Assembly: GCF_001753245.1 (NCBI RefSeq)
Contig: NZ_CP017415.1
Span: forward strand, 372,001-436,000
From: Acidihalobacter yilgarnensis
Lineage (GTDB): Bacteria > Pseudomonadota > Gammaproteobacteria > DSM-5130 > Acidihalobacteraceae
Length of the DNA: 64,000 nucleotides
Direction: 5' to 3'
Of the stretch, positions 1 through 64,000 are shown one piece after another. A model generated the notes under the pieces. It saw only the letters and a list, made by a program, of their open reading frames with translations, did not search any database and had not been told where the DNA came from. Every line of letters begins with the position of its first letter. Positions within the stretch are counted from its first letter, which is position 1. A program made the translations under genes and the position numbers.

Positions 1-716
1 TTCTGCAGATTCGCGGTGATGGGCCGGTGCCGTTGCTGGTGGTGCAGGCCCGCGTTGAGCGTCCGCGCAATGGGGAAGGCGAAGGCGACGGACGGCGTAC
101 CTTGCGGGGGCTTGCCCACTGGAGTGGAGAAATTCTCCCGGGCACGCTGGCCGAGCTTTGCGGTAGTGGCCATCTTGCGCTCACCATCGACCCGGGCGAC
201 GGCCGCGAGCGCTATCAGGGTATCGTCGCACTGGAGGGCGCCTCGTTGGCAGAGGCCCTGCAGGGTTACTTCGAGCGTTCCGAGCAATTACCGACCCGTT
301 TGTGGCTGGCCATCGACGAGGCGCGTGCGGCGGGCCTGTTGCTGCAGGCGCTGCCCGTCGAGGTCGCTGACCCGGATGCCTGGCGACGTACCGTGGGATT
401 GGCCGACACCTTGGCGCCGGATGAGCTGATCGCTTTGCCGGCGGAGGTGTTGCTTCACCGCCTGTATCACGAAGAACAGGTACGTCTATTCGACCGCGAA
501 CCCGTCGGGTTTCACTGTGGCTGCTCGCGGCCGCGTGTGGAAGAAGTGATTCGTGGGCTGGGTCGGACGGAAGCGGACGATATCCTTGCCGAACAGGGCC
601 GTATTTCCGTGGATTGCGAGTTCTGTGGGGCGCATTACGCGTTTGATGCCGTCGATGTGGAGGCGATCTTCGCCATTGACTCGCAGCCGCCTCCGGTGCC
701 GCACACCGAGCACTGA
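1..716 (+). CDS. hslO: Hsp33 redox-regulated chaperonin (5' end outside window)
   Basis: Cytosolic holdase chaperone activated by oxidative unfolding. The reading frame is already open at base 3 (LQIRGDGPVPLLVVQA, a typical Hsp33 stretch), so the gene starts before the window and about 50 N-terminal residues are missing; the first in-window start-like codon at 27 is not the true start. The C-terminal redox switch is clear: a CxC pair in FHCGCSRPRVE and a CxxC pair in CEFCGAHY, the four zinc-binding cysteines of the family. The gene converges with moeB, leaving only about 20 bases between them. Identification is firm; only the 5' end is unknown. Confidence 0.95.
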   Translation, partial: LQIRGDGPVPLLVVQARVERPRNGEGEGDGRRTLRGLAHWSGEILPGTLAELCGSGHLALTIDPGDGRERYQGIVALEGASLAEALQGYFERSEQLPTRLWLAIDEARAAGLLLQALPVEVADPDAWRRTVGLADTLAPDELIALPAEVLLHRLYHEEQVRLFDREPVGFHCGCSRPRVEEVIRGLGRTEADDILAEQGRISVDCEFCGAHYAFDAVDVEAIFAIDSQPPPVPHTEH

Positions 717-738
717 TTCGTCGCGCACGGCGCGGGCG

Positions 739-1497
739 TCAGACAGCGCCGTTTTGCCCGCCGCAGATCGGACAATCCGGGTCGCGCCGTAGTCGAATGC
801 TACGCCACTCCATACGCAGGGCATCGAGAATCAACACCCGCCCGCACAGCAGTTCGCCCATGCCGGCGAGCAGCTTGAGTGCTTCCGTGGCCTGAATCGT
901 GCCGATGATTCCGACGACCGGGGCCAGAATGCCGCGGTTTGAGCAAGTGTCGTCCTCGTCCGTCCCTTCCGGGTAGAGGCAACGATAGCAGGGGCTATCC
1001 GCGCGTCTTGGGTCGAACACGCTGACTTGGCCGTCGAAGCGGATGGCGGCGCCGGAAACCAGCGGCGTGCCCGTCTCGACGCACAGGCGGTTGAGGGTGT
1101 CGCGGATCACGAAGTTATCGGTGCAGTCGAGCACCACGTCGACGGCGGAGATCTCCGTCATCAAGGCCTCGGCATCCAGATGTTCGCGCAAGCCGCGCAC
1201 GCCCACCTCCGGGTTCAGGCCCCGAACGGCATCGATTGCCGAATCGACCTTGTGCCGTCCGATGTCGGCGGTGCCGTGTACGATCTGCCGCTGGAGGTTG
1301 GAGGCGTCGACGGTATCGAAATCCGCGAGCACCAGATGGCCTACGCCGGCAGCTGCGAGATACAGCGCAGCGGGTGAGCCGAGGCCGCCGAGCCCGACGA
1401 TAAGGGCGCGTGATTCCAGTAGGCGCAGTTGCCCCGGATAGCCCAGTTCCTTGAGCATGATGTGGCGGCTGTAGCGCAGGAGTTGGTCGTCGTCCAT
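739..1497 (-). CDS. moeB: Molybdopterin-synthase adenylyltransferase MoeB / ThiF-family E1-like enzyme
   Basis: Adenylates the C-terminal glycine of a ubiquitin-like sulfur carrier (MoaD for molybdopterin, or ThiS). 252 aa, full length. Visible are the nucleotide-binding loop GLGGLGSPAALYLAAAGVG near residues 35-53, the RQIVH motif, the CTDNF segment, and two CxxC zinc pairs (CYRC near residue 170 and CPIC at the C-terminus). It is the last gene of a minus-strand series hemA-prfA-prmC-moeB, a common gammaproteobacterial order. MoeB and ThiF cannot be fully separated by sequence; no moaD or thiS lies nearby, so MoeB is chosen on family resemblance and context. Confidence 0.88.
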   Translation of the reverse strand: MDDDQLLRYSRHIMLKELGYPGQLRLLESRALIVGLGGLGSPAALYLAAAGVGHLVLADFDTVDASNLQRQIVHGTADIGRHKVDSAIDAVRGLNPEVGVRGLREHLDAEALMTEISAVDVVLDCTDNFVIRDTLNRLCVETGTPLVSGAAIRFDGQVSVFDPRRADSPCYRCLYPEGTDEDDTCSNRGILAPVVGIIGTIQATEALKLLAGMGELLCGRVLILDALRMEWRSIRLRRDPDCPICGGQNGAV

Positions 1498-1539
1498 GTG
1501 TCTCGCGTAGGTTGGCGGGTCGCGGGAGATTGGCCGATG

Positions 1540-2415
1540 CTACACCGGGTGCGCCGCGGGGTCATCCGTGGGTCGACGCCCCAAGGTGACGCGCTCATGC
1601 CCTTCGAGGTCGCGGTAGGTCTGCACCTTCTCGTAGCCGCGGGCGGCGAACAGTGCGCGCACGGCGAGGCCCTGGTCGTACCCGTGTTCGAGCAGCAGCC
1701 AGCCGCCCGTGCGCAGCCGAACCAGGGCGTCAATCACGATACGGCGTATCGCGTTGAGGCCGTCCGGCCCGGCGCTCAGTGCCTCGGGAGGTTCGGTGGG
1801 CAGATCGCCTTGTCGAAGATGCGGATCGTTTTCCGCGATGTAGGGCGGGTTGGAGACGATCAGGTCGTAGCCGCTGTCTGCCAGCGCCGCAAGCCAGTCA
1901 CCTTTACGGAACTCGATGCGTTCAAGCCCGAGGCGGCGAGCGTTGTCGCGTGCGACGATCAGCGCCGTTTCGGATCGATCAGTGGCGACGACCTGTGCTC
2001 GCGGCCGTTCGCTGGCGAGCGCGAGGGCGATCGCACCCGATCCGGTGCCCAGATCTGCCACGCGTGTCGTTGTGTCTTCCGGTAGGTGGGCGAGGGCGCA
2101 TTCGACCAACCGCTCGGTTTCTGCACGCGGGATCAGTACGCCAGGCTTTACGCGTAGGCGCAGCGACCAGAATTCACGCTCGCCCGTCAAATAAGCCACG
2201 GGCTCGCCACCCAGCCGCCGGGCGACCAAGTCCTCGAAAGCTGCCCGCCGATCCGCGTCAAGTACGCGCTCGGGCCAGGCGCGGAGGTAACTGCGCCCGC
2301 GCCCGAGCGCGTGGGCAAGCAGTAGCTCGGCCTCAAGTTCGGGGGTTGCGACGTGTCCGGTAAGTCGGTTGGCCGCCCCGTTCAGGAGTTCATCGAGGCG
2401 AGGGTGATCCGTCAT
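1540..2415 (-). CDS. prmC: Peptide chain release factor N5-glutamine methyltransferase
   Basis: Methylates the Gln of the GGQ motif of RF1/RF2 using S-adenosylmethionine, in the cytosol. 291 aa, usual length. Seen: the PRAETE segment after GVLI (around residue 115), the SAM-binding DLGTGSGAIALAL motif, and the signature NPPYI motif that holds the substrate glutamine. It starts 8 bases after the stop of its substrate gene prfA, so the two are almost certainly co-transcribed. Confidence 0.95.
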   Translation of the reverse strand: MTDHPRLDELLNGAANRLTGHVATPELEAELLLAHALGRGRSYLRAWPERVLDADRRAAFEDLVARRLGGEPVAYLTGEREFWSLRLRVKPGVLIPRAETERLVECALAHLPEDTTTRVADLGTGSGAIALALASERPRAQVVATDRSETALIVARDNARRLGLERIEFRKGDWLAALADSGYDLIVSNPPYIAENDPHLRQGDLPTEPPEALSAGPDGLNAIRRIVIDALVRLRTGGWLLLEHGYDQGLAVRALFAARGYEKVQTYRDLEGHERVTLGRRPTDDPAAHPV

Positions 2416-2423
2416 CGGCCCGC

Positions 2424-3512
2424 TCAGTCGTCCAGACCGAGCGCGGTCAGTTGGTCGGCCTGGTATTCGCTGATCAATGGCTCGATCACTTCGTCGAGTT
2501 GCCCCGCAAGCGTGTCGTCGAGTCGGTATAGCGTGAGATTGATGCGGTGATCGGTCACGCGTCCCTGCGGAAAATTGTAGGTGCGGATGCGTTCGGAGCG
2601 GTCGCCACTGCCGACCAGGCTTTTGCGCGCTGCTGCCTGTTCGGCGGCCTGTTTCTGGCGCTTGCTCTCCAGCAGGCGTGCGGCGAGCAGGCTCATGGCA
2701 CGCGCTCGGTTCTTATGCTGAGAACGTTCGTCTTGGCATTCGACCACGATGCCGCTGGGTAGATGCGTGATGCGGATGGCGGAATCGGTTTTGTTGACGT
2801 GCTGACCACCGGCGCCGGAGGCGCGGTAGGTGTCGATGCGTAAGTCGGCGGAATTGATTTCCTGAGCCTCGACCTCGTCGACCTCGGGCATCACCGCGAC
2901 GGTGGCCGCAGAGGTATGAATGCGGCCCTGCGACTCGGTTGCCGGCACGCGCTGCACGCGATGCGCGCCCGACTCGAATTTGAGTCGCGAATACACTCCC
3001 TGACCGATGATGCGCGCGATGACTTCCTTGTAACCGCCATGCTCGCCCTCGTGTTCGCTCAGTATTTCGACTCGCCAGCCGCGGGATTCGACATAGCGCA
3101 GATACATGCGGTAGAGGTCGCCGGCGAACAGGGCCGCCTCGTCGCCGCCGGTGCCGGCACGGATTTCGAGGAAGCAGTTGCCGGTGTCGTACGGATCTGT
3201 TGGCACCAGATGGATCTTGAGCCGTTGTTCCAGTGCCTTGACGCGTACATCGGCAGCCGAAATTTCCTCGCGCGCCATTTCGCGCATTGCCGGATCCGGT
3301 TCCTCAAGCAGGCCGCGGGCGGCATCAAGGTCGGCGAGTGCGGCGTGGAAGCGGCGATAGTCGCTGACCACGGGTTCGAGCTGGGCGTATTCAATGGATA
3401 GCTGGCGAAAGCGATCCTGCGCCTGGATGGTTTGCGGATCCGCGAGGAGGGCGGCAATTTCGGCGTGACGTTCGGTCAGTGCCTGAAGCTTATGGTCGAT
3501 ACTGGATTTCAC
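2424..3512 (-). CDS. prfA: Peptide chain release factor 1
   Basis: Reads UAA/UAG stop codons and triggers peptidyl-tRNA hydrolysis. 362 aa, family length. The catalytic GGQ lies in [15 protein letters not shown], and the codon-reading tripeptide is PAT (in [11 protein letters not shown]), which is the RF1 type, not the SPF of RF2. The start ATG overlaps the stop of hemA (ATGA-type overlap), which implies translational coupling in the hemA-prfA-prmC operon. Confidence 0.97.
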
Positions 3513-4789
3513 GGTTTCAGCTTATTGTTAAGCGGGCGTGGCAACTTGAGTAGCTCGCAGGCAGCGCCGATCAGTTCGGTGCGGCCGTCGCGCGCGGCCC
3601 GATGCAGGCTGGTGGTGGGTTCGTGGGTCAATTTGTTGGTCAATGTTTCGGCCAAAAATTCCAATACTTCTTCGGGGGGGCGTCCGTGGGCGAGTTGCCG
3701 CCGTGCCTTTGCGAGCACGTCTTGACGTGCCTGTTCGGCACGGTCGCGGTAACCGCGAATCAGTTCGACCGCGTCCTGCGCACGCAGCCAGCCCATGAAG
3801 TGCTCAGTCTGCACGTCGATGATGCTTTCGGCTTCGGTGGCGGCTTCATGCCGCGAGGCAAGATTCTGGGCGACGACCTCCTGCAGGTCGTCCACGGTGT
3901 AGAGATAGATGTCGTTGAGCTTGCCGACCTCGCTCTCGATGTCCCGGGGTACCGCCAGGTCGACCATGAACATGGGTTTGTGGCGTCGCTGGCGGATGGC
4001 GCGTTCGACGGCTCCCTTGCCGAGGATGGGTATCGGGCTGGCGGTGGAGGAGATGACGATGTCGGCTTCGTGCAGCACTTGTCCGATATCGGACAAGGTG
4101 ATGGCGCGTGCTTCGAATTCTCGTGCCAATGCTTCGGCGCGTTCCGGCGTGCGGTTGGCCACCGTGATGTCGCGGATGCCGGCACCGCGCAGATGACGGG
4201 CGACCAATTCAATGGTCTCGCCCGCGCCGATCAACAGCGCACGCTGCTGACCGATATCGCCGAAAATTTGCCTGGCCAGCGTCACTGCGGCGAAGGCGAC
4301 CGATACGGCGTTGCTGCCGATGGCGGTATCGGTGCGTACATGCTTGGCGACGGCGAAGGCGTGTTGGAACAGGCGCCGGAGCATCTTGCCGAGCGTGCCC
4401 TGCTCGGCCGCCGCGGAATAAGCCGTTTTGAGCTGGCCGAGGATCTGTGGTTCGCCGATGACCAGCGAATCCAGGCCGCTGGCGACGCGGATGGCGTGGC
4501 GGACCGCCTCGATGTCTGAAAATTCGTAGATGAAGGGACGCAAGGCGCCGCCGTCGAGATGGTGGTATTCGCTCAGCCAGTTTACGAGATCGGATTCGTG
4601 CTGCGAGCCGTGCAGATTGCAGTACAGCTCGGTGCGATTGCAGGTCGAGAGGATGGCGGCTTCCTCCAGACCGGGTAACCGTGCCAGCTCGCGCAGGGCA
4701 TCGCTCATTTGTTCAGGGGCGAAGACGACCTTCTCGCGCACGCTGACGGGAGCTGTCTTGTGATTGATCCCGATCGTGATGAGCGACAT
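3509..4789 (-). CDS. hemA: Glutamyl-tRNA reductase
   Basis: First committed enzyme of the C5 haem pathway: reduces Glu-tRNA to glutamate-1-semialdehyde with NADPH. The ORF is open to 4810, but [20 protein letters not shown] from the ATG at 4789 is the usual family N-terminus, so I chose it (426 aa). Seen: the catalytic cysteine in [11 protein letters not shown], the NADPH-binding [13 protein letters not shown] segment, and the C-terminal dimerisation helix. First gene of the minus-strand operon; its promoter must lie in the divergent 140-base gap to the TPR lipoprotein gene at 4930. Confidence 0.96.
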
Positions 4790-4929
4790 AGACGCAGGAT
4801 GAGTTGGCAAACAAAAAATTCTGCTGGATGCATCAGTCTATTACAAGCGGGGATAACTGTGCGGCGTAATCGTGCCTGAACCGTTATGATGTGACGGGGC
4901 TAGCATGGCCAGGATGTGCGGAGCGACGA

Positions 4930-6651
4930 ATGAAGCGAGTGTGGGGCTTGGCGCCGGTCATGGCCGGTCTTTTGTTGGGCGGTTGTGCAACCGTGAGGAC
5001 ACCCGTCGGCACCGAGGCTGCCGCCAATCCGGTCCGTGTCGCCAGCGGCCAGTTTGCGTCGACGCCTTCGAGTCGAGCTATGTACGACGTGCTTGCCGCC
5101 GAAATGGCAGGGCAGGCGGGCGATGCCAAGACGGCAATCGAGTATTACCGTAAGGCGATGCGCGCCTTGCCCGACCCGGCGCTCGCCCAGCGCACCATGG
5201 AGATCGCGACCTTCCTGCACGACGAATCGGTCGCCCTGGAAGCCGCAGGCCGCTGGGCCGCGTTGGCGCCCAATGATGCGCGTCCACAACAAGCGCTCGG
5301 TATCTTGTATGCCCGACAAGGCGAAGTTGATAAAGCCGCCCTGCATCTGAGCCGTTTCGTGAGCCTCAGCGGGCAGAAGAGCAGTCCTGCCCTGTTGCGG
5401 ATAGGTGCGCTGCTCGCCCAAACGGTCCAGGGCGCTACGGCGTTGCCCGTTATGCACCGCTTGATCAGCGATTACCCGCAACAGGCCGGCGCGCAATATG
5501 CCTATGGTGTGCTGGCCCTGCAGCTGGGGGCTCCTGCGACCGCGCTTGACGCCGCTGAGCATGCGCTCGCTCTGCAGCCGGGCATGAGTGAGGCGCTGGG
5601 TCTCAAGGCTCAGGCGCTCATGTCCCTCGGACATCAAGACAGGGCACTTGATCTTCTCAAGGGCGCCCTGAACGACGCGCCGGACAGCGTGGCCCTACGC
5701 TTGGCCTATGCGCGTCTACTCGTGAGCACCAAGGATTACAGCCACGCGCGCGCTGAGTTTCACTGGTTGCTCAAGCGTGATCCCAATAATCCTGATGTGC
5801 TCTACACGCTTGGTCTGCTGGACTTTGAACTCAAGCGCGACCGCGAGGCCGGGCGCTATCTGCAGCGCGTGGCAAAGGCGGGCTATCATGTTTCAGCCGC
5901 GCAATACTTCCTCGGGCGAATCGCCGAACGCGGGGGCGACATGGAGTCAGCCCTGAATCACTACGCGAACGTGGATGCCGGTGAGTACCAGTTCGACGCG
6001 CAGGTACGCATTGCCTATATTCTCGCCCGGCAGGGCGATCTCGACCAAGCTCGAGAGTACCTGAGCGAGCTGCGCGCCAGCGTGTCCGATAACCAGCAGA
6101 AGATTGGGCTTTATCTGGTCGAGGGCGAGTTGTTGCAGCAGGCGGACGATGCGCCGACCGCGCTCAAGCTCTATAACAAGGCGTTGCGTACCTACCCGGA
6201 AGCGGCTCGACTGCTTTATGCGCGGGCGCTGGTCGCCGACAGCCTCGGAGATCTGGGGCAAGCCGAGGCCGATCTGACACGAGTGATTCAGGACAATCCC
6301 AAGGATGCGGCGGCACTCAATGCGCTTGGTTATACCTTGGCGAATCAAACCGACCGTTACGCCGAGGCGTTGGGTTATATCCAGCGCGCGTTGGCACTCA
6401 GCCCCAGCGATCCGGCCATACTGGATAGCATGGGATGGGTGCAATACAAGCTAAAACACTATCCCGAGGCCGTAGGCTACCTTGAGCGGGCGTATGCCGG
6501 CTTCCCGGACCCTGAAGTAGCCAGTCACCTGATTCAGGCGCTGGTCGCCTCAGGCGAGCGTACGCAGGCGCGCGCCGTACTCGACAAGGCGCTCAAGGCG
6601 CATCCCGGCGATGCCAAGCTCGCAGCCGTGAGGCATCAGCTTGGCCTATGA
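4930..6651 (+). CDS. TPR-repeat outer-membrane lipoprotein (PA4667-like)
   Basis: Predicted exported lipoprotein of 573 aa made almost wholly of tetratricopeptide repeats, a protein-protein interaction scaffold. The ATG at 4930 gives MKRVWGLAPVMAGLLLGGC, a lipoprotein signal peptide with lipobox LGGC; the upstream in-frame start at 4891 would spoil the signal peptide. Many TPR consensus helices follow (for example around ALNALGYTLANQ and AILDSMGWVQYKLKHYPEAV). It sits divergent to hemA and overlaps lolB by ATGA, as does a TPR lipoprotein gene in Pseudomonas. The precise partner is unknown; a role in envelope assembly is inference. Confidence 0.85.
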   Translation: MKRVWGLAPVMAGLLLGGCATVRTPVGTEAAANPVRVASGQFASTPSSRAMYDVLAAEMAGQAGDAKTAIEYYRKAMRALPDPALAQRTMEIATFLHDESVALEAAGRWAALAPNDARPQQALGILYARQGEVDKAALHLSRFVSLSGQKSSPALLRIGALLAQTVQGATALPVMHRLISDYPQQAGAQYAYGVLALQLGAPATALDAAEHALALQPGMSEALGLKAQALMSLGHQDRALDLLKGALNDAPDSVALRLAYARLLVSTKDYSHARAEFHWLLKRDPNNPDVLYTLGLLDFELKRDREAGRYLQRVAKAGYHVSAAQYFLGRIAERGGDMESALNHYANVDAGEYQFDAQVRIAYILARQGDLDQAREYLSELRASVSDNQQKIGLYLVEGELLQQADDAPTALKLYNKALRTYPEAARLLYARALVADSLGDLGQAEADLTRVIQDNPKDAAALNALGYTLANQTDRYAEALGYIQRALALSPSDPAILDSMGWVQYKLKHYPEAVGYLERAYAGFPDPEVASHLIQALVASGERTQARAVLDKALKAHPGDAKLAAVRHQLGL

Positions 6652-7256
6652 ACGTCTTGCGTGGGGTTGCGGTAACCATGACGCTGGCGCTGATCCTGGC
6701 GGGTTGCGCGAGCGTTCCGCAAAGATCGCCAGGTGAGCTTGAGGGAGCCTGGCGCCGCCACGAGGCGGCGATCCTGGCTAACGCACAGTGGTCGCTCGAT
6801 GGCAGTTTCGGCCTGAAAATCGGGCGTCGCGGCTGGAGCGCCGGGCTGCGTTGGCGGCAGGCTGGCGAGCGCTATCACATCGACATCTACGATCCGCTGG
6901 GTCGTACCGTGGCGGTGCTCGCGGGCCGTCCCGGCGACGTCACGCTTGATACCGACCGTGACAAATCCTATCGCGCATCCTCTGCCGCCAAGCTGATGAC
7001 GCACGCACTGGGCTGGTCGCTTCCGGTTTCGGGTCTGCGCTATTGGGTTCGCGGCGTACCTGTCCCCGATGAGCCGATTGCCGCCCGCCAGCTGGATGGC
7101 AGCGGGCGTCTGAGTCGTCTGCAGCAGGACGGTTGGACCGTGCGCTATCAAGACTACGACTACGATACCGTCAATGCTCGTCCGACCCGAATGGTGATGA
7201 CGCGCGGCGACGTGCGTTTGGTTGTGGTGGTCAATCAGTGGGGCGACGGGTCGTGA
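6648..7256 (+). CDS. lolB: Outer-membrane lipoprotein LolB
   Basis: Receives lipoproteins from the periplasmic carrier LolA and inserts them into the outer membrane. 202 aa, normal length. N-terminus MNVLRGVAVTMTLALILAGC is a lipoprotein signal with lipobox LAGC; the conserved GWSLPVSGLRYWVRG stretch is typical of LolB. Start overlaps the TPR gene stop (ATGA), and its own stop overlaps the ispE start (GTGA), so the three are translationally coupled. Confidence 0.93.
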   Translation: MNVLRGVAVTMTLALILAGCASVPQRSPGELEGAWRRHEAAILANAQWSLDGSFGLKIGRRGWSAGLRWRQAGERYHIDIYDPLGRTVAVLAGRPGDVTLDTDRDKSYRASSAAKLMTHALGWSLPVSGLRYWVRGVPVPDEPIAARQLDGSGRLSRLQQDGWTVRYQDYDYDTVNARPTRMVMTRGDVRLVVVVNQWGDGS

Positions 7257-8128
7257 CGGGTTTTGAGTCGGATGGTTGGCCCGCGCCGGCCAAACTCAAT
7301 CTGTTTCTGCATATCATCGGGCGTCGGGCAGATGGCTATCATCTGCTGCAGACGGCGTTCCAGTTTCTCGATTATGGCGACACGCTTCACTTCGACTCGG
7401 CGCCATGGGGTACGGTGAGCCGCGTGGAGGGGCCGGAATCGCTGCCGGAGGCAAACGATCTATGCGTTCATGCCGCCCGTCTCTTGTTGCGCGAAACGGG
7501 TCTGCACGAGGGTGTGCGCATGCGCCTGAACAAGCGCCTCCCGATGGGCGGTGGTCTTGGCGGCGGCAGTTCGGACGCAGCCACGGTGCTGGTGGCGCTG
7601 AATAGCCTTTGGCGCGCAGGCCTGTCCGTGGATGAACTCGCAGTCCTGGGATTGGCCCTCGGCGCCGATGTGCCGGTTTTCGTCCGCGGGGTTTCCGCCT
7701 GGGCTGAGGGCGTCGGCGAGTGTCTGACCCCGCTGCCGGATTTGCCTGTACCCTGGTATGCAGTCATCAAGCCCCCCGTTTCGATTGCGACTGTAGATCT
7801 GTTTTCCGAGCCTAAATTGACACGCGATTGTGCGCCGATCACAATACGCGACTTTCTTTCGGGGGCTGGTGGCAACGTCTTTGAAGCCGTGGCGCGGGTG
7901 CGTTACCCCGCGGTGGCGGTGGCGCTGGATTATCTGTCAAAGTATGCGCCGGCTCGGCTGACCGGGACCGGGGCTTGTGTCTTCGCTGCCTTTGTCGATG
8001 TGGATTCGGCTCGGCGTGCGTTGCACGATTTGCCCGGAGGATGGAGTGGATTCGTGGCGCGGGGATGTAATATGTCCCCGCTACAGGATCGCTTACGGAC
8101 GATGTCCGTAGGCCGTGGGGCCGCCTGA
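7253..8128 (+). CDS. ispE: 4-diphosphocytidyl-2-C-methyl-D-erythritol kinase
   Basis: Fourth step of the MEP isoprenoid pathway, a GHMP-family kinase. The frame is open from 7133, but the GTG at 7253, overlapping the lolB stop, gives the family N-terminus (WPAPAKLNLFLHIIGRRADGYH), so it is chosen; 291 aa. ATP-binding glycine loop GGGLGGGSSDAATVL is present around residue 95, and the C-terminal GTGACVFA motif is intact. Confidence 0.95.
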   Translation: MTGFESDGWPAPAKLNLFLHIIGRRADGYHLLQTAFQFLDYGDTLHFDSAPWGTVSRVEGPESLPEANDLCVHAARLLLRETGLHEGVRMRLNKRLPMGGGLGGGSSDAATVLVALNSLWRAGLSVDELAVLGLALGADVPVFVRGVSAWAEGVGECLTPLPDLPVPWYAVIKPPVSIATVDLFSEPKLTRDCAPITIRDFLSGAGGNVFEAVARVRYPAVAVALDYLSKYAPARLTGTGACVFAAFVDVDSARRALHDLPGGWSGFVARGCNMSPLQDRLRTMSVGRGAA

Positions 8129-8159
8129 GGGCGGCTATTTCAATTTTTGGACGTTTTAT

Positions 8160-8234
8160 TGGGCCGTCGCCAAGCGGTAAGGCACCGGGTTTTGATCCCG
8201 GCATTCCCAGGTTCGAATCCTGGCGGCCCAGCCA
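8160..8234 (+). tRNA. tRNA-Gln (anticodon TTG)
   Basis: A 75-nt cloverleaf can be folded by eye. Acceptor arm TGGGCCG (8160-8166) pairs with CGGCCCA (8224-8230), followed by discriminator G and an encoded CCA. The anticodon arm CCGGG-TTTTGAT-CCCGG gives anticodon TTG (Gln), and the T arm carries GGTTCGAATCC. It lies between ispE and prs, where Pseudomonas-type genomes also have tRNA-Gln. Confidence 0.97.
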
Positions 8235-8258
8235 GTCAACTGTAGAGCAGCCGTCGCC

Positions 8259-9221
8259 GTGTCTGTATCCGAAATCAGCAGGATGATGGTCTTCTCCGGC
8301 AATGCCAACCCCAGGCTTGGCGAGAAGGTCGTGCAGCACCTTAATATACCGCTGGGCAAGGCTCTGGTGGGTCGCTTCAGCGACGGTGAGGTGCAGGTCG
8401 AAATCCTCGAGAACGTCCGCGGTAAGGATGTCTTTATCGTGCAGCCGACCTGTCGCCCGACCAATGACAACCTGATGGAACTGCTCATCATGGTCGATGC
8501 CTTGCGTCGTGCTTCGGCTTGGCGCATCACTACCGTGATTCCCTATATGGGCTACGGCCGACAAGACCGCCGCGTGCGTTCGGCGCGGGTGCCGATCTCG
8601 GCCAAGGTGGTGGCGAATATGTTGACCGTTGCCGGCGCTAACCGGATTTTGACGGTCGACTTGCATGCCGACCAGGTCCAGGGCTTCTTCGACGTGCCGG
8701 TGGATAATATCTACGCCTCACCCGTATTGCTCGGCGACGTTTGGCGCCAGAAATACGAAAATCTGATCGTGGTGTCGCCAGACGTCGGTGGCGTGGTTCG
8801 TGCCCGTGCACTGGCCAAGCGCCTGGACGATGCCGAACTCGCGATCATCGACAAGCGCCGCCCGCGCGCCAATGTCGCCCAGGTGATGCACATCATCGGC
8901 GACGTCGACGGCAAGACTTGCCTCATCGTGGATGACATGGTCGATACGGCAGGTACCTTGTGTCAGGCGGCCAAGGCTCTCAAGGCGCACGGCGCATCGA
9001 AAGTCGTGGCCTACGCCACGCATGCGGTGCTGTCCGGGCCCGCAATAGACAACGTTTCGAACTCCGAGCTCGACGAACTGGTGGTCACCGACACCATCCC
9101 GCTGACCGCCGAGGCCGAGGCCTGCGTCAAGATCCGCCAGCTCAGCGTGGCCGGCGTGTTGGCGGAGACCATTCATCGGATCAACCGCGAGGAATCGGTG
9201 AGTACCCTGTTCATGGATTAG
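8259..9221 (+). CDS. prs: Ribose-phosphate pyrophosphokinase (PRPP synthase)
   Basis: Makes 5-phosphoribosyl-1-pyrophosphate from ribose-5-phosphate and ATP for nucleotide, His and Trp synthesis. 320 aa with the GTG start at 8259; an ATG pair at 8283 is a possible shorter start, and the ribosome-binding site does not decide. Seen: FSGNANP near the N-terminus, the RFSDGEV segment, the flexible-loop region GYGRQDRR, and the PRPP-binding motif [11 protein letters not shown]. Followed by rplY, pth and ychF on the same strand. Confidence 0.96.
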
Positions 9222-9296
9222 CGGCCGCAAGGCCGCACAGGCGGTGGGCGAGAGGGTTCGCCTACCGGGAGATGTCCCTGGTCGCGGGGACATGAC

Positions 9297-9317
9297 GACC
9301 GCTCAGGCGGTCATTTT
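9297..9317 (+). terminator. Short hairpin with T-run between prs and rplY
   Basis: GACCGC (9297-9302), loop TCAG, GCGGTC (9307-9312), followed by ATTTT. The stem is only 6 bp, so it could be a weak terminator or an attenuator in the rplY leader rather than a full stop. Confidence 0.45.
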
Positions 9318-9338
9318 GCTAAAGCTGGAGTTAAATCA

Positions 9339-9980
9339 ATGACTGACAATTTCGAACTTATCGCCGAACGGCGTGACGACCAGGGGAAAGGTGCGAGCCG
9401 CCGCCTGCGTCGGACCGGCCGTGTCCCGGGGATTATCTACGGTGGCGACAAGGACGCGGCCGCCATTAGCCTTGAGGCAAGGGTGCTTAACAAGCAGCTG
9501 GAAAACGACGCCTTCTACTCGCATATCCTCACGGTGAATCTCAACGGTAGCATTGAAAAGGTGGTGTTGCGCGCCTTGCAGCGTCATCCGGCGCAACCCG
9601 TCATCCTTCATTTCGACCTGATGCGGGTCAACGCGGACACGCCGGTGCGCGTCCACGTGCCCTTGCATTTCTTGAACGAAACGACCGCTCCGGGCGTCAA
9701 GACCAGCGGCGGCATGGTCAATCACCACATGGTCGAAGTCGGGATCGCCTGTCTGCCGCAGGATTTGCCGGAATTCATTGAGGTTGATCTGGGTGGTATG
9801 GAGCTCAATGACGCCATTCATCTCTCCGAGCTCAAATTGCCGGCAGGCGTCAGCCTGGTCGAGCTGAGCCATGGCGAGGGTCACGATCAGGTGGTCGTGG
9901 CAATTCACCCGCAGCGTGTCAGTGCCAGTGATGCCGCCGACGACGCGGCAGCTGAGGGTGGCGAGGGCGACACGGCCTGA
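9339..9980 (+). CDS. rplY: 50S ribosomal protein L25 (long TL5/CTC form)
   Basis: Binds 5S rRNA in the large ribosomal subunit. 213 aa, so it is the two-domain general-stress CTC/TL5 type rather than the short 94-residue E. coli L25. The N-terminal 5S-binding domain has GKGASRRLRRTGRVPGIIYGG, and the beta-rich C-terminal domain follows from about residue 95. Acidic tail (DDAAAEGGEGDTA). A good Shine-Dalgarno (GCTGGAG) precedes the ATG. Confidence 0.95.
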   Translation: MTDNFELIAERRDDQGKGASRRLRRTGRVPGIIYGGDKDAAAISLEARVLNKQLENDAFYSHILTVNLNGSIEKVVLRALQRHPAQPVILHFDLMRVNADTPVRVHVPLHFLNETTAPGVKTSGGMVNHHMVEVGIACLPQDLPEFIEVDLGGMELNDAIHLSELKLPAGVSLVELSHGEGHDQVVVAIHPQRVSASDAADDAAAEGGEGDTA

Positions 9981-9996
9981 CGCGGAGGATCCGGGT

Positions 9997-10572
9997 ATGT
10001 CCGACCCACTGAGCCTGATCGTGGGACTGGGCAACCCGGGACCGCAATATGACCAGACCCGGCACAATGCCGGGTTCTGGTTCATCGACGAGCTGGCTCG
10101 CCGCTTCGGTGCTTCGCTACGCGCGGAAAATCGATTTTCCGGCGAGATTGGGCGCGTCCGTATCGATGGGCAGGAACTTTGGCTGCTCAAACCGACCACC
10201 TTCATGAATCGTAGCGGGCAGTCGCTCGCACAGTTGACGGCCTTCTACAAGATCCCGCTGCATCAGGTTCTGGTCGCCCATGACGAAATCGATTTGGCGG
10301 CGGGTGACATACGCTTCAAATTCGATGGTGGCCATGGCGGTCACAATGGTTTACGCGATATCTTTGCCCATTCTGGTCAGGGTTTCTGGCGTGTGCGTAT
10401 TGGCGTGGGGCATCCCGGCCATCGCGACCAGGTCATCGATTATGTGCTCGGTCGCCCGGGTCGCGACGAACGGCAGGCTATTGATGAGGCAGTCAGCGCC
10501 GCCATCGATGCGCTGCCAGAGCTTATCGGCGGCTCCGGCGAGCGTGCCATGAAAACGCTGCATAGCCGCTGA
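9997..10572 (+). CDS. pth: Peptidyl-tRNA hydrolase
   Basis: Releases peptides from prematurely dropped peptidyl-tRNA. The frame is open from 9871, but the ATG at 9997 with GGAGG just upstream gives the usual start (SDPLSLIVGLGNPGPQY); 191 aa. The catalytic His sits in TRHNAGFW, with NRSGQS and the HDEIDL motif also seen. rplY-pth-ychF is a frequent operon. Confidence 0.96.
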   Translation: MSDPLSLIVGLGNPGPQYDQTRHNAGFWFIDELARRFGASLRAENRFSGEIGRVRIDGQELWLLKPTTFMNRSGQSLAQLTAFYKIPLHQVLVAHDEIDLAAGDIRFKFDGGHGGHNGLRDIFAHSGQGFWRVRIGVGHPGHRDQVIDYVLGRPGRDERQAIDEAVSAAIDALPELIGGSGERAMKTLHSR

Positions 10573-10608
10573 ACCGGCTCACATTCACCCGACAGGACGA
10601 TAACAACC

Positions 10609-11700
10609 ATGGGCTTCAAGTGCGGCATCGTAGGGCTTCCGAACGTCGGTAAATCGACCCTGTTTAACGCGCTCACCAAGGCAGATATCCAGGCCGAGAA
10701 TTACCCCTTTTGCACCATCGATCCGAACGTTGGCATGGTTGCGGTGCCGGATCCGCGCCTAGCCGAGTTGTCCGCGATCGTATCGCCAGAGCGGGTGGTG
10801 CCGACCAGTATGGAGTTCGTCGACATCGCCGGTCTGGTTGCCGGTGCCTCGCAGGGCGAGGGGCTGGGCAACCAGTTTCTCGCGCATATCCGCGAGACCG
10901 ACGCGATTGCCCACGTGGTGCGTTGTTTCGTGAACGACGACGTTATCCACGTCGCCGGAAAGATCGACCCGCTGGAAGATATCGAAGTCATCACCACCGA
11001 GCTGGTGCTGGCGGATATGGATACGGCCAGTCGCGCGGCCCAACGCATCGGCCGCAACGCCAAGTCGGGCAACAAGGTGGCCACGACTCAGCTACAGGTG
11101 CTCGAACGTCTGCAGGCCCATTTCAACCAGGGCTTGCCGGCGCGTACGCTTGAACTGGAGGCGGATGAGATCGACTGCATCGAGGAGCTGCATCTGATTA
11201 CGCTCAAGCCGACGTTGTATGTCGCGAACGTGTCCGAAGACGGCTTCGAGAACAACCCGATGCTTGAACGCGTGCGCGAACTGGCAGCCGCCGAGGGTTC
11301 GGAAGTGGTTGCCGTATGCGCGGCGATCGAGTCGGAAATCGCCCAGCTGGATGAGGCCGACAGGGCTGATTTCCTGGGTGAGATGGGTCTCCAGGAAGCG
11401 GGTCTGGACCGCGTGATTCGCGCGGGCTACCGATTGCTCGGTTTGCAAACGTATTTCACGGCCGGCGTCAAAGAAGTGCGTGCCTGGACCGTCGTTGCCG
11501 GTTCGACCGCTCCCCAGGCGGCCGGTCGTATCCACACCGATTTCGAGAAGGGTTTTATCCGTGCGGAGGTCATTGCCTATGCGGATTTCGTGAGCTGCGT
11601 CGGTGAGCAGGGGGCCAAGGATGCGGGTAAGTGGCGCCTGGAGGGTAAGGATTACGTCATGCACGAAGGCGATGTGGTCCACTTCCGCTTCAACGTCTAA
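10609..11700 (+). CDS. ychF: Redox-regulated ATPase YchF (Obg-family)
   Basis: Obg-related P-loop protein that prefers ATP and is linked to translation and the oxidative stress response. 363 aa, full length. Seen: P-loop [15 protein letters not shown] at residues 7-21, G2/G3 region with [17 protein letters not shown], and a C-terminal TGS domain (from about residue 280: [17 protein letters not shown]). Its stop is one base from the stop of the convergent GGDEF-EAL gene. Confidence 0.96.
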
Positions 11701-11701
11701 A

Positions 11702-14500
11702 TCAAACGTCCGGGAGCATGCTGAAGCGTCGCTGATCGGAGGTCGGCGATAATCCAGCCTGTTTGGCCGGTATCAGCAGGCTATCGAGTGCGTCCGCTGG
11801 GACCGGCTTACCGTAGCGAAAACCCTGTGCCGCGTCGCAACCGAGTTTGAGCAGATAGGCTTCCTGTTCGGCAGTTTCCACGCCCTCGGCGACCACGCCC
11901 ATGTCCAGGCTGTGCGCCATCGCGATGATGGCGGCAACCAACGCCTTGTTGCTACGGTCATTCGGCACGTCATCGAGAAAACCGCGATCGATCTTGAGGA
12001 TGTCGATGGGCAGTTCACGTAGGTAGCCCAGCGACGAATACCCAGTGCCAAAGTCGTCTACGGCGATGCGGATACCGAGTTTCCGCAGGCCCTGCAGGGC
12101 GGCCGTGACCTCCGGCGTACGTTCCATCAGAAGCGACTCGGTGATTTCGACGATCAGCCGTCGGCCAGGCAGCCCGCAGGTCCGCAATACTCCGTTCAAA
12201 GTGGCGATCACATCGCCCCCGCGAAATTCGCGCGCAGAAAGGTTGATGCTCAGAGAGAGCGCAGAAGCCTCCTCGCCCAGGCTCAGGATTTTCTGCGCGG
12301 CTTCCTTGAGCTGGCGACGCGTCACGGCGTGAATCAGGCCCGTCTCTTCCAGTACGGGCATCAGTGCCGCCGGTTGTTGCAACGCGCCATCGGGGGGTTG
12401 CCAACGCAGGAGCACCTCGACACCCGTGATGACCCGTGATTTCAGGTCGACAATCGGCTGGTAGTGATTGAGGAATTCGTGTCGCTGCAGGGCATGGCGC
12501 AGCGCGGTTTCCAGATTTAGGCGGTGGATGACCTTGGCCGTCATTTCCTCGGAATAGAAGGCGTAACGATTTCGCCCCTCGTGCTTGGCGTGATACATCG
12601 CGGTATCGGCGTGCTTGATGAGGTCGTCGATGTCGAGCGCATCCTCCGGGTAGAGGGCGATGCCGAGGGAGGCGCCGACGAAGATCTCCTGCCGCTGAAT
12701 CCGGAAGGGCTGGCGCAGGGTGTTCAGGATCTTGTCGGCGACCGCTGCGGCTGCGCTGCTGTCGCTCAGTTCACCGAGGATCACGGTGAACTCGTCGCCG
12801 CCGAGGTGGGCAATGGTGTCGCTTTCGCGGACACCCAGGCGCAGCCGGTCGGCGACCAGTTTGAGCAATGCGTCCCCAGCGTCGTGTCCCAGGCTATCGT
12901 TGATGTGCTTGAAGTGATCGAGATCGATGAACATCAGGCCCAGTTGTCGACGTGCGCGAGAACCCTGCGTGATCAGACGTTGCAGGCGATCGCGGAACAG
13001 GTGGCGGTTGGGCAGGCCGGTGAGCGGGTTGTAGAAGGCCAGTTTCTGCAAGCGCTGTTGGGCGCGCATCTGTGCGGTGATGTCCTTGCCGGTCGAGACG
13101 AAATGGCTGATGCGTCCGCGGGTATCGCGCAAGGGACTAATCGTCTTCTGCTCGTAATAGAGCGAACCGGCTCGAGTCCGGTTGATGACGATGTCGTGGA
13201 AGGATTGCCCGTTGCGCAGGGTGCGCCAGAGCCTGCGGTAAAAGCGTTCGTCGTGACGCCCCGAGCGTAGCAGCCGCGGGTTCTGTCCGAGGGCTTCATC
13301 ATGGGAATACCCGGTCACGCGCTCGAAGCTTGGATTCACGTACTGGATGCGGCCATCGGCGTCGGTGATGTAGACCACGTCGCTGGTTTGCTCGACTACG
13401 CTGGAAAGGCGCTCGGCTACCGCATATGCCCGCCGGCTGGCGCGTCGCACCTGTGTCAGATAAACGCTTACGCCGAACCAGATGGCCAAAAGCCAAGTGT
13501 AGGCAAGGATCAAGCCCATCTCCCGCTTGTGACTGGCCTGGTCGAGCGCCTCCGCGCCGATAAAGGAAACCACCCGCCAAACGGGCCCTTCGGTGCCGTC
13601 GATGACCGGCCCGATCACCGTACCGCTATCCGCACCCATATAACTGGCGACCTCATCCAGCGGATGGATCGTGGCGTAGCTGAGAAGCCCCTGGCTCTCC
13701 AATTGCTGGCCGATCGTGCCAGGGCTTAAGTGTGTCCACGTAATGTCCTTGAGGACACCTGGAGGGGCTTGCGGGCTAGATGTCGGTTTGTTCTGGTTGA
13801 GCCACTCACCGGTCCGGCTGAGCAGGAAGGCGCTGCGTCCGATGCCCAGCAGATCGTTGCGCACCTGTTCGATGAGGCGGGCACCTAGATAATCGAGTGC
13901 GAGATGACCCCGTACCTTCCCGTTCGCGTCGGTAATCGGCGTGACGAAACGGATCACGGGTCTGTCCCGCTCTTGATCGGTGCGTTCGCCCGAGTGCATC
14001 AGGTCGGAAACGTAAATGCTACCGGCACCGAGGCGCGCGATACGCTGGAAATTGGCGCTCGATCCTTTGTTGCGTAGCGCATCATCGGTGGATATCCGGG
14101 TGGCGCCATTGGTGTATGCGACCCGGATCAACTCCTGTCCGTCGAGGTTCAGCAGACAAATTTGGCCATAGAGGCGCTTCTCGCGCGCAAATACCTCGAA
14201 TTCATGGGCGATGCGCTGTCTGAGGGCCGGGTTCGGTTGCGTCACCAGTGCTTGCAGGTCAGTGCGCTGGCTGAGAATCCGCAAATCGCCGACTGCCGAC
14301 TCGAAATCGCGGTGAATGCGCGACAGTACGAGTGCTACGGCCGCCCGTTCGGTCAGCATGGCCTTGCGCCGCTCTGCGGCTTGATCCTGCAGGTGAAACG
14401 CGGTCAATACGAGCGCGGTGACGAGCGCCACGGGCACAAATATGAGGCCGAAGGTCCTGAACCAGCGGGTGTCTACTGGAGCCAGCAGTGTTTCGAGCAT
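11702..14500 (-). CDS. Membrane-bound sensor diguanylate cyclase/phosphodiesterase (PAS-GGDEF-EAL)
   Basis: Makes and/or degrades c-di-GMP in response to a periplasmic and a PAS-sensed signal. About 932 aa from the ATG at 14500; a GTG at 14512 is the alternative. Order: TM1 at about 16-36, periplasmic sensor about 40-325 (Cache-like in layout), TM2 about 328-348, PAS about 370-475 (VVYITDADGRIQYVNPSFERVTGYS), GGDEF about 490-650, EAL about 670-915. The GGDEF motif is intact, with an RxxD inhibitory site (RESD) five residues before it. The EAL motif reads EVL, a frequent active variant; DDFGTGYSSLGYL and VAEGVET are present. Both halves look catalytically competent. Confidence 0.93.
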   Translation of the reverse strand: MLETLLAPVDTRWFRTFGLIFVPVALVTALVLTAFHLQDQAAERRKAMLTERAAVALVLSRIHRDFESAVGDLRILSQRTDLQALVTQPNPALRQRIAHEFEVFAREKRLYGQICLLNLDGQELIRVAYTNGATRISTDDALRNKGSSANFQRIARLGAGSIYVSDLMHSGERTDQERDRPVIRFVTPITDANGKVRGHLALDYLGARLIEQVRNDLLGIGRSAFLLSRTGEWLNQNKPTSSPQAPPGVLKDITWTHLSPGTIGQQLESQGLLSYATIHPLDEVASYMGADSGTVIGPVIDGTEGPVWRVVSFIGAEALDQASHKREMGLILAYTWLLAIWFGVSVYLTQVRRASRRAYAVAERLSSVVEQTSDVVYITDADGRIQYVNPSFERVTGYSHDEALGQNPRLLRSGRHDERFYRRLWRTLRNGQSFHDIVINRTRAGSLYYEQKTISPLRDTRGRISHFVSTGKDITAQMRAQQRLQKLAFYNPLTGLPNRHLFRDRLQRLITQGSRARRQLGLMFIDLDHFKHINDSLGHDAGDALLKLVADRLRLGVRESDTIAHLGGDEFTVILGELSDSSAAAAVADKILNTLRQPFRIQRQEIFVGASLGIALYPEDALDIDDLIKHADTAMYHAKHEGRNRYAFYSEEMTAKVIHRLNLETALRHALQRHEFLNHYQPIVDLKSRVITGVEVLLRWQPPDGALQQPAALMPVLEETGLIHAVTRRQLKEAAQKILSLGEEASALSLSINLSAREFRGGDVIATLNGVLRTCGLPGRRLIVEITESLLMERTPEVTAALQGLRKLGIRIAVDDFGTGYSSLGYLRELPIDILKIDRGFLDDVPNDRSNKALVAAIIAMAHSLDMGVVAEGVETAEQEAYLLKLGCDAAQGFRYGKPVPADALDSLLIPAKQAGLSPTSDQRRFSMLPDV

Positions 14501-14638
14501 GCAGCGATCCACCGTGTGGGTGTGGAGACCCCGTCGTTTCGATTATGTACCACTTTGCCCCCGCGCACGAACGCACACATTGATGGCGAGCTTGACATGG
14601 GGGGAGTGGTTGCACAAAATCCCCGCCTTCCTGCCGTA

Positions 14639-14715
14639 GGCTATGTAGCTCAGCTGGTTAGAGCACAGCACTCATAATGCTGGGGTCGGTGGTTCGAATC
14701 CACCCATAGCCACCA
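14639..14715 (+). tRNA. tRNA-Met (elongator, anticodon CAT)
   Basis: 77-nt cloverleaf: acceptor GGCTATG (14639-14645) with CATAGCC (14705-14711), then ACCA encoded. The anticodon arm AGCA-CTCATAA-TGCT gives CAT, and the T arm carries GGTTCGAATCC. The sequence resembles elongator Met tRNA. A CAT-bearing tRNA-Ile (lysidine type) is the alternative. Confidence 0.93.
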
Positions 14716-14767
14716 TCCAGGTACGCACCTGGAATCTCGCCGCGCCACGCCCACAAGGATCATCTAA

Positions 14768-14929
14768 ATGATCCGCCGCCTGCCTGTCCGTCCGGACAGC
14801 CGTATCACCGCGTCCCGCATTTCGCTTAACTTGCGCCAGGTCATCTGTCTGCCGCTTATGGCTGGTACGGTTGCGAGCGGAGTTCATAGTCTGAAGTCCG
14901 CATTGCAGCAGGGGCTGGAGGGCAAATGA
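14768..14929 (+). CDS. Small ORF (53 aa), possibly coupled to the next gene
   Basis: Begins with ATG at 14768 (MIRRLPVRPDSRITASRISL) and ends LEGK; its TGA overlaps the ATG of the following 71-aa ORF (ATGA). No recognised domain and no strong Shine-Dalgarno. The arginine-rich N-terminus and a short hydrophobic stretch (VICLPLMAGTVASG) are all that can be said. The stop/start overlap is the main reason to list it; it could be chance. Confidence 0.35.
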   Translation: MIRRLPVRPDSRITASRISLNLRQVICLPLMAGTVASGVHSLKSALQQGLEGK

Positions 14930-15141
14930 ATCGCTACGAACAGCGTCGTCGGCTACTGGAGCGCTTCAAACAGGCCGAGGCGATTCTGCGTGAGCGGGAG
15001 ACGACCTACTTGGCGTGCGTACGCAGACACGGCGCCGTTCCCGAGCGTGAGCTGGCGTATGCGGATGTGGTTGCCGCACGTCAGGCAGCAGAACGGATAT
15101 TTGCGGATCTCCAGAATTGCGATCTCCCGCCTCCGCTCTGA
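14926..15141 (+). CDS. Small hypothetical protein (71 aa), helical
   Basis: Starts at an ATG preceded by GGAGGGCAA (good Shine-Dalgarno). The product is short, highly charged and predicted alpha-helical (ERFKQAEAILRERETTYLAC), with no recognised family. It lies downstream of tRNA-Met and the 53-aa ORF, and before ada on the same strand with a 117-base gap. Confidence 0.6.
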   Translation: MNRYEQRRRLLERFKQAEAILRERETTYLACVRRHGAVPERELAYADVVAARQAAERIFADLQNCDLPPPL

Positions 15142-15258
15142 CGCAATGCTGGCCGCCGATTGATTTGTAAGCAAGAAACGGGATGACAGCGCGCCCGACA
15201 ACCGCCAAAGTTCCGATCATATAGACGACGGTTCGCGTTGTATGGGAGGTGATCGCTG

Positions 15259-16389
15259 ATGCCTGACAAAGAGACGGATGTCGAGGCACTGATAGAAGCG
15301 CGTTGGTCAGCGGTGATGGCGCGCGATCATCTGGCGGACGGTCGCTTCGTGTATGCCGTACGCACGACCGGCATTTTTTGTCGGCCGGGCTGTCCCTCGC
15401 GGCGCCCGGCTCGCCGCAACGTGTGTTTTTTCGAGACCGCACAGGCAGCCCTCGCGGCGGGCTTCAGGTCTTGCCTGCGCTGCCGCCCGTTGGATGCGCT
15501 CGAAAACCCGGTGGACGATTCGGTCGCGCGTGCCTGTCGCTTGATCGAGGCAAGCGAGGCGCCTCCTTCGCTGGACGAACTGGCTGCGGCGGTGGGCTTG
15601 AGTCCAGGGTATTTGCATCGTCGCTTCAAGGCGGGGATGGGGATGACGCCGAAGGCCTATGGCGCCGCGTTAAAGATAAGGCGATTGGCCTCTGCGCTGA
15701 GTAGCGGTGTCAAGGTGAGCGACGCGATTTATGCGGCGGGCTATGCCGCCAGCAGCCGGGCCTATGAGGCGGCAGCGGGTGGTTTGGGTATGGCGCCTTC
15801 GGTCTATCGACGTGGCGGGGAAGGAGAGTCGATTCGTTATGCGGTGGCGGCTTGTTCCCTCGGTTGGCTCGCCGTGGCGGCAACCGGCCGTGGCGTGGTG
15901 GCCATCGAGTTATCGGATGACGCCGACGCCTTGCGTGAGGCACTGGGGCGGCGCTTCCCGAAGGCAAGGTTGGTGGAGGCGAGTACGGCGTTGGCTCGCT
16001 GGTTGGATGCGGTGGTTGCGCACATCGAGGCACCTGGGGCGCTGCTGGATCTGCCTCTGGACGTGCGAGGTACGGCCTTCCAGCTACGTGTATGGCGTGA
16101 ATTGCAGGCGATTCCTGCGGGAACGACGATTAGCTATGCGACCTTGGCTCGACGGCTTGGACGACCGAAGGCGGTACGTGCGGTGGCAGGTGCCTGCGCG
16201 GCGAATCCCCTGGCCGTGGTGATCCCCTGTCACCGGGTCGTGGCGGCGGACGGCAAGCTGAGAGGTTATCGCTGGGGCCTGACGCGCAAGGCCCGTTTGC
16301 TGGCGCGTGAGGCAGGGGAAGACGAAACCGATGAAGAGGAGGATGACTTGGTCCAGATCCTCAGGCTGCCGGCACCGCCGCGGCCTTGA
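15259..16389 (+). CDS. ada: Bifunctional DNA repair methyltransferase / transcriptional activator Ada
   Basis: Repairs methyl phosphotriesters and O6-methylguanine, and once methylated activates the adaptive-response genes. 376 aa. N-terminal zinc domain with C41, C45, C72 and C75 (FCRPGC and CLRC); AraC-type helix-turn-helix about 90-185; C-terminal methyltransferase with the acceptor cysteine C324 in the IPCHRV motif. Start ATG preceded by GGGAGGTGATC. The 3' end overlaps the convergent sensor gene by 29 bases. C41 corresponds to the methyl-accepting Cys38 of E. coli Ada. Confidence 0.95.
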   Translation: MPDKETDVEALIEARWSAVMARDHLADGRFVYAVRTTGIFCRPGCPSRRPARRNVCFFETAQAALAAGFRSCLRCRPLDALENPVDDSVARACRLIEASEAPPSLDELAAAVGLSPGYLHRRFKAGMGMTPKAYGAALKIRRLASALSSGVKVSDAIYAAGYAASSRAYEAAAGGLGMAPSVYRRGGEGESIRYAVAACSLGWLAVAATGRGVVAIELSDDADALREALGRRFPKARLVEASTALARWLDAVVAHIEAPGALLDLPLDVRGTAFQLRVWRELQAIPAGTTISYATLARRLGRPKAVRAVAGACAANPLAVVIPCHRVVAADGKLRGYRWGLTRKARLLAREAGEDETDEEEDDLVQILRLPAPPRP

Positions 16390-17287
16390 GCGACGCATCG
16401 GCCGGCGTGCGATGGCCAGATGGCTGCGCGAGTGAGGTCGAGGCGGCATCGTAGACGCGATAGATGTCTTCGAGGGCATCGGTCGCGGCGGCGAAATAGG
16501 CCTCAGCATCGATGTTTGGGCATTCGACGGCGATTAGCTCCGACTCGATCAAGGACAGGAGTCTTCCGCCGGTTCCCTGGGCCTTGGCCGCGGCCTGCAT
16601 GGCCTCGCGGCTGAGTGGACCGCCATCTCGTCCGATTGCCGTCTGGACCACCTTGAGGCCATCGCGTATATGGGTGACCAGAAAGCGTAGGCGTATGCGG
16701 TCCACGCCGCTGGCTTGTCCTACTGCGGCGATGCCCGAGCCGATGGCGCGTGCCTTGCCGATGCCTTCGGCAACCTCCGGCAGGCGTCGCCAGATCATAT
16801 CGGTCAGGCTCGGAGAAACGGGCGAGCCGGCATCGAGCTGACTGCGTTCGGCCACATCCGAGATGAGTCGCAGCAGGTCCTGGATCAGAATGCTGTGTCG
16901 CGCAAAGCTTTGCAGTGGGCTTAGGCTGAGCACCTGGCTGCGCAGGGTCTCCCAGGTCGTGCGTAGCTGTTCGATGCGTGGCGGGGCGAGCAGGTCGGGG
17001 GTAGGTGGGGCATCGACGAGCGCACGCAGGGCGTGGTGTATCTCAGCCTGTTTGGCTTGCAGGCGCGTACTGAAGGCGGGGTTGCCATTGAGCAGGATGC
17101 TGGCCATGCCCCGGTGCAGCTGAAGGTCGTGCAGTAGCCCGCGAAGCGCGAGATTGATCTCGATACCGCGTTGGCTGCGTTGCCTGGGCGATTCCGCCTT
17201 GCGCGCGCGCAAGGCGGCCAGACCCAGGACCGAGAGGGCGAGCGCCAGGCTCGGCGCCAGGAGTTCGTGCAATGCATTCATCGGCAT
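16361..17287 (-). CDS. Membrane-anchored helical sensor protein (NIT-like), partner of the chemoreceptor
   Basis: 308 aa from the ATG at 17287 (GAGGGAAC upstream); the longer ORF to 17419 runs into the MCP gene and is rejected. One N-terminal TM helix (LAPSLALALSVLGLAALRA) followed by positive charges, then a long all-helical domain. Segments such as LLHDLQLHRGMASILLNG and LLRLISDVAERSQLD resemble NIT-type/four-helix sensory domains usually built into chemoreceptors. It starts 17 bases after the stop of the MCP gene, which itself lacks a large sensor domain. A role as the detached sensory half of that receptor is inference. Ligand unknown. Confidence 0.6.
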   Translation of the reverse strand: MPMNALHELLAPSLALALSVLGLAALRARKAESPRQRSQRGIEINLALRGLLHDLQLHRGMASILLNGNPAFSTRLQAKQAEIHHALRALVDAPPTPDLLAPPRIEQLRTTWETLRSQVLSLSPLQSFARHSILIQDLLRLISDVAERSQLDAGSPVSPSLTDMIWRRLPEVAEGIGKARAIGSGIAAVGQASGVDRIRLRFLVTHIRDGLKVVQTAIGRDGGPLSREAMQAAAKAQGTGGRLLSLIESELIAVECPNIDAEAYFAAATDALEDIYRVYDAASTSLAQPSGHRTPADASLKAAAVPAA

Positions 17288-17304
17288 GTTCCCTCGTATA
17301 GGCC

Positions 17305-18516
17305 TCAGACCGGCTGGGCTTCGCGATGCCCGGCCAGCGCGCGGTGAAGGCCTTGTGCGAGCTGGTCGAGATAGGCGGCGACCTGCGCGGTTTCGTGTGC
17401 GGCGGCGCTGTTGGTCCATGCGCCATTTGAGATGTGCTCGACATGGCGGGCGATTTCCGTGCTGACCTCGGTCTGCTGGTGCGTGTTTACCGCGATCTGA
17501 TGCACGCCGTCGAGGGCTGCTCGCACGCGTTGATGGATGTCGTTCAGTGAGCCGACGACGGTGTCGATATGCTGGACGTTGGCGTCGGCGGCTTGCTGTG
17601 CTTCATCCATCTGTTCGACGGCGTGTCGGACCTCGTCCTGAATGCCGCTGATAACTTCGGTGATGGTATCCGCCGAGCTGCGCGAGCGTAGTGCGAGGCT
17701 GCGTACCTCGTCGGCCACCACGGCGAAGCCGCGCCCTTCTTCGCCGGCCCGTGCGGCCTCGATGGCGGCATTGAGGGCCAGTAGATTGGTCTGTTCGGCG
17801 ATGCTGCGAATGAGTTTGGAGACCTCGGAAATTTGATTTGATCGTTCGCGTAGCGCACGCATCGCCTGTGCCGTGCTATGGATGCTGCGCGCGAGCGTGG
17901 CGATGCCGGCAGTCGTTTCGGTCAGGGTTTGGCCGCCGTTGTGCGCGAGCTCGCTGGCATCGGCTGCGCGCCGTTCGGTGTCGCGGGTCTGTTCGGCGAC
18001 CTCACCGAGGCTGGTGCTCATCTGTTCCATGGCGGCGGCGGTGGATGTGGCGGCATCGCGCTGGCGCGCGGTGCCCTCGTCCACCCGGTTCGCGCTCGAT
18101 TGGAGCTCACCGACTGCGTGGGTGACTTCTTCCAGTGCGGCGGCGGTCCGGGTTTCAAGCCGTTGAACGTTGCGCGCCATGTCGTTGAAGGCGACGGCAA
18201 CTGCGCGACATCCGTCGACGCCCCAGGCGGGCAAGCGGGTGTCGAGGTGGCCGTGGGCGATGGCCTCCAGCGCCTGAGTCAGCGCGCGTTGGTTCCGTAA
18301 TTGCCCCTGAATCCAGCAGGCCGCTAGGTAAACTCCGAGGCCGAGCAGCGCGAGTATGCCGCCCAGGGCGATGGCGTCCGGGTGGAGATTGAAGTCTGCG
18401 GCAATCAGCAGGTTGCCGATCGGTACCAGCAACAGGCAGGTGACCAGTGCAAGCTGGAAGCCAGTTGGTAGTCTTCGCAGGAAGCGTTCGCCCAGTGAGG
18501 CGGTGATGTCGGGCAT
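17305..18516 (-). CDS. Methyl-accepting chemotaxis protein without periplasmic ligand domain
   Basis: 403 aa from the ATG at 18516 (GGGAGACGAG upstream); the ORF open to 18807 is rejected. Two TM helices (about 20-37 and 45-66) with only a short loop between them, then a HAMP-like linker and a cytoplasmic signalling domain. The highly conserved hairpin tip [20 protein letters not shown], which contacts CheA/CheW, is intact. With no room for a periplasmic sensor, the input probably comes from the membrane, the cytoplasm or the adjacent helical protein. Confidence 0.88.
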
Positions 18517-18670
18517 GTCTCGTCTCCCATATGCTCGGGGGTATCTGGGGAGATCAAGCAATTGCCACGCCATTCGCTGGTTGGTTGGGGGCATGGCCCC
18601 TGCATGGTTCTTGGTGCCCCAAAATGGGGCCATTCGTCGTCTTGCGCACCCTGATGGGGCGTTTTCGCCT

Positions 18671-18943
18671 TTAAAAAAGTCCGCCCATCCAGAGGAACAG
18701 TCCAATGATTCCCGCGCTGAAGAAGGTGGTGACGATCGCAAGGTCCATTTCGCGCTGCAGATGTTCCGGCCATTCGCCGGGTGGTCGGGTGTGTTCGCTG
18801 GCGACATTATCGGGGCGGGCTTGCGGGAGGGTGCCCAGCAACAGTCGTTCAGTCATGAGCTGATCGGGGCGGGTGGCGACGCTGGCATCGTTCGTCGCCT
18901 GATCCTGGGGGGATTGTTGGGTTTGCGTTCGGTCTTCCGTCAT
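18671..18943 (-). CDS. Small C-terminally anchored membrane protein (90 aa)
   Basis: Chosen start ATG at 18943 preceded by GAGGTGAGG; a GTG at 18952 is in frame. The first ~65 residues are polar and low in complexity ([18 protein letters not shown]), and the last ~20 form one TM helix ([21 protein letters not shown]), a tail-anchor layout. No family recognised. It lies upstream of the MCP on the same strand with a 154-base gap. Confidence 0.6.
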
Positions 18944-19012
18944 CGTCCTCACCTCGCAAGTGGGATCTGGCGAGCCTGCGTACCCAAACCTATAGCACAG
19001 CCGCTGTGACCG

Positions 19013-19981
19013 CTATGAACCCATGGACTTCATGGATTTGAGTCTGCGCCTGCGCTGCGGTTCCGTTTGTGCTTCCAGCCCAGTGGGTGCGGCGGGTGTA
19101 CGGATCAGAAAATCCTTGAGAAAAGCGATGAATCGTTCTGCCGCGCGGGAAGGTTGATTGGCGGCGAGCAGGGTGAGTTTGCGGCGGAGGTTCGGGCGTA
19201 AGGGGATGCCAATGACATGCTCGCCTTCGTGGCGTAGCGCGAGGCTGGAGAGGAAGCCGATACCCAGTCCCTGGCGCGAAGCTTCTATCACGGCGGCGAC
19301 GCCGGCGAGGGTCATGCACACGCGCGGCGTGAGCCCCGCTTGTGCGAATGCGGCCTCGACCAGCTCGCGCGTGCCTGATCCGGCCTCGCGCAGGATGATC
19401 GGTTCGTCCGCAACGTCGGTCAGGGTCAGTGCTCGTCGGGCGGCAAGGCGGTGGTGGCGCGGCACGACCGCCACGATGGTGTCGTTGCCGAGTGGTTGGG
19501 CGGAGAAATGTACGGCGGCCGATGCATGCCCTACGGGTCCTTCGATGAGGCCGATGTCGCAGGTGTCGATGTGATCGAGCACCGACTGGCTGTTGTGGCT
19601 TTCCAGGATGATTTCGATCTGCGGTGCGACTATGCGGAATTCGGCCAGCGCGGCCGGCAGGATGTAGGCGCCGAGCGTCTGGCTTGCTGCGATGCGAACG
19701 CGCCCGGAATCCACGGAGGCCAGCGCGAGCGCGAAGGCTTCGGCTTCGTGTAATGCGTCGGCCAGTGCCTGGGCGTGTCGGTACAGCTGCTGACCTGCGC
19801 CGGTCAGCGCGATACCACGGCCCTGCCGCCGATACAAAGGTTCGCCGATGATCGACTGCAATTGTCGAAGCTGATTCGATACCGCGGGCTGCGTGAGATG
19901 TCTGGCTCGTGCGGCTGCACCGATGCCGCCTTCGCGGACGACATGGGCAAAGGTAATCAGTTGATCCGGGTTGATGCGCAT
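19013..19981 (-). CDS. LysR-family transcriptional regulator
   Basis: 322 aa from the ATG at 19981 (MRINPDQLITFAHVV), the usual LysR start; the ORF extends to 20038 without good reason. N-terminal winged helix (ARHLTQPAVSNQLRQLQSIIG) and a C-terminal effector-binding domain (about 90-300, periplasmic-binding-protein fold). It is divergent from the TDT-family transporter at 20108, with an 8-11-8 inverted repeat between them, so it probably controls that gene and itself. Effector unknown. Confidence 0.88.
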   Translation of the reverse strand: MRINPDQLITFAHVVREGGIGAAARARHLTQPAVSNQLRQLQSIIGEPLYRRQGRGIALTGAGQQLYRHAQALADALHEAEAFALALASVDSGRVRIAASQTLGAYILPAALAEFRIVAPQIEIILESHNSQSVLDHIDTCDIGLIEGPVGHASAAVHFSAQPLGNDTIVAVVPRHHRLAARRALTLTDVADEPIILREAGSGTRELVEAAFAQAGLTPRVCMTLAGVAAVIEASRQGLGIGFLSSLALRHEGEHVIGIPLRPNLRRKLTLLAANQPSRAAERFIAFLKDFLIRTPAAPTGLEAQTEPQRRRRLKSMKSMGS

Positions 19982-20021
19982 ACGTCGTCCTTGAATCACG
20001 ATTAATGATATTAAAACCAAC

Positions 20022-20048
20022 AAAACATAATTATTCAAAATATGTTTT
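20022..20048. promoter_or_regulatory. Inverted repeat, likely LysR operator
   Basis: AAAACATA (20022-20029), an 11-base spacer, then TATGTTTT (20041-20048): a perfect 8-bp dyad that contains the T-N11-A core typical of LysR-type binding sites. It lies in the 126-base divergent gap between the LysR gene and the TDT transporter. Confidence 0.6.
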
Positions 20049-20107
20049 GGACGTTACTCTGGCGCCTGTCGATTATGTTACAGGCAGCACCGGGAGGTAT
20101 CGGTATC

Positions 20108-21250
20108 ATGAAGTCGCACAAAAGCGTCAAGGAAATCGTCCGTCATTTCACTCCGAACTGGTTCACCATGAACATGGGGACCGGCATTTTGTTTCTGAGT
20201 CTGCACGAGAGCTTTCCCGCTGCGTTGCCGGGGCAAGACTGGTTGACCCGTGGATTGTGGTGGTTCGACATGGGGCTCTATGTGTTGTTTTCGAGTTTGT
20301 TGCTCGCGCGTCTCGTCTGGTTTCCAGACAGCCTCGGGCGGTTGCTGCGCCATCCCGTGCAATCCATGTTCCTGGGAGCGATCCCCATGGGTCTGGTGCC
20401 GATCCTCGATGGCTGGGTGTTGTTCGGGCCGGAGCTGATCGGGCACGCGGCGATCGGTCTGGCCGAGGCCTTATGGTGGGCCGATGCCTTCCTTGCCGTG
20501 CTGTTCGGCTGGTTGGTGCCTTATTTCATGTTCACCCGTCAGGCGCATCTGCTTGAGCGCATGACGGCGGTGTGGTTGCTGCCCATTGTGTCCGCCGAGG
20601 TGACGGCCGCGGCCGGTGGTCTGCTGGCGCCGCATCTGGCCCCGGCCGCCGCCGAGGTGGTGGTGATGACGAGCTATGTGCTGTGGGCCTTGTCGATGCC
20701 GCTGGCGCTGACCATCGTGGTCATCCTGTTCCTGCGTCTGGTGCTGCACAAGTTACCGCACCGCGATATGGCTGTGTCAAGCTGGCTGGTGCTCGGCCCG
20801 ATGGGGACGGGGGCGCTTGGCTTGTTGCTGCTCGGCGTGGCTGCCCCGGCCGCCTTCGCGGGCACGCCGCTCGCCTCGCTCGGCCCATTGGCGCGGGGTG
20901 TCGGGGTGATCGGCGGGGTGATGCTTTGGGGTTACGGTCTGTGGTGGTGGGTGATGGCCTGGCTGCTGACGCTGCGTTACCTGCGCGAAGGCCTGCCGTT
21001 CAACATGGGCTGGTGGGGCTTTACCTTCCCGCTCGGTGTGTACGCTGCGGCGACCCTGCAGCTGGCTCATGAGACTGGGTTGGCGGCGTTCGGCATTTTC
21101 GGTGCGCTGCTGGTGGTGCAGCTCGCGGGTTTCTGGACCGTGGTTACGCTGCGGACCTTTCACGGCATGTGGTACGGCTACCTGTTCAATGCACCCTGCC
21201 TGTCGAGCGAGACGGGCCTGTTCGAATCCGAACCCGAACCTCATACCTAG
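20108..21250 (+). CDS. TDT/SLAC1-family membrane transporter (TehA/SSU1-like)
   Basis: 380 aa from the ATG at 20108 with GGGAGG upstream; the ORF start at 20042 lies inside the putative operator and is less likely. About ten hydrophobic helices, beginning with HFTPNWFTMNMGTGILFLS, a stretch typical of the tellurite-resistance/dicarboxylate (TDT) family that includes sulfite exporters and the plant SLAC1 anion channel. The substrate cannot be read from sequence; sulfite or another small anion is a reasonable guess for a sulfur-oxidising bacterium. The stop overlaps convergent greB by four bases. Confidence 0.8.
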   Translation: MKSHKSVKEIVRHFTPNWFTMNMGTGILFLSLHESFPAALPGQDWLTRGLWWFDMGLYVLFSSLLLARLVWFPDSLGRLLRHPVQSMFLGAIPMGLVPILDGWVLFGPELIGHAAIGLAEALWWADAFLAVLFGWLVPYFMFTRQAHLLERMTAVWLLPIVSAEVTAAAGGLLAPHLAPAAAEVVVMTSYVLWALSMPLALTIVVILFLRLVLHKLPHRDMAVSSWLVLGPMGTGALGLLLLGVAAPAAFAGTPLASLGPLARGVGVIGGVMLWGYGLWWWVMAWLLTLRYLREGLPFNMGWWGFTFPLGVYAAATLQLAHETGLAAFGIFGALLVVQLAGFWTVVTLRTFHGMWYGYLFNAPCLSSETGLFESEPEPHT

Positions 21251-21756
21251 TCTGTATCCCCCAACGTTTCCAGGTAGCGCAGGCCGACTACCCAGTAGAC
21301 GGCCTCGCCCTGCGGCGTTTGCACGCGAACTTCGTCATCTAGAGCCTTGCCGAGCAAAGCTCTGGCCATAGGCGAATCGACGCTGATATAGCCCGCATTG
21401 TCGAGTTCGTCGGCGCCGACGATGCGGTACCCGACTTCGTCTCCTGACTCGGTTTCCAGCGTGACCCAGGCGCCGAAATAGATTTTCGATGCCGCCTGAG
21501 GTCGCGTCACTACTTTGAGCGAGGGCAGACGTTTTTGCAGATAGCGTATGCGCCGGTCGATCTCGCGCAGCTCCTTCTTGCGATAGATGTACTCGGCGTT
21601 CTCCGAGCGATCGCCCTCGGCGGCGGCCGCCGCGAGGTGGCGGGTCACGTCGGCGCGATGCGGCCATAGCGCATCGAGTTCGCCGGACAGAGTCGCGTAA
21701 CCCTCCGGGGTGATGTAGGGCGACGATCTCGGTGTAGGGGGGCGCCAGCGGCCCAT
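21247..21756 (-). CDS. greB: Transcription elongation factor GreB
   Basis: Stimulates RNA cleavage by backtracked RNA polymerase. 169 aa from the ATG at 21756 (MGRWRPPTPRSSPYITPEG); the longer ORF to 21966 is rejected because it runs under tmcA. Coiled-coil hairpin with GDRSENAEYIYRKKELREID (residues about 50-70), holding the acidic tip residues of the family; C-terminal FKBP-like domain follows. The REIDRRIRYLQKRL segment is the GreB rather than GreA form. Confidence 0.92.
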   Translation of the reverse strand: MGRWRPPTPRSSPYITPEGYATLSGELDALWPHRADVTRHLAAAAAEGDRSENAEYIYRKKELREIDRRIRYLQKRLPSLKVVTRPQAASKIYFGAWVTLETESGDEVGYRIVGADELDNAGYISVDSPMARALLGKALDDEVRVQTPQGEAVYWVVGLRYLETLGDTD

Positions 21757-21860
21757 GGTTTGTCGCAGTCCGGCAAGTGAAAGCGCGGAGTATATCCGGG
21801 TGGGGTCGGCGCTGCGGCATAATGACCGTCGTTGCACCGCGAAGCCCGAATTGCCGACTG

Positions 21861-24023
21861 ATGTTCCCTGCCGATCCCGTCGAACTGGCCCGATCTCTGA
21901 TCGACGCAGCGCGCGCCAGCCGCCAGCGTCGCGTGCTCGTGCTCGGTGGCGAACCCGCCTGGGCACGCGCAGCGGGTGAAGGCTTGCGCGGGGCGCTTCA
22001 GACTACCGCCTTATGGGTCGGCGATACGGCGCCAGCGGGTTGGACGGCGTGTGCGCCACGCGCAGCGCGGGGGCAGCTCGGGCGCGAATATCAGCTGGTC
22101 TGTCTCGATGCCTTCGCCGGGCTCGATCCGGATGCGCTCGGCGCGGTGGCCGGGACGCTGGTTGGTGGCGGCCTGTTGTGTCTGCTGTGTCCGCCGTTGG
22201 CCACATGGCAAGTCTATGCCGATCCAGAGTGCGAACGCATGTGCGTTGCACCGGGGAGCGTGGAGGCGGTGGGCGGGCGTTTTTTGCATCGTCTTGCGAC
22301 GATGCTGGCCGACGCGCCGGGTGTATGCATAGTGCACCAGGACGGGCGTGTGAGCGGCGATCCGTCGGCGCTTGAGCTGCCTGCCGAGCTTGCCACGGAA
22401 CCGGCGATTTCGGCGGACGGTTGCGTGAACGATGAACAGCGAGTGGCCGTGGCGGCGGTGCTGAACGTGGTGCGCGGCCATCGCCGCCGGCCCGCGGTAT
22501 TGACCGCGCATCGTGGGCGTGGCAAATCCGCGGCCCTTGGTCTCGCGGCTGCCGTGCTCATGGCCGAACGCGGGGCGACGGTGTTGCTCACCGGCCCCAG
22601 TCTCGCGGCGGTCGAGGCTGTGTTCGAGCACGCTGCGGCACGTTTGTCTGGGGTGCGGCGCTCGCGCACCGAGTTGGTCTGTGGTGCGGGGCGGCTGCGC
22701 TTCGTCGCGCCCGATGCCTTGGCCGTAAGCCCGCCCGTGGCCGATCTTGTGCTGGTCGATGAGGCTGCCGCGTTACCTCAGTCATTGCTGTTGCGTCTGC
22801 TACGAGCTTGCCCGCGGCTGGCCTTCGCCACCACGGTGCACGGTTACGAGGGGTCGGGCCGTGCCTTCGCCCTGCGTTTCGAATCCCGGTTGGATGCCGA
22901 GGCACCCGGCTGGCGCGCGTTAACGCTGAAAAGCCCGGTGCGGTGGGCCGAGCATGACCCTCTGGAGGCGCTGGGCTTTCGTGCGCTGTTGCTCGATGCC
23001 GAACCGGCGCCGGCCGCCAGCATTGCCGGTGTGCCCATGCTGCGTGCGACGATTGAGCGTTTGGACCGAGACGCCCTGGCGGCGGATGAGGCGCTGTTGC
23101 GCGAGGTCTTTGGACTACTGGTTCTCGCGCATTACCGGACCCGGCCCTTCGATCTACGTCAGATGCTCGACGGTCCCTCGGTCGCGGTATGGGTCGCGCG
23201 CCTGAACGGCTGTGTCGCTGCGGTGGCGTTGATCGCCGAGGAAGGGGGGTTACCACCGGATCTCGCGTGCGAAGTGGCGAGCGGTCGCCGCCGGGTGCGC
23301 GGGCATCTCCTGCCGCAAGTGCTCGCCGCGCACTGCGGGCGACCGGACGCGATGGCGCTGCGTGGTTGGCGTGTGTTGCGGCTGGCAGTACATCCCGCCG
23401 TGCGTCGTCGCGGACTGGGTCTGGCGCTGCTCGCGCGACTCTCCACCGACGCGCGTGCCTGCGGGCAGGATTGGCTGGGTGCTAGCTTTGGCGCGACGCC
23501 GACACTGCTTGCCTTTTGGCGGCACGCGGGGCTGATGCCACTACGCGTCGGCGCCACCCGCGAGGCCAGCAGCGGCGCGCATGCGGCCCTGGTGCTGCGG
23601 CCGTTGTCGGTGGAGGCCGAGAGCTTGTACCGCGCACTGCGACGGCGTTACCTGGCGTTATCGCCACAACTACTGGGCGACGCGTTGCGTGATATCGACC
23701 CATTGCTCGCGCTGGCGTTACTCGCCCGCGATCCGGACGACGGAGTGCCATCGGTGCCGTCGCCCGAGTGGCGCCGCGACGCCGAGGATTTTGCCCGCGG
23801 CGCCCGCGATTACGAAGATGCCCTCGGCGTGCTTTGGCATCTTGCCGTCGAGGTGTTGCCGCGGACCGCGTTCACGGGCGACACGGCATACCGCGCACGG
23901 CAGGCCTTGGCGATGAAGGTCCTGCAGAAACGCAGCTGGAAGACGACGGCCGAGCATCTTGGCGTGCCGGGGCGGCGGCAAGTGATGGCGCTGTTGCGCG
24001 AGGCGACGGCGCGTCTGATCTGA
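21861..24023 (+). CDS. tmcA: tRNA(Met) cytidine acetyltransferase TmcA
   Basis: Makes N4-acetylcytidine at the wobble position of elongator tRNA-Met. About 720 aa from the ATG at 21861; an ATG at 21822 is possible and neither has a clear Shine-Dalgarno. Order: N-terminal DUF1726-like domain, RecD-like helicase/ATPase with Walker A AHRGRGKSAALG and Walker B VLVDEAAALP, GNAT acetyltransferase (LRLAVHPAVRRRGLGLALL), and a C-terminal tRNA-binding tail. Its substrate tRNA-Met is encoded at 14639, but the two are not linked in an operon. Confidence 0.92.
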   Translation: MFPADPVELARSLIDAARASRQRRVLVLGGEPAWARAAGEGLRGALQTTALWVGDTAPAGWTACAPRAARGQLGREYQLVCLDAFAGLDPDALGAVAGTLVGGGLLCLLCPPLATWQVYADPECERMCVAPGSVEAVGGRFLHRLATMLADAPGVCIVHQDGRVSGDPSALELPAELATEPAISADGCVNDEQRVAVAAVLNVVRGHRRRPAVLTAHRGRGKSAALGLAAAVLMAERGATVLLTGPSLAAVEAVFEHAAARLSGVRRSRTELVCGAGRLRFVAPDALAVSPPVADLVLVDEAAALPQSLLLRLLRACPRLAFATTVHGYEGSGRAFALRFESRLDAEAPGWRALTLKSPVRWAEHDPLEALGFRALLLDAEPAPAASIAGVPMLRATIERLDRDALAADEALLREVFGLLVLAHYRTRPFDLRQMLDGPSVAVWVARLNGCVAAVALIAEEGGLPPDLACEVASGRRRVRGHLLPQVLAAHCGRPDAMALRGWRVLRLAVHPAVRRRGLGLALLARLSTDARACGQDWLGASFGATPTLLAFWRHAGLMPLRVGATREASSGAHAALVLRPLSVEAESLYRALRRRYLALSPQLLGDALRDIDPLLALALLARDPDDGVPSVPSPEWRRDAEDFARGARDYEDALGVLWHLAVEVLPRTAFTGDTAYRARQALAMKVLQKRSWKTTAEHLGVPGRRQVMALLREATARLI

Positions 24024-24144
24024 TGCATGCAACATTCCCGGTGACGGAGTGTGACGGTTTGTTATAGTGATGCGCTGGGCGGACGCGCGATCCGGATGTG
24101 TCGCCTGGGCTCGCCTGAAGTGCAAGCTATCCGAGGAGGTCAGC

Positions 24145-24897
24145 ATGGGGCGCCCCATCGAAGTGTCCGCCAAACCGTCCGCACGGCCGGCGGCCCGGAG
24201 TCGAACCAAGACTCGCGCCGGCTCACGCTGTTCCGCGCAGGACATTTATGTCCAGTTGCGAGAGATGATTCTCAGCTTCGATCTGTATCCCGGCACCCGT
24301 GTTACCGAGACCGAGCTGGCCGAGCATTTCGGCGTCAGCCGCACACCGGTGCGCGAGGCTCTGCAACGCCTGGAGCAAGATGCCTATCTGTTGATCCGCC
24401 CGAAACAGGGTTGTTTCATCCGCCAGCTCGATATCGCCGAGCTGGGGCACTATTACGAGGTTCGCCAGGACCTGGAAGCCCTTTCCCTGCGCTTTGCCTG
24501 CGAGCACATGTCCGATCGTGCACTCAAGGATCTGGGCGAAGCCTGGGACCCGGAACTGCAGCCGGGGCGTTCGGAGGAACCAGGCGAGATGGTATCGCGT
24601 GAGGAATCCTTTCACGTGGCGCTGGCCGAGGGCGGCGGCAACAGCGTGCTGGTCAACTATCTCAAGGACATCAACAGTCACATTCGCGTAGTGCGCCGGC
24701 TCGATTTCACCAGTGGCGAGCGTATCGATCGCACCTATGCCGAGCACCACGAACTGGTCCACTGCCTCCTGCGGCGCGATCTGCCCGCCGCGGAGGCGCT
24801 GATGCAGGCTCACATCGCGCAGAGCGAGGCATTCGCTAAGTCGTTGACGCTGCATCAGCTTGCCCAGCGTCGCGATACCCGCTTCGGCCAGCGCTAA
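24145..24897 (+). CDS. GntR-family regulator (FCD subfamily) of the nucleobase cluster
   Basis: 250 aa from the ATG at 24145, which has GAGGAGG upstream; the earlier ORF start at 24067 is rejected. N-terminal winged helix with the strong GntR signature (FGVSRTPVREALQRLEQDAYL) and a C-terminal all-helical FCD ligand-binding domain. It opens a plus-strand run of purine/pyrimidine deaminases and transporters, so it probably senses a nucleobase or a breakdown product. The ATGCAACGTTGCAT palindrome at 24921 is its likely operator. Confidence 0.88.
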   Translation: MGRPIEVSAKPSARPAARSRTKTRAGSRCSAQDIYVQLREMILSFDLYPGTRVTETELAEHFGVSRTPVREALQRLEQDAYLLIRPKQGCFIRQLDIAELGHYYEVRQDLEALSLRFACEHMSDRALKDLGEAWDPELQPGRSEEPGEMVSREESFHVALAEGGGNSVLVNYLKDINSHIRVVRRLDFTSGERIDRTYAEHHELVHCLLRRDLPAAEALMQAHIAQSEAFAKSLTLHQLAQRRDTRFGQR

Positions 24898-24920
24898 TTC
24901 CCGGTACGGGGTATTTGGGT

Positions 24921-24934
24921 ATGCAACGTTGCAT
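24921..24934. promoter_or_regulatory. Palindrome ATGCAACGTTGCAT, likely GntR operator
   Basis: A perfect 14-bp palindrome in the 75-base gap between gntR and the first deaminase, about 40 bases before its ATG. A second dyad, GATGCG-gt-CGCATC, follows close by, and a related half-site (ATGCAACAT) occurs before the gntR gene near 24025. Confidence 0.5.
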
Positions 24935-24972
24935 TATTATGATGCGGTCGCATCCCTGACCCTGGAGACGAT

Positions 24973-26325
24973 ATGCGCACCTGGATACGCGAGCCCCTGG
25001 CCATTCTTGACCGGGAAGCCGCCGGCGGCTTGGTGATCGAGGGCGAACGGATCGTCGAGCGCGTGCCGATTGGCGCGCGACCCTCGGCGCCGGTCGATGC
25101 CGAATTCGACGCCCGCGCACACGTCGTGCTGCCGGGCCTCGTCAACACCCACCACCACTTTTATCAGACGCTCACGCGTGCCTGCCCGCCGGCGCTGGAC
25201 AAGCCGCTGTTCCCTTGGCTGGAGGCGCTGTACCCGGTGTGGGCAGGATTGCGACCCGAGCACCTAGCGGTCGCGGCGCGGGTCGCCCTGGTCGAGCTGC
25301 TGCGTTCCGGTTGTACCACCGTGGCTGATCATCACTACCTCTTTCCCGCCGGTCTTGATGAGGCCATCGACATCGAGGTCGACGCAGTCCGCGCGCTGGG
25401 TATGCGCGCGGTGCTGACGCGTGGCTCGATGAGTCTGTCGCAGGAAGACGGCGGCCTGCCGCCGCGCAGCGTGGTCCAGCGCGAGGACGCCATTCTCACT
25501 GATAGCGAGCGCTTGCTCGCGCGCTATCACGAGGCCGGCGAGGGCGCGATGCTGCAGATCGCCCTGGCGCCCTGTTCGCCATTTTCGGTCAGCGGCGAAC
25601 TGATGCGCGAGAGCGCGGCGCTGGCACGGCGCCACGGCGCGCGCCTGCATACCCACCTGGCCGAGACCGAAGACGAAACCGACTATTGCCTCGCGCACTT
25701 CGGCCACCGTCCGGTGGACTATCTGGAGACCTTGGGCTGGCTCGCGGACGATGTCTGGGTGGCCCACGGTATCCACTTCGACGATGCCGAGATCGCGCGT
25801 TTGGGCGCGGCCGGTGTTGGCGTCACCCACTGTCCCTCGTCCAACATGGTGCTCGCTTCCGGGCGTTGCCGCGTGCTGGCACTGGAATCGGCGGGTACGC
25901 CGGTGAGCCTGGGGGTGGATGGCTCGGCATCCAACGACGCCTCCAATCTGATGATCGAGACACGGCAGGCGTTTTTGCTGCAGCGTTTGCACGAGGGCGC
26001 CGCGCGGGTGGGGCATCGCGACGCCTTGCGCTGGGCCACCGAGGGCGGTGCCCGCTGCCTGGGTCGGCCCGACCTCGGTCGGCTGACGCCAGGCGCTCAG
26101 GCCGATCTGGCGCTATTCCGGCTCGACGAGCTGGGCTTCGCCGGGGCCGGCGACCCGCTGGCCGCGCTGGTGCTGTGCGGCGCGCATGCCGCCGACCGGG
26201 TGATGATCGCGGGTCAGTGGCGCCTGATCGACGGCGAGGTGCCGGGCCTTGACGTCGAAGCCCTGGTGGCGGCGCAGCGCGAGGCCTCGGCCGCGTTGCT
26301 CACGGCGGCCGGGGTGATCGCATGA
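24973..26325 (+). CDS. 8-oxoguanine deaminase / amidohydrolase (AtzB/TrzA-like)
   Basis: Cytosolic metal-dependent amidohydrolase of 450 aa, predicted to deaminate 8-oxoguanine to urate as described for Pseudomonas PA0142. Metal and active-site motifs: NTHHHFYQTL (about residue 58), HTHLAETEDE, AHGIHFDDAE and GVDGSASND. The ring-type specificity rests on overall resemblance to the 8-oxoguanine deaminase branch; hydroxyatrazine- or isoguanine-type substrates cannot be excluded. Its stop overlaps the next deaminase start (ATGA). Confidence 0.8.
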   Translation: MRTWIREPLAILDREAAGGLVIEGERIVERVPIGARPSAPVDAEFDARAHVVLPGLVNTHHHFYQTLTRACPPALDKPLFPWLEALYPVWAGLRPEHLAVAARVALVELLRSGCTTVADHHYLFPAGLDEAIDIEVDAVRALGMRAVLTRGSMSLSQEDGGLPPRSVVQREDAILTDSERLLARYHEAGEGAMLQIALAPCSPFSVSGELMRESAALARRHGARLHTHLAETEDETDYCLAHFGHRPVDYLETLGWLADDVWVAHGIHFDDAEIARLGAAGVGVTHCPSSNMVLASGRCRVLALESAGTPVSLGVDGSASNDASNLMIETRQAFLLQRLHEGAARVGHRDALRWATEGGARCLGRPDLGRLTPGAQADLALFRLDELGFAGAGDPLAALVLCGAHAADRVMIAGQWRLIDGEVPGLDVEALVAAQREASAALLTAAGVIA

Positions 26326-27584
26326 GCGCAGTGGTCTATCGCGCGCCGATGCTCAATCCGCGTGGTGCGGATACCCTTGACGCCTGGGCCGATGGTGGCC
26401 TGCGCGTGCGTGACGGCCGCATCGAGGCGATCGGCGACTTCGATGCCGTCATGCGCGTCGGCGAGGCACATGACCACGTCGAAGTGCTGGAGGGCGTGAT
26501 CGTCCCCGGCTTCGCCGACGTGCATATCCACTGGGTACAGCATCCGGTGCGCGGCGCCTTTGAGGCATCGCTGATGCCCTGGCTGCGCGAACATATCTGG
26601 CCGGAAGAGATGCGCTATGCGGACGAAGTCTTCGCCGCCGCCGCGGCACGGCGATTTTATACCGATACCGTGCGCGCTGGCACGGTGATGGGCATGAGTT
26701 ACTCCAGTGCGCACGCCGATGCGGTGCGCATCGCCGATGACGCGCGCGTGGGCGACTGGATGACCGGCGACGTGGTGATGGAGCATGGCGCGCCCGAGGC
26801 ATTGACCCGCGCCAGCGTGCACGAGGCCATCGAACTGGATCGTCGCGCGAGCGGCCTCGGCGCGGAGCGCTACGTGGTCACGCCGCGTTTCGCCCTCAAC
26901 TGCACCCCACGTCTGATGGCCGACCTGGGTGCTTACGCCCGCGTCGGCGGTTTCCACGTGCAGACACATCTGTCCGAATCGGCCGCCGAAATCCGCGAGG
27001 TGCTGCGCGAATTTCCCGAGGCCGACGACTACACCGACATTTACGACCGCGCCGGCCTGCTCGGGCCTCGCACCGTGCTCGGGCACTGCGTGCACCTCTC
27101 GGCGCGCGAGTGGGCCGTGCTGCGCGCGCGCGGCTGCTGGATCGCGCACTGCCCGTCGAGCAACGAGGCGCTGGATTCGGGACGCATGGATCTGGAAGCG
27201 GTGCGCCGCCACGGCATCCCCTATGCGCTGGCCAGCGATGTCGGTGCCGGCCCCTCGCACAGCCTGCTGCACGTGATGCAGCGTTTTCTGGAAATCCATC
27301 GCGCCGCCGACGTGGCGGTGAGCGGCACCGAGGCGCTGTATCGCGCCACACTCGCCGGCGCCGAATGCATGGGGCGTAGCGTCGTTGCAGGCAATCTCGA
27401 CGCCAGCAAGCGTGCGGACTTCGTACTGCTGCCCAGCCCCGGCGGCCCACTCGATGCCGAGGGCTGGATCGGCGAATGGACGCGCGGCGCCATGCACGAG
27501 TTGGAGAACCGCCCGCTCGCCACCTGGATCGCCGGCGAACGCCACGACCCGGCCACCGTTTCCGTGAATCCCCCGCCTCCCTGA
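26322..27584 (+). CDS. guaD: Guanine deaminase-like amidohydrolase
   Basis: 420 aa, predicted to convert guanine to xanthine. Metal ligands in ADVHIHWVQHP, QTHLSES and GHCVHL, plus the ALASDVGAGPSHSLLHVM segment characteristic of guanine deaminases and the CPSSN motif. The common V-D-T/C-H-x-H-x-x-Q element reads ADVHIHWVQ, which fits. Translationally coupled to the 8-oxoguanine deaminase upstream. Gene symbol is by family, with moderate certainty. Confidence 0.8.
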   Translation: MSAVVYRAPMLNPRGADTLDAWADGGLRVRDGRIEAIGDFDAVMRVGEAHDHVEVLEGVIVPGFADVHIHWVQHPVRGAFEASLMPWLREHIWPEEMRYADEVFAAAAARRFYTDTVRAGTVMGMSYSSAHADAVRIADDARVGDWMTGDVVMEHGAPEALTRASVHEAIELDRRASGLGAERYVVTPRFALNCTPRLMADLGAYARVGGFHVQTHLSESAAEIREVLREFPEADDYTDIYDRAGLLGPRTVLGHCVHLSAREWAVLRARGCWIAHCPSSNEALDSGRMDLEAVRRHGIPYALASDVGAGPSHSLLHVMQRFLEIHRAADVAVSGTEALYRATLAGAECMGRSVVAGNLDASKRADFVLLPSPGGPLDAEGWIGEWTRGAMHELENRPLATWIAGERHDPATVSVNPPPP

Positions 27585-27633
27585 GTCACGCCGTCGTGCG
27601 CGATTCGTCCCGGTGCGAACCGGAGGTGGTGTC

Positions 27634-27784
27634 TTGGATTTATTAATTCGCGACCTATTTTGGTGGCTTTGGCCCACACCCGCACGACGCGGTATGGGCG
27701 CTGGTCGCGGTGGTGGCGATGAACGCGCTTGGCCCGCTGTATGCCTGGCTCAACATGAAGCTGGCCGCGCCGCACGCGGCCTGA
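27634..27784 (+). pseudogene. Small membrane-protein gene interrupted by a +1 frameshift at TTTT
   Basis: A TTG at 27634 stands six bases after a perfect GGAGGT and opens LDLLIRDLF. At the T run 27658-27661 the sensible frame changes: read one base on, it continues GGFGPHPHDAVWALVAVVAM and ends LAAPHAA with TGA at 27782-27784. The joined product would be 49 aa with one TM helix. Without the shift, neither frame makes a sensible small protein. It could be a mutated gene, a base-call error or programmed frameshifting. It sits between the deaminases and the ABC permease on the same strand. Confidence 0.45.
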
Positions 27785-27895
27785 ATTGCGCCGGGCGATG
27801 GGCGTCGCCCGGCGTTTTTGGGGAGTCCGCTATGATTTTCGGACGGACCCGCGCACATCGGATGCGGGGGCGCAGCGGATCGGGACGGGCGGAGC

Positions 27896-28690
27896 ATGCT
27901 GGGAGAACAGAGGGCCGCTGCCAGGGCGGGGAGCGTGGCGGTCGGGCACTGGGTGGTGTTCGGGGTAATCAGCATCGCCCTGTGGGCGGTGATCGCGCGC
28001 GCCTATGGACAAACCTATCTACTACCCGATCCCTGGCAGGTGCTGACGCAAGCGGGGCGACAACCCGGCCTGCTGCTGCACTACACACTGATCACCGCTG
28101 CGGAAATCGGACTCGGCTTCCTTGCCGGCAGCGTCGCCGCGCTGCTCGTTTCGGTGACGCTGCTGATTCTGCCGCGCTGGCTGCGCGACTACATTCAGCG
28201 GCTCGTGGTCACGCTCAACTCGGTGCCCTTCGTGGCCATGGCCGGTTTGGTCGTGATCTGGTTTCCAGCGCCGATGGAGGCGCAAACCATGGCGGCCGCG
28301 TTGTTCTGTTTCTTCGCCGTGGTTTATCACACGCACCAGGCCTTCGGCGCTTCGCCACCGCTGTACGAAGACTTGATGAGTTCCTACAGCGCCAGCTTCA
28401 TGCAGCGGCTGCTGTATCTCAAGCTGCCGGCCTCGCTGCCGGTGTTGATGACCAGCCTCAAGGGCGGCGCGATGGCAGCGGTCAACGGCGCCATCGTGGG
28501 TGAGCTGTTCGGCGCCTATCAGGGCCTGGGTTTCCTGATCATGGATTCGCGTTACGTGGGCAACACCTCGCGGGTGTTCCTCAGTGCCCTGCTGTGCACC
28601 GTGCTCGGCTGGGTGCTGATGGGTCTGTTGGCGCTGGTGGAGCGTCGGGTGCTGGGCTGGCACCGGATGCAGCTGCGCGAAGCCACTTGA
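27896..28690 (+). CDS. ABC transporter permease (SsuC/ThiX/RibX-like)
   Basis: 264 aa inner-membrane permease with about six TM helices and the EAA-type loop (LKLPASLPVLMTSLKGGAMAAVNGAIVGELFG) that contacts an ATPase. Its closest family is the nitrate/sulfonate/thiamin-precursor permeases. The binding protein gene follows 80 bases on, but no ATP-binding subunit is present anywhere in the cluster. Substrate probably a nucleobase-related compound, by context only. Confidence 0.82.
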   Translation: MLGEQRAAARAGSVAVGHWVVFGVISIALWAVIARAYGQTYLLPDPWQVLTQAGRQPGLLLHYTLITAAEIGLGFLAGSVAALLVSVTLLILPRWLRDYIQRLVVTLNSVPFVAMAGLVVIWFPAPMEAQTMAAALFCFFAVVYHTHQAFGASPPLYEDLMSSYSASFMQRLLYLKLPASLPVLMTSLKGGAMAAVNGAIVGELFGAYQGLGFLIMDSRYVGNTSRVFLSALLCTVLGWVLMGLLALVERRVLGWHRMQLREAT

Positions 28691-28770
28691 GCGGGCGTAC
28701 GACCCGCAACGCCGTGATGTACGGCATCGCTGTACGACTTGAAGGGCAAACACAAAAGGGAGACAAGGGC

Positions 28771-29769
28771 ATGATTCTGAAATGGGCAAGGGTAGGGGTA
28801 TTACTGCTGGGCCTCGCGGCCCTGGGGGCGCAGGCGGCCGACAAACCGTCGGTGCAGGTGATCGAATCTTGGTTTATCCACGCCGAGTCGATCGGCGACG
28901 TGGTGGCCAAGGACAAGGGCTTTTTCGGCGATCTCGACGTGCGCGTCGTGCCGGGCGGCCCAGGGCTGTCGCCGATCCAGCGGGTGATGGCCGCCAGTCG
29001 TGACGGCGTCGTGGCCCTGGGCGTCGACCTGCCGTATAACGTCATCCGCGCGCGGTTGAGTCAGGGCCTGCCGCTGGTGATTCTGTCTGCCGACTTCCAG
29101 CATTCGGCGATGCGCATCCTGTCCTGGAAGCCGATCAAGTCCAAGGACGACATCCACGGCGCCTTCGCCACCTGGATCGGCTATGACACGCCGATCAAGG
29201 CCGTCTTCGGCAAGGATTGGGCGCAACACATTGAGGTCGTCAACCAGACCGGCGATCCGGCCACGCTCGGCGCCTGGCTCAACCACCGCTACGAGTTCGC
29301 CTCGGGCATGGCCTACAACGAGGTGATGGTGGCGGCAGAGCATGCCAAACAGCCGTATCACGTGGTGTCCTACAGCGATCTGGGCGTCGATTGGCCGGAG
29401 AACGTCGTGTTCACCACCGAGAAAACCCTGCGCGAACACCCGGAGATCATCCGTCAGGTGCTCAATGCCCGCTATCGCGGCTACCGTTATGCCTTCCAGC
29501 ATCCCGAGGAGGCCGGCAAGATGCTGGCGAAAGCTTCGCCGAGCCTGAACATTCCCTTCGAGCTGAAGGGCTTGGCCAAGATCTATGAAATCATGCGTCC
29601 ACTGATCGGCTATGACCTCGGCCGCATCGACGGCACCGTGCTGACCCGCATGGCCAGGCAGCTGGCCAATGCCGGCATTCTGCCGCAGAACCCCGATCTG
29701 CACGGCGCCTATCACTATGTCCCGAGTGGGGTCGGCTGGCCGCCCGGCGCAGCGGTGGCAGGCGACTAG
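28771..29769 (+). CDS. ABC transporter periplasmic binding protein (NMT1/SsuA-like)
   Basis: 332 aa from the ATG at 28771, with an AAAGGGAGAC Shine-Dalgarno; the ORF open from 28594 overlaps the permease in another frame and is rejected. Signal peptide MILKWARVGVLLLGLAALGAQA cleaved after AQA. Periplasmic-binding-protein type II fold, NMT1/THI5 subgroup (VIESWFIHAESIGDVVAKDKGFF). Pairs with the permease upstream. Followed by a strong terminator. Confidence 0.85.
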   Translation: MILKWARVGVLLLGLAALGAQAADKPSVQVIESWFIHAESIGDVVAKDKGFFGDLDVRVVPGGPGLSPIQRVMAASRDGVVALGVDLPYNVIRARLSQGLPLVILSADFQHSAMRILSWKPIKSKDDIHGAFATWIGYDTPIKAVFGKDWAQHIEVVNQTGDPATLGAWLNHRYEFASGMAYNEVMVAAEHAKQPYHVVSYSDLGVDWPENVVFTTEKTLREHPEIIRQVLNARYRGYRYAFQHPEEAGKMLAKASPSLNIPFELKGLAKIYEIMRPLIGYDLGRIDGTVLTRMARQLANAGILPQNPDLHGAYHYVPSGVGWPPGAAVAGD

Positions 29770-29782
29770 CCCCTGCCTCGAC

Positions 29783-29815
29783 GCGTCGCCCGCCATCGGG
29801 GTGGGCGGCGCTTTT
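29783..29815 (+). terminator. Rho-independent terminator after the ABC genes
   Basis: 12-bp GC-rich stem, 29783-29794 with 29800-29811 (two G-T pairs), loop ATCGG, followed by TTTT. It ends the gntR/deaminase/ABC transcript, so the NCS1 permease 300 bases on probably has its own promoter. Confidence 0.8.
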
Positions 29816-30119
29816 CATTCGGTGCCGAGCGCGGTTCGCAGCGCATGCCGGCGCGATGACGCAGGGTGCATGGCACCTCCGCCCACCAGGGCACTCGCCC
29901 AACCACCTGAATCACGCGGGTCTGCACACTTTGGGTGCGTGCCGGGCGCTGATACCCTTCGCATCTTGCCTGTAAGCCTGTCGCCACAATGTTGGCTGCT
30001 GCCGGCTCGATATTTGCATTTGCCCCGGCCTGACGCCGCCGCATTGCCGGCACGTTAGTGAGCGAGCCGCGACGGCCCGATTCAAACAACAAACAACATA
30101 CAATTAGGAGGGCGCATTC

Positions 30120-31538
30120 ATGTCTACTTCAGCCGAGAGTGCCGGTCTGAACACCGCCGCCACGCCGCCCGGGGGGATCGAGGCACGCGGCATCGAGCGG
30201 GTACTGCCGCACGAACGTACCCACGTCAGTATCCTCGACAACTTCACCCTGTGGCTGTCCGCCAACATGGTCATCTCCACCGTGGCCCTCGGCGCGCTCG
30301 CGATCCCGGTCTTCGGCCTGGGCTTCTGGGACAGCTTCCTGGTCATCCTCGCCTTCAACATGCTCGGCGTGCTGCCGGTGGCCTATTTCTCCACTCTTGG
30401 CCCGCGTCTCGGCCTGCGCCAGATGACCATCGCGCGCTTCTCCTTCGGCTGGCACGGCGCGAAGATCATGGCACTGTTCAACGTCGCCGCCTGCATAGGC
30501 TGGTCGGCCGTGAACGTCATCGTCGGCTCGCAGATCATCACCGCGCTGAGCCACGGTGCCGTGCCGGTATGGGCCTCCATCCTGCTGATCGCCGCGCTCA
30601 CCACAGCGGTCAGCGTATACGGTTACCGCTACGTGCACCGCTACGAGCGCTACGCCTGGATGCCGATGGCGGTCATCTTCCTGATCGTCGTCTTCACCGC
30701 CGGCGGCAAGATGGGCATCGTGCCCACGCCGGTCTGGAACATGGCCCACTGGGCTTCGCTGATTTCCTTTGGCGGCGCGATCTACGGTTTTGCCACCGGC
30801 TGGAGTTCCTACGCGGCGGACTACACCGTCAACCAGCCTGAGCACACGTCCGCGAAGAAAATCTTCTGGCTGACCTTCTTCGGCGTCACCATCCCCTGCA
30901 TCCTGTTGGAGACCCTCGGCCTGTCGCTGACCACGGTCGGCGCTTTTGCCAAGGCGGCGAACGAGGGTGGCGGCGCACTGCTGGCCGCCGCGCTGCACCC
31001 GCTGGGCGGTTTCGGCGAACTGCTGTTGCTGCTGTTGGCGCTGTCGGTCATTGCCAACAACATCCCCAACGACTACAGCCTCGGTCTGTCCATGCAGGTT
31101 CTCGGCCGCGTCTTCCACAAGGTCAACCGCGCGGTCTGGACCTTCATCGGCGCGGTGGTCTACATCGTCATCGCCATCGCCGCCGCCGCGCACTTCAACG
31201 CCGCGCTGGAGAACTTCCTGCTGATGGTGGCGTACTGGCTCAGCCCGTGGTCGATCATCCTCATCCTGGAGCACTTCATCGTGCGTCGCGGCCACTACAA
31301 CCTGGACGGCTGGAACGAGGCGCGTCACCTGCCGGTCGGCTGGGCAGCGATCATCTCCATGGCGATTGGTCTGTTCGGCGTGTATCTCGGTGCCGCGCAA
31401 CTGCTCTTCGTCGGTCCCATCGCCGCGCTGTTCAACCCGCCCTACGGCATGGACATCGGCTTCGAGCTGGGGCTGGTGTTCGCGGGGATCTCCTATGTAA
31501 TCCTGCGGCCGATGGAACTGCGCGCGCATGCACGCTGA
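30120..31538 (+). CDS. NCS1-family nucleobase:cation symporter (CodB-like)
   Basis: 472 aa inner-membrane symporter with about 12 TM helices, starting at an ATG with TTAGGAGGG upstream. N-terminal ERTHVSILDNFTLWLSANM, and TM segments with ARFSFGWHGAKIM and GWSAVNVIVGSQII, place it with NCS1 transporters for cytosine, allantoin or purines. With cytosine deaminase next, cytosine is a natural guess, but the surrounding purine deaminases leave purines open. The 350-base leader between the upstream terminator (29815) and this gene shows nothing further that I recognise. Confidence 0.85.
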   Translation: MSTSAESAGLNTAATPPGGIEARGIERVLPHERTHVSILDNFTLWLSANMVISTVALGALAIPVFGLGFWDSFLVILAFNMLGVLPVAYFSTLGPRLGLRQMTIARFSFGWHGAKIMALFNVAACIGWSAVNVIVGSQIITALSHGAVPVWASILLIAALTTAVSVYGYRYVHRYERYAWMPMAVIFLIVVFTAGGKMGIVPTPVWNMAHWASLISFGGAIYGFATGWSSYAADYTVNQPEHTSAKKIFWLTFFGVTIPCILLETLGLSLTTVGAFAKAANEGGGALLAAALHPLGGFGELLLLLLALSVIANNIPNDYSLGLSMQVLGRVFHKVNRAVWTFIGAVVYIVIAIAAAAHFNAALENFLLMVAYWLSPWSIILILEHFIVRRGHYNLDGWNEARHLPVGWAAIISMAIGLFGVYLGAAQLLFVGPIAALFNPPYGMDIGFELGLVFAGISYVILRPMELRAHAR

Positions 31539-31660
31539 GCGTCCGCCGTCCCGTCGCATCTGGCGGGACGGCCTAAACTAGGAGGCGCAATCGCCGCCGC
31601 CCGTGTGGGCGGCGGCCGTCAACCGGGGGCCGACGCGCCCCGCCGAATGAGCCAGACGTC

Positions 31661-32926
31661 ATGACCGACATCCTGATCCGCAACGCCCGCATCACCGCTC
31701 GTGGCCCCGAGCCCTGCGACGTGGCCATCGCCGGCGGACGCATCGTCGCCATCGGCCCGCACCTGCCGGGCGGCGGCACCGAGATCGACGCGGCGGGCGG
31801 CCTGCTCAGCCCGAGCTTCGTCGAGCTGCACTGCCACCTCGACGCCACGCTCACCGCCGGCAGCCCGCGCCCCAACCGCAGCGGCACCCTGTGGGAAGGC
31901 ATCGCCCTGTGGGCCGAGATCAAGCCCGCGCTCACCGAAGAATCGGTCTATGCCCGCGCGCGCAAGACGCTGATGTGGATGCTCTCGCACGGCGTCACCC
32001 ACGTACGCACCCACGTCGACGTCTGCGACCCCTCGCTGGTTGCCCTGCGCGCGCTGATCCGCCTGCGCGAGGACCTGCGCGGCACCCTCGACCTGCAACT
32101 CGTCGCCTTCCCGCAGGAGGGCATCTACGCCTATGCCGACGGCGAAGCGCTGATGCAGGAATCCATCCACCTCGGCGTCGACTGCCTTGGCGGCATTCCG
32201 CACTACGAGATCACCCGCGAAGACGGCGTGCGCTCGGTCGAATGGGTGCTCGCGCAGGCGCGCGAACATGGCCGGCGGGTGGACATCCACTGTGACGAAA
32301 CCGACGACGAGCAGTCGCGCTTCGTCGAGGTCATGGTCGCGCAGACCCTGCGTCAAGGCCTGTCCGGCCGCGTCACCGCCAGCCACCTCACCGCCTCGCA
32401 CGGCTATAACGGCGCCTACGCCGGCAAGCTCATCGGCTACATGGCCCGCGCCGGGCTGCACGTGGTCACCAATCCGCTGGACAACTCCGTGCTGCAGGGA
32501 CGCTTCGACGGCTATCCCACGCGACGCGGCCACGCGCGCATCAAGGAAATGCTGCAGGCCGGGCTCAACGTCGCCTGCGGCCACGACTCCGTGATGGACC
32601 CCTGGTATCCCATGGGTGACGGCGACCCGCTCAAAGCCGCCTTTGTGCTCATGCACTACGCCCAGATCATCGGCGCCGACGAACGCCCCTGGCTGTTCCG
32701 CATGCTCACCGACATGCCCGCTGCCGCCTTCGGCCTGAACGACCACGCCATCGCCGAAGGTGCCCCCGCCGACCTCATCCTATGGGATATCCCCACCGAG
32801 GACGAGGCCCTGCGCCGCCTCCCACCGCGCCGCGCCGTGTTTCGCAACGGGGTTGTCGTCGCCGAGCGCGATGGCGCGGGCATGCGCGTGTTGGGCGAGC
32901 CGCTGGACGTTTCGCCGTCAGCCTGA
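31661..32926 (+). CDS. codA: Cytosine deaminase (CodA-type amidohydrolase)
   Basis: 421 aa metal-dependent enzyme predicted to turn cytosine into uracil. Metal and catalytic motifs of the CodA family: LHCHLDATLT (about residue 53), HCDETDDEQSR, the SHLTASHGYNGAYA segment and the catalytic Asp in CGHDSVMDPWYPMGDGD. Downstream of the NCS1 permease with a 122-base gap. Some CodA homologues act on isoguanine or 5-methylcytosine, so substrate is not certain. Last gene of the nucleobase block; the accessory region starts soon after. Confidence 0.88.
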   Translation: MTDILIRNARITARGPEPCDVAIAGGRIVAIGPHLPGGGTEIDAAGGLLSPSFVELHCHLDATLTAGSPRPNRSGTLWEGIALWAEIKPALTEESVYARARKTLMWMLSHGVTHVRTHVDVCDPSLVALRALIRLREDLRGTLDLQLVAFPQEGIYAYADGEALMQESIHLGVDCLGGIPHYEITREDGVRSVEWVLAQAREHGRRVDIHCDETDDEQSRFVEVMVAQTLRQGLSGRVTASHLTASHGYNGAYAGKLIGYMARAGLHVVTNPLDNSVLQGRFDGYPTRRGHARIKEMLQAGLNVACGHDSVMDPWYPMGDGDPLKAAFVLMHYAQIIGADERPWLFRMLTDMPAAAFGLNDHAIAEGAPADLILWDIPTEDEALRRLPPRRAVFRNGVVVAERDGAGMRVLGEPLDVSPSA

Positions 32927-33198
32927 GCTGCGTATCGATCTGCTATTGTCCAGCGGCGGAACTTATCGGCCGACCGCGGCTCTATTCATTAACCTGATGG
33001 ATGTCGGGGTCAATGACAGGACGCGGGCGGGCGATGACGCTCGATATCGTAGCGTCTCATGCGAAGGGAGATAGGTTCGGGTCCCACCTTGTAACATGCG
33101 CTATATCCGACCCCGTTTTCGCGTAAAGAAGGCATTTGACTCCGGACGTGCAGCCACTCGACCCTGCCTGCGCGTCGATGTGTATTTGTTGTCCGCTA
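32927..33198. other. Intergenic, no gene seen
   Basis: About 270 bases between codA and the first copy of the 110-120-bp repeat. I see no convincing ORF, RNA or terminator. Base composition falls here towards the lower-GC accessory region. Confidence 0.5.
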
Positions 33199-33319
33199 TA
33201 GGGTGTATTTGACGACTAGATATGATGTGTAAGCCTTGATAAGGCGAGCATGACTTTAATTTAGACACCTACCAGATGTGATTCAACGCACCCTTTTCGG
33301 TGTGCCTACTTTTAGTTAG
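33199..33319. repeat. Repeated element A, copy 1
   Basis: About 120 bp shared with 38745-38851. Both copies start with TAGGGTGTATTTGACGACTA, contain GTAAGCCTTGATAAGGCGAG with a small CCTT/AAGG hairpin, then GATTCAACGCACCCTTTT followed by a hairpin whose arms differ between copies but still pair (CACC/GGTG here, CACCC/GGGTG in copy 2), and end at CTACTTTTAGTT. Copy 1 has a short insertion in the middle. Each copy stops just before a cassette-like gene start. Confidence 0.75.
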
Positions 33320-33346
33320 TGCTATTTATTTGAATTTGGCAGGGCC

Positions 33347-33445
33347 ATGGAAGAGAGAAAAAAACTAGCTGTCCTCATCGACGCGGATAACAGAGTAGCA
33401 AGCGGGGTCGGGTCTCGTATTGTACATTCAGCGGAGTGGACCTGA
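33347..33445 (+). pseudogene. 5' remnant of an NYN/LabA-type (DUF88) nuclease gene
   Basis: ATG at 33347 opens MEERKKLAVLIDADN, the typical first strand and catalytic Asp motif of NYN-domain (PIN-like RNase) proteins. After AGAGTAGCAAGCGG the sequence runs into the recurrent GGGTCTCGTATTGTA motif, and the frame stops at 33445 after 32 codons. Only the extreme N-terminus survives. It follows repeat A copy 1, as a cassette gene would follow its recombination site. Confidence 0.55.
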
Positions 33446-34146
33446 TTGGCACATATGTCAGGCCCGAGGCGCGCGGCACCGGGGCGGGGCGGATGCTGGT
33501 GGCGGCTGCCATCGATTATGCCAAGGCTCGACCAGGGCTGGAGGTCGTCACGCTCACTGTCACGAAGGGCAATGCTCCAGCGGAAGGCCTCTACCGCTCG
33601 GTTGGCTTCCAATCCTTCGGCATCGAGCCCATGGCCATTCGGAGTGGGGGCGCATACCTGTCCAAGGTACATATGTGGCTGGAGCTAGGGCACATGAGCG
33701 TTGTACCGTCCTTTCGTACCGTCGACGAATCTGAAGGCGAAGAGCTCGCACGCATTCGGGTTGAGGCTATGCGTGAGAGCCTGGAGCGCATCGGAAGGTT
33801 TGATGAAGCCAGGGCAAAGGCGCGGTTCCTTTCGAGCTTTGTGCCAGCGTACACCAGAGCTGTCGTGATCGGTGCGCAACTTGTGGGATTCTTCGTGGTT
33901 CGGCCGGAAGGTAGAGGTTTGCTGCTTGATCACCTATACGTTCGCCCTGTACATCAAGGGCAAGGCATCGGTTCGCTCATACTTGCCAAGGTCTTCGCCG
34001 AGGCTGATGCGAAACAACAGGTGGTCAAGGTGGGTGCTTTGCGGGAGAGCAGATCCAATGAGTTCTACGTCAGAAGCGGATTTGTTCTCGTGGAGAGTGC
34101 GGAGCATGACAATTACTACGAACGTCTGCCGCAGAATGTGCGCTAA
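33436..34146 (+). CDS. Fused GNAT acetyltransferase ORF: N-truncated domain plus a complete domain
   Basis: 236 aa from a GTG at 33436. Residues 1-85 are the C-terminal half of one GNAT domain (YVRPEARGTGAGRMLV acetyl-CoA loop, then GNAPAEGLYRSVGFQ); its N-terminal half is missing upstream of the GGGTCTCGTATTGTA motif. From M87 (ATG at 33694, GGAGCTAGGG upstream) a second, complete GNAT begins, with LYVRPVHQGQGIGSLIL and a C-terminal FYVRSGFVLVE. The functional protein is probably the 150-aa second domain; it ends at an attC site, so it is a gene cassette. Substrate unknown. Confidence 0.7.
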   Translation: MDLIGTYVRPEARGTGAGRMLVAAAIDYAKARPGLEVVTLTVTKGNAPAEGLYRSVGFQSFGIEPMAIRSGGAYLSKVHMWLELGHMSVVPSFRTVDESEGEELARIRVEAMRESLERIGRFDEARAKARFLSSFVPAYTRAVVIGAQLVGFFVVRPEGRGLLLDHLYVRPVHQGQGIGSLILAKVFAEADAKQQVVKVGALRESRSNEFYVRSGFVLVESAEHDNYYERLPQNVR

Positions 34147-34218
34147 CACCCCAGTCGAGCGGACGGCGTACCGCTGGCTGCTCCATCGGCAGTCCGTCGC
34201 TCATGTCGAACGTTAGGC
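34141..34218 (+). other. Integron attC recombination site
   Basis: About 78 nt. It starts at GCTAACACCCC right at the GNAT stop codon and ends with the R' core GTTAGGC (34212-34218). Inner arms GAGCGGACGG and CCGTCGCTC pair except for one extra base, the unpaired extrahelical base expected of a folded attC bottom strand. The next cassette gene starts 16 bases after. Confidence 0.85.
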
Positions 34219-34234
34219 ATCCAAAGGAACGGAG

Positions 34235-34618
34235 ATGCACCCGATTGAAGTTCTCATCAGCAAAGCGGATACCGCGATAAACCAAGAAGATTTCGACACG
34301 TTGCTCGATTTCTATTCCGATGACGCCGTCCTTGTGATCAAGCCAGGAATGAATGCTGTGGGAAAAGAACAGATTAAAAAAGCGTTTGAAGCAATCGCAA
34401 TTTACTTCGAGCATAGTTTGGATGTGAAGCAGGCTGGGATGGCACTCTTGGAAACCGGAGATACTGCATTAGTTCTGGCCACGACTGTTGTCTCAGCGAA
34501 GAGTCTCGCAGCTACCGAGCGGAAGGCTACCTATGTTTTCAAAAAAGACAAAGACAATCAGTGGGTATGTGCCATTGATAATTCTTACGGGCACGATCTG
34601 CTCAAAGCAGATGCCTAA
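34235..34618 (+). CDS. SnoaL/DUF4440-like cassette protein
   Basis: 127 aa with AAGGAACGGAG before its ATG. Cone-shaped NTF2-like fold suggested by IEVLISKADTAINQEDFDTL at the N-terminus and DFYSDDAVLV; these proteins are common cargo of integron cassettes. AT content is higher than in the core genes. Lies between two attC-type sites, on the same strand as the GNAT cassette. No catalytic function can be assigned. Confidence 0.75.
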   Translation: MHPIEVLISKADTAINQEDFDTLLDFYSDDAVLVIKPGMNAVGKEQIKKAFEAIAIYFEHSLDVKQAGMALLETGDTALVLATTVVSAKSLAATERKATYVFKKDKDNQWVCAIDNSYGHDLLKADA

Positions 34619-34645
34619 CCACGCCGGTTATGGCGAATGTTGGGC
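34613..34645 (+). other. Unusually short attC-like site
   Basis: GCCTAAC (34613-34619, overlapping the SnoaL stop) and GTTGGGC (34639-34645) are R'' and R' type cores; between them CGCC-ggttat-GGCG folds into a short hairpin. At 33 nt it is far shorter than usual attC sites (roughly 57-140 nt), so it may be a deleted or minimal version. Confidence 0.5.
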
Positions 34646-34666
34646 CCCTCCAGAGACTCCTACAAT

Positions 34667-35248
34667 ATGAGGCGAATGTTGAGACAATCACCTCCAAAGC
34701 CCTATGGTCCAGACGAGGCTCGTGCGGAACATCGCGCCTGCGTCGACTATCACATCGCTTTAGTGAATAGCCGATTTACGATCGTTGGACTCTATGTCGC
34801 GGCGATGGGTTTCATAGCGGGTGCAGTTTTCAAGGAAGTAATTAGTTGGGATTTTCGAGCTGCTGTCTCTCTGTTGGCTTGCTGGCTCACCGCCTGTTTG
34901 TGGATACTTGAACTTCGATCGCGTGCGCTATTTACTAACATTGCCCATCGAGGGATCGATATCGAGCGTCGTTATTGGAAGCTCGACGGCGAAGAACTTA
35001 TGTCAGGGTTCTTCAGTCGGCAGCATAAGCTCCCGGCTAAGACTGAAGAACTCGATTCGAGTGCCGCACCTCGTCGAAAAAAACCAGATCGCCCGGTTCT
35101 AGGATGGAGCCCGGACGCAGCAATATCTGAGAAGTGGTCCCGCTTCATTAGCCATAGCATGGGGCTTGACTTGTTATACGCAGGCGGCCTGGTTTTCTGG
35201 GCATGTTCAACTGTGATTTCAACAATCTATTGGCTCGTCTGCTCCTAA
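34667..35248 (+). CDS. Cassette-borne hypothetical membrane protein
   Basis: 193 aa from the ATG at 34667; the ATG at 34637 lies inside the attC core and is rejected. Two adjacent TM helices (FTIVGLYVAAMGFIAGAVF and AVSLLACWLTACLWILEL), a polar middle part, and a third TM helix at the C-terminus (LLYAGGLVFWACSTVISTIY). No family recognised. Its TAA stop coincides with the TAAA target site of the IS5-type insertion, and its attC (38149) now lies 2.9 kb away on the other side of that element. Confidence 0.65.
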   Translation: MRRMLRQSPPKPYGPDEARAEHRACVDYHIALVNSRFTIVGLYVAAMGFIAGAVFKEVISWDFRAAVSLLACWLTACLWILELRSRALFTNIAHRGIDIERRYWKLDGEELMSGFFSRQHKLPAKTEELDSSAAPRRKKPDRPVLGWSPDAAISEKWSRFISHSMGLDLLYAGGLVFWACSTVISTIYWLVCS

Positions 35249-35317
35249 AGGGCACCTCTAAAAACCTCTCTTGATCAGCGATAATTTGGGCATTCCAATC
35301 CGAGATATGTAAGCGCC

Positions 35318-35458
35318 ATGCAGCCTAGTTTCTTTGACCATCAAGACCGCCTTGACCTATTCGAACGGCTGGGAGATCCGCTACCCAAGCTGGAACGTAC
35401 GATTCAATGGGAAGCCCTTCGCGAGGTGTTGCATCCGGTGCCCCCGGTGGCAAGGTAG
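35318..35458 (+). pseudogene. IS5-type transposase, N-terminal fragment
   Basis: ATG at 35318 gives MQPSFFDHQDRLDLFERLGD and continues to IQWEALREVLHPV, the usual N-terminus of an IS5-group transposase; the frame then enters the IS3-type insertion and stops at 35458. The rest of the gene resumes at about 37088. Confidence 0.85.
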
Positions 35459-35514
35459 TTGTCGTCTGTCCGAAATGGAGTAAGGCACAGATCGGGGGCG
35501 GAAAGTTGGTGGAT

Positions 35515-36015
35515 ATGAAGCATTATTCAGCAGAACGTAAGGCTGCCGTACTCCGGAAGATGTTGCCGCCTTTGAGCCTGCCTGTAGCGAAGTTGGCCCA
35601 GCAGGAAGGCATTTCTGACGGGACGCTCTATCATTGGCGCAAGCAGGCAATGGCGAGGGGCGACATGAGTGCGGTGAGCAAGAGGAAGGCCGAAGGCTGG
35701 TCTGCCGAGTCCAAGTTAGCGGCGGTGGTGGAGACGGCCCTGCTGTCGGAGGTGGAGTTGAGCCAGTATTGCCGGGAGAAGCGACTGTATCCCGAGCAGG
35801 TAAAGGCTTGGAGGCAGGCCTGTATTGTCGGGCAACAGACCGCCACCCAGCAGAGGCAGACAGAGGGTATCCAAGCCCGCGAGGACCAGAAACGGATTCG
35901 TGAACTGGAGCGGGAACTGTGTCGCAAAGACAAGGCCTTAGCCGAGGCTGCCGCGATATTGATCCTGCGAAAAAAATTGAACGCCCTCTGGGGAGACGAC
36001 GCCGGGGAGAATTAA
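35515..36015 (+). CDS. IS3-family transposase OrfA (helix-turn-helix protein)
   Basis: 166 aa from the ATG at 35515 (GTTGGTGGAT upstream). N-terminal HTH (KLAQQEGISDGTLYHWRKQA) that binds the element ends, and a C-terminal leucine-zipper-like coiled coil (IRELERELCRKDKALAEAA). Overlaps orfB; the seven A's at 35970-35976 are a typical -1 frameshift site that would make the OrfAB transposase. Confidence 0.88.
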   Translation: MKHYSAERKAAVLRKMLPPLSLPVAKLAQQEGISDGTLYHWRKQAMARGDMSAVSKRKAEGWSAESKLAAVVETALLSEVELSQYCREKRLYPEQVKAWRQACIVGQQTATQQRQTEGIQAREDQKRIRELERELCRKDKALAEAAAILILRKKLNALWGDDAGEN

Positions 36016-37061
36016 CCCCGGTCCCGGAGCGGCAACAGTTAGTCGCATGGATACAGGAAGCTGCTGACGATGGATCCCGCCGGTCGCGAGCCTGCGCGGA
36101 AGCCGGCTTATCATTACGCACCGTCCAGCGATGGACAGAGGAGTCGGGAGAGGTGAAGACAGATGCCCGCACAACGGTCGAGCGACCGACACCCAACAAC
36201 AAGCTGAGTGAAGCGGAAGTACAGGAGGTGCTGGAGGCCTGCCACCGCCCAGACACCGCACACCTGCCGCCGACCCATATTGTGCCGCGACTGGCCGATG
36301 AAGGAGTCTATCTAGCCTCGGAATCCACCTTCTACCGGATCCTCAAGGCCAAAGGCATGGCGGCACGACGTGGTCGTGCGCACCCGCCCCGCAAGGTGAA
36401 GCTACCCACCACCCATACGGCCACAGCAGCCAACACCGTCTGGTCTTGGGATATCACGTACTTGCCGTCGCCGGTGCGTGGGCAGTACTACTATCTCTAC
36501 CTCTTTGAGGACCTTTACAGCCGCAAGGCGGTGGCCTGGGAGGTCCATACCGAGGAGAGTGGCGACCATGCCGCTGCGCTCATTCAGAGAGGCTTTACGG
36601 CGGAGCAATGCTGGCGGCAGCCATTGGTCTTGCACTCCGACAATGGCGCCCCGATGAAATCGTCCACGCTGCTGGCCAAGCTCTATGATCTGGGGATCAC
36701 TCCGTCTCGGGGCCGGCCACGGGTTAGTAACGACAATCCGTATTCGGAGTCGCTGTTCCGGACGCTGAAATACTGCCCGCAGTGGCCGGAGAGTGGCTTT
36801 GCGAGCCTTGATAATGCCCGGATCTGGGTGCGCGATTTTATCGCCTGGTACAACCATGAGCATCGTCACAGTCGCATTCGCTTCGTCACCCCCGCCCAGC
36901 GTCACCGGGGCGAGGATCATGCACTGCTGGCGAAGCGCCATGCCCTCTACGAGGCGGCCAAGGCGAGAAACCCTGCGCGCTGGTCAAGTGGCATACGCAA
37001 TTGGACACCTGTTGGTGCGGTAGATTTGAACCCGCAGCGACAGGATAAAAAGGCGGCTTAA
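35919..37061 (+). CDS. IS3-family transposase OrfB (DDE integrase core)
   Basis: Open from 35919, but the working protein is most likely made by -1 frameshifting from orfA at 35970-35976. Contains HTH_21-like and rve integrase domains with the catalytic triad visible: Asp in SWDITYLPSP, Asp in LHSDNGAPM, and Glu in NPYSESLFRTLKY. No internal stop, so the transposase looks intact. Ends 27 bases before the element end. Confidence 0.88.
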   Translation: MSQRQGLSRGCRDIDPAKKIERPLGRRRRGELTPVPERQQLVAWIQEAADDGSRRSRACAEAGLSLRTVQRWTEESGEVKTDARTTVERPTPNNKLSEAEVQEVLEACHRPDTAHLPPTHIVPRLADEGVYLASESTFYRILKAKGMAARRGRAHPPRKVKLPTTHTATAANTVWSWDITYLPSPVRGQYYYLYLFEDLYSRKAVAWEVHTEESGDHAAALIQRGFTAEQCWRQPLVLHSDNGAPMKSSTLLAKLYDLGITPSRGRPRVSNDNPYSESLFRTLKYCPQWPESGFASLDNARIWVRDFIAWYNHEHRHSRIRFVTPAQRHRGEDHALLAKRHALYEAAKARNPARWSSGIRNWTPVGAVDLNPQRQDKKAA

Positions 37062-37087
37062 AAAATGGGAGACGCGACAACTACCTT

Positions 37088-37975
37088 GACAGACGCCGGG
37101 TGTACAAGGCCTCAGATCCCCGCAAAGGCGGACGCCCGCCCTTCGATGCGGTACTGATGTTCAAGGTGCTGGTGCTCCAGCAGTTCTACAACCTGTCGGA
37201 CGATCAGACGGAGTTCCAGATTCGGGATCGCTACAGCTTCTGCCGATTTCTGGGTCTGAGCCCGGAGGGCCGAGTCCCGGATGCCAAGACGATCTGGGTG
37301 TTTCGTGAACGGCTCAAGCAATTGGCGCTCACGGATCAGCTGTTTGGCCAGGTCCTAAGCCAGATTGATGCAGCGGGCTTTACGGCGCGCAAGGGGCAAA
37401 TCGTGGATGCGGCCTTGGTTCCGGTGCCGTGCCAGCGCAACCGCCGGGATAAAAACGCCAGGATCAAGGCCGGCGACCCGCCGCAGGAATGGAGCGAAGC
37501 CAAGCGTCGTCAAAAGGATGTGCAGGCACGCTGGACCCAGAAGCATGGCCAGAGCCACTACGGCTACAAGAATCACCTGAGTGTCGACAACCAGCACAAG
37601 GTGATCCGCCACTACGCGGTCACCTCGGCCGAGGTGCATGACAGTCAGGTCTTTGAGCGGCTCCTGGATGAACGCAACAGCAGTGGCGATGTCTGGGCCG
37701 ACTCGGCCTATCGTGACCAGACCCGCGAGCAGGCGCTAGCGCGGGCCGGCTACCGTAGCCACATCCATCGCAAGGGCAGCCGCAAGCGCGCCTTGAATGA
37801 GCGCGAGCAGGCCGCCAACCGTAAACGCTCGAAGGTACGGGCTCGGGTCGAGCACATCTTTGCCCAGCAGGCCAATCGATTGATACGCACCATCGGCATA
37901 GCGCGGGCCGAGGTCAAGATCGGGATGATGAACCTGGTCTACAACATGCGTCGTTTGGCATGGCTGACCGGATGA
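37088..37975 (+). pseudogene. IS5-type transposase, main (C-terminal) fragment
   Basis: Continues the reading frame broken at 35451; about 291 aa are read from 37100. DDE transposase of the IS5 group: VYKASDPRKGGRPPFDAVLM, then KQRR-like insertion region, GYKNHLSVDNQHKVIRHY, ADSAYRDQ, and the C-terminal RVEHIFAQQ with the last catalytic Glu. Disabled by the nested IS3 element unless that excises. Confidence 0.85.
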
Positions 37976-38148
37976 TGAGGAGACGTTGCAGCGGGATAGC
38001 CCTCACTCGAGGTATTCGGACTGAACGAAATCCGAATGCAGAATCTGAACATTGACTAAAACCGTCAGCCATCAGGATTTCTACAAACCCCACTTGCCCC
38101 TGAAATCAATTTGGCGTTTTTAGAGGTGCCCTAAAGTGAAACGGCGTG

Positions 38149-38215
38149 GCCCAACCCATCATTCCGCCGAACTTGCGCGAAAAGCCGCGCAGGCCGGTGA
38201 ATTCAGGCGTTGGGC
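38149..38215 (+). other. Integron attC site of the third cassette
   Basis: 67 nt with R'' GCCCAAC (38149-38155) and R' GTTGGGC (38209-38215), exact complements of each other. Inner arms ATTCCGCCG and CGGTGAAT pair partly, with unpaired bases between, and a central GCGCGAAAAGCCGCGC-type hairpin. It belongs to the membrane-protein cassette whose gene ends at 35248. The 170 bases after it hold no convincing ORF. Confidence 0.82.
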
Positions 38216-38383
38216 GTAATCATCAGAGAACCATCCGTGGCACTTCCTGATGCAAAATTGTTCGTGTGTCACATGGTGATTGTGCGGATTCAATCGGTGG
38301 ATACAACACACTAGATTCTGAGTAGGGATCAGGAGTGTTGCCATGAAGCAAACAAGCGTAGAAAAGGGGTCGAGCGTAGAAAA

Positions 38384-38735
38384 GGGGTCGGGTCTCGTAT
38401 TGTAGCATGCTGCTTCAATGGTGATTTTCTCAGGTTTCGTTTTGTCGCATGAGGCAGGGCAATATGAAGGTTATAAAAACCGACATCAGCGAAGTCGGCC
38501 CATTGTTGTGGGTTGATGCGTGGCATCGGTGGGGTACGGAACTCGTGAATGCGGGCGTGGTCGAACTAGGTTGCGGTCTTGAGCGGCCGGGACTCGCCTG
38601 AGCGCGAGTCGCACCCTGAATCCAATGGAGAAATACGATACACCCGCGTGGTCTGACAGAACGGGAACGGCTCTGCGGTCGACCGGCGCCGTGCGCTTAC
38701 CCGACCGTTGAATATACAATACGAGACCAGACCCC
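38384..38735. mobile_element. MITE-like 352-bp element with inverted ends
   Basis: Bounded by GGGGTCgGGTCTCGTATTGTA-type ends: plus orientation at 38384-38404, complement at 38715-38735 (one mismatch). It encodes no transposase. Part of its interior is the 283-bp sequence repeated at 39372. Similar end motifs occur singly at 33404-33424 and 39353-39372. REP/RAYT-type or other non-autonomous origin is a guess. Confidence 0.55.
38432..38714. repeat. 283-bp direct repeat, copy 1
   Basis: Nearly identical (a few base changes) to 39372-39654, offset exactly 940 bases. Contains a 45-codon ORF with GAGG before its ATG (38464-38601; MKVIKTDISEVGPLLWVDAW...) and a 28-codon ORF (MEKYDTPAWSDRTG...); neither is recognised and both may be gene remnants. 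Confidence 0.9.
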
Positions 38736-38744
38736 ATATTTTCC

Positions 38745-38851
38745 TAGGGTGTATTTGACGACTAGAAACGGGGTGTAAGCCTTGATAAGGCGAGCATGAC
38801 GCCTGACAGGTGTGATTCAACGCACCCTTTTAGGGTGTCTACTTTTAGTTG
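38745..38851. repeat. Repeated element A, copy 2
   Basis: About 107 bp related to 33199-33319. The copy ends at CTACTTTTAGTTGGGC, where GTTGGGC matches an attC R' core, and ATTCAAC (R''-like) lies upstream of its internal CACCC/GGGTG hairpin. The GFA cassette gene starts 25 bases after it. Confidence 0.75.
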
Positions 38852-38875
38852 GGCGTGCATTAAGAGGATTTGCAA

Positions 38876-39286
38876 ATGGATGATAAAATATCAGGTTCAT
38901 GTCACTGTGGATTGATTAATTTCGAAATAAAAAATAATCCGAAGTTTACTGTGAATTGCCATTGCGATGATTGCAAAAGGCGCAATGGAAGTGCATTTTC
39001 AACCTATGCAAGCGTAGATGAAAGCGATTTGGTATTTGCTGAAGGTGAGAATCATCTCAAAAAATACAAAGTCGAGAATTCTGGTGAAAAATATTTTTGC
39101 AGTGAATGTGGTTCACAAATTTATAACAAAAATTATCGCATTCCTGGCCTGTTTTTGGTGTTTTATGGAGCACTTTCTCAGCCGTCCAACTTTACGCCAA
39201 CATTTAATGTGTTTTGTTCGAGCAAACTCAGTTGGGTCGATGATATTAATAAAATAAAAAGTTTTCAGGAATCTGTTCAAAAATGA
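38876..39286 (+). CDS. GFA-family zinc protein (glutathione-dependent formaldehyde-activating enzyme-like), copy 1
   Basis: 136 aa from the ATG at 38876 (AGAGGATTTGC upstream). Mss4-like fold with zinc cysteines in SCHCG, CHCDDCKRRNG and CSECGSQ. Strongly AT-rich (many AAA/AAT codons) compared with the surrounding genes, a sign of recent transfer. Followed by a GCCTAAC attC-like start, so it is probably a gene cassette. Related in family to the gene at 46195. Real substrates of most GFA proteins are unknown. Confidence 0.82.
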   Translation: MDDKISGSCHCGLINFEIKNNPKFTVNCHCDDCKRRNGSAFSTYASVDESDLVFAEGENHLKKYKVENSGEKYFCSECGSQIYNKNYRIPGLFLVFYGALSQPSNFTPTFNVFCSSKLSWVDDINKIKSFQESVQK

Positions 39287-39305
39287 AGCGTCCTTGTGAT
39301 ACAGC

Positions 39306-39352
39306 GCCTAACAACCGTATCAAAAACGCCCGCAAACAACGCGTGGGGTAAC
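39306..39352 (+). other. Truncated attC-like site after the GFA cassette
   Basis: GCCTAAC (39306-39312) followed by AACCGTATCAAAAACGCC resembles the left part of an attC; the right part with GTTRRRY is missing because the sequence runs into the GGGTCTCGTATTGTA motif at 39353. Confidence 0.5.
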
Positions 39353-39371
39353 GGGGCGGGTCTCGTATTGT

Positions 39372-39654
39372 AGGTTTCGTTTTGTCGCATGAGGCGGGGC
39401 AATATGAAGGTTATAAAAACCGACATCAGCGAAGTCGGCCCATTGTTGTGGGTTGATGCGTGGCATCGGTGGGGTACGGAACTCGTGAATGCGGGCGTGG
39501 TCGAACTAGGTTGCGGTCTTGAGCGGCCGGGACTCGCCTGAGCGCGAGTCGCACCCTGAATCCAATGGAGAAATACGATACACCCGCGTGGTCTGACAGA
39601 ACGGGAGCGGCTCTGCGGTCGACCGGCGCCGTGCGCTTACCCGACCGTTGAATA
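39372..39654. repeat. 283-bp direct repeat, copy 2
   Basis: Second copy of 38432-38714, here directly after a GGGTCTCGTATTGTA motif (39353-39372). At 39654 the repeat joins, without a right-hand inverted end, the coding sequence of the next gene (V-E-Y-D-E-G...), so this copy replaced that gene's 5' part. The 45-codon ORF lies at 39404-39541. Confidence 0.9.
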
Positions 39655-39694
39655 CGACGAGGGACTGACGGCGTCTCAGTCGATCCTCCGGCGG

Positions 39695-41113
39695 TTGGAC
39701 GTCGACACGCTGAGATCGGATCTCTGGCTGCCGCTCTCGTGGAGCGAGGACAGCGCGGAGGTGGTGGTCTGCGATCCCGATAATTTGGCGCTGCTGAGCG
39801 ACATTCAGGAGATGCTGGATGTCGACGAGCTGACACTGCGCGTCGCCAGCCGGGCGGATCTGATCCGGCTGATCGAGAACAGCGCGGATCTGAATGTCGA
39901 TTTTCCCACTACGGCGGGGCGCACGCCGCTGGCCAAGGTGCGCACCTATCTTGCCGGGCTACGCACTCGCTACGCCGACCAGCGAACACAGTACGCGCGC
40001 AGCCGGACGGGTCTTGCACTGGCGCGCACGGGGCTTGCCTTCATCAGTATCGCGGTAGTGTTCCTGCGCTTGTTCGGCGGGGGCGAGTTGCTGTTTTTCG
40101 AGATCCCGCTGCTGATCCTGGGTGTGCTCGCCGTCATCGACGGCATCACGTGGTATCTACCGGCGCGGCGGGAGACGCAGGAGATCAAGCCCTACCCGCC
40201 GTACGACGTGCCGGAGGCGTACACGGCGCTGGAGGTGTCGGACCCAGGCGGCGCCATGCGCTTCGGCAGAAGCCGGGTCGTTGAGAGCGCCGGTGCGCTG
40301 CGCGAGGACTGGGACGCACTCTCGCCGGTAGAGAGGCGACGTTTCCTGGCCAACGACCGCACCAATCTAGCCGAGGAGCGGACCGTGCTGGCCTATCTGA
40401 GAACCATGATGGCAAAGGCGCGGACCGGGCTCGCCTTTGCGCGCACGGGTGTCGCTTTCGCCGGCATTGGCATTGGCTTCCTGCGCAAATTTCACCCCGG
40501 CCCCTGGTCGGCCTTCGACTGGGCGCTGATCGTCATCGGCACGGCGATGCTGGCCGAGGGGTTCCACTGGTACCGGCCGGGCCGGCATGCCGCCAATGCG
40601 GCGCTGGATACGGTCGGCAAGGTCAGCGGCCGTCGGGGCCTGTGGGACACTATTTCCCCCTCCCGGTGTCTTGTCGCCTCGGGACTTGATCCCGTGGCCG
40701 AAGCCAACGCGCCCGAGGCGCGGCCCGGCGTGTGGGCCACCACGGGGCTGGCGTTGGAGCGCACTACGCTCGCCGACAAGCGCAACGCGATGTCGCACCT
40801 GCGTACGGTGCTGGCGCGCTCGCGCACGGGGATGGCCTTTATCCGCACCGGATTCAGCGTGATGTCGGTGGGCGCGGGCCTGTTTCTCTATTTCGACTAT
40901 CTCGGGCGTACCGACGCGCTGTGGTCGGCGCTGTATATCGCGCTGATCGTCATCGGCCTGTATCTGATTGGCGATGGCCTGTATTGGTATCTGCCCGCCG
41001 AGCGGATCAAGCGGCGCTCGTCGTTCTGCGACAGCGGTTTCGAAATTGCCGACGCCGACTACAGCATCCCGAAAAGCGCCTGGAAGCGGGAGCAGTATCG
41101 TCATGACGACTGA
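39695..41113 (+). CDS. GspE/MshE-N-like domain fused to three RT-heptad DUF202-like membrane modules (5'-truncated)
   Basis: The first usable start is a weak TTG at 39695 (472 aa); the frame is open back to 39560, and homology to the next gene begins at EYDEG (39650), right at the end of the 283-bp repeat, so about 60-80 N-terminal residues were lost. The remaining N-terminal part (LPLSWSEDSAEVVVCDPDNL) matches the second half of a GspE/MshE N-domain. Three modules follow, each a helix with RT pairs every seven residues (RTnlaeeRTvlaylRT pattern) leading into a TM hairpin ending in WYLP or WYRP. Membrane protein, function unknown; expression is doubtful unless a new promoter is used. Confidence 0.75.
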   Translation: MDVDTLRSDLWLPLSWSEDSAEVVVCDPDNLALLSDIQEMLDVDELTLRVASRADLIRLIENSADLNVDFPTTAGRTPLAKVRTYLAGLRTRYADQRTQYARSRTGLALARTGLAFISIAVVFLRLFGGGELLFFEIPLLILGVLAVIDGITWYLPARRETQEIKPYPPYDVPEAYTALEVSDPGGAMRFGRSRVVESAGALREDWDALSPVERRRFLANDRTNLAEERTVLAYLRTMMAKARTGLAFARTGVAFAGIGIGFLRKFHPGPWSAFDWALIVIGTAMLAEGFHWYRPGRHAANAALDTVGKVSGRRGLWDTISPSRCLVASGLDPVAEANAPEARPGVWATTGLALERTTLADKRNAMSHLRTVLARSRTGMAFIRTGFSVMSVGAGLFLYFDYLGRTDALWSALYIALIVIGLYLIGDGLYWYLPAERIKRRSSFCDSGFEIADADYSIPKSAWKREQYRHDD

Positions 41114-42290
41114 CGCGAATCCTTATGTGGCGCTGGTGGAGGATGGCCTGCTCGACCAGGCACAGCTGGCTGCGGCGCAGCAGAGCGCGACCGCGCGGGG
41201 TCTCGATATGGAGCGCGTGTTGTTGAAGGATTGCGGCGTCTCGCGCTGCGCGCTGCTGACCGCCTTGTCCCGACACTATGGTTGCCGTTTCTTCCAGTAC
41301 GACGAACGCCTGCCGGTGCCTTCGGCGCTGTACGCCGGGCTGGACGGCAAGGTGCTACGGGCGGGGCGTTGGTTCCCGGTGATGCAGCTGGGCGAGACCG
41401 TGGTGATCGCCGCCGCCGATCCATCCAGCGAGGCGATGCGCGCGCAGGTCAGACAGCTCGTGCCCGCGGCGGATCACGAATTCCGCGTCGCGCTCAACGA
41501 GGATGTACGCTGGTATATCCAGGATTACCTGCATGCCGAGGCGCATCTGCTCATCGGCATCGAGCGCACTGGCCTTGCCTACTGGCGCAACACCATGGCC
41601 CTGTGGCGCACCAAGCTCGCCTGCCACCGGACCGGGCAGGCGCGGGCGCGCACATCGATGAAGCTGCTGCGCTGGGGGCTGGCGCTGGTGGCGCTCTCGA
41701 ATGCACTGACGCGCATCAATGCCAACGTGCTGGCACCGCATCATGTCGCCATTCTGGTGGTCGGCATCGTCCTGGCCGCCGTCGGCCTCTTCGACTACCT
41801 CAAGGTGCGTCGCTCGGGCATGGATCTCTCCTGCCAATCTGCCCTGATGGACATCACCGCCGAGACCATCCGCTTCACCCGGCGCTACCATCTGGATGAG
41901 GCGCCGCCCAAACCAGAGGACGATACGCCGCTGGCGCAGCTCGCCGCTGCGATCACGCACTATTGCTCCATTCTGCGCCCGGTTCCGGCCAGCAAGGAGC
42001 GCACCCATCTGGCGCGCGAGCGCAACATGCTCGCCGCGCAGCGGACCATCGCCGCCAGCCACCGGACGTCGTATGCGCGCGCCCGGACCGGGTTGTCGCT
42101 GATCCGTACGGGCGTTTCTTTCATCGGGCTGGGCATCGCCATGGATAAGATGCTGGGTGCCGGCCCTTACAGCTTTACGGATTACATCCTTGCCGGGGCG
42201 GGCGTCCTGATGCTGATCGACGGCATGCTCTGGTATCTGCCGGTCCGCAAACTGAAATACGGTATCGGCCGCGAGATCAAGGAGCGCTAG
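41103..42290 (+). CDS. GspE/MshE-N-like domain fused to two RT-heptad DUF202-like membrane modules
   Basis: 395 aa from the ATG at 41103, which overlaps the stop of the previous gene (41111-41113), so the pair is coupled. Residues about 1-140 resemble the GspE/MshE N-terminal domain (LVEDGLLDQAQLAAAQQSA, then FFQYDERLPVPSALYAGLDG and TVVIAAADPSSEA), but the RLG motif used for c-di-GMP in MshEN is not visible. Two modules follow, each with RT/RN pairs at seven-residue steps (ERTglayWRN... and ERTHLARERNMLAAQRT) then TM helices ending DGMLWYLPVRK. Same plan as the upstream gene. Function unknown. Confidence 0.8.
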   Translation: MTTDANPYVALVEDGLLDQAQLAAAQQSATARGLDMERVLLKDCGVSRCALLTALSRHYGCRFFQYDERLPVPSALYAGLDGKVLRAGRWFPVMQLGETVVIAAADPSSEAMRAQVRQLVPAADHEFRVALNEDVRWYIQDYLHAEAHLLIGIERTGLAYWRNTMALWRTKLACHRTGQARARTSMKLLRWGLALVALSNALTRINANVLAPHHVAILVVGIVLAAVGLFDYLKVRRSGMDLSCQSALMDITAETIRFTRRYHLDEAPPKPEDDTPLAQLAAAITHYCSILRPVPASKERTHLARERNMLAAQRTIAASHRTSYARARTGLSLIRTGVSFIGLGIAMDKMLGAGPYSFTDYILAGAGVLMLIDGMLWYLPVRKLKYGIGREIKER

Positions 42291-42356
42291 CTGTCCCACG
42301 CGGGATGGTGACTCCGAATGTCCCGTGCCTTGATTATGAAGACCGCACGCTATCGG

Positions 42357-43688
42357 TCAGTGCCGGGCTGAGGGTCGGTCAGGGCCGACTATAAGCCTAG
42401 CGCCCCGACCGAAGGTCAAGTAGTTGTAGAACCATTGCATTGCAACCAGAAGGCGGTTGCGGTTGCCGATCAGAAAGAAAATGTGCGTTATACCCCAGAG
42501 CCACCAAGCCAGCCGACCTTTTAGGCGCAGAGGCCCAAGATCCATGACGGCGGCATTGCGGCCGATGGTGGCGAGGCTGCCATAGTTTCGGAAGCGAAAG
42601 GGCTTTGGCAAAGCCTTGCCTGCAACGTCGGACGCGATGTGTGTGGCGACGTAGGCGCCAGCCTGCTTGGCGGCGGGCGCGATACCCGGTATTGGCTTGC
42701 CGTCCTGTACATAGGCGGCGCTATCCCCAATCACGAAGATGTTTGGATGGCCATCCACACTGAAATCGTCCTTTACCTTCACGCGGCCGGAGGGGTCGGC
42801 GGCGATATTGAGCCAGCGGGCGGCTGGGGATGCTTTGACGCCAGCTGCCCAGAAAATGTTGGCAGCCGGAATGTGCAGGTCGCCGCAAGTCACGCAGTCC
42901 TCGGTGCAGTGGGTGACGTGAGTGTCGACCTGAACCTCCACACCCATTTTTTCCAACGATCGTCTGGCGAACGCGGATAGCGAAGGTGAAAATTGGCCCA
43001 ATACTGAGGGGCTACCTTCGATGAGGAGGATGCGGGCGCTACGCGGATCGATATTGCGAAAATCCGCAGTTAGGGCCTTTTTGGCGAGTTCTGCGATGGC
43101 GCCGGCCAATTCCACGCCGGTTGGACCACCGCCGATGATGACGAAAGTCATAAGTTGCCGGGTCTTATCGTCATCATGGTCGGTGGTCAGCCGGTTTTCA
43201 GCGCGTTCGAAAGCTTCCAAAACGCGTCTGCGAATCAGCGTCGCATCTTCGACGGTCTTCAGGCTCGGTGCGATCCTTTCCCACTCGTCGTGGCCAAAGT
43301 AATTATGGGTCGCGCCGGTGGCCAAGATGAGCCAGTCAAAGGGAATCTCGCGGTTGTCCTGTAGCCGCACCACAGATGACGATGCATCGACTTCGACGAC
43401 CTCACCTAGCAGGACCGTGGCGTTGCGTTGATTGCGCAGAATGCTCCGCACCGGCCAGGCGATATCGGCGGGGTTGAGGCCTGCGGTCGCCACCTGATAG
43501 AGCAGCGGCTGAAACAGATGGAAATTGCGGCGGTCGATTACGGTCAGGGCTATACCTGTGGACCGCAGACCGCGTGCGGCCGCAAGACCGCCAAAGCCGG
43601 CACCAACGACCACGACACGTGGGCATCCCCCGACGTTTTGAGGGGTGTTTTCAGTCTCAGATGGTAACGCGGTGCGATTTGAATTCAT
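42357..43688 (-). CDS. ndh: Type II NADH:quinone oxidoreductase
   Basis: 443 aa single-subunit, non-proton-pumping NADH dehydrogenase on the cytoplasmic membrane face. FAD-binding VVVVGAGFGGLAAARGL at residues about 24-40, NAD(H)-binding FVIIGGGPTGVELAGAI near residue 175, and the VIGDSAAYVQDGKPIPGIAPAAKQAG segment. The C-terminal amphipathic/hydrophobic part (LAWWLWGITHIFFLIGNRNRLLVAMQW) would anchor it. Converges with the DUF202-like gene pair, 66 bases apart. Confidence 0.92.
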   Translation of the reverse strand: MNSNRTALPSETENTPQNVGGCPRVVVVGAGFGGLAAARGLRSTGIALTVIDRRNFHLFQPLLYQVATAGLNPADIAWPVRSILRNQRNATVLLGEVVEVDASSSVVRLQDNREIPFDWLILATGATHNYFGHDEWERIAPSLKTVEDATLIRRRVLEAFERAENRLTTDHDDDKTRQLMTFVIIGGGPTGVELAGAIAELAKKALTADFRNIDPRSARILLIEGSPSVLGQFSPSLSAFARRSLEKMGVEVQVDTHVTHCTEDCVTCGDLHIPAANIFWAAGVKASPAARWLNIAADPSGRVKVKDDFSVDGHPNIFVIGDSAAYVQDGKPIPGIAPAAKQAGAYVATHIASDVAGKALPKPFRFRNYGSLATIGRNAAVMDLGPLRLKGRLAWWLWGITHIFFLIGNRNRLLVAMQWFYNYLTFGRGARLIVGPDRPSARH

Positions 43689-44357
43689 GATTGCGGCCGG
43701 GTTGTGACTGCGGTGGTTGAACCCGGCATGTGTCCGGGTAGAGACAATGTTTTCTGACCATTATTGCTTATGGTCGGCAGTGCATCGGATGAGCCGCCTC
43801 GGTGATCGTGCATCGAGTATCTCCCTATGTACCTAACGGAATCTGGCGTCATCAATTTCACACAATCATGTTTTTTGTGTTATCGCGACAGACCTGAATA
43901 CGCAAACCGTGATCGAACCGCGCCGTTTTCAACGAACACTGCCATGAATAGACGGCTGAGTTGATTTCAGGTGTACGGCAGGCGTGCTTTGATCGATGTT
44001 GATTCGGGTCGTGTAGAGACGTACTGACTGCAAGTGGTGTGATCCCATCCAACGATTGATTCCGAGACGCGGAACACTGCGCACACTTGACTGATGGACA
44101 TTTTCAACATTGGGTCAGGATACCCCTTATAAAGAAACTACGTCCACATAATGAAGGGCTCAGTAAATGGGGATAAGTTTTATCTTTTGCCTATGCAATG
44201 CTGATAAGTAAAAGGCGATATCAGACCTTGTATTTTCGCGATTATCTGACTCAGCCCGGGAAGATATATTTCCATGTGGTAGCCTCTTCGATCCGGGACA
44301 AAATGACTTGCTGAATACGGTATTGAACAGTAGGTGCTACAGCCAAATGAAATTGGT
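43689..44357. other. Intergenic, no gene seen
   Basis: About 670 bases upstream of ndh, AT-richer than the flanking genes. No convincing ORF or RNA on either strand; it should hold the ndh promoter and the end of the reductase transcript, but I cannot point to boxes with confidence. Confidence 0.5.
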
Positions 44358-45713
44358 TCAAAGCATCGAGCCAATGTCTGACGCGTAGCTAGGATAAGCA
44401 AAGATGATCCCTTTGATCTGATTTGCGGTAAGCCCGGCGCCTATCGCCATAGCAAAGAGATTAATCTGTTCCTCGGCCGCCGGTCCGATCAGGTGGGCGC
44501 CAAGGATTGCGCCCGTGTCTTGTTCGACCAGAACCTTGTAGGCGGTTTGCTTCGCGCCGACCCGTATCGAGGAATACCAGTCGGATGTCTTTTTGAAGTT
44601 TGTGTCGAATTTTAGCCCTTTCTCCTTTGCAGCCGCTTCTGAAAGACCGATGCTGGCGACGGGGGGGAGCGTAAATACAACACTTGGAATCGGCGGGTAT
44701 GCAACGACGCGTTCATCTTTCCCGGCCAGAAGGTTCTTGGCTGCGATGCGCCCTTCGTAGGCCGAAACCGGGGTTAAGTTGGGCCCACTGTCCGCGCAAT
44801 CACCGGCAGCGAAGATCGCGGAATTGGTGGTGCGCATCGAAGGGCTGACTTTGATGCCGTGTGGGCCGAATTCAACTCCAGCAGCCGAAAGATTCAGGCT
44901 TTCAATATCGGGCACTCTGCCGGTGGCATGAACGACCAGATCGCAAGCGACAATTTCCGGGCCGGACGGTGTTTCAAACGATACCGTGAACTCCTTGCCG
45001 TGTTTTTCGATGCCGGTAACCTTTGCCTGCACACGAAGATCAATGCCCAAATCTACGGTGGCCTCGACCAGTAAGGCCACTAGATCGGGGTCGAACGAGC
45101 CAAGCGGCCTCTTGGCCATTTCCAAAATCGCAACCTCGCTGGCCCCGGCGCGTTTGATAATATGGGAAAATTCCATTGCGATGAAGCCACCACCGACAAA
45201 GGCGACTCGGTCTGGGCGTTCCGGCAGGTCCAGAAATTCTGTGCTGCTCGTGAGAAGCTCTTCGCCTGGGATATTTAGCGTCATCGGACGGGCGCCGGTG
45301 GCGATGTGAAAATATTTTGCTCGCAGGATTTCGCCGTTCAGCTCTAGGGTGTTTGGGCCGGTGAAGCAGGCTCGGCCATGTAGCGCCTTGATGCCCACCT
45401 GGTCAAAACTTGCCTCGATGCGCGAAGGCATGACGTCGGTAAAAGTGCGCTTGAAGGCCATCATCTCGGGCCAGTTGATTGTGCCTTCCGCCTCAAGCCC
45501 TTTATCCTTCATATTACGGATACAATCGATACCTTCGGTCACACCGATCAGCATTTTCTTGGGATCGCAGCCACGAAGTGCGCAGGTGCCACCATAAGGT
45601 AGGCTGTCAATGATGGCGACGTTCCAGCCGGCCACCGCCGCCATTCTGGCGACCCCGTTTCCACCGGTTCCAGCCCCGATCACGATCAGGTCATAGATGT
45701 TGTCGTCGGTCAT
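44358..45713 (-). CDS. Flavoprotein pyridine nucleotide-disulfide oxidoreductase, atypical (MerA/GR-like)
   Basis: 451 aa from the ATG at 45713 (GAAGGAGATCAC upstream); the ORF to 45947 is rejected. FAD loop LIVIGAGTGGNGVARMAA, a CxxxxC redox pair in GTCALRGCDPKK, NAD(P) loop VAFVGGGFIAMEFSHI, and AAGDCADSGPNLTPVSAYEG. The C-terminal dimer domain ends FAYPSYASDIGSML where glutathione and lipoamide reductases have the catalytic H-P-x4-E; the His and Glu are absent, and so is the Cys pair of mercuric reductase. Substrate therefore uncertain. Confidence 0.88.
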   Translation of the reverse strand: MTDDNIYDLIVIGAGTGGNGVARMAAVAGWNVAIIDSLPYGGTCALRGCDPKKMLIGVTEGIDCIRNMKDKGLEAEGTINWPEMMAFKRTFTDVMPSRIEASFDQVGIKALHGRACFTGPNTLELNGEILRAKYFHIATGARPMTLNIPGEELLTSSTEFLDLPERPDRVAFVGGGFIAMEFSHIIKRAGASEVAILEMAKRPLGSFDPDLVALLVEATVDLGIDLRVQAKVTGIEKHGKEFTVSFETPSGPEIVACDLVVHATGRVPDIESLNLSAAGVEFGPHGIKVSPSMRTTNSAIFAAGDCADSGPNLTPVSAYEGRIAAKNLLAGKDERVVAYPPIPSVVFTLPPVASIGLSEAAAKEKGLKFDTNFKKTSDWYSSIRVGAKQTAYKVLVEQDTGAILGAHLIGPAAEEQINLFAMAIGAGLTANQIKGIIFAYPSYASDIGSML

Positions 45714-46194
45714 GTGATCTCCTTCAATATTTGAATGAACATGGAGACAATGGCCGGATTTCGACCAAAATCTTTTTTTACGATGGGTAGGACGCCAGCG
45801 CGGTCGCCAGATGATGTTGATCTCTGTATGGCAATGACTATAGTCGCGTATGTGCAAGAGCACATTGTCGAGACGGCCAGGTACCAACGATAGCGGGGAA
45901 AATCTGAAAAATGTCGTCAGAAAGAAGATGAAACAGCGCAACGCCACAAGATTTCAAATGCGGAGAGGTTGTTTTGTGGGTGTGGGTGTGGGTGAAATAT
46001 TTCGTGTTGGTGCGTCTGCGGAGCAGCATCGAGTGTTTCTTGAATGGATGTCCTTGACGTGTTTAGTTATGATTTCAAGTTGCCTTATTCCCATGTCAAC
46101 CAGGTAATCAGGTGGCCGGGGTCTGCAAAAGGCATGGCCTGCCGCTGAGTCCGTCGAATGTTAATGATGTGAAAATCCTGTCGAGAGGTCGCAA
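45714..46194. other. Intergenic, no gene seen
   Basis: Divergent gap of 480 bases between the flavoprotein gene (minus) and the GFA gene (plus). Contains GT-rich runs (GTGGGTGTGGGTGTGGG near 45976-45992) but no convincing ORF, attC or operator. Confidence 0.45.
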
Positions 46195-46602
46195 GTGAAT
46201 TCATACAGTGGGTCATGTTTCTGTGGCGAGGTACGTTACAAAATCAACTCTGAAATACTGAATGCGGTCAATTGTCACTGCGCTTTTTGCCGATCCCATA
46301 GTGGAGCGGCGTTCTCGACATACGCGGTATTTCCGCAGGCTTCTCTTGAGATCACGAAAGGTGAAGACAAGTTGACGTGTTTTCAGGCAGACGAGGGAAG
46401 GAAATATTTTTGTGGTGTGTGCGGCACGCCTGTATTTAACTTGAATAATCGATATCCGGGAGTGTGCATAATGTATTTTGGCACCCTGGAAAATGCAAAA
46501 ACGATTTCGCCAGCGATCAACGCCTGGTGCGAAAGTAAATTGGGGTGGGTGGACGCTTTATCCTCTCTCCCATCTACGGCACAGGCTGTTGGGCGGCAAT
46601 AA
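46195..46602 (+). CDS. GFA-family zinc protein, copy 2
   Basis: 135 aa from the GTG at 46195 with GAGAGG upstream. Zinc-binding cysteines in SCFCGEV, CHCAFCRSHSG and CGVCGTP, the Mss4-like pattern. Same family as the cassette gene at 38876 (AFSTYA, KYFC and the SKLGWVD tail are shared). Downstream CGGCCTAACGGC is reminiscent of an attC start but no partner core follows. Function beyond the fold is unknown. Confidence 0.8.
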   Translation: MNSYSGSCFCGEVRYKINSEILNAVNCHCAFCRSHSGAAFSTYAVFPQASLEITKGEDKLTCFQADEGRKYFCGVCGTPVFNLNNRYPGVCIMYFGTLENAKTISPAINAWCESKLGWVDALSSLPSTAQAVGRQ

Positions 46603-46725
46603 GCACATAACACGCCGCAAGATACGGCCTAACGGCACGGGCACCTGAGCCCCATGATTCACGGCCGTCACGCCAGGCGACATTCGTGTGATTGCCTGGC
46701 TCCACTCATATGGGTTGCCACGCTT

Positions 46726-48564
46726 TCAACGCGGCACGACGACGGGCGCGTAGGCGAAGTAGCCGTAGGGCCGTGCGCTGCGCAGCAGCAGCATGGCGTT
46801 GCGGAGCTCGCCGGTGTGCATGCCCAGCAGGTTGGCAATGGCGAGGTTCGCAGTGAGGGGATCGCTGTTCGCCGAGGTGCCGAGGAATAGGGCGAGGTGT
46901 CCGCCGAGGTCGCCGAGCGAATCGCCCGGGTCGGGGCGCGGTAGGTAGTCGATGCGGTAGCTGCCGGGCTTGAGGTGCGCGAGTCTGGCGGCGTCCGCCA
47001 GGGCTTCGGGCATACCGCCCAGATGGTCGACGAGCTTGAGGCGTAGCGCTGCCTCGCCACTCCAGGCGCGACCCTGGGCCGCCGCGTCGACCTGCGCGAA
47101 GCTGAGCTTGCGTCCCTGAGCGACCTGATCCACGAAACGCCGATAGAGGTAGCTAACGTGGCTTTGCAAAGCCGCGCCCAGCGCCGGGTTGAGCGGCATC
47201 ATCGGTGATGCGGTGCCCGCGGTCGGCGTGGTGCCGATGCCGGATACGGCGATGCCGAGTTTGCCGAACGCGCCGGAGAAATTGGGGACAAGCGCGAACA
47301 CGCCGATGTCGGCCGTGATGGTGGTGCGGTGCGCGTAGAGGGTTTGCGCGGCGCTGGAGATCATGTAAGCGCCGGAGGCGGCGAGCGTGCCCATGGAGAC
47401 GACGACCGGCTTGCCAGCCGCGCGCAGGCGCAGCACGGCGGCGCGGATGTCCTCGGAGGCGTCGACGCTGCCGCCGGGCGAGTCGACCTGGAGGACGACG
47501 GCGTGCACGGTGGGATCGTGCAATAGGTGGTCGAGCTGTGCGACGGTGGGGCCTGAAACCACGGCACCCGGTATCGGCGTGGCGCCGCCGACGATCATGC
47601 CGTCGATGGGCACCACGGCAATCGCAGCCGAGCCTTCGGGTGGCTTGGCGGTGGCCGCGTCGTAGGCACGGTAGTCGATTGAGTGCGGCGACCGCCCCGC
47701 AGCCGTGGCGACGGCCTTGGCAAATGTATGCCAGGTGCCGATCTGGTCGATCAGACCTTGCTCCTGAGCCAGCCGCGCGGTATCGCCGCCGGCCGTTTGC
47801 GTGAGCATGGGCAGTTGTTCGGCGTAGGCGCGTATCTGCGCCGCCTTTAGCTTGCGCCCGGCCGCGACGTTTGCCGTGTAGCTGGACCACCAGGTCTGCA
47901 GCCACGCGCTGTTTTCTTCACGCGCATCAGCAGACATGTCGCTGCGCGTGAAGGGTTCGACTGCGGATTTGTATTTGCCCTCGCGGAAGGCATACATCGC
48001 CACGCCCAGCCGATCGAGCAGGGTTTTGAAGTAGGGCTGGTAATCCGAGTAACCGTCGATCAAGACCGCGCCCAGCGGGTTGAGGTAGACGTGGTTCGCT
48101 TGCGCCGCGAGCAGGTAGTCGCCTTGCGAATAGCTGTCTGCGTAGGCGTAGATGGGTTTGCCGGCCTTGCGGAAGCGCGTTAGCGCACGCGCCACGACTT
48201 CAAGCTGAGTGAGGCTGCCGCCCTGGAACTGGCGTAGGTTGAGCGTCATCAGTTTGATGCGGGGATCGGTCGCCGCCCGGTCGATCGCGGCGGTCAGTTG
48301 GCGGATCAGCACTTCGTTGGGCGGGCGGTCGAGCAGCGCGCCGGCGGCCCGTTGCCATTTGCCCTCGCTGTAGCTGTAGACCAGATGTCCTTGCGGCGCG
48401 ACGACCAGTACCGCCTGGTCCGGCACCGTGGGGTGCTGTGTGGCTTTGAACAGTGCGAGTGCGATGGCCACCAGGATGCCGAGTGTAATCAGGTTGAGCG
48501 TGATCCGGCGTAAACCGTGCAGCACTCGGTCGAGCCAACGAAGCGGTGCCATCACCTTGCTCAT
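46726..48564 (-). CDS. sppA: Signal peptide peptidase SppA, long (67-kDa) type
   Basis: 612 aa membrane-bound serine protease that degrades cleaved signal peptides. One N-terminal TM helix (ITLNLITLGILVAIALALF), then two tandem SppA/S49 domains, as in E. coli SppA. The Ser nucleophile lies in LAASGAYMISSAA in the C-terminal domain, and the general-base Lys in REGKYKSAVEPFTR in the N-terminal domain. No neighbours on the same strand. Confidence 0.93.
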   Translation of the reverse strand: MSKVMAPLRWLDRVLHGLRRITLNLITLGILVAIALALFKATQHPTVPDQAVLVVAPQGHLVYSYSEGKWQRAAGALLDRPPNEVLIRQLTAAIDRAATDPRIKLMTLNLRQFQGGSLTQLEVVARALTRFRKAGKPIYAYADSYSQGDYLLAAQANHVYLNPLGAVLIDGYSDYQPYFKTLLDRLGVAMYAFREGKYKSAVEPFTRSDMSADAREENSAWLQTWWSSYTANVAAGRKLKAAQIRAYAEQLPMLTQTAGGDTARLAQEQGLIDQIGTWHTFAKAVATAAGRSPHSIDYRAYDAATAKPPEGSAAIAVVPIDGMIVGGATPIPGAVVSGPTVAQLDHLLHDPTVHAVVLQVDSPGGSVDASEDIRAAVLRLRAAGKPVVVSMGTLAASGAYMISSAAQTLYAHRTTITADIGVFALVPNFSGAFGKLGIAVSGIGTTPTAGTASPMMPLNPALGAALQSHVSYLYRRFVDQVAQGRKLSFAQVDAAAQGRAWSGEAALRLKLVDHLGGMPEALADAARLAHLKPGSYRIDYLPRPDPGDSLGDLGGHLALFLGTSANSDPLTANLAIANLLGMHTGELRNAMLLLRSARPYGYFAYAPVVVPR

Positions 48565-49124
48565 GCCTGTCGCTCCTGCGTATCGGGTCGGGTGTCAACT
48601 TGAAGGACTGTAATCATTATCTATTTTCAATGCTCGATGCGTGATGAGGGTATCGCTGCGGGTTGCTCAAGGCGATTCGTCGCGCAGGCCCTTGGCGGAG
48701 CCTGGTGCACGCTAGTGGCCAACCATGCCACATCAGACAGCGGAATAGGGACGAAGTTGAGGCATGGCGGGTTTTCTTCCGTACGTTACAGTCGCCATGT
48801 TTTTATCGATGACGGCGGCATGTGCGTGTCCCAGCGTTTGCGCGCTGGTTATCGCGCAGGCGCGACGGCGTTGCCCGTGATTCCGTGGTCTTGTGCAAGC
48901 GCTGGACTATGGGTCATATGAGATGGTTGCACCCCGGTTTTGGCGATGCCGTCTCCAGCGAGGCAGCCGGGATGACTGTTGGCATATTCCAAGCCAAGCA
49001 ATAAGCCTCTGGCGATGTACGATCCAACACCGAAACATGAATCGCGTCTGACGCCTGATTGCGTAGCGAGTGGTCTAAATTTCAGGAATACCATTCGTTA
49101 GATTGATCAACCCAAGGCAGCCTC
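48565..49124. other. Intergenic, no gene seen
   Basis: 560-base divergent gap between sppA and tspO. Short ORFs exist on the plus strand but lack a Shine-Dalgarno and any recognisable domain. Confidence 0.45.
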
Positions 49125-49613
49125 ATGCGACCACGTTCATATACCCGTCAATTGCTCGGACTCGTCGGATGGTTTCTGTTTGTATACGCGACGGCAACCA
49201 TCGGTGCGGTGGCGTCGATCCAGGCCGTCTCGTTCTATCTGCAGCTCACGCGACCTGCTTGGGCGCCGCCGGCATGGGCGTTCGGGCCGGTATGGACCGC
49301 GCTTTATGCGTTGATGGCGATGGCGGCCTGGCTGGTTTGGCGCAGTCCGGGGCGGTCACGCGGTGCGCTGACCCTGTTCGTGATTCAGCTTGCGGCCAAT
49401 GCCCTCTGGTCGTGGCTGTTTTTTGTCTGGCACATCGGCGCCTATGCCTTCATCGAGGTGTTGTTGGTGGTCCTGATCGTCGCCACTCTGGCTGAATTCT
49501 GGCGGGTGAGCCGACTCGCGGCGGCGCTGTTGTTGCCTTACTTGGCCTGGGTTTTGTTCGCGGCGATGCTGACGTGGTCTGTATGGCGAAATAACCCGGG
49601 GTTTCTGGGGTGA
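49125..49613 (+). CDS. tspO: TspO/MBR-family tryptophan-rich sensory protein
   Basis: 162 aa, five TM helices, an outer- or inner-membrane porphyrin-binding protein implicated in stress and oxygen-linked signalling. The family hallmark PPAWAFGPVWTALYALMAMAAW is present near residues 48-70, and QLAANALWSWLFF follows in TM4. ATG with CCAAGG upstream. It stands alone, 660 bases before the oxidase cluster. Confidence 0.92.
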   Translation: MRPRSYTRQLLGLVGWFLFVYATATIGAVASIQAVSFYLQLTRPAWAPPAWAFGPVWTALYALMAMAAWLVWRSPGRSRGALTLFVIQLAANALWSWLFFVWHIGAYAFIEVLLVVLIVATLAEFWRVSRLAAALLLPYLAWVLFAAMLTWSVWRNNPGFLG

Positions 49614-50098
49614 GTGGATGCCGCAAACACGACTATGCGTTTAGCCAATATTCGGATTGGTCGACGACCATCAGGATATATCCATCGAAAATTTCAACGA
49701 TGCGTCCGATGGTATGCCGTTTCCTGACGAAGGGGCATATCGATGACACAGCTTGTCTGTTCGCTTCACGTGGGCTCAGCGGCTCCATCATCGGTAGCAT
49801 TTGAGGTTCTAAAGTGCTACCGACCACGCGCATGCTCGCGGCCGGGAATGCTTTGGTTTCTTCTTATTGCCATCAGCGCCTGAATACTTTGGCGTTGATG
49901 GCCGCGCCCCAGACGCTCAGGCCGAGCGTTATATTCTCCCGGTAGCTGATTACGCCTTGGGTTCGAATGCGCGGGTGTGCTTCTCGCGGTTTCAGGTGTC
50001 ATGCCGCTCGCCCCTTCACTGCTTTTATTCAGAAGGTAGGCGCAATGGAACATCACATGCGGTCTCTCAGCTTAGAAGAAATTTCTGATATTCCGTGT
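49614..50098. other. Intergenic, possibly one small minus-strand ORF
   Basis: Upstream region of the oxidase cluster. A minus-strand ORF (49633-49833) ends RHTIGRIVEIFDGYILMVVD..., which reads like a small protein, but it has no good ribosome-binding site; I do not call it a gene. Otherwise nothing recognisable before the palindrome at 50099. Confidence 0.4.
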
Positions 50099-50116
50099 AA
50101 TTGACGTACGTCAATT
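50099..50116. promoter_or_regulatory. FNR/Anr-type palindrome upstream of the oxidase cluster
   Basis: AATTGACGTACGTCAATT, a perfect 18-bp palindrome whose core TTGAC-GTAC-GTCAA fits the FNR/Anr/Dnr consensus TTGAY-N4-RTCAA exactly. It lies 157 bases before the cupredoxin ATG, with TTGACA overlapping its right edge as a possible -35 box. A CRP/FNR-family regulator acting on the oxidase operon is the inference. Confidence 0.65.
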
Positions 50117-50272
50117 GACATTGGCTTACGTTATGAGTGAATGCCCGCATATGTGATTTGTATCAGGGCATCGGGTGCTCAGGTGGATCTTTAAAACCCC
50201 ATGAATTTGTTAGATAAAAACTTGTTTATCTGTGTGGGAAGGCGACGGTTCATTCATTAGGAGAACGTAATA

Positions 50273-50842
50273 ATGGCTCAAATAAGTACACTAACGAAGG
50301 AGGTTCCAGGCAGGGGTGGTCAAGTATTGACCGCATTAATTGTCTTTGTCGTGCTGTTCGTGGCGGGTTGGTATTGGACCCAAACAACACAGCCGACGTC
50401 GTCTGGACAAGTGATGGCTGATGGCTATCACCATTACACGATTGATGAGCATAATTTCTACTACACACCTAGTCATCTCGTCTGGCACGTCGGGGAAAAA
50501 GTAGAAATCACACTGGACAACCGTAACCATGCGCGCCCCGGTCTGAATCATCAGTGGAACATGGGTCGCGGTTTGGCATCGGATGCAACGGGTTTCGTGG
50601 AACACCGCGAACCGACAGGTTGGAAGACCAATTTCTTTGCGGGCGTGACCATCAACACCAAGTCTGGTGTGGAAAAAATCCAAAAGGATTTTTCGGTCAG
50701 CCTGACGCCGGGACAACACTTCACCTTCAAGTTCATCGTGCCGAACAAGCCCGGCAAGTGGACGTATGGCTGTTTCCTCCAGAACGGTCAGCATTTCATG
50801 GATGGTATGCAGGGTGTCGTTGATGTTAAGCCCTCAATTTAG
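50273..50842 (+). CDS. Membrane-anchored cupredoxin, AcoP-like
   Basis: 189 aa, ATG with TTAGGAGAACG upstream. One N-terminal TM anchor (about 18-35) then a periplasmic type I copper domain. Predicted ligands H93 (in LNHQWN), C167, H174 and M179 (in YGCFLQNGQHFMDGM). Every spacing equals that reported for AcoP of Acidithiobacillus ferrooxidans (H85, C159, H166, M171), an offset of 8 throughout. As in the A. ferrooxidans rus operon, it directly precedes coxB-coxA-coxC. It probably passes electrons to, or assists, the CuA site of the oxidase. Confidence 0.82.
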   Translation: MAQISTLTKEVPGRGGQVLTALIVFVVLFVAGWYWTQTTQPTSSGQVMADGYHHYTIDEHNFYYTPSHLVWHVGEKVEITLDNRNHARPGLNHQWNMGRGLASDATGFVEHREPTGWKTNFFAGVTINTKSGVEKIQKDFSVSLTPGQHFTFKFIVPNKPGKWTYGCFLQNGQHFMDGMQGVVDVKPSI

Positions 50843-50930
50843 GGTGTGGCAGATAAAAATCAGTAGGAAAAATAATAACTATTAGCCGTGCGGGTGGTGT
50901 CAAGGGGGCCTTGGCCGAGGTGTATTTTTA

Positions 50931-51686
50931 ATGAAAAGAAATCTTTGGAGAGACTTCATCAACGTCGTCATTATCTGGGCGATATTGATACCGATCGCGC
51001 AGACCTTTGTATTCTGGTCTGTCGATCATTTATGGCCGGCAGTGGCGAGTCTGCAGGGAGAGATCACCAAGGACGCGATCACCTTCATTTACCACGTGAC
51101 GGTGATGGTGTTCATTCTGGTGACCGTGCCCTTCGTGTATGCCGCGATCGTGCATCGGGTGCCGCTGGACGACAAGCAGAGTGCACAGATTCACCGCCAC
51201 GCGTTCGGCCCGTTCACCCTGGCCTGGTTGGGGATTTCGATCATGATCAACACGGTCGTGTTCGTGTATCCGGGCATGGTTGGTCTGGAGCAGCTGTGGA
51301 ATATCGCAGCCGACGCCAAGGACCCGCTGGTCGTCGACGTGACCGGTCAGCAGTGGCAGTGGACGTTCAGCTATCCCAAGCAGGGCGTGATGAACTCGCG
51401 CGTTCTGGAGGTGCCGGTTGATCAGCCGATCAAGTTCATCGTCAAGACCGATGACGTCATGCACTCCTTCTGGGTGCCCATCTGGGGAATCAAGCAGGCA
51501 CTGGTGCCTGGCGAAACCCGCTCGATCGTGATCACGCCGACCGAGGAAGTCACCACCGATCAGAACCCGTTGGCTCGCGTGCAGTGCAGCTGGGACTGCG
51601 GACTGGGCCACGCGCAGATGCGCGCCGTGGTGAAGGTGGTGTCGGACAAGGAATTCCAGGCATGGGTTGCCAACCAGAGCTTCTAA
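50931..51686 (+). CDS. coxB: Cytochrome c oxidase subunit II (CuA)
   Basis: 251 aa. TM helices at about 12-30, 50-72 and 85-105, then the periplasmic cupredoxin domain with the binuclear CuA motif CSWDCGLGHAQM (C-x3-C-x3-H-x2-M) and the upstream His in MHSFWVPIWG. The aromatic WQWTFSYP segment for electron entry is present. CuA indicates that cytochrome c or a blue copper protein, not quinol, is the donor. Gap to coxA 45 bases. Confidence 0.94.
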   Translation: MKRNLWRDFINVVIIWAILIPIAQTFVFWSVDHLWPAVASLQGEITKDAITFIYHVTVMVFILVTVPFVYAAIVHRVPLDDKQSAQIHRHAFGPFTLAWLGISIMINTVVFVYPGMVGLEQLWNIAADAKDPLVVDVTGQQWQWTFSYPKQGVMNSRVLEVPVDQPIKFIVKTDDVMHSFWVPIWGIKQALVPGETRSIVITPTEEVTTDQNPLARVQCSWDCGLGHAQMRAVVKVVSDKEFQAWVANQSF

Positions 51687-51731
51687 GCATCGCCCCTACG
51701 AACGACTCAGTCATGACAAGAGGACTATGAG

Positions 51732-53606
51732 ATGTCATCGGTAATTTCATCAAGTCAGAATAGGGCCGGCAGCCCGCGAGGGATCACCTTCGCAGACTGG
51801 TGGCCGCTAGCCCGCGGAGTGCTGTGGGCCGGCATCGGCTATATGATCGGCACGCTGATCGTGGCCTTAATCGAGCATGGTTCGCTGGCTTCGCCGCGCG
51901 AACTGACGGCGGGCTACATTTTTGGCCTGATCGGCTGGTTCATGGGCGTTGGCGTGTGGGAAGGCTGGGTCAAGCCCTCCTTCGGCGGCGAGGAGACCTG
52001 GATCAACAAGGGCGTGGGGCGTTACTTCCGCTTCGGCACCGAGGCTAAGGCCACCGCGCACCGCTACACGATCTTCGCGATCGTGACCTTCTTCATCGCC
52101 GGCATGCTGGCGATGGCCATCCGTATCGACCTGCTGTCGCCGCATGGCATGTTCTTCGCGAATAAGCAGCAGTACAACGAGGCCTTCAGTATCCACGGCA
52201 CGTTGATGCTACTCGCAGTGGCTGCGCTGGCCTTGATGGGAGGGGTGGGCAACTTTATATTGCCGCCGATGATCGGCGCGCGTCAGGTGGTGTATCCGAA
52301 GCTGATGGGTATCAGCTCGTGGTTCGTGCCGCCGGCGGTGGTTGCGGTTGCGATGAGCCCGATGGTGGGCGGTTACGAGAGCGGCTGGATGGGTTTCCCG
52401 CCGCTGGCACAGCTCGGCGGCACCGGCATCATCTTTTACTTCCTGGGGGGCGCTACCTTGCTGCTTTCCTCCTGGGCTGGCGCGATTAATTTCCTGGGTA
52501 CATTCGTGTTCATGCGCGCCAAGGGTATGACCTTGTCTCGGGTGCCGATGTTCGTGTACGGCGTGGCGGGTGCCTCGGTTATATTGATTCTATTTGTTCC
52601 GTACACGGCTACCGCGTTTTTATTCAATTTATTCGACATGATCGTGGGGACGAAATTCTTCGCGCTCAAGGGTGGCATCACGCTGGCCTACCAGGATATG
52701 TTCTGGTGGCTGTTCCATCCCGAGGTCTACGTGTTCGTGCTGCCGGTCTGGACCTTATGGCTTGAAATGATTGTGGTGTTCACACGTCGCAGCCTGTTCG
52801 GCCGTGGCTGGGCGATCGCGGGTGTGGTGGGGGTGACGGCGATCTCGGGTGTGGTGGGCGTGCATCACTTCTTCACCCAGGTCAGCGACGTGCGTTTGCC
52901 CATCATCATGGGGTTGACCGAGATGGTGTCCGTGCCGACGGGTTTCTTCTATCTGGCGGCGATCGGCACCCTCTGGGGTGGCCGTATTCGGATGACCTCG
53001 CCGATGCTACTCATGCTGATGTCGATGGTGAACTTCCTCAACGGTGGCCTGACAGGTGTGTTCAATTCCGACGTGCCGGCGAATCTTCAGATCCACAACA
53101 CTTTCTTTGTCGTGGGCCATTTCCATTACACCATTCTCGGAAGTATGTTGTTCACCTGGATCGCCGCGCTGTATTACTACTTCCCGAAGGTCACGGGGCG
53201 CATGGTGAACGAGTTCTGGGCGAAGTTTCATGGCTGGTGGTTTTTTATCTTCTTCAATCTCACCTTTTTTCCGATGTATATCGCCGGCCTCGACGGTATG
53301 AACCGCCGCGTCGCGACCTATCTGCCGTACCTGCAGTCGCTGAACGAGTGGATCTCGATCAGCTCGTTCCTGCTCGGCGCGGGCTTCCTGATTCCGTTGG
53401 TGAACCTGGTCTACAGCTACTACCGTGGCCCGATCGCCAGCGACAATCCCTGGGGTTCCAAGACCCTGGATTGGCAGATGCCGACGCCGCCGCCTTACGA
53501 GAACTTCCCGTTCGGCAAGGACCCCGTGGTGGTGGGCGATTTCTACAACTACGAGGAAAACGCACCGGATCCGGTGATCTGGGTGGAGACCAAGCAGGGC
53601 GCCTAA
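51732..53606 (+). CDS. coxA: Cytochrome c oxidase subunit I (haem-copper, proton pumping)
   Basis: 624 aa with about 12-14 TM helices. Haem and CuB ligands seen: His in FSIHGTLMLLAV (low-spin haem), the WLFHPEVYVFVLP His-Tyr pair, the HHFFTQV histidine pair, and VVGHFHYTILG (haem a and a3). An extra N-terminal TM segment (GVLWAGIGYMIGTLIVAL) precedes the core. The HPEVY context is that of type A oxidases. Shine-Dalgarno AGAGGACTATG. Confidence 0.95.
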   Translation: MSSVISSSQNRAGSPRGITFADWWPLARGVLWAGIGYMIGTLIVALIEHGSLASPRELTAGYIFGLIGWFMGVGVWEGWVKPSFGGEETWINKGVGRYFRFGTEAKATAHRYTIFAIVTFFIAGMLAMAIRIDLLSPHGMFFANKQQYNEAFSIHGTLMLLAVAALALMGGVGNFILPPMIGARQVVYPKLMGISSWFVPPAVVAVAMSPMVGGYESGWMGFPPLAQLGGTGIIFYFLGGATLLLSSWAGAINFLGTFVFMRAKGMTLSRVPMFVYGVAGASVILILFVPYTATAFLFNLFDMIVGTKFFALKGGITLAYQDMFWWLFHPEVYVFVLPVWTLWLEMIVVFTRRSLFGRGWAIAGVVGVTAISGVVGVHHFFTQVSDVRLPIIMGLTEMVSVPTGFFYLAAIGTLWGGRIRMTSPMLLMLMSMVNFLNGGLTGVFNSDVPANLQIHNTFFVVGHFHYTILGSMLFTWIAALYYYFPKVTGRMVNEFWAKFHGWWFFIFFNLTFFPMYIAGLDGMNRRVATYLPYLQSLNEWISISSFLLGAGFLIPLVNLVYSYYRGPIASDNPWGSKTLDWQMPTPPPYENFPFGKDPVVVGDFYNYEENAPDPVIWVETKQGA

Positions 53607-53658
53607 GGCGCCTTGCAGGTCCGCGACACGACCAAATACCTGTTGAGGAAATAAGGCA

Positions 53659-54228
53659 ATGGAACTAGACGAAGCAAAAGCCTACGTGAACGGGATTCTC
53701 GATCCCGCCCCAGCGCGCGCCAAGCGTGGCGCGTTCGGGCTGATCCTGTTGTCGTCGACGATCTTTTTCATCCCGCTGTTTGCCGCGCGCTTTTTGTGGG
53801 CCTACGCGGACAAGCCCGCGGGCATCAACTACGTCTTTTGGACGGTACTCACCCTGATCATGATCGCAAGCCTGTTCCCGACCTCGGGTGCGGTCAAGGC
53901 GGCCTACCAGGGCGAAAATAGTGGCATCGCGCGCAATCTCTCGATTGCACTGCTGATGATCACGCTCGTGGCCATCGGGATCATTTATCAATGGTTCACC
54001 GGCACGATCCCGATCGATAGCCGTTACGGTGAGAACCTGTACACCGACACGGTCGCTTTTGTGATCATGATGTCCCTCGCGCACTTTGCCTTCATGGCTT
54101 ACGTGTCGGCGAGCTCGAAGGGCAAGATCCGCGCCGCACAGGCCTGGAAAATCCATAACGCGGTGGATTTCTGGCGCCTGCTGGTCGTCATGTGGGTCCT
54201 GTTCTATGTGATTTATTTCATTGTTTGA
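53659..54228 (+). CDS. coxC: Cytochrome c oxidase subunit III
   Basis: 189 aa, about five TM helices, with GAGGAAATAAGG before the ATG. Recognised from position and the helical pattern (FGLILLSSTIFFIPLFAARFLWAYA; AWKIHNAVDFWRLLVVMWVLFYVIYFIV, the last helix of subunit III with the HxVDxxW element). Short form without the first two helices. No coxD or rusticyanin gene follows, unlike A. ferrooxidans rus. Confidence 0.87.
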   Translation: MELDEAKAYVNGILDPAPARAKRGAFGLILLSSTIFFIPLFAARFLWAYADKPAGINYVFWTVLTLIMIASLFPTSGAVKAAYQGENSGIARNLSIALLMITLVAIGIIYQWFTGTIPIDSRYGENLYTDTVAFVIMMSLAHFAFMAYVSASSKGKIRAAQAWKIHNAVDFWRLLVVMWVLFYVIYFIV

Positions 54229-54344
54229 TCGTGCGATCCGGTTGCATGGAGTAAACGGGCAGTAGATTCTATCGGCTACCGGATTGCTCAGTGGCGCGAT
54301 TGCATCGGAATATGCGCGTCATCCTCAATGCGCAGAAATGGGAT
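54229..54344. other. 3' leader to hairpin
   Basis: Between coxC and the terminator-like hairpin; no ORF. Confidence 0.4.
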
Positions 54345-54381
54345 GGGCCATTTCGGCTGAATTTCACAGCCGGAATGGCCC
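54345..54381 (+). terminator. Strong hairpin downstream of coxC
   Basis: 15-bp stem, GGGCCATTTCGGCTG (54345-54359) with CAGCCGGAATGGCCC (54367-54381), one mismatch, loop AATTTCA, then TTAAAGATT. Probably ends the cupredoxin-coxBAC transcript, though the T-run is poor. Confidence 0.6.
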
Positions 54382-55240
54382 TTAAAGATTGGGTTCGATG
54401 GATGGTGGAATGGCTTGGCGTCCTTCGAATGACCTTGTCGCGAAAGGTCTGGGAATTTTCAATTTATACAGTGTGGCTCTAGCAGAAGAAGGCTGGGCGC
54501 TCGTCTTTGCATGTTTAATACCCATGCTCATCGTTGGACGCGACTAAATTAAATGCCAGATTGTGATGGGACGTATATTGCTTGCGTAGCACCTGCGGGC
54601 ATATGCGCCGTATGTGACTATGAGCAACAGCCCTGCATCGCGGAAAAGCGCTATATATGTTGGGAGAGGTGAAATGTGTACCGAACAGCGGCAGTTCGAG
54701 CATTCATGCGTTCGCACATGGCTGATCAATCGGTTGATTGAGGTAGGGGCGTGCTCATAAAAGTCAGATAGAAATACGGTTGGTACGGTGGTAAGGCGCC
54801 ATCTGTGACGATGATATGCGCGACCCATGTATGCCGCTGAAACAGAGGGTGTGGTTTGTCGAGTCTCGCCCTGCATACAGTGCGATCTAAATTTTGATGA
54901 TTCCATGTTCGCAGTGCATTTATTGCGGCGAAACGCTCAATGAGCGAACAGGCACACGTCGTGCTTGACGCGCTTCTGTCGGTTGCTGTACAAACTCGCA
55001 TCATTTCTCGTCAGGAGGCAGCGAGGCTTGGACAGTCACCCTAGTAGGCCCGTCAAGGGCAACTCAGGATCCCGGGCATCGGGCGGCTTGGTCAAGTAAC
55101 GCTTGCACCATCGCCCGGTCCTCGGGCGATGCAGACCACTCTCCATAGATTTGTACTGGATACCGATCTTGTCACGCGCAAGACCGGCGGAAGTGGTATG
55201 TCAAAGCCGCGCTCCATATTGACTGTGTGGAGGTTGCGTA
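54382..55240. other. Intergenic leader of the NRAMP gene; one further hairpin
   Basis: About 860 bases without a convincing gene. Near the 3' end CATCGCCCG-gtcct-CGGGCGATG (55109-55131) forms a 9-bp hairpin without a T-run, inside a GC-rich stretch (55014-55150) that may be a structured leader. I could not match it to a known manganese or magnesium riboswitch. Confidence 0.4.
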
Positions 55241-56611
55241 ATGTCGGCTGTACCCGAAATCCCCGTGGCCTCCGATGAGGCGGATATTCTGCGAGATTTG
55301 CCCGACGATGAACGTCGTCGCATCAGAGATCGCTGGCGCATCTACCAGCTGCGTCGCGATCCTTCTTTGTGGCGACGGATGCTGCTGCTGCTGAGCCTGA
55401 TCGGGCCGGGCATACTCGTGATGATCGCGGACAATGATGCCGGCGGAGTCATCACCTATGCGCAGACGGGCGCGATGTACGGCATCGGTTTTTTCATCCC
55501 GTTTCTGTTGCTGATGATCCCTGTCGCGTACATCGTGCAGGAGATGACGGTGCGCCTGGGTGCCGTAACCCACCGTGGGCACGCCGAAATGATCTGGGGG
55601 CGTTACGGCGCATTCTGGGGTGTCTTCTCGCTGCTCGACCTAGTGGTGGCCAATATTCTGACGCTGGTGACCGAGTTCATCGGCATTCGCATTGGCATGA
55701 GCGTTTTTTCAGTGCCGCCGCTCGTTTCGGTATCGCTGGCCTGGCTGTTTATGGCCGGCACCATGATTTTCCTGCAATACCGCACCTGGGAGCGTCTAGC
55801 GCTGTGGATAGCCGCCGGCAATATCGTTTTCGTGCCTCTGGCGATTGCCGCGCACCCGCACTGGGGCCAGGTGTTGGCCGCGATCGGAAATTGGCACATA
55901 CCCGCGGCGGCGGCGCTGGGTGCCTTCACCTATGTGATCTTGGCCAACCTCGGCACCACGATCGCGCCATGGATGTTATTTTTTCAGCAGTCCTCGGTCG
56001 TCGACAAGGGACTGAGCGTGCACGATATCCCGAGTGGACAGGCCGATACCGCCTTTGGCAGTTTTTCGATGGGCATCATTGCTATCGCGATCGTCGTGCT
56101 CACCGGCACGCTGGTATACGGCCACGTGCATGCGACCCGCTTTGACATCCAGGCGATACTGCAGCTGCTACGGCACAGCAGTCTCGGCGGTATTGGTACC
56201 TCGCTGTTCGCGCTCGGCCTCGTTGAAGCCGGTCTGATCGCCGCCATCGCGATCACCGCAAGTACCTCCTGGGCGGTCGGCGAGGCGCTGAGATTGCCGC
56301 GTAGTTTGAATCTCAAACCGCAGCGGGCCCTGCCATTCTATCTTTCCGGCGTCCTCAGCGCGGGCATGGCCGCGATGGTCGTGTTGATACCGCACGTGCC
56401 GCTGGGGTTCCTGAACCTGACGGTACAGGTGATCGCCTCCATTTTCATGCCCGCGGCCATGCTGTTTCTGCTGATGTTGCTCAATGATCGGAAAATCATG
56501 GGCGAGCATGTCAACCGGCCCTGGCAGAATTATGCGGCCTTTGCCATCGTGGGTTTCCTGATTCTGGCCAACGGCGTATACGGATACACCGTCCTTTTCG
56601 CTGCTACATGA
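55241..56611 (+). CDS. NRAMP-family divalent metal transporter, atypical
   Basis: 456 aa, 11-12 TM helices, ATG with TGGAGGTTGCG upstream. TM1 carries IADNDAGGVITYAQTGA (variant of the DPGN metal site), and TM6 ANLGTTIAPWMLFFQQS, where canonical Mn/Fe transporters have M-P-H-N. The methionine that favours Mn/Fe over Ca/Mg is replaced (APW), which recalls NRAMP-related magnesium transporters. Metal specificity is therefore open. The polar N-terminal 45 residues are longer than usual. Confidence 0.85.
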   Translation: MSAVPEIPVASDEADILRDLPDDERRRIRDRWRIYQLRRDPSLWRRMLLLLSLIGPGILVMIADNDAGGVITYAQTGAMYGIGFFIPFLLLMIPVAYIVQEMTVRLGAVTHRGHAEMIWGRYGAFWGVFSLLDLVVANILTLVTEFIGIRIGMSVFSVPPLVSVSLAWLFMAGTMIFLQYRTWERLALWIAAGNIVFVPLAIAAHPHWGQVLAAIGNWHIPAAAALGAFTYVILANLGTTIAPWMLFFQQSSVVDKGLSVHDIPSGQADTAFGSFSMGIIAIAIVVLTGTLVYGHVHATRFDIQAILQLLRHSSLGGIGTSLFALGLVEAGLIAAIAITASTSWAVGEALRLPRSLNLKPQRALPFYLSGVLSAGMAAMVVLIPHVPLGFLNLTVQVIASIFMPAAMLFLLMLLNDRKIMGEHVNRPWQNYAAFAIVGFLILANGVYGYTVLFAAT

Positions 56612-56620
56612 GAAATTTCG

Positions 56621-56821
56621 ATGAAGCGTAAACCGATATCAAATCCGCCATCGGGAGCAGATTTCCTCGCATTCATGCAGGAGGAGGCGCGCCAGGAACC
56701 GTGTGAAATCACGCGTGCGCCGATAAAAGGCTGGATCCAATTCGCCTTTTGGGGGCTGCGAATCTATATCGTAGTCATGCTGTTGATGGTCGCCATCGGA
56801 TTTGTTCGTGGCATGAATTAG
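56621..56821 (+). CDS. Small membrane protein downstream of the NRAMP gene
   Basis: 66 aa, one C-terminal TM helix (IQFAFWGLRIYIVVMLLMVAIGFV) after a polar N-terminus. Starts 9 bases after the NRAMP stop; Shine-Dalgarno is weak (GAGAAATTTCG). Could be an accessory subunit of the transporter. No family recognised. Confidence 0.6.
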   Translation: MKRKPISNPPSGADFLAFMQEEARQEPCEITRAPIKGWIQFAFWGLRIYIVVMLLMVAIGFVRGMN

Positions 56822-56940
56822 CCATTTGTGCGCATCAAGGATCACTGCGGATGATAATGCGGAGTGAGGAAACAGATCGATCTCGCCACCGTCTCAAAGC
56901 CGAACGCTGGCGTCACCCGAAACACGCCGAGGTGATCGGT

Positions 56941-57189
56941 ATGTCAAACCTGAAAATACGTGTGTTCACGGAAGATAACGCGGACCCGGATACCACGGTG
57001 ACGATTCCTGGGCTGGTCCTCAAATTCGCCACGCGACTGATACCTGGGCAGGCGAAAACCGCCTTGCTTGAGAGCGGTATTGATTTGGACGAGTTGGCTC
57101 GGCTGGCGATAGATCCCGCGATTACGGGGACTTTGATCGAGATCGAGGATCATCGTAAAAACGAGAAGATCGTTATTTCCCTGGAGTAA
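56941..57189 (+). CDS. SHOCT-like/YvlB-type C-terminal domain protein (stand-alone)
   Basis: 82 aa from the ATG at 56941 (longer starts at 56749 or 56851 are possible). LKIRVFTEDNADPDTTVTIP, GVDLDEL-like GIDLDELARLA and GTLIEIEDHRKNEKIVISL match the domain found at the C-terminus of YvlB-type/SHOCT-like proteins (beta strand, helix, I/VDLDEL, GxLVxVED). Here it exists alone. Molecular role unknown. Confidence 0.6.
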   Translation: MSNLKIRVFTEDNADPDTTVTIPGLVLKFATRLIPGQAKTALLESGIDLDELARLAIDPAITGTLIEIEDHRKNEKIVISLE

Positions 57190-57372
57190 TGCACCCGTTT
57201 TGCGTTGGACATTACATGATACCGAGCGTAATCCGCGCGCCTGTGGGATATTGGTGGCGTTCGCTTCATGTTTGATGCCGATGCATGTTCGTGGTGCGAG
57301 TGACGCGTCAGTTTGGTGGGAACTTGGCTGCCTGACGAAGCGACGCCAAATCACCTAAGGGGAGGGGTACGC

Positions 57373-57684
57373 ATGTTGGTGACTTTTACCTGTTCCGCAT
57401 ATGCGGACATTACGATGTTCGGTGACGTGGCTGTGCGTCTGATCAAGATGATGGGCCACAGCGGTACGATACCGAGCGCAATTGTCGCCGAAGACGTGGC
57501 GGCGGCACTGGGTCGTCTCAAGTTGGCGTTGGATGCGGTGTCGCCCGCGGAGGAGACCGCATCAACTCAAAATAACGAGGATGAGTCGGCGGTGAGCCTC
57601 CGGCATCGCGCCATGCCGCTGATCGATCTGCTGATGGCGGCGGCGGCGAAGCAGGTCAACGTGATGTGGGACAGTAACCGTTAG
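57373..57684 (+). CDS. DUF1840-family protein
   Basis: 103 aa from the ATG at 57373 with AAGGGGAGGGG upstream; the ORF start at 57313 is too early. MLVTFTCSAYADITMFGDVA and RLIKMMGHSGTIPSAI are the diagnostic segments of this conserved proteobacterial family. No known function. Followed by a long hairpin. Confidence 0.88.
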   Translation: MLVTFTCSAYADITMFGDVAVRLIKMMGHSGTIPSAIVAEDVAAALGRLKLALDAVSPAEETASTQNNEDESAVSLRHRAMPLIDLLMAAAAKQVNVMWDSNR

Positions 57685-57695
57685 GCGTGCATCGC

Positions 57696-57721
57696 GCCTG
57701 GCGCCGGATTCGGCGCCAGGC
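57696..57721. terminator. Perfect 11-bp hairpin between convergent genes
   Basis: GCCTGGCGCCG-gatt-CGGCGCCAGGC, located between DUF1840 (plus) and the small lipoprotein (minus). No long T-run on either side, so termination is inferred from position. Confidence 0.55.
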
Positions 57722-57733
57722 AGACGGTATTTG

Positions 57734-57874
57734 TCAGTCGCCATCCCCTTCACCGTGATATATCGGCGGACCATAGTAGCCGCCGTCGGGATAATAGAAG
57801 CAGCCGCCTAGCGAGAGGCCGAAGATCAGAATGGCAAGTGCTGCGAGGATGCGTTTTACCGTGATTGCAGACAT
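57734..57874 (-). CDS. Small secreted lipoprotein (46 aa)
   Basis: ATG at 57874 with GGAGACCACG upstream; the long upstream ORF is rejected. MSAITVKRILAALAILIFGL is a signal sequence followed by lipobox SLGGC and a short Tyr/Gly/Pro/Asp-rich mature part (FYYPDGGYYGPPIYHGEGDGD is 21 residues, the whole mature chain). No function can be given; small lipoproteins of this type are common in gammaproteobacteria. Confidence 0.65.
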   Translation of the reverse strand: MSAITVKRILAALAILIFGLSLGGCFYYPDGGYYGPPIYHGEGDGD

Positions 57875-58273
57875 CGTGGTCTCCATTTGCAGGTGAGGCG
57901 AGCGCCTGGATCGCGCAGCGGACGTGGCACCATGCGTGGGGTATGGGCTGCGCAGATGGTCGAGCGTGTTTGTGCGGCGTCTTGAGTCGAAACGCGGCAT
58001 GGCGCTTCGACCCGCAACCGGTCCAGGCGGGCCTGCGGGTTCATGCTGCTTAACACGCAAAGCGTCGGTTAAAGGTTTCCGCGCGCGATCGTCACGCGGT
58101 TGCCCGAAGCCGATGGCGCGAGGCATCGGCGAAGGCTGATTCTCAGGTCGGTTGGCAGCTAAACGCTGATTTGGCCGCGATGGTGGCCATTCCGCATGTT
58201 TGTCGCGGTCGGCTACCGCGTGTAGGGATGACGTAATTCGATGTATCCGATTTAACAACCGAAGGGGGCCTGA
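57875..58273. other. Intergenic, no gene seen
   Basis: 400-base divergent gap between the small lipoprotein and the membrane protein at 58274; no convincing ORF, RNA or operator. Confidence 0.45.
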
Positions 58274-59266
58274 ATGTATAGCGAGGAAGAGCTGGCATCG
58301 GCGGTGACAGCTGGAATCCTGTCGGCGGAAACGGCCACGGCATTCCGGGCGCATGTGGCGGCCGCGCGGCACACGTATACGGTCGACGAGGAGCAATTCC
58401 GACTGATCACCGGCTTCAACGATATCTTCGTGGTCATGGCCTGTGCGCTGTTGCTGATTTCCTTGACCTGGATCGGCGCCGCCTCGGCGCCCTGGTTAGG
58501 CGCACTGGCCCTGATGGTGGCGTCCTGGGGTTTGGCGGAATTCTTCGTGCGGCAACGGCGCATGGCATTGCCGGCCATTGTGTTGCTCCTGAGTTTTGTC
58601 GGTGGCGTGTATTACCTGGGGTATGCATTTTTCGGGCGGTCGTTGACGGCGTTGGCCTTCGCCAGCGCGTTGGCAGCGGTTGCGGCCCTCGCCCACTGGT
58701 TGCGCTTCAGGGTGCCGATTACCGTGGCGGCAGGCGTGGGGGCTGGGCTCGGGCTGATCATCGCCCTGTTGTTCAAGCTGGTGCCAGCGGCGATGTCGTA
58801 CGCAGGCGTGATCGAATTCGCCGGCGGGGTCGCGGTGTTTGCGCTGGCGATGGCTTGGGATGCCGCCGACACCCGCCGTCAGACGCGCAAGTCCGATGTG
58901 GCGTTCTGGTTGCACCTGCTGGCGGCGCCTTTGCTGGTGCAGCCGGTATTTTCGCAGTTGAGTCGCTTCGACGGCCGAGTGGACCTGATGCACGCACTGA
59001 TCGCAATCGCCGTCTATGTCCTGATCGCGCTGGTCTCGTTGGCGATCGACCGCCGGGCGCTGATGGCCTCGGCGTTGGTGTACGTGCTGGTCGCGTTCAG
59101 CGTGGTACTCAAGGAATTCGGCATGGTCAGCCTCGGCTTCGCGTTCACCGCGCTGCTGATCGGTTCCTTGCTGCTGCTACTGTCCGCCTTCTGGCACCCC
59201 TGTCGCCGTTGGCTGCTGGGCTGTTTTCCCGCCATCGCATTACACCGGCTGCCGCCGCTGCGATGA
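58274..59266 (+). CDS. Polytopic membrane protein, DUF2157/DUF4401-like
   Basis: 330 aa, ATG with AAGGGGGCCTG upstream. A short N-terminal helical stretch (MYSEEELASAVTAGILSAETATAF) followed by 8-10 TM helices, the layout of DUF2157-type proteins. No catalytic motif. It is followed by an RBBP9-like hydrolase whose ATG is five bases after its stop, implying one transcript. Confidence 0.7.
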   Translation: MYSEEELASAVTAGILSAETATAFRAHVAAARHTYTVDEEQFRLITGFNDIFVVMACALLLISLTWIGAASAPWLGALALMVASWGLAEFFVRQRRMALPAIVLLLSFVGGVYYLGYAFFGRSLTALAFASALAAVAALAHWLRFRVPITVAAGVGAGLGLIIALLFKLVPAAMSYAGVIEFAGGVAVFALAMAWDAADTRRQTRKSDVAFWLHLLAAPLLVQPVFSQLSRFDGRVDLMHALIAIAVYVLIALVSLAIDRRALMASALVYVLVAFSVVLKEFGMVSLGFAFTALLIGSLLLLLSAFWHPCRRWLLGCFPAIALHRLPPLR

Positions 59267-59270
59267 GCAC

Positions 59271-59861
59271 ATGAGGGACCACGAGCCACGCGTGCTTCTG
59301 CTGCCGGGCATCGGTGACTCGGCGGCCGGGCATTGGCAAAGCCGCTGGGAGGCTTCACGGCCGGGTTTCGTGCGCGTGCGTCAGCGCGATTGGGATGCGC
59401 CGGCCCGCGAGGACTGGTGTCAGACCCTGGAGGCGGCGCTCGCGCAGGCCGGGGAGGGCGTCGTGCTGGCGGCACACAGTCTGGGCTGTCTGCTGATCGC
59501 TCACTGGGCCATGGCAACGCGGCGGCAGGTACGCGGAGCCTTGATCGTCGCCCCGCCAGACCCGGACGGGCTGGCATTCCCCACTACCGCGACGGGTTTC
59601 GCCCCGGTGCCGCTGCGGCCGCTGCCGTTTCCGAGCATCGTCGTTGCGAGTGAGGACGATCCCTATGCCTCATTTGATTTCGCCATCGGTTGCGCGCGTG
59701 CTTGGGGCGGTCGACTGGTTTCCGTCGGTGCCCGCGGGCACATCAACGCCGACAGCGGACTCGGCGATTGGACGCAGGGACTCGATCTGCTGCGGGAACT
59801 GGGTGTCATGGACGGTGGAGACGGCAGGGGAGCCGCGCCACAGGTTCAGGGTGTGAGCTGA
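59271..59861 (+). CDS. RBBP9/YdeN-family alpha/beta serine hydrolase
   Basis: 196 aa. N-terminal LLPGIGDSAAGHWQSRWE, nucleophile elbow AHSLGCLL (Ser in the A-H-S-L-G motif), Asp in VVASEDDPYASF and His in GARGHINADSGLGDW complete the triad. Small, probably cytosolic; substrates unknown. 3' end overlaps the convergent anti-sigma gene by 16 bases. Confidence 0.85.
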   Translation: MRDHEPRVLLLPGIGDSAAGHWQSRWEASRPGFVRVRQRDWDAPAREDWCQTLEAALAQAGEGVVLAAHSLGCLLIAHWAMATRRQVRGALIVAPPDPDGLAFPTTATGFAPVPLRPLPFPSIVVASEDDPYASFDFAIGCARAWGGRLVSVGARGHINADSGLGDWTQGLDLLRELGVMDGGDGRGAAPQVQGVS

Positions 59862-60637
59862 CGATACACGCCACCCGCAATCTTGAGCAGCTGCGGCCGT
59901 TCGAGTCTCGCGGTGAGCGCATAGCCCAGATCGCGCTCGATCCAATAGAAGACCGACAGCCCGCGTTCGTTCGTATAGCGGAAAGCGGTGTCCCCGTCCT
60001 CGCCGGTCTGCACGGTAATGTAGAGCGTGAGGCGCTCGCCGGCCCGGTTGTCATACATCAGCTGAGCGGCCGGCCCAGCTTGGGCGGGTAGCAGGCGCCC
60101 GCCCATCAGCCGGTAGCCATAGCGTGTGAGACTGGGCGCGCGCAGCGTGTGCCCCAGGCGTTTCGAAAGCCAGCCGAGCAGATGCTTTTCCTGACGGGCG
60201 TCGACTTCGACCGGGTGCAGTACCTCAGGGCTATAGACCGCATAAGCGACCGCGGCCTCGCGCGCGAGCGTGGCCGGCGCGGTGATGCGTGCCGTGACGG
60301 TGTTCGCGTCGTGATGGGAAACAGTAGCGCCGAACCAGCCCGCGCCTGTGCCCAGCAGCAACCACACAGCGGCGGCGGCCGCGCGTGCCCGGACGCGTGG
60401 CAGGGCGTTTTGGCGACGCGCGACCGGGCGCCGCAGACGCTCGGGCAGGGGTTCGTTCAGCACGTCATCGTACAGCCCGTGCAGTGCCTTGCGCTGGCGC
60501 CGATAGGCCTCGACGCGGGCCCTGGCCTCTGACGTATGCGCCAGCCAGGCCTCGATTTCGGCGTGCTGTGCAGGCGTCAGCCTCTCGTCCACAAAGGCTT
60601 GCAGACGGGCCTCGTCGATATCGGTTTCGCGATTCAT
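59846..60637 (-). CDS. Transmembrane anti-sigma factor
   Basis: 263 aa. N-terminal cytoplasmic region (FVDERLTPAQHAEIEAWLAH) of the anti-sigma type, without the HxxxCxxC zinc motif, one TM helix (AAAAVWLLLGTGAGWFGATV, about residue 85-105), and a periplasmic domain. Start overlaps the sigma gene stop by four bases. It should hold the ECF sigma factor inactive until an envelope signal arrives. Confidence 0.82.
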   Translation of the reverse strand: MNRETDIDEARLQAFVDERLTPAQHAEIEAWLAHTSEARARVEAYRRQRKALHGLYDDVLNEPLPERLRRPVARRQNALPRVRARAAAAAVWLLLGTGAGWFGATVSHHDANTVTARITAPATLAREAAVAYAVYSPEVLHPVEVDARQEKHLLGWLSKRLGHTLRAPSLTRYGYRLMGGRLLPAQAGPAAQLMYDNRAGERLTLYITVQTGEDGDTAFRYTNERGLSVFYWIERDLGYALTARLERPQLLKIAGGVYRQLTP

Positions 60638-61128
60638 TTGACCCTCCTGATGCGCCGCTCGGGCTCGCCGTCGAGCAGCCGCCGCAGTCGCTCGCGACCG
60701 CGAGCCAGACGTGACATGACGGTGCCTTGCGGGATGCCGAGTACGCGCGCTGTCTCGGCATAGCTGAATTCCTCCAGACCGACCAGCAGCACGACCTCGC
60801 GAAACTCCGACGGCAGCCCGTCGATGGCCGCAAGCAGGTCGCGCGCGATCAATAGCCCTTCCTGTCTGTCGCCTTGCGGCGTGTCGCAGAGCGCGTCATC
60901 CCAGGGCAGTGTCGGGCGTTCAGCGCGACGCTGGTTGATGTAAACATTGTGCATGAGCGTAAATAGCCAGGCCCGCAAATCACTGCCTCGTCGCCATAGT
61001 GCGAGCTTGCGCATGGCGCGTTCCAGCGTGTCCTGAACGAGATCATCGGCTCGCGTGCGATCTCCCGTCAGCGCTCGCGCATAGCGGCGCAGTCGCGGGA
61101 TGTGCGGTTCGATGATCGCGTAGTCCAT
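60634..61128 (-). CDS. ECF-type RNA polymerase sigma factor
   Basis: 164 aa. Region 2 with DLVQDTLERAM and region 2.4 RAWLFTLMHNVYINQ; region 4 with LPSEFREVVLLVGLEEFSYAETA and a C-terminal helix-turn-helix (GIPQGTVMSRLARGRERLR). Typical minimal sigma-70 of the extracytoplasmic-function class. Target regulon unknown; the SnoaL-like secreted protein just upstream may be part of it. Confidence 0.92.
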   Translation of the reverse strand: MDYAIIEPHIPRLRRYARALTGDRTRADDLVQDTLERAMRKLALWRRGSDLRAWLFTLMHNVYINQRRAERPTLPWDDALCDTPQGDRQEGLLIARDLLAAIDGLPSEFREVVLLVGLEEFSYAETARVLGIPQGTVMSRLARGRERLRRLLDGEPERRIRRVK

Positions 61129-61178
61129 GATGCGCGCCTCGTACGGGGCCGGACGTGGCTACGCCGGCCCCGGTGGCT

Positions 61179-61607
61179 TTAGTAGCTGGAAGTGACGCGC
61201 TTCGGGTCGATCTGCCAGACCTCGTTGACGAGTTTTCCGTCCCGGTACGTCAGGATATAGCGCACCTTGATGTTCTTTTTGGACATGAAGTCCACATTCG
61301 CGGTCACGGTGGCACCCTTCGGATTTTCACTGACGGTCAGATCGTCGACTTGGTGTGTCACGCGCCCGTTGGCACGCGTGAACTTGCCCCACACGGTGCC
61401 GATCGCCTGAGTGCCTGCATAAACGCCATCGAGCGGCCCACCCACCCACTGAAAAACAGCATCGGGTGCGTAATCCTGGGTGATCGCCGTAACGTCCGCA
61501 TCGGCAATGGCCTGAAAGTGCTGTCGGGCCTGAGTGTCGGTATCGGCCATGGCTGGTAGGGAAGTGCCGCACAACATGGCGACGAGCAACACGGGTTTGA
61601 AATTCAT
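61179..61607 (-). CDS. Secreted SnoaL/NTF2-like protein
   Basis: 142 aa from the ATG at 61607 (AAGGAGTCTTAAG upstream); the ORF start at 61664 is rejected. Signal peptide MNFKPVLLVAMLCGTSLPAMA, then an NTF2-like fold (ARQHFQAIADADVTAITQDY; YAPDAVFQWVGGPLDG; ILTYRDGKLVNEVWQID). 50 bases upstream of the sigma gene on the same strand, so likely co-transcribed. Ligand or reaction unknown. Confidence 0.75.
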   Translation of the reverse strand: MNFKPVLLVAMLCGTSLPAMADTDTQARQHFQAIADADVTAITQDYAPDAVFQWVGGPLDGVYAGTQAIGTVWGKFTRANGRVTHQVDDLTVSENPKGATVTANVDFMSKKNIKVRYILTYRDGKLVNEVWQIDPKRVTSSY

Positions 61608-61764
61608 CGTCTTAAGACTCCTTGGCGCGCGCCACCACGGTGGTGGCGCATACAGGGCTAACACCCGTAGCCAGCGTTTATTCCCGTGACGATGAAATTG
61701 TTTCGATCTGTATGTGCAGACCGGTCGTGACGGTGCGACAAAATGCCACTTCCATCGGAATATC

Positions 61765-61787
61765 TTATTACATAGCCTTAGTAATAA
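61765..61787. promoter_or_regulatory. Inverted repeat before the Met-rich outer-membrane gene
   Basis: TTATTAC-atagcctta-GTAATAA, a 7-bp perfect dyad with a nine-base spacer in the divergent gap between the SnoaL-like gene and the outer-membrane protein gene, 55 bases before the latter's ATG. Binding protein unknown. Confidence 0.5.
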
Positions 61788-61841
61788 CAGGGTAGTGCTG
61801 CAATACGCACATCACTGCGATAAAGCCACCGAGGGGAGATC

Positions 61842-63023
61842 ATGAATCAATACAAAAAAGCCGCCATGCTGGCGGGGGGGATCGCTTTGTCTTCGATTTT
61901 TGCGCCGGCCCAAGCCTACGTCGGGCTGTGTTGTGGAAAATGCGGCGGCAATATGCCGATGAATATCCCGGGTGGCGGTATCCCGGAAACCTACGAATTC
62001 CGCGTAAAGCTCAGTCCGATGTACATGCATATGGGCGGTTTGCAGAACGGCACGAACGGCGTATCCGCCGATCGCTTGCTCGGTATGCCAATGATGGGTG
62101 GAAAACCCACTGGAAAATACATGGCGGTGCCGACCAGCATGGATATGAGCATGCTCAATCTCTCGGTGGGTTACAGCTTCACGAAGAAATTTTTCGGCGG
62201 CGCGATGTTCATGTGGAAGCAGAACAGCATGAACATGAAATTCAATTCCATGATGCGCATGTCCACAGGTGTCGATGGCTTCACGATGAGGTCCCAGGGC
62301 CTGGGCGACACCATGCTGATGGGGAAATACCTGCTTTACGCCGATGATCCCTTGATCCCGCGTCGCGAGGTTTCGCTGTTCTTCGGTCTGAGCCTGCCGA
62401 CTGGGTCGATCGATATCAAGAACAAGGATCATCCCGTCGCGATGCGTCGTAAGGAACTCGATCCCTACGGCATGCAGCTCGGTTCGGGTACGGCCGATCC
62501 GACCATAGGCGTGCTGTACCAGGGGCGTGCGTCGCCCTATTGGTGGGGCATGAACGCCACCTACACGGCACGCCTCTACGATAACAAGCGACATTATCGG
62601 CTGGGCGACGAGGCACATCTGGATCTCTACAGCATGTACCAGATGAATTATTCGACGGTTGCAGAATTTCAGCTGAATGGCATGCATCAGGGTGCGATTC
62701 GGGGCGTGATGAATTCTGCCGCCTCCGGTGCTTCCGGCCATGCGATACAGGGCAATCCGATGTCGCCTTATGCGACGCCGTTGTGGAATCCAGCCAATTA
62801 TGGCGGCGATGAAGTTGCGGTTACGGCGGGTATTCAGTGGCAGCCCGCACCGCTGTGGATTCTCGATTTCCAGGGCAGCGTGCCGGTTTATCAGCGTCTC
62901 AACGGGTTCCAGGAAAGGCGCGACTACCGTGTGATGTTCACGATTTATCGGGAAATTCCGACGTCGCGCAGCGTTCGTTATTTCGGTTCGGGCGCCAATG
63001 GCCCCAGCAAACTCGGATTTTGA
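61842..63023 (+). CDS. Methionine-rich outer-membrane channel-like protein
   Basis: 393 aa, ATG with GAGGGGAGATC upstream. Signal peptide MNQYKKAAMLAGGIALSSIF ending AQA, then CCGKCGG and GNMPMNIPGGG. Alternating hydrophobic beta pattern and a C-terminal strand ending in Phe suit an outer-membrane barrel of the phenol-MetA/transporter type. 33 methionines, most in the first 160 residues (for example MYMHMGG, MPMMGG, NSMNMKFNSMMRM), suggest copper or silver(I) binding. Followed by a cytochrome lipoprotein and a TlpA-like protein. Confidence 0.65.
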   Translation: MNQYKKAAMLAGGIALSSIFAPAQAYVGLCCGKCGGNMPMNIPGGGIPETYEFRVKLSPMYMHMGGLQNGTNGVSADRLLGMPMMGGKPTGKYMAVPTSMDMSMLNLSVGYSFTKKFFGGAMFMWKQNSMNMKFNSMMRMSTGVDGFTMRSQGLGDTMLMGKYLLYADDPLIPRREVSLFFGLSLPTGSIDIKNKDHPVAMRRKELDPYGMQLGSGTADPTIGVLYQGRASPYWWGMNATYTARLYDNKRHYRLGDEAHLDLYSMYQMNYSTVAEFQLNGMHQGAIRGVMNSAASGASGHAIQGNPMSPYATPLWNPANYGGDEVAVTAGIQWQPAPLWILDFQGSVPVYQRLNGFQERRDYRVMFTIYREIPTSRSVRYFGSGANGPSKLGF

Positions 63024-63038
63024 GGGGGGATGAGCATC

Positions 63039-63377
63039 ATGACTGAATCGCATCGAAACAATAAAAAAATGGCAGACGGAACCACCTGCGGACGTTTGTG
63101 GCGATTTTGTGCCTCCGCCGTTGCAGCGACGCTGCTTGGCGGTTGCGCGGCGGAGCAGACGCCGGTGCCGCAGGCGAGCTCAATGGCCGCGCATGTGTAC
63201 GAGGCGCATTGCTCGGCCTGTCATTCGTTGCCGTCGCCAAAGCGTCTTTATTACAGCCAGTGGGAGCATATGGTTGGGGTAATGGACGGGAACATGGTTC
63301 ACGAGGGTATGAAACCACTGACCCCGGAGGATCAGCGCATCATTCTTGATTATCTCAAGGCCAATGCGCGTCGGTGA
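63039..63377 (+). CDS. c-type cytochrome lipoprotein (mono-haem)
   Basis: 112 aa from the ATG at 63039, nine bases after GGGGGG; ATG 63030 is too close to it. Lipobox LLGGCAAEQ after the signal sequence, haem motif CSACH near residue 58, distal Met in GNMVHEGMKPLTPED. Typical for a membrane-attached periplasmic cytochrome c. Second gene of the operon, 15 bases after the outer-membrane protein gene. Confidence 0.8.
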   Translation: MTESHRNNKKMADGTTCGRLWRFCASAVAATLLGGCAAEQTPVPQASSMAAHVYEAHCSACHSLPSPKRLYYSQWEHMVGVMDGNMVHEGMKPLTPEDQRIILDYLKANARR

Positions 63378-63384
63378 TTGGCCG

Positions 63385-63939
63385 ATGAAATCGATGCGTA
63401 TACGAATTGCGGACATGCGCCTGCTGGTGGCTCTATTCGCCCTGTTGGTTGGCAGCGGTGCTGCGTGTGCGGATGCATTTTCGGATCTGCGGATCATCCG
63501 GCCGCATGTGTCTCTGCCAGCACCCGATCTCGATCTGAGCGATCTTGGCGGACGGACAACACGCTTGTCCGATCTGCGTGGCAAGATCGTGATTCTCAAT
63601 TTCTGGGCGACGTTCTGTGCGCCCTGCCGCGAGGAATTGCCATCGCTGCAAAGGTTGGCGCGTCGGTATGCGGACAAGGGCGTGGTGGTTCTGGCGGTGG
63701 CGGAGGACCGGGGAGGGCGTGCGGCGGTCGCGCCGTATCTGAAGAAAAACGGTTTCACGCTGCCGGTCTTGCTCGATCCATCCGGCGCGGTGCGCAAACG
63801 CTATGAAGTGCGCGTGTTTCCGATGACCTATATCATCGGTCGGGACGGTCATATTCTGGGCTTGGCCATTGGCGCCCGCGATTGGTTCGGTGCAGCGGCG
63901 CGCCGCCTGCTCGATCCGTTGATAAACACGCCTCCCTAA
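63385..63939 (+). CDS. TlpA-family thiol:disulfide reductase
   Basis: 184 aa from the ATG at 63385; the ORF from 63346 lies inside the cytochrome gene. Signal peptide (RLLVALFALLVGSGAACA), thioredoxin fold with WATFCAPCREELPSL and FPMTYIIGRDG (cis-Pro type turn). It would keep cysteines reduced for cytochrome c or copper-site maturation. Seven bases after the cytochrome gene, same operon. Confidence 0.85.
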   Translation: MKSMRIRIADMRLLVALFALLVGSGAACADAFSDLRIIRPHVSLPAPDLDLSDLGGRTTRLSDLRGKIVILNFWATFCAPCREELPSLQRLARRYADKGVVVLAVAEDRGGRAAVAPYLKKNGFTLPVLLDPSGAVRKRYEVRVFPMTYIIGRDGHILGLAIGARDWFGAAARRLLDPLINTPP

Positions 63940-63968
63940 CAACCGGGTCTGGAGTAGAGAGAGGTCTC

Positions 63969-64000
63969 ATGCGTGCCGTCCCAACTTGCGTTGCAGAGGG
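63969..64000 (+). CDS. Start of a further gene (cut by window end)
   Basis: ATG at 63969 with GAGAGAGGTCTC upstream opens MRAVPTCVAE and leaves the window. Same direction and spacing as the preceding operon genes. Product unknown. Confidence 0.4.
   Translation, partial: MRAVPTCVAE

Follow-up and report, generated by a model that had tools for sequence, protein, structure and literature searches.

The locus lies on the + strand of the window, the 64,000-nucleotide stretch of DNA that was analysed, and consists of two overlapping genes, both confirmed as open reading frames. Gene 1 (39578..41113) encodes a 511-residue protein, collinear with its orthologues, in which an MshEN domain is followed by three DUF202 modules, each bearing a ladder of arginines; its proposed start is a non-AUG codon, ATA. 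Gene 2 (41103..42290) begins at an ATG at 41103 and encodes 395 residues, comprising a GspE/MshE-type N-domain and two further modules of the same kind (Pfam; model pLDDT 68). The stop codon of gene 1 overlaps the start codon of gene 2 at ATGACGACTGA, which suggests translational coupling. The initial annotation had proposed this combination of N-domain and DUF202 modules (3 + 2), with no ATPase attached, and both points are borne out: the Pfam matches exceed the curated cut-offs, and Pfam found no ATPase in either protein. Neither product receives a whole-protein name from NCBIfam or PHROGs.

Gene boundaries and N-terminal domains

The two genes had been placed at 39650-42290, and the pair itself stands, but gene 1 begins further upstream. 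Its frame is open from 39560 onwards, and the mechanical ORF list begins it at a TTG at 39695. Orthologous proteins remain collinear with gene 1 for 39 codons upstream of that point, including a conserved xxxEYDEGLxAxxxxLRRL stretch and, because these codons hold part of MshEN, we rejected the TTG as an unlikely start. Extending gene 1 upstream lifts its MshEN score from 34 to 41.4 bits (Pfam profile positions 10–82 of 90). The most likely start, as judged from the sequence, is the ATA at 39578, with a Shine–Dalgarno-like GGAG (39567..39570, + strand) 7 nt 5′ of it. At this position, about 7 nt past the Shine–Dalgarno-like tract, an ATA, ATT or ATC codon is conserved in 14 of 18 loci (the window, L005–L012, L015, L016, L030, L077 and L078). 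Five loci (the window, L030, L008, L009 and L012) contain no ATG, GTG or TTG between the upstream stop and codons 36–39, which lie inside MshEN. Gene 1 may possibly use a conserved, infC-like non-AUG initiation.

Pfam MshEN (PF05157) scores above its curated cut-off in both proteins: 34 bits for the unextended gene 1 and 36.5 bits for gene 2. In gene 1 the domain occupies residues 29–101 (39662..39880; E = 1.4e-10). In gene 2 the N-domain spans residues 9–149 (41127..41549) and the hmmsearch matches to PilB (6olj, 5tsg and 5zfr) and MshE (5htl) cover this whole interval; the best Foldseek match of the gene 2 model is also 5htl (E = 1e-4). By sequence and by fold, the N-domain of gene 2 resembles those of MshE, PilB, PilF and XpsE. 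Unlike those proteins, the locus has no ATPase domain of the type II secretion or type IV pilus kind in either product (Pfam search) and lacks both RLG motifs for c-di-GMP: alignment to known N-domains places NPY and DME at the two motif positions of gene 2, and the NCBI c-di-GMP_motif model gives 17.4 bits, below its cut-off of 38. The first reading of the sequence had likewise seen no RLG motif. A c-di-GMP receptor acting through RLG was rejected on the loss of both motifs and the subthreshold motif score.

DUF202 modules and their arginine heptads

The Pfam DUF202 profile (PF02656; cut-off 23.4 bits) scores 59 bits against gene 1, 58 bits against its extended form and 28 bits against gene 2. 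Taken singly, modules 2–5 score 24–41 bits and module 1 scores 17.6 bits. Each of the five carries a 42-residue array of the form R-T-x-(L/M)-(A/S)-x-x that leads into TM1 and is followed by TM2. In module 1 (39920..40153) six arginine heptads occupy 39920-40045, and a model helix of low confidence covers residues 117–166; module 2 (40337..40573; 41 bits alone) has six at 40337-40462; module 3 (40739..40990; 35 bits alone) has five, preceded by a degenerate first heptad that reads TT. The six heptads of module 4 (41565..41813) lie at 41565-41690 and the six of module 5 (42000..42260) at 42000-42125. In the gene 2 model, each of these two arrays is continuous with its TM1 in a single confident helix of 55 residues (148–202 and 296–350); for gene 1 the model is of low quality (pLDDT 54). 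The count of heptads differs from the five pairs per module, six in the last, that had been described, and the WYLP/WYRP-like module endings reported with them do not extend to module 4, which ends DYLK.

The seven-residue RT/RN repeat itself is real. Gene 1 contains 13 pairs spaced seven residues apart and gene 2 contains 9; shuffling each protein 20,000 times never produced more than 2. The spacing is also conserved beyond this genome, contrary to what the initial annotation had named as a ground for refutation: across 15 genomes, arginine is invariant at heptads 2–6 in all five modules, threonine occupies its position in 80% and alanine or serine in 95% of cases, and positions +2, +5 and +6 vary. 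The first arginine of module 3 is lost in every locus. At 3.5 residues per turn, the conserved positions share one helix face centred on arginine (Arg at 0, Leu/Met at −51 and Ala/Ser at +51 degrees), and arginine flanked in this way by Leu/Met and Ala/Ser fits the interior of a helix bundle or barrel, whether lumen or core. Overall, the arrays contain 7–9 basic and 0–3 acidic residues per 42. Each module has two hydrophobic segments, unlike the three-TM layout of Vtc1 and of single-domain DUF202 proteins. With the modules reduced to two TM segments, joined copies would keep their orientation, placing every RT helix in the cytosol.

The arrangement is fixed wherever the pair is found. Every complete pair (17 complete loci) has 3 + 2 modules with 6, 6, 5 + 6, 6 arginine heptads, and modules at the same position are 85–91% identical between genomes compared with 38–53% between positions; the modules therefore keep both their identity and their order. 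In 11 Acidithiobacillus and Igneacidithiobacillus loci the arrays are kept at 67–74% protein identity, and identity to Acidithiobacillus is comparable to that of aspartyl-tRNA synthetase (66%). A scan of 84,980 genomes, spanning all GTDB species and sensitive to close relatives only, returned 12 loci, all in these two genera. Gene 2 was found in 5 of 5 genomes examined of the window's order and in 2 of 2 of another order; a DNA pattern of four RT heptads yielded no additional copy of the pair across 274 genomes of the class, and tblastn with gene 2 gave no plasmid match. All five genomes examined from the window's order carry rusticyanin-like genes, each scoring below the curated cut-off, and an iron-oxidising acidophile is therefore likely; no such genes were seen in the other order carrying the pair. 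Acidithiobacillus species are known as sulfur oxidisers.

How far the repeat is peculiar to this locus depends on the rest of the family. The canonical DUF202 domain had been said to carry only one or two such pairs. At 25 of 30 DUF202 loci from a Pfam-model search we found runs of 2–3 heptad arginines—an approximate count, with a few rows in the wrong reading frame—which is only partly in keeping with that statement, and a module profile search found single-domain relatives with 4–10 RT heptads in a further 24 genomes of the phylum (the profile searches for DUF202 relatives sampled Pseudomonadota). Ladder length varies among these single-domain proteins: L034 (3049-3714), L048 and L055 carry 9–10 RT heptads, with ten in each of the last two. 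A repeat unique to this locus was accordingly rejected, as 4–10 RT heptads are present in single-domain DUF202 proteins of other families. As most DUF202 loci have two or three arginines seven residues apart, the seven-residue register is a general property of DUF202 and the array here is an extension of it; the (R)xxxxxxRTxxAxxxRT register precedes TM1 in the modules as it does in DUF202. The repeat can be defined as RTxLAxx, and members of the family carry between 2 and 10 copies of it.

What is distinctive is the tandem 3 + 2 layout and its fusion to MshEN. DUF202 proteins of the YidH/YidG type (PF02656) share the domain and the arginine register, with long RT arrays in some single-domain members, but those known have one domain per protein and apparently three TM segments, as opposed to tandem sets of three and two two-TM modules fused to MshEN. 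DUF202 is present in 43 of 299 genomes, only the window's genome having more than one per reading frame; in 11 of these 43, single-domain DUF202 genes lie as adjacent pairs in the YidH/YidG arrangement. The window's genome also has one ordinary single-domain DUF202 gene (NERTYLAWIRT; G000:C1:1407909-1408148), unlinked to the pair. In two genomes, RT-array DUF202 genes have as neighbours one gene for a sulfatase and one of the FGE-sulfatase (SUMF1) type (L033, 4308-7001; L081, 4937-7999). The literature search found no paper that brings DUF202 and MshEN together, and the 3 + 2 concatenation with MshEN looks undescribed, the repeat itself being already general in DUF202. The arrangement is real and conserved, and is a variant within DUF202 rather than a separate kind.

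Register match to the yeast VTC channel

DUF202 is common in bacteria, and the literature searched held no established function for it. YidH has been tested as a candidate D-alanine exporter and D-alanine accumulation was unaffected (PMC10299036). The titles and abstract openings of the DUF202 literature, from a search that most subscription papers fell outside, describe no mechanism for a bacterial member. The only structurally solved DUF202 assembly that we found is the yeast polyphosphate channel of the VTC complex (7ytj and 8i6v), and this locus ties bacterial DUF202 to it. Vtc1 is itself a DUF202 protein, and a Vtc1 query matched PDB chain 8i6v_A from end to end. Position 1 of PF02656 falls on Vtc1 K24, and position 8 therefore on R31. 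In all five modules of the locus, position 1 falls on the arginine of heptad 4, such that in this common profile register heptad 4 aligns with K24 and heptad 5 with R31. The Vtc4 residues K622 and R629 are likewise seven apart and aligned with heptads 4 and 5. The match depends on the Pfam DUF202 profile: the module profile alone matched no VTC chain in the PDB, and Foldseek with both protein models recognised MshEN alone and retrieved no VTC.

Cryo-EM of VTC showed a channel formed by five TM1 helices and lined by Vtc1 K24 and R31, Vtc4 K622 and R629, and four basic residues of Vtc3, with its narrowest point at R31, R629 and R709 (PMC9911596). Replacing the basic channel residues in any VTC subunit leads to loss of vacuolar polyphosphate, and Vtc1 K24A/R31A raises VTC activity in vitro while abolishing the vacuolar polyphosphate store (PMC9911596). 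The locus resembles this channel (Vtc1/Vtc3/Vtc4) in its DUF202 TM1 segments, in basic residues seven apart at matching alignment positions and in a total of five modules. It differs in having no SPX or TTM polymerase domain, in distributing its five modules over two chains and in its longer cytosolic arginine ladder. The VTC ring and its polyphosphate transport are known from a solved structure and mutants, whereas for the locus both are predictions. The VTC polymerase domain (PF09359) is absent from seven genomes with the locus, PPK is present in 3 of 3 genomes tested but unlinked to the pair, and no polyphosphate gene was seen beside the pair in the loci examined.

A proposed anion channel and competing explanations

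Our tentative preference, held at somewhat less than an even chance, is that the locus encodes a two-subunit channel for an anion or polyanion, in which the 3 + 2 joined DUF202 modules make a pseudo-pentameric 1:1 ring. The domain content, the fixed 3 + 2 architecture, the strict heptads of the orthologues and the exact arginine register with the VTC pore residues are demonstrated; we infer the 1:1 assembly, the pore, ion conduction, the substrate and gating. One copy each of the gene 1 and gene 2 proteins would form a ring resembling the five TM1 helices of VTC, with the arginine of each heptad on every RT helix facing the lumen to give six rings, each of about five arginines, stacked one on another. 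Two or three of these rings would sit at the membrane mouth of the pore and the remainder in a cytosolic helical funnel of about 6 nm, heptads 1–3 extending the ladder into the cytosol (42 helical residues would measure about 63 Å). Such a funnel would collect its substrate, either an anion or a polyanion, and let it through—polyphosphate as a first guess, then sulfate or phosphate—and the MshEN-type N-domains would serve in docking or gating rather than as c-di-GMP receptors. Polyphosphate is favoured because of the VTC parallel and the length of the ladder; the absence of the VTC polymerase domain from seven genomes and of any polyphosphate gene beside the pair in the loci examined speaks against it. 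Counting against a channel are the poor gene 1 model, the failure of both models and of the module profile alone to find VTC, and the raised in-vitro activity of Vtc1 K24A/R31A; the sum 3 + 2 = 5 could also be coincidence. For DUF202, the fixed five-module layout offers a concrete and testable structure in which one heterodimer would equal one ring. The most far-reaching form of the proposal strikes us as unlikely: a VTC-like bacterial polyanion channel whose five DUF202 subunits, normally separate, are joined into two chains, with a 6-nm funnel of stacked arginines and an N-domain of the secretion-ATPase type as gate, and by extension arginine-ladder pores of adjustable length (2–10 rings) in bacterial DUF202 proteins generally.

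The initial annotation had instead suggested a membrane signalling or mechanosensing system. Direct support for this is absent, the VTC pore-residue alignment points to an anion or polyanion pore, and we rank signalling as weaker than the arginine-lined pore. In a rival close to that view, the RT arrays would be coiled-coil rods that relay a conformational signal, or form a scaffold, between the membrane and MshEN, which would dock a pilus- or secretion-type or other partner, with no pore. Domains of the MshEN type do dock proteins in PilB and XpsE, and the fold matches here. The strict seven-residue period over 42 residues moreover implies a coiled bundle, because in a straight helix of 3.6 residues per turn the arginine stripe would turn by 100 degrees over six heptads. 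However, a simple coiled-coil core would not usually carry an invariant arginine at the centre of its conserved face, and the matching register is one that lines a known channel. Neither protein has an output or enzymatic domain, and outside Acidithiobacillus no conserved partner gene adjoins the pair; we consider a rod or scaffold unlikely. That the helices are instead positive tethers, lying on the membrane or binding nucleic acid or lipid head groups without a ring, is in line with the basic excess of the arrays but is very improbable, as a strict seven-residue period is not expected of surface-binding helices and the conserved Ala/Ser and Leu/Met beside arginine point to helix packing.

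The pore could also be built as proposed and carry a small inorganic anion; polyphosphate has a serious competitor in sulfate or phosphate, although as a complete account we judge this version distinctly unlikely. It draws on the sulfatase and sulfatase-activating FGE genes that adjoin single-domain RT-array relatives in two genomes, on hosts that include sulfur-oxidising Acidithiobacillus, on the rusticyanin-like genes throughout the sampled genomes of the window's order and on the absence of the VTC polymerase. Against it, no sulfatase or sulfate gene adjoins the pair itself, and a ladder of six rings seems excessive for a small ion.

The surroundings of the pair differ between lineages. A porin-like protein with no Pfam match and a DsrE-like protein are encoded beside it in many Acidithiobacillus loci (L005, 3807-5673; L008, 8646-10473; and equivalents); some of these loci have them upstream of the pair, others downstream and on the opposite strand. 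A partner identified by synteny was rejected: in the window's order the pair lacks the porin-like, DsrE-like and MarC neighbours that it has in Acidithiobacillus. In the window, ORFs resembling the glutathione-dependent formaldehyde-activating (GFA) type lie on both sides of the locus: one at 38870-39286, confirmed by Pfam and set in a low-GC stretch, and one at 46195-46602, assigned by sequence likeness only. Just upstream, at 35407-37975, are transposase-like ORFs, an IS3-like pair and a second element, recognised solely by likeness of sequence.
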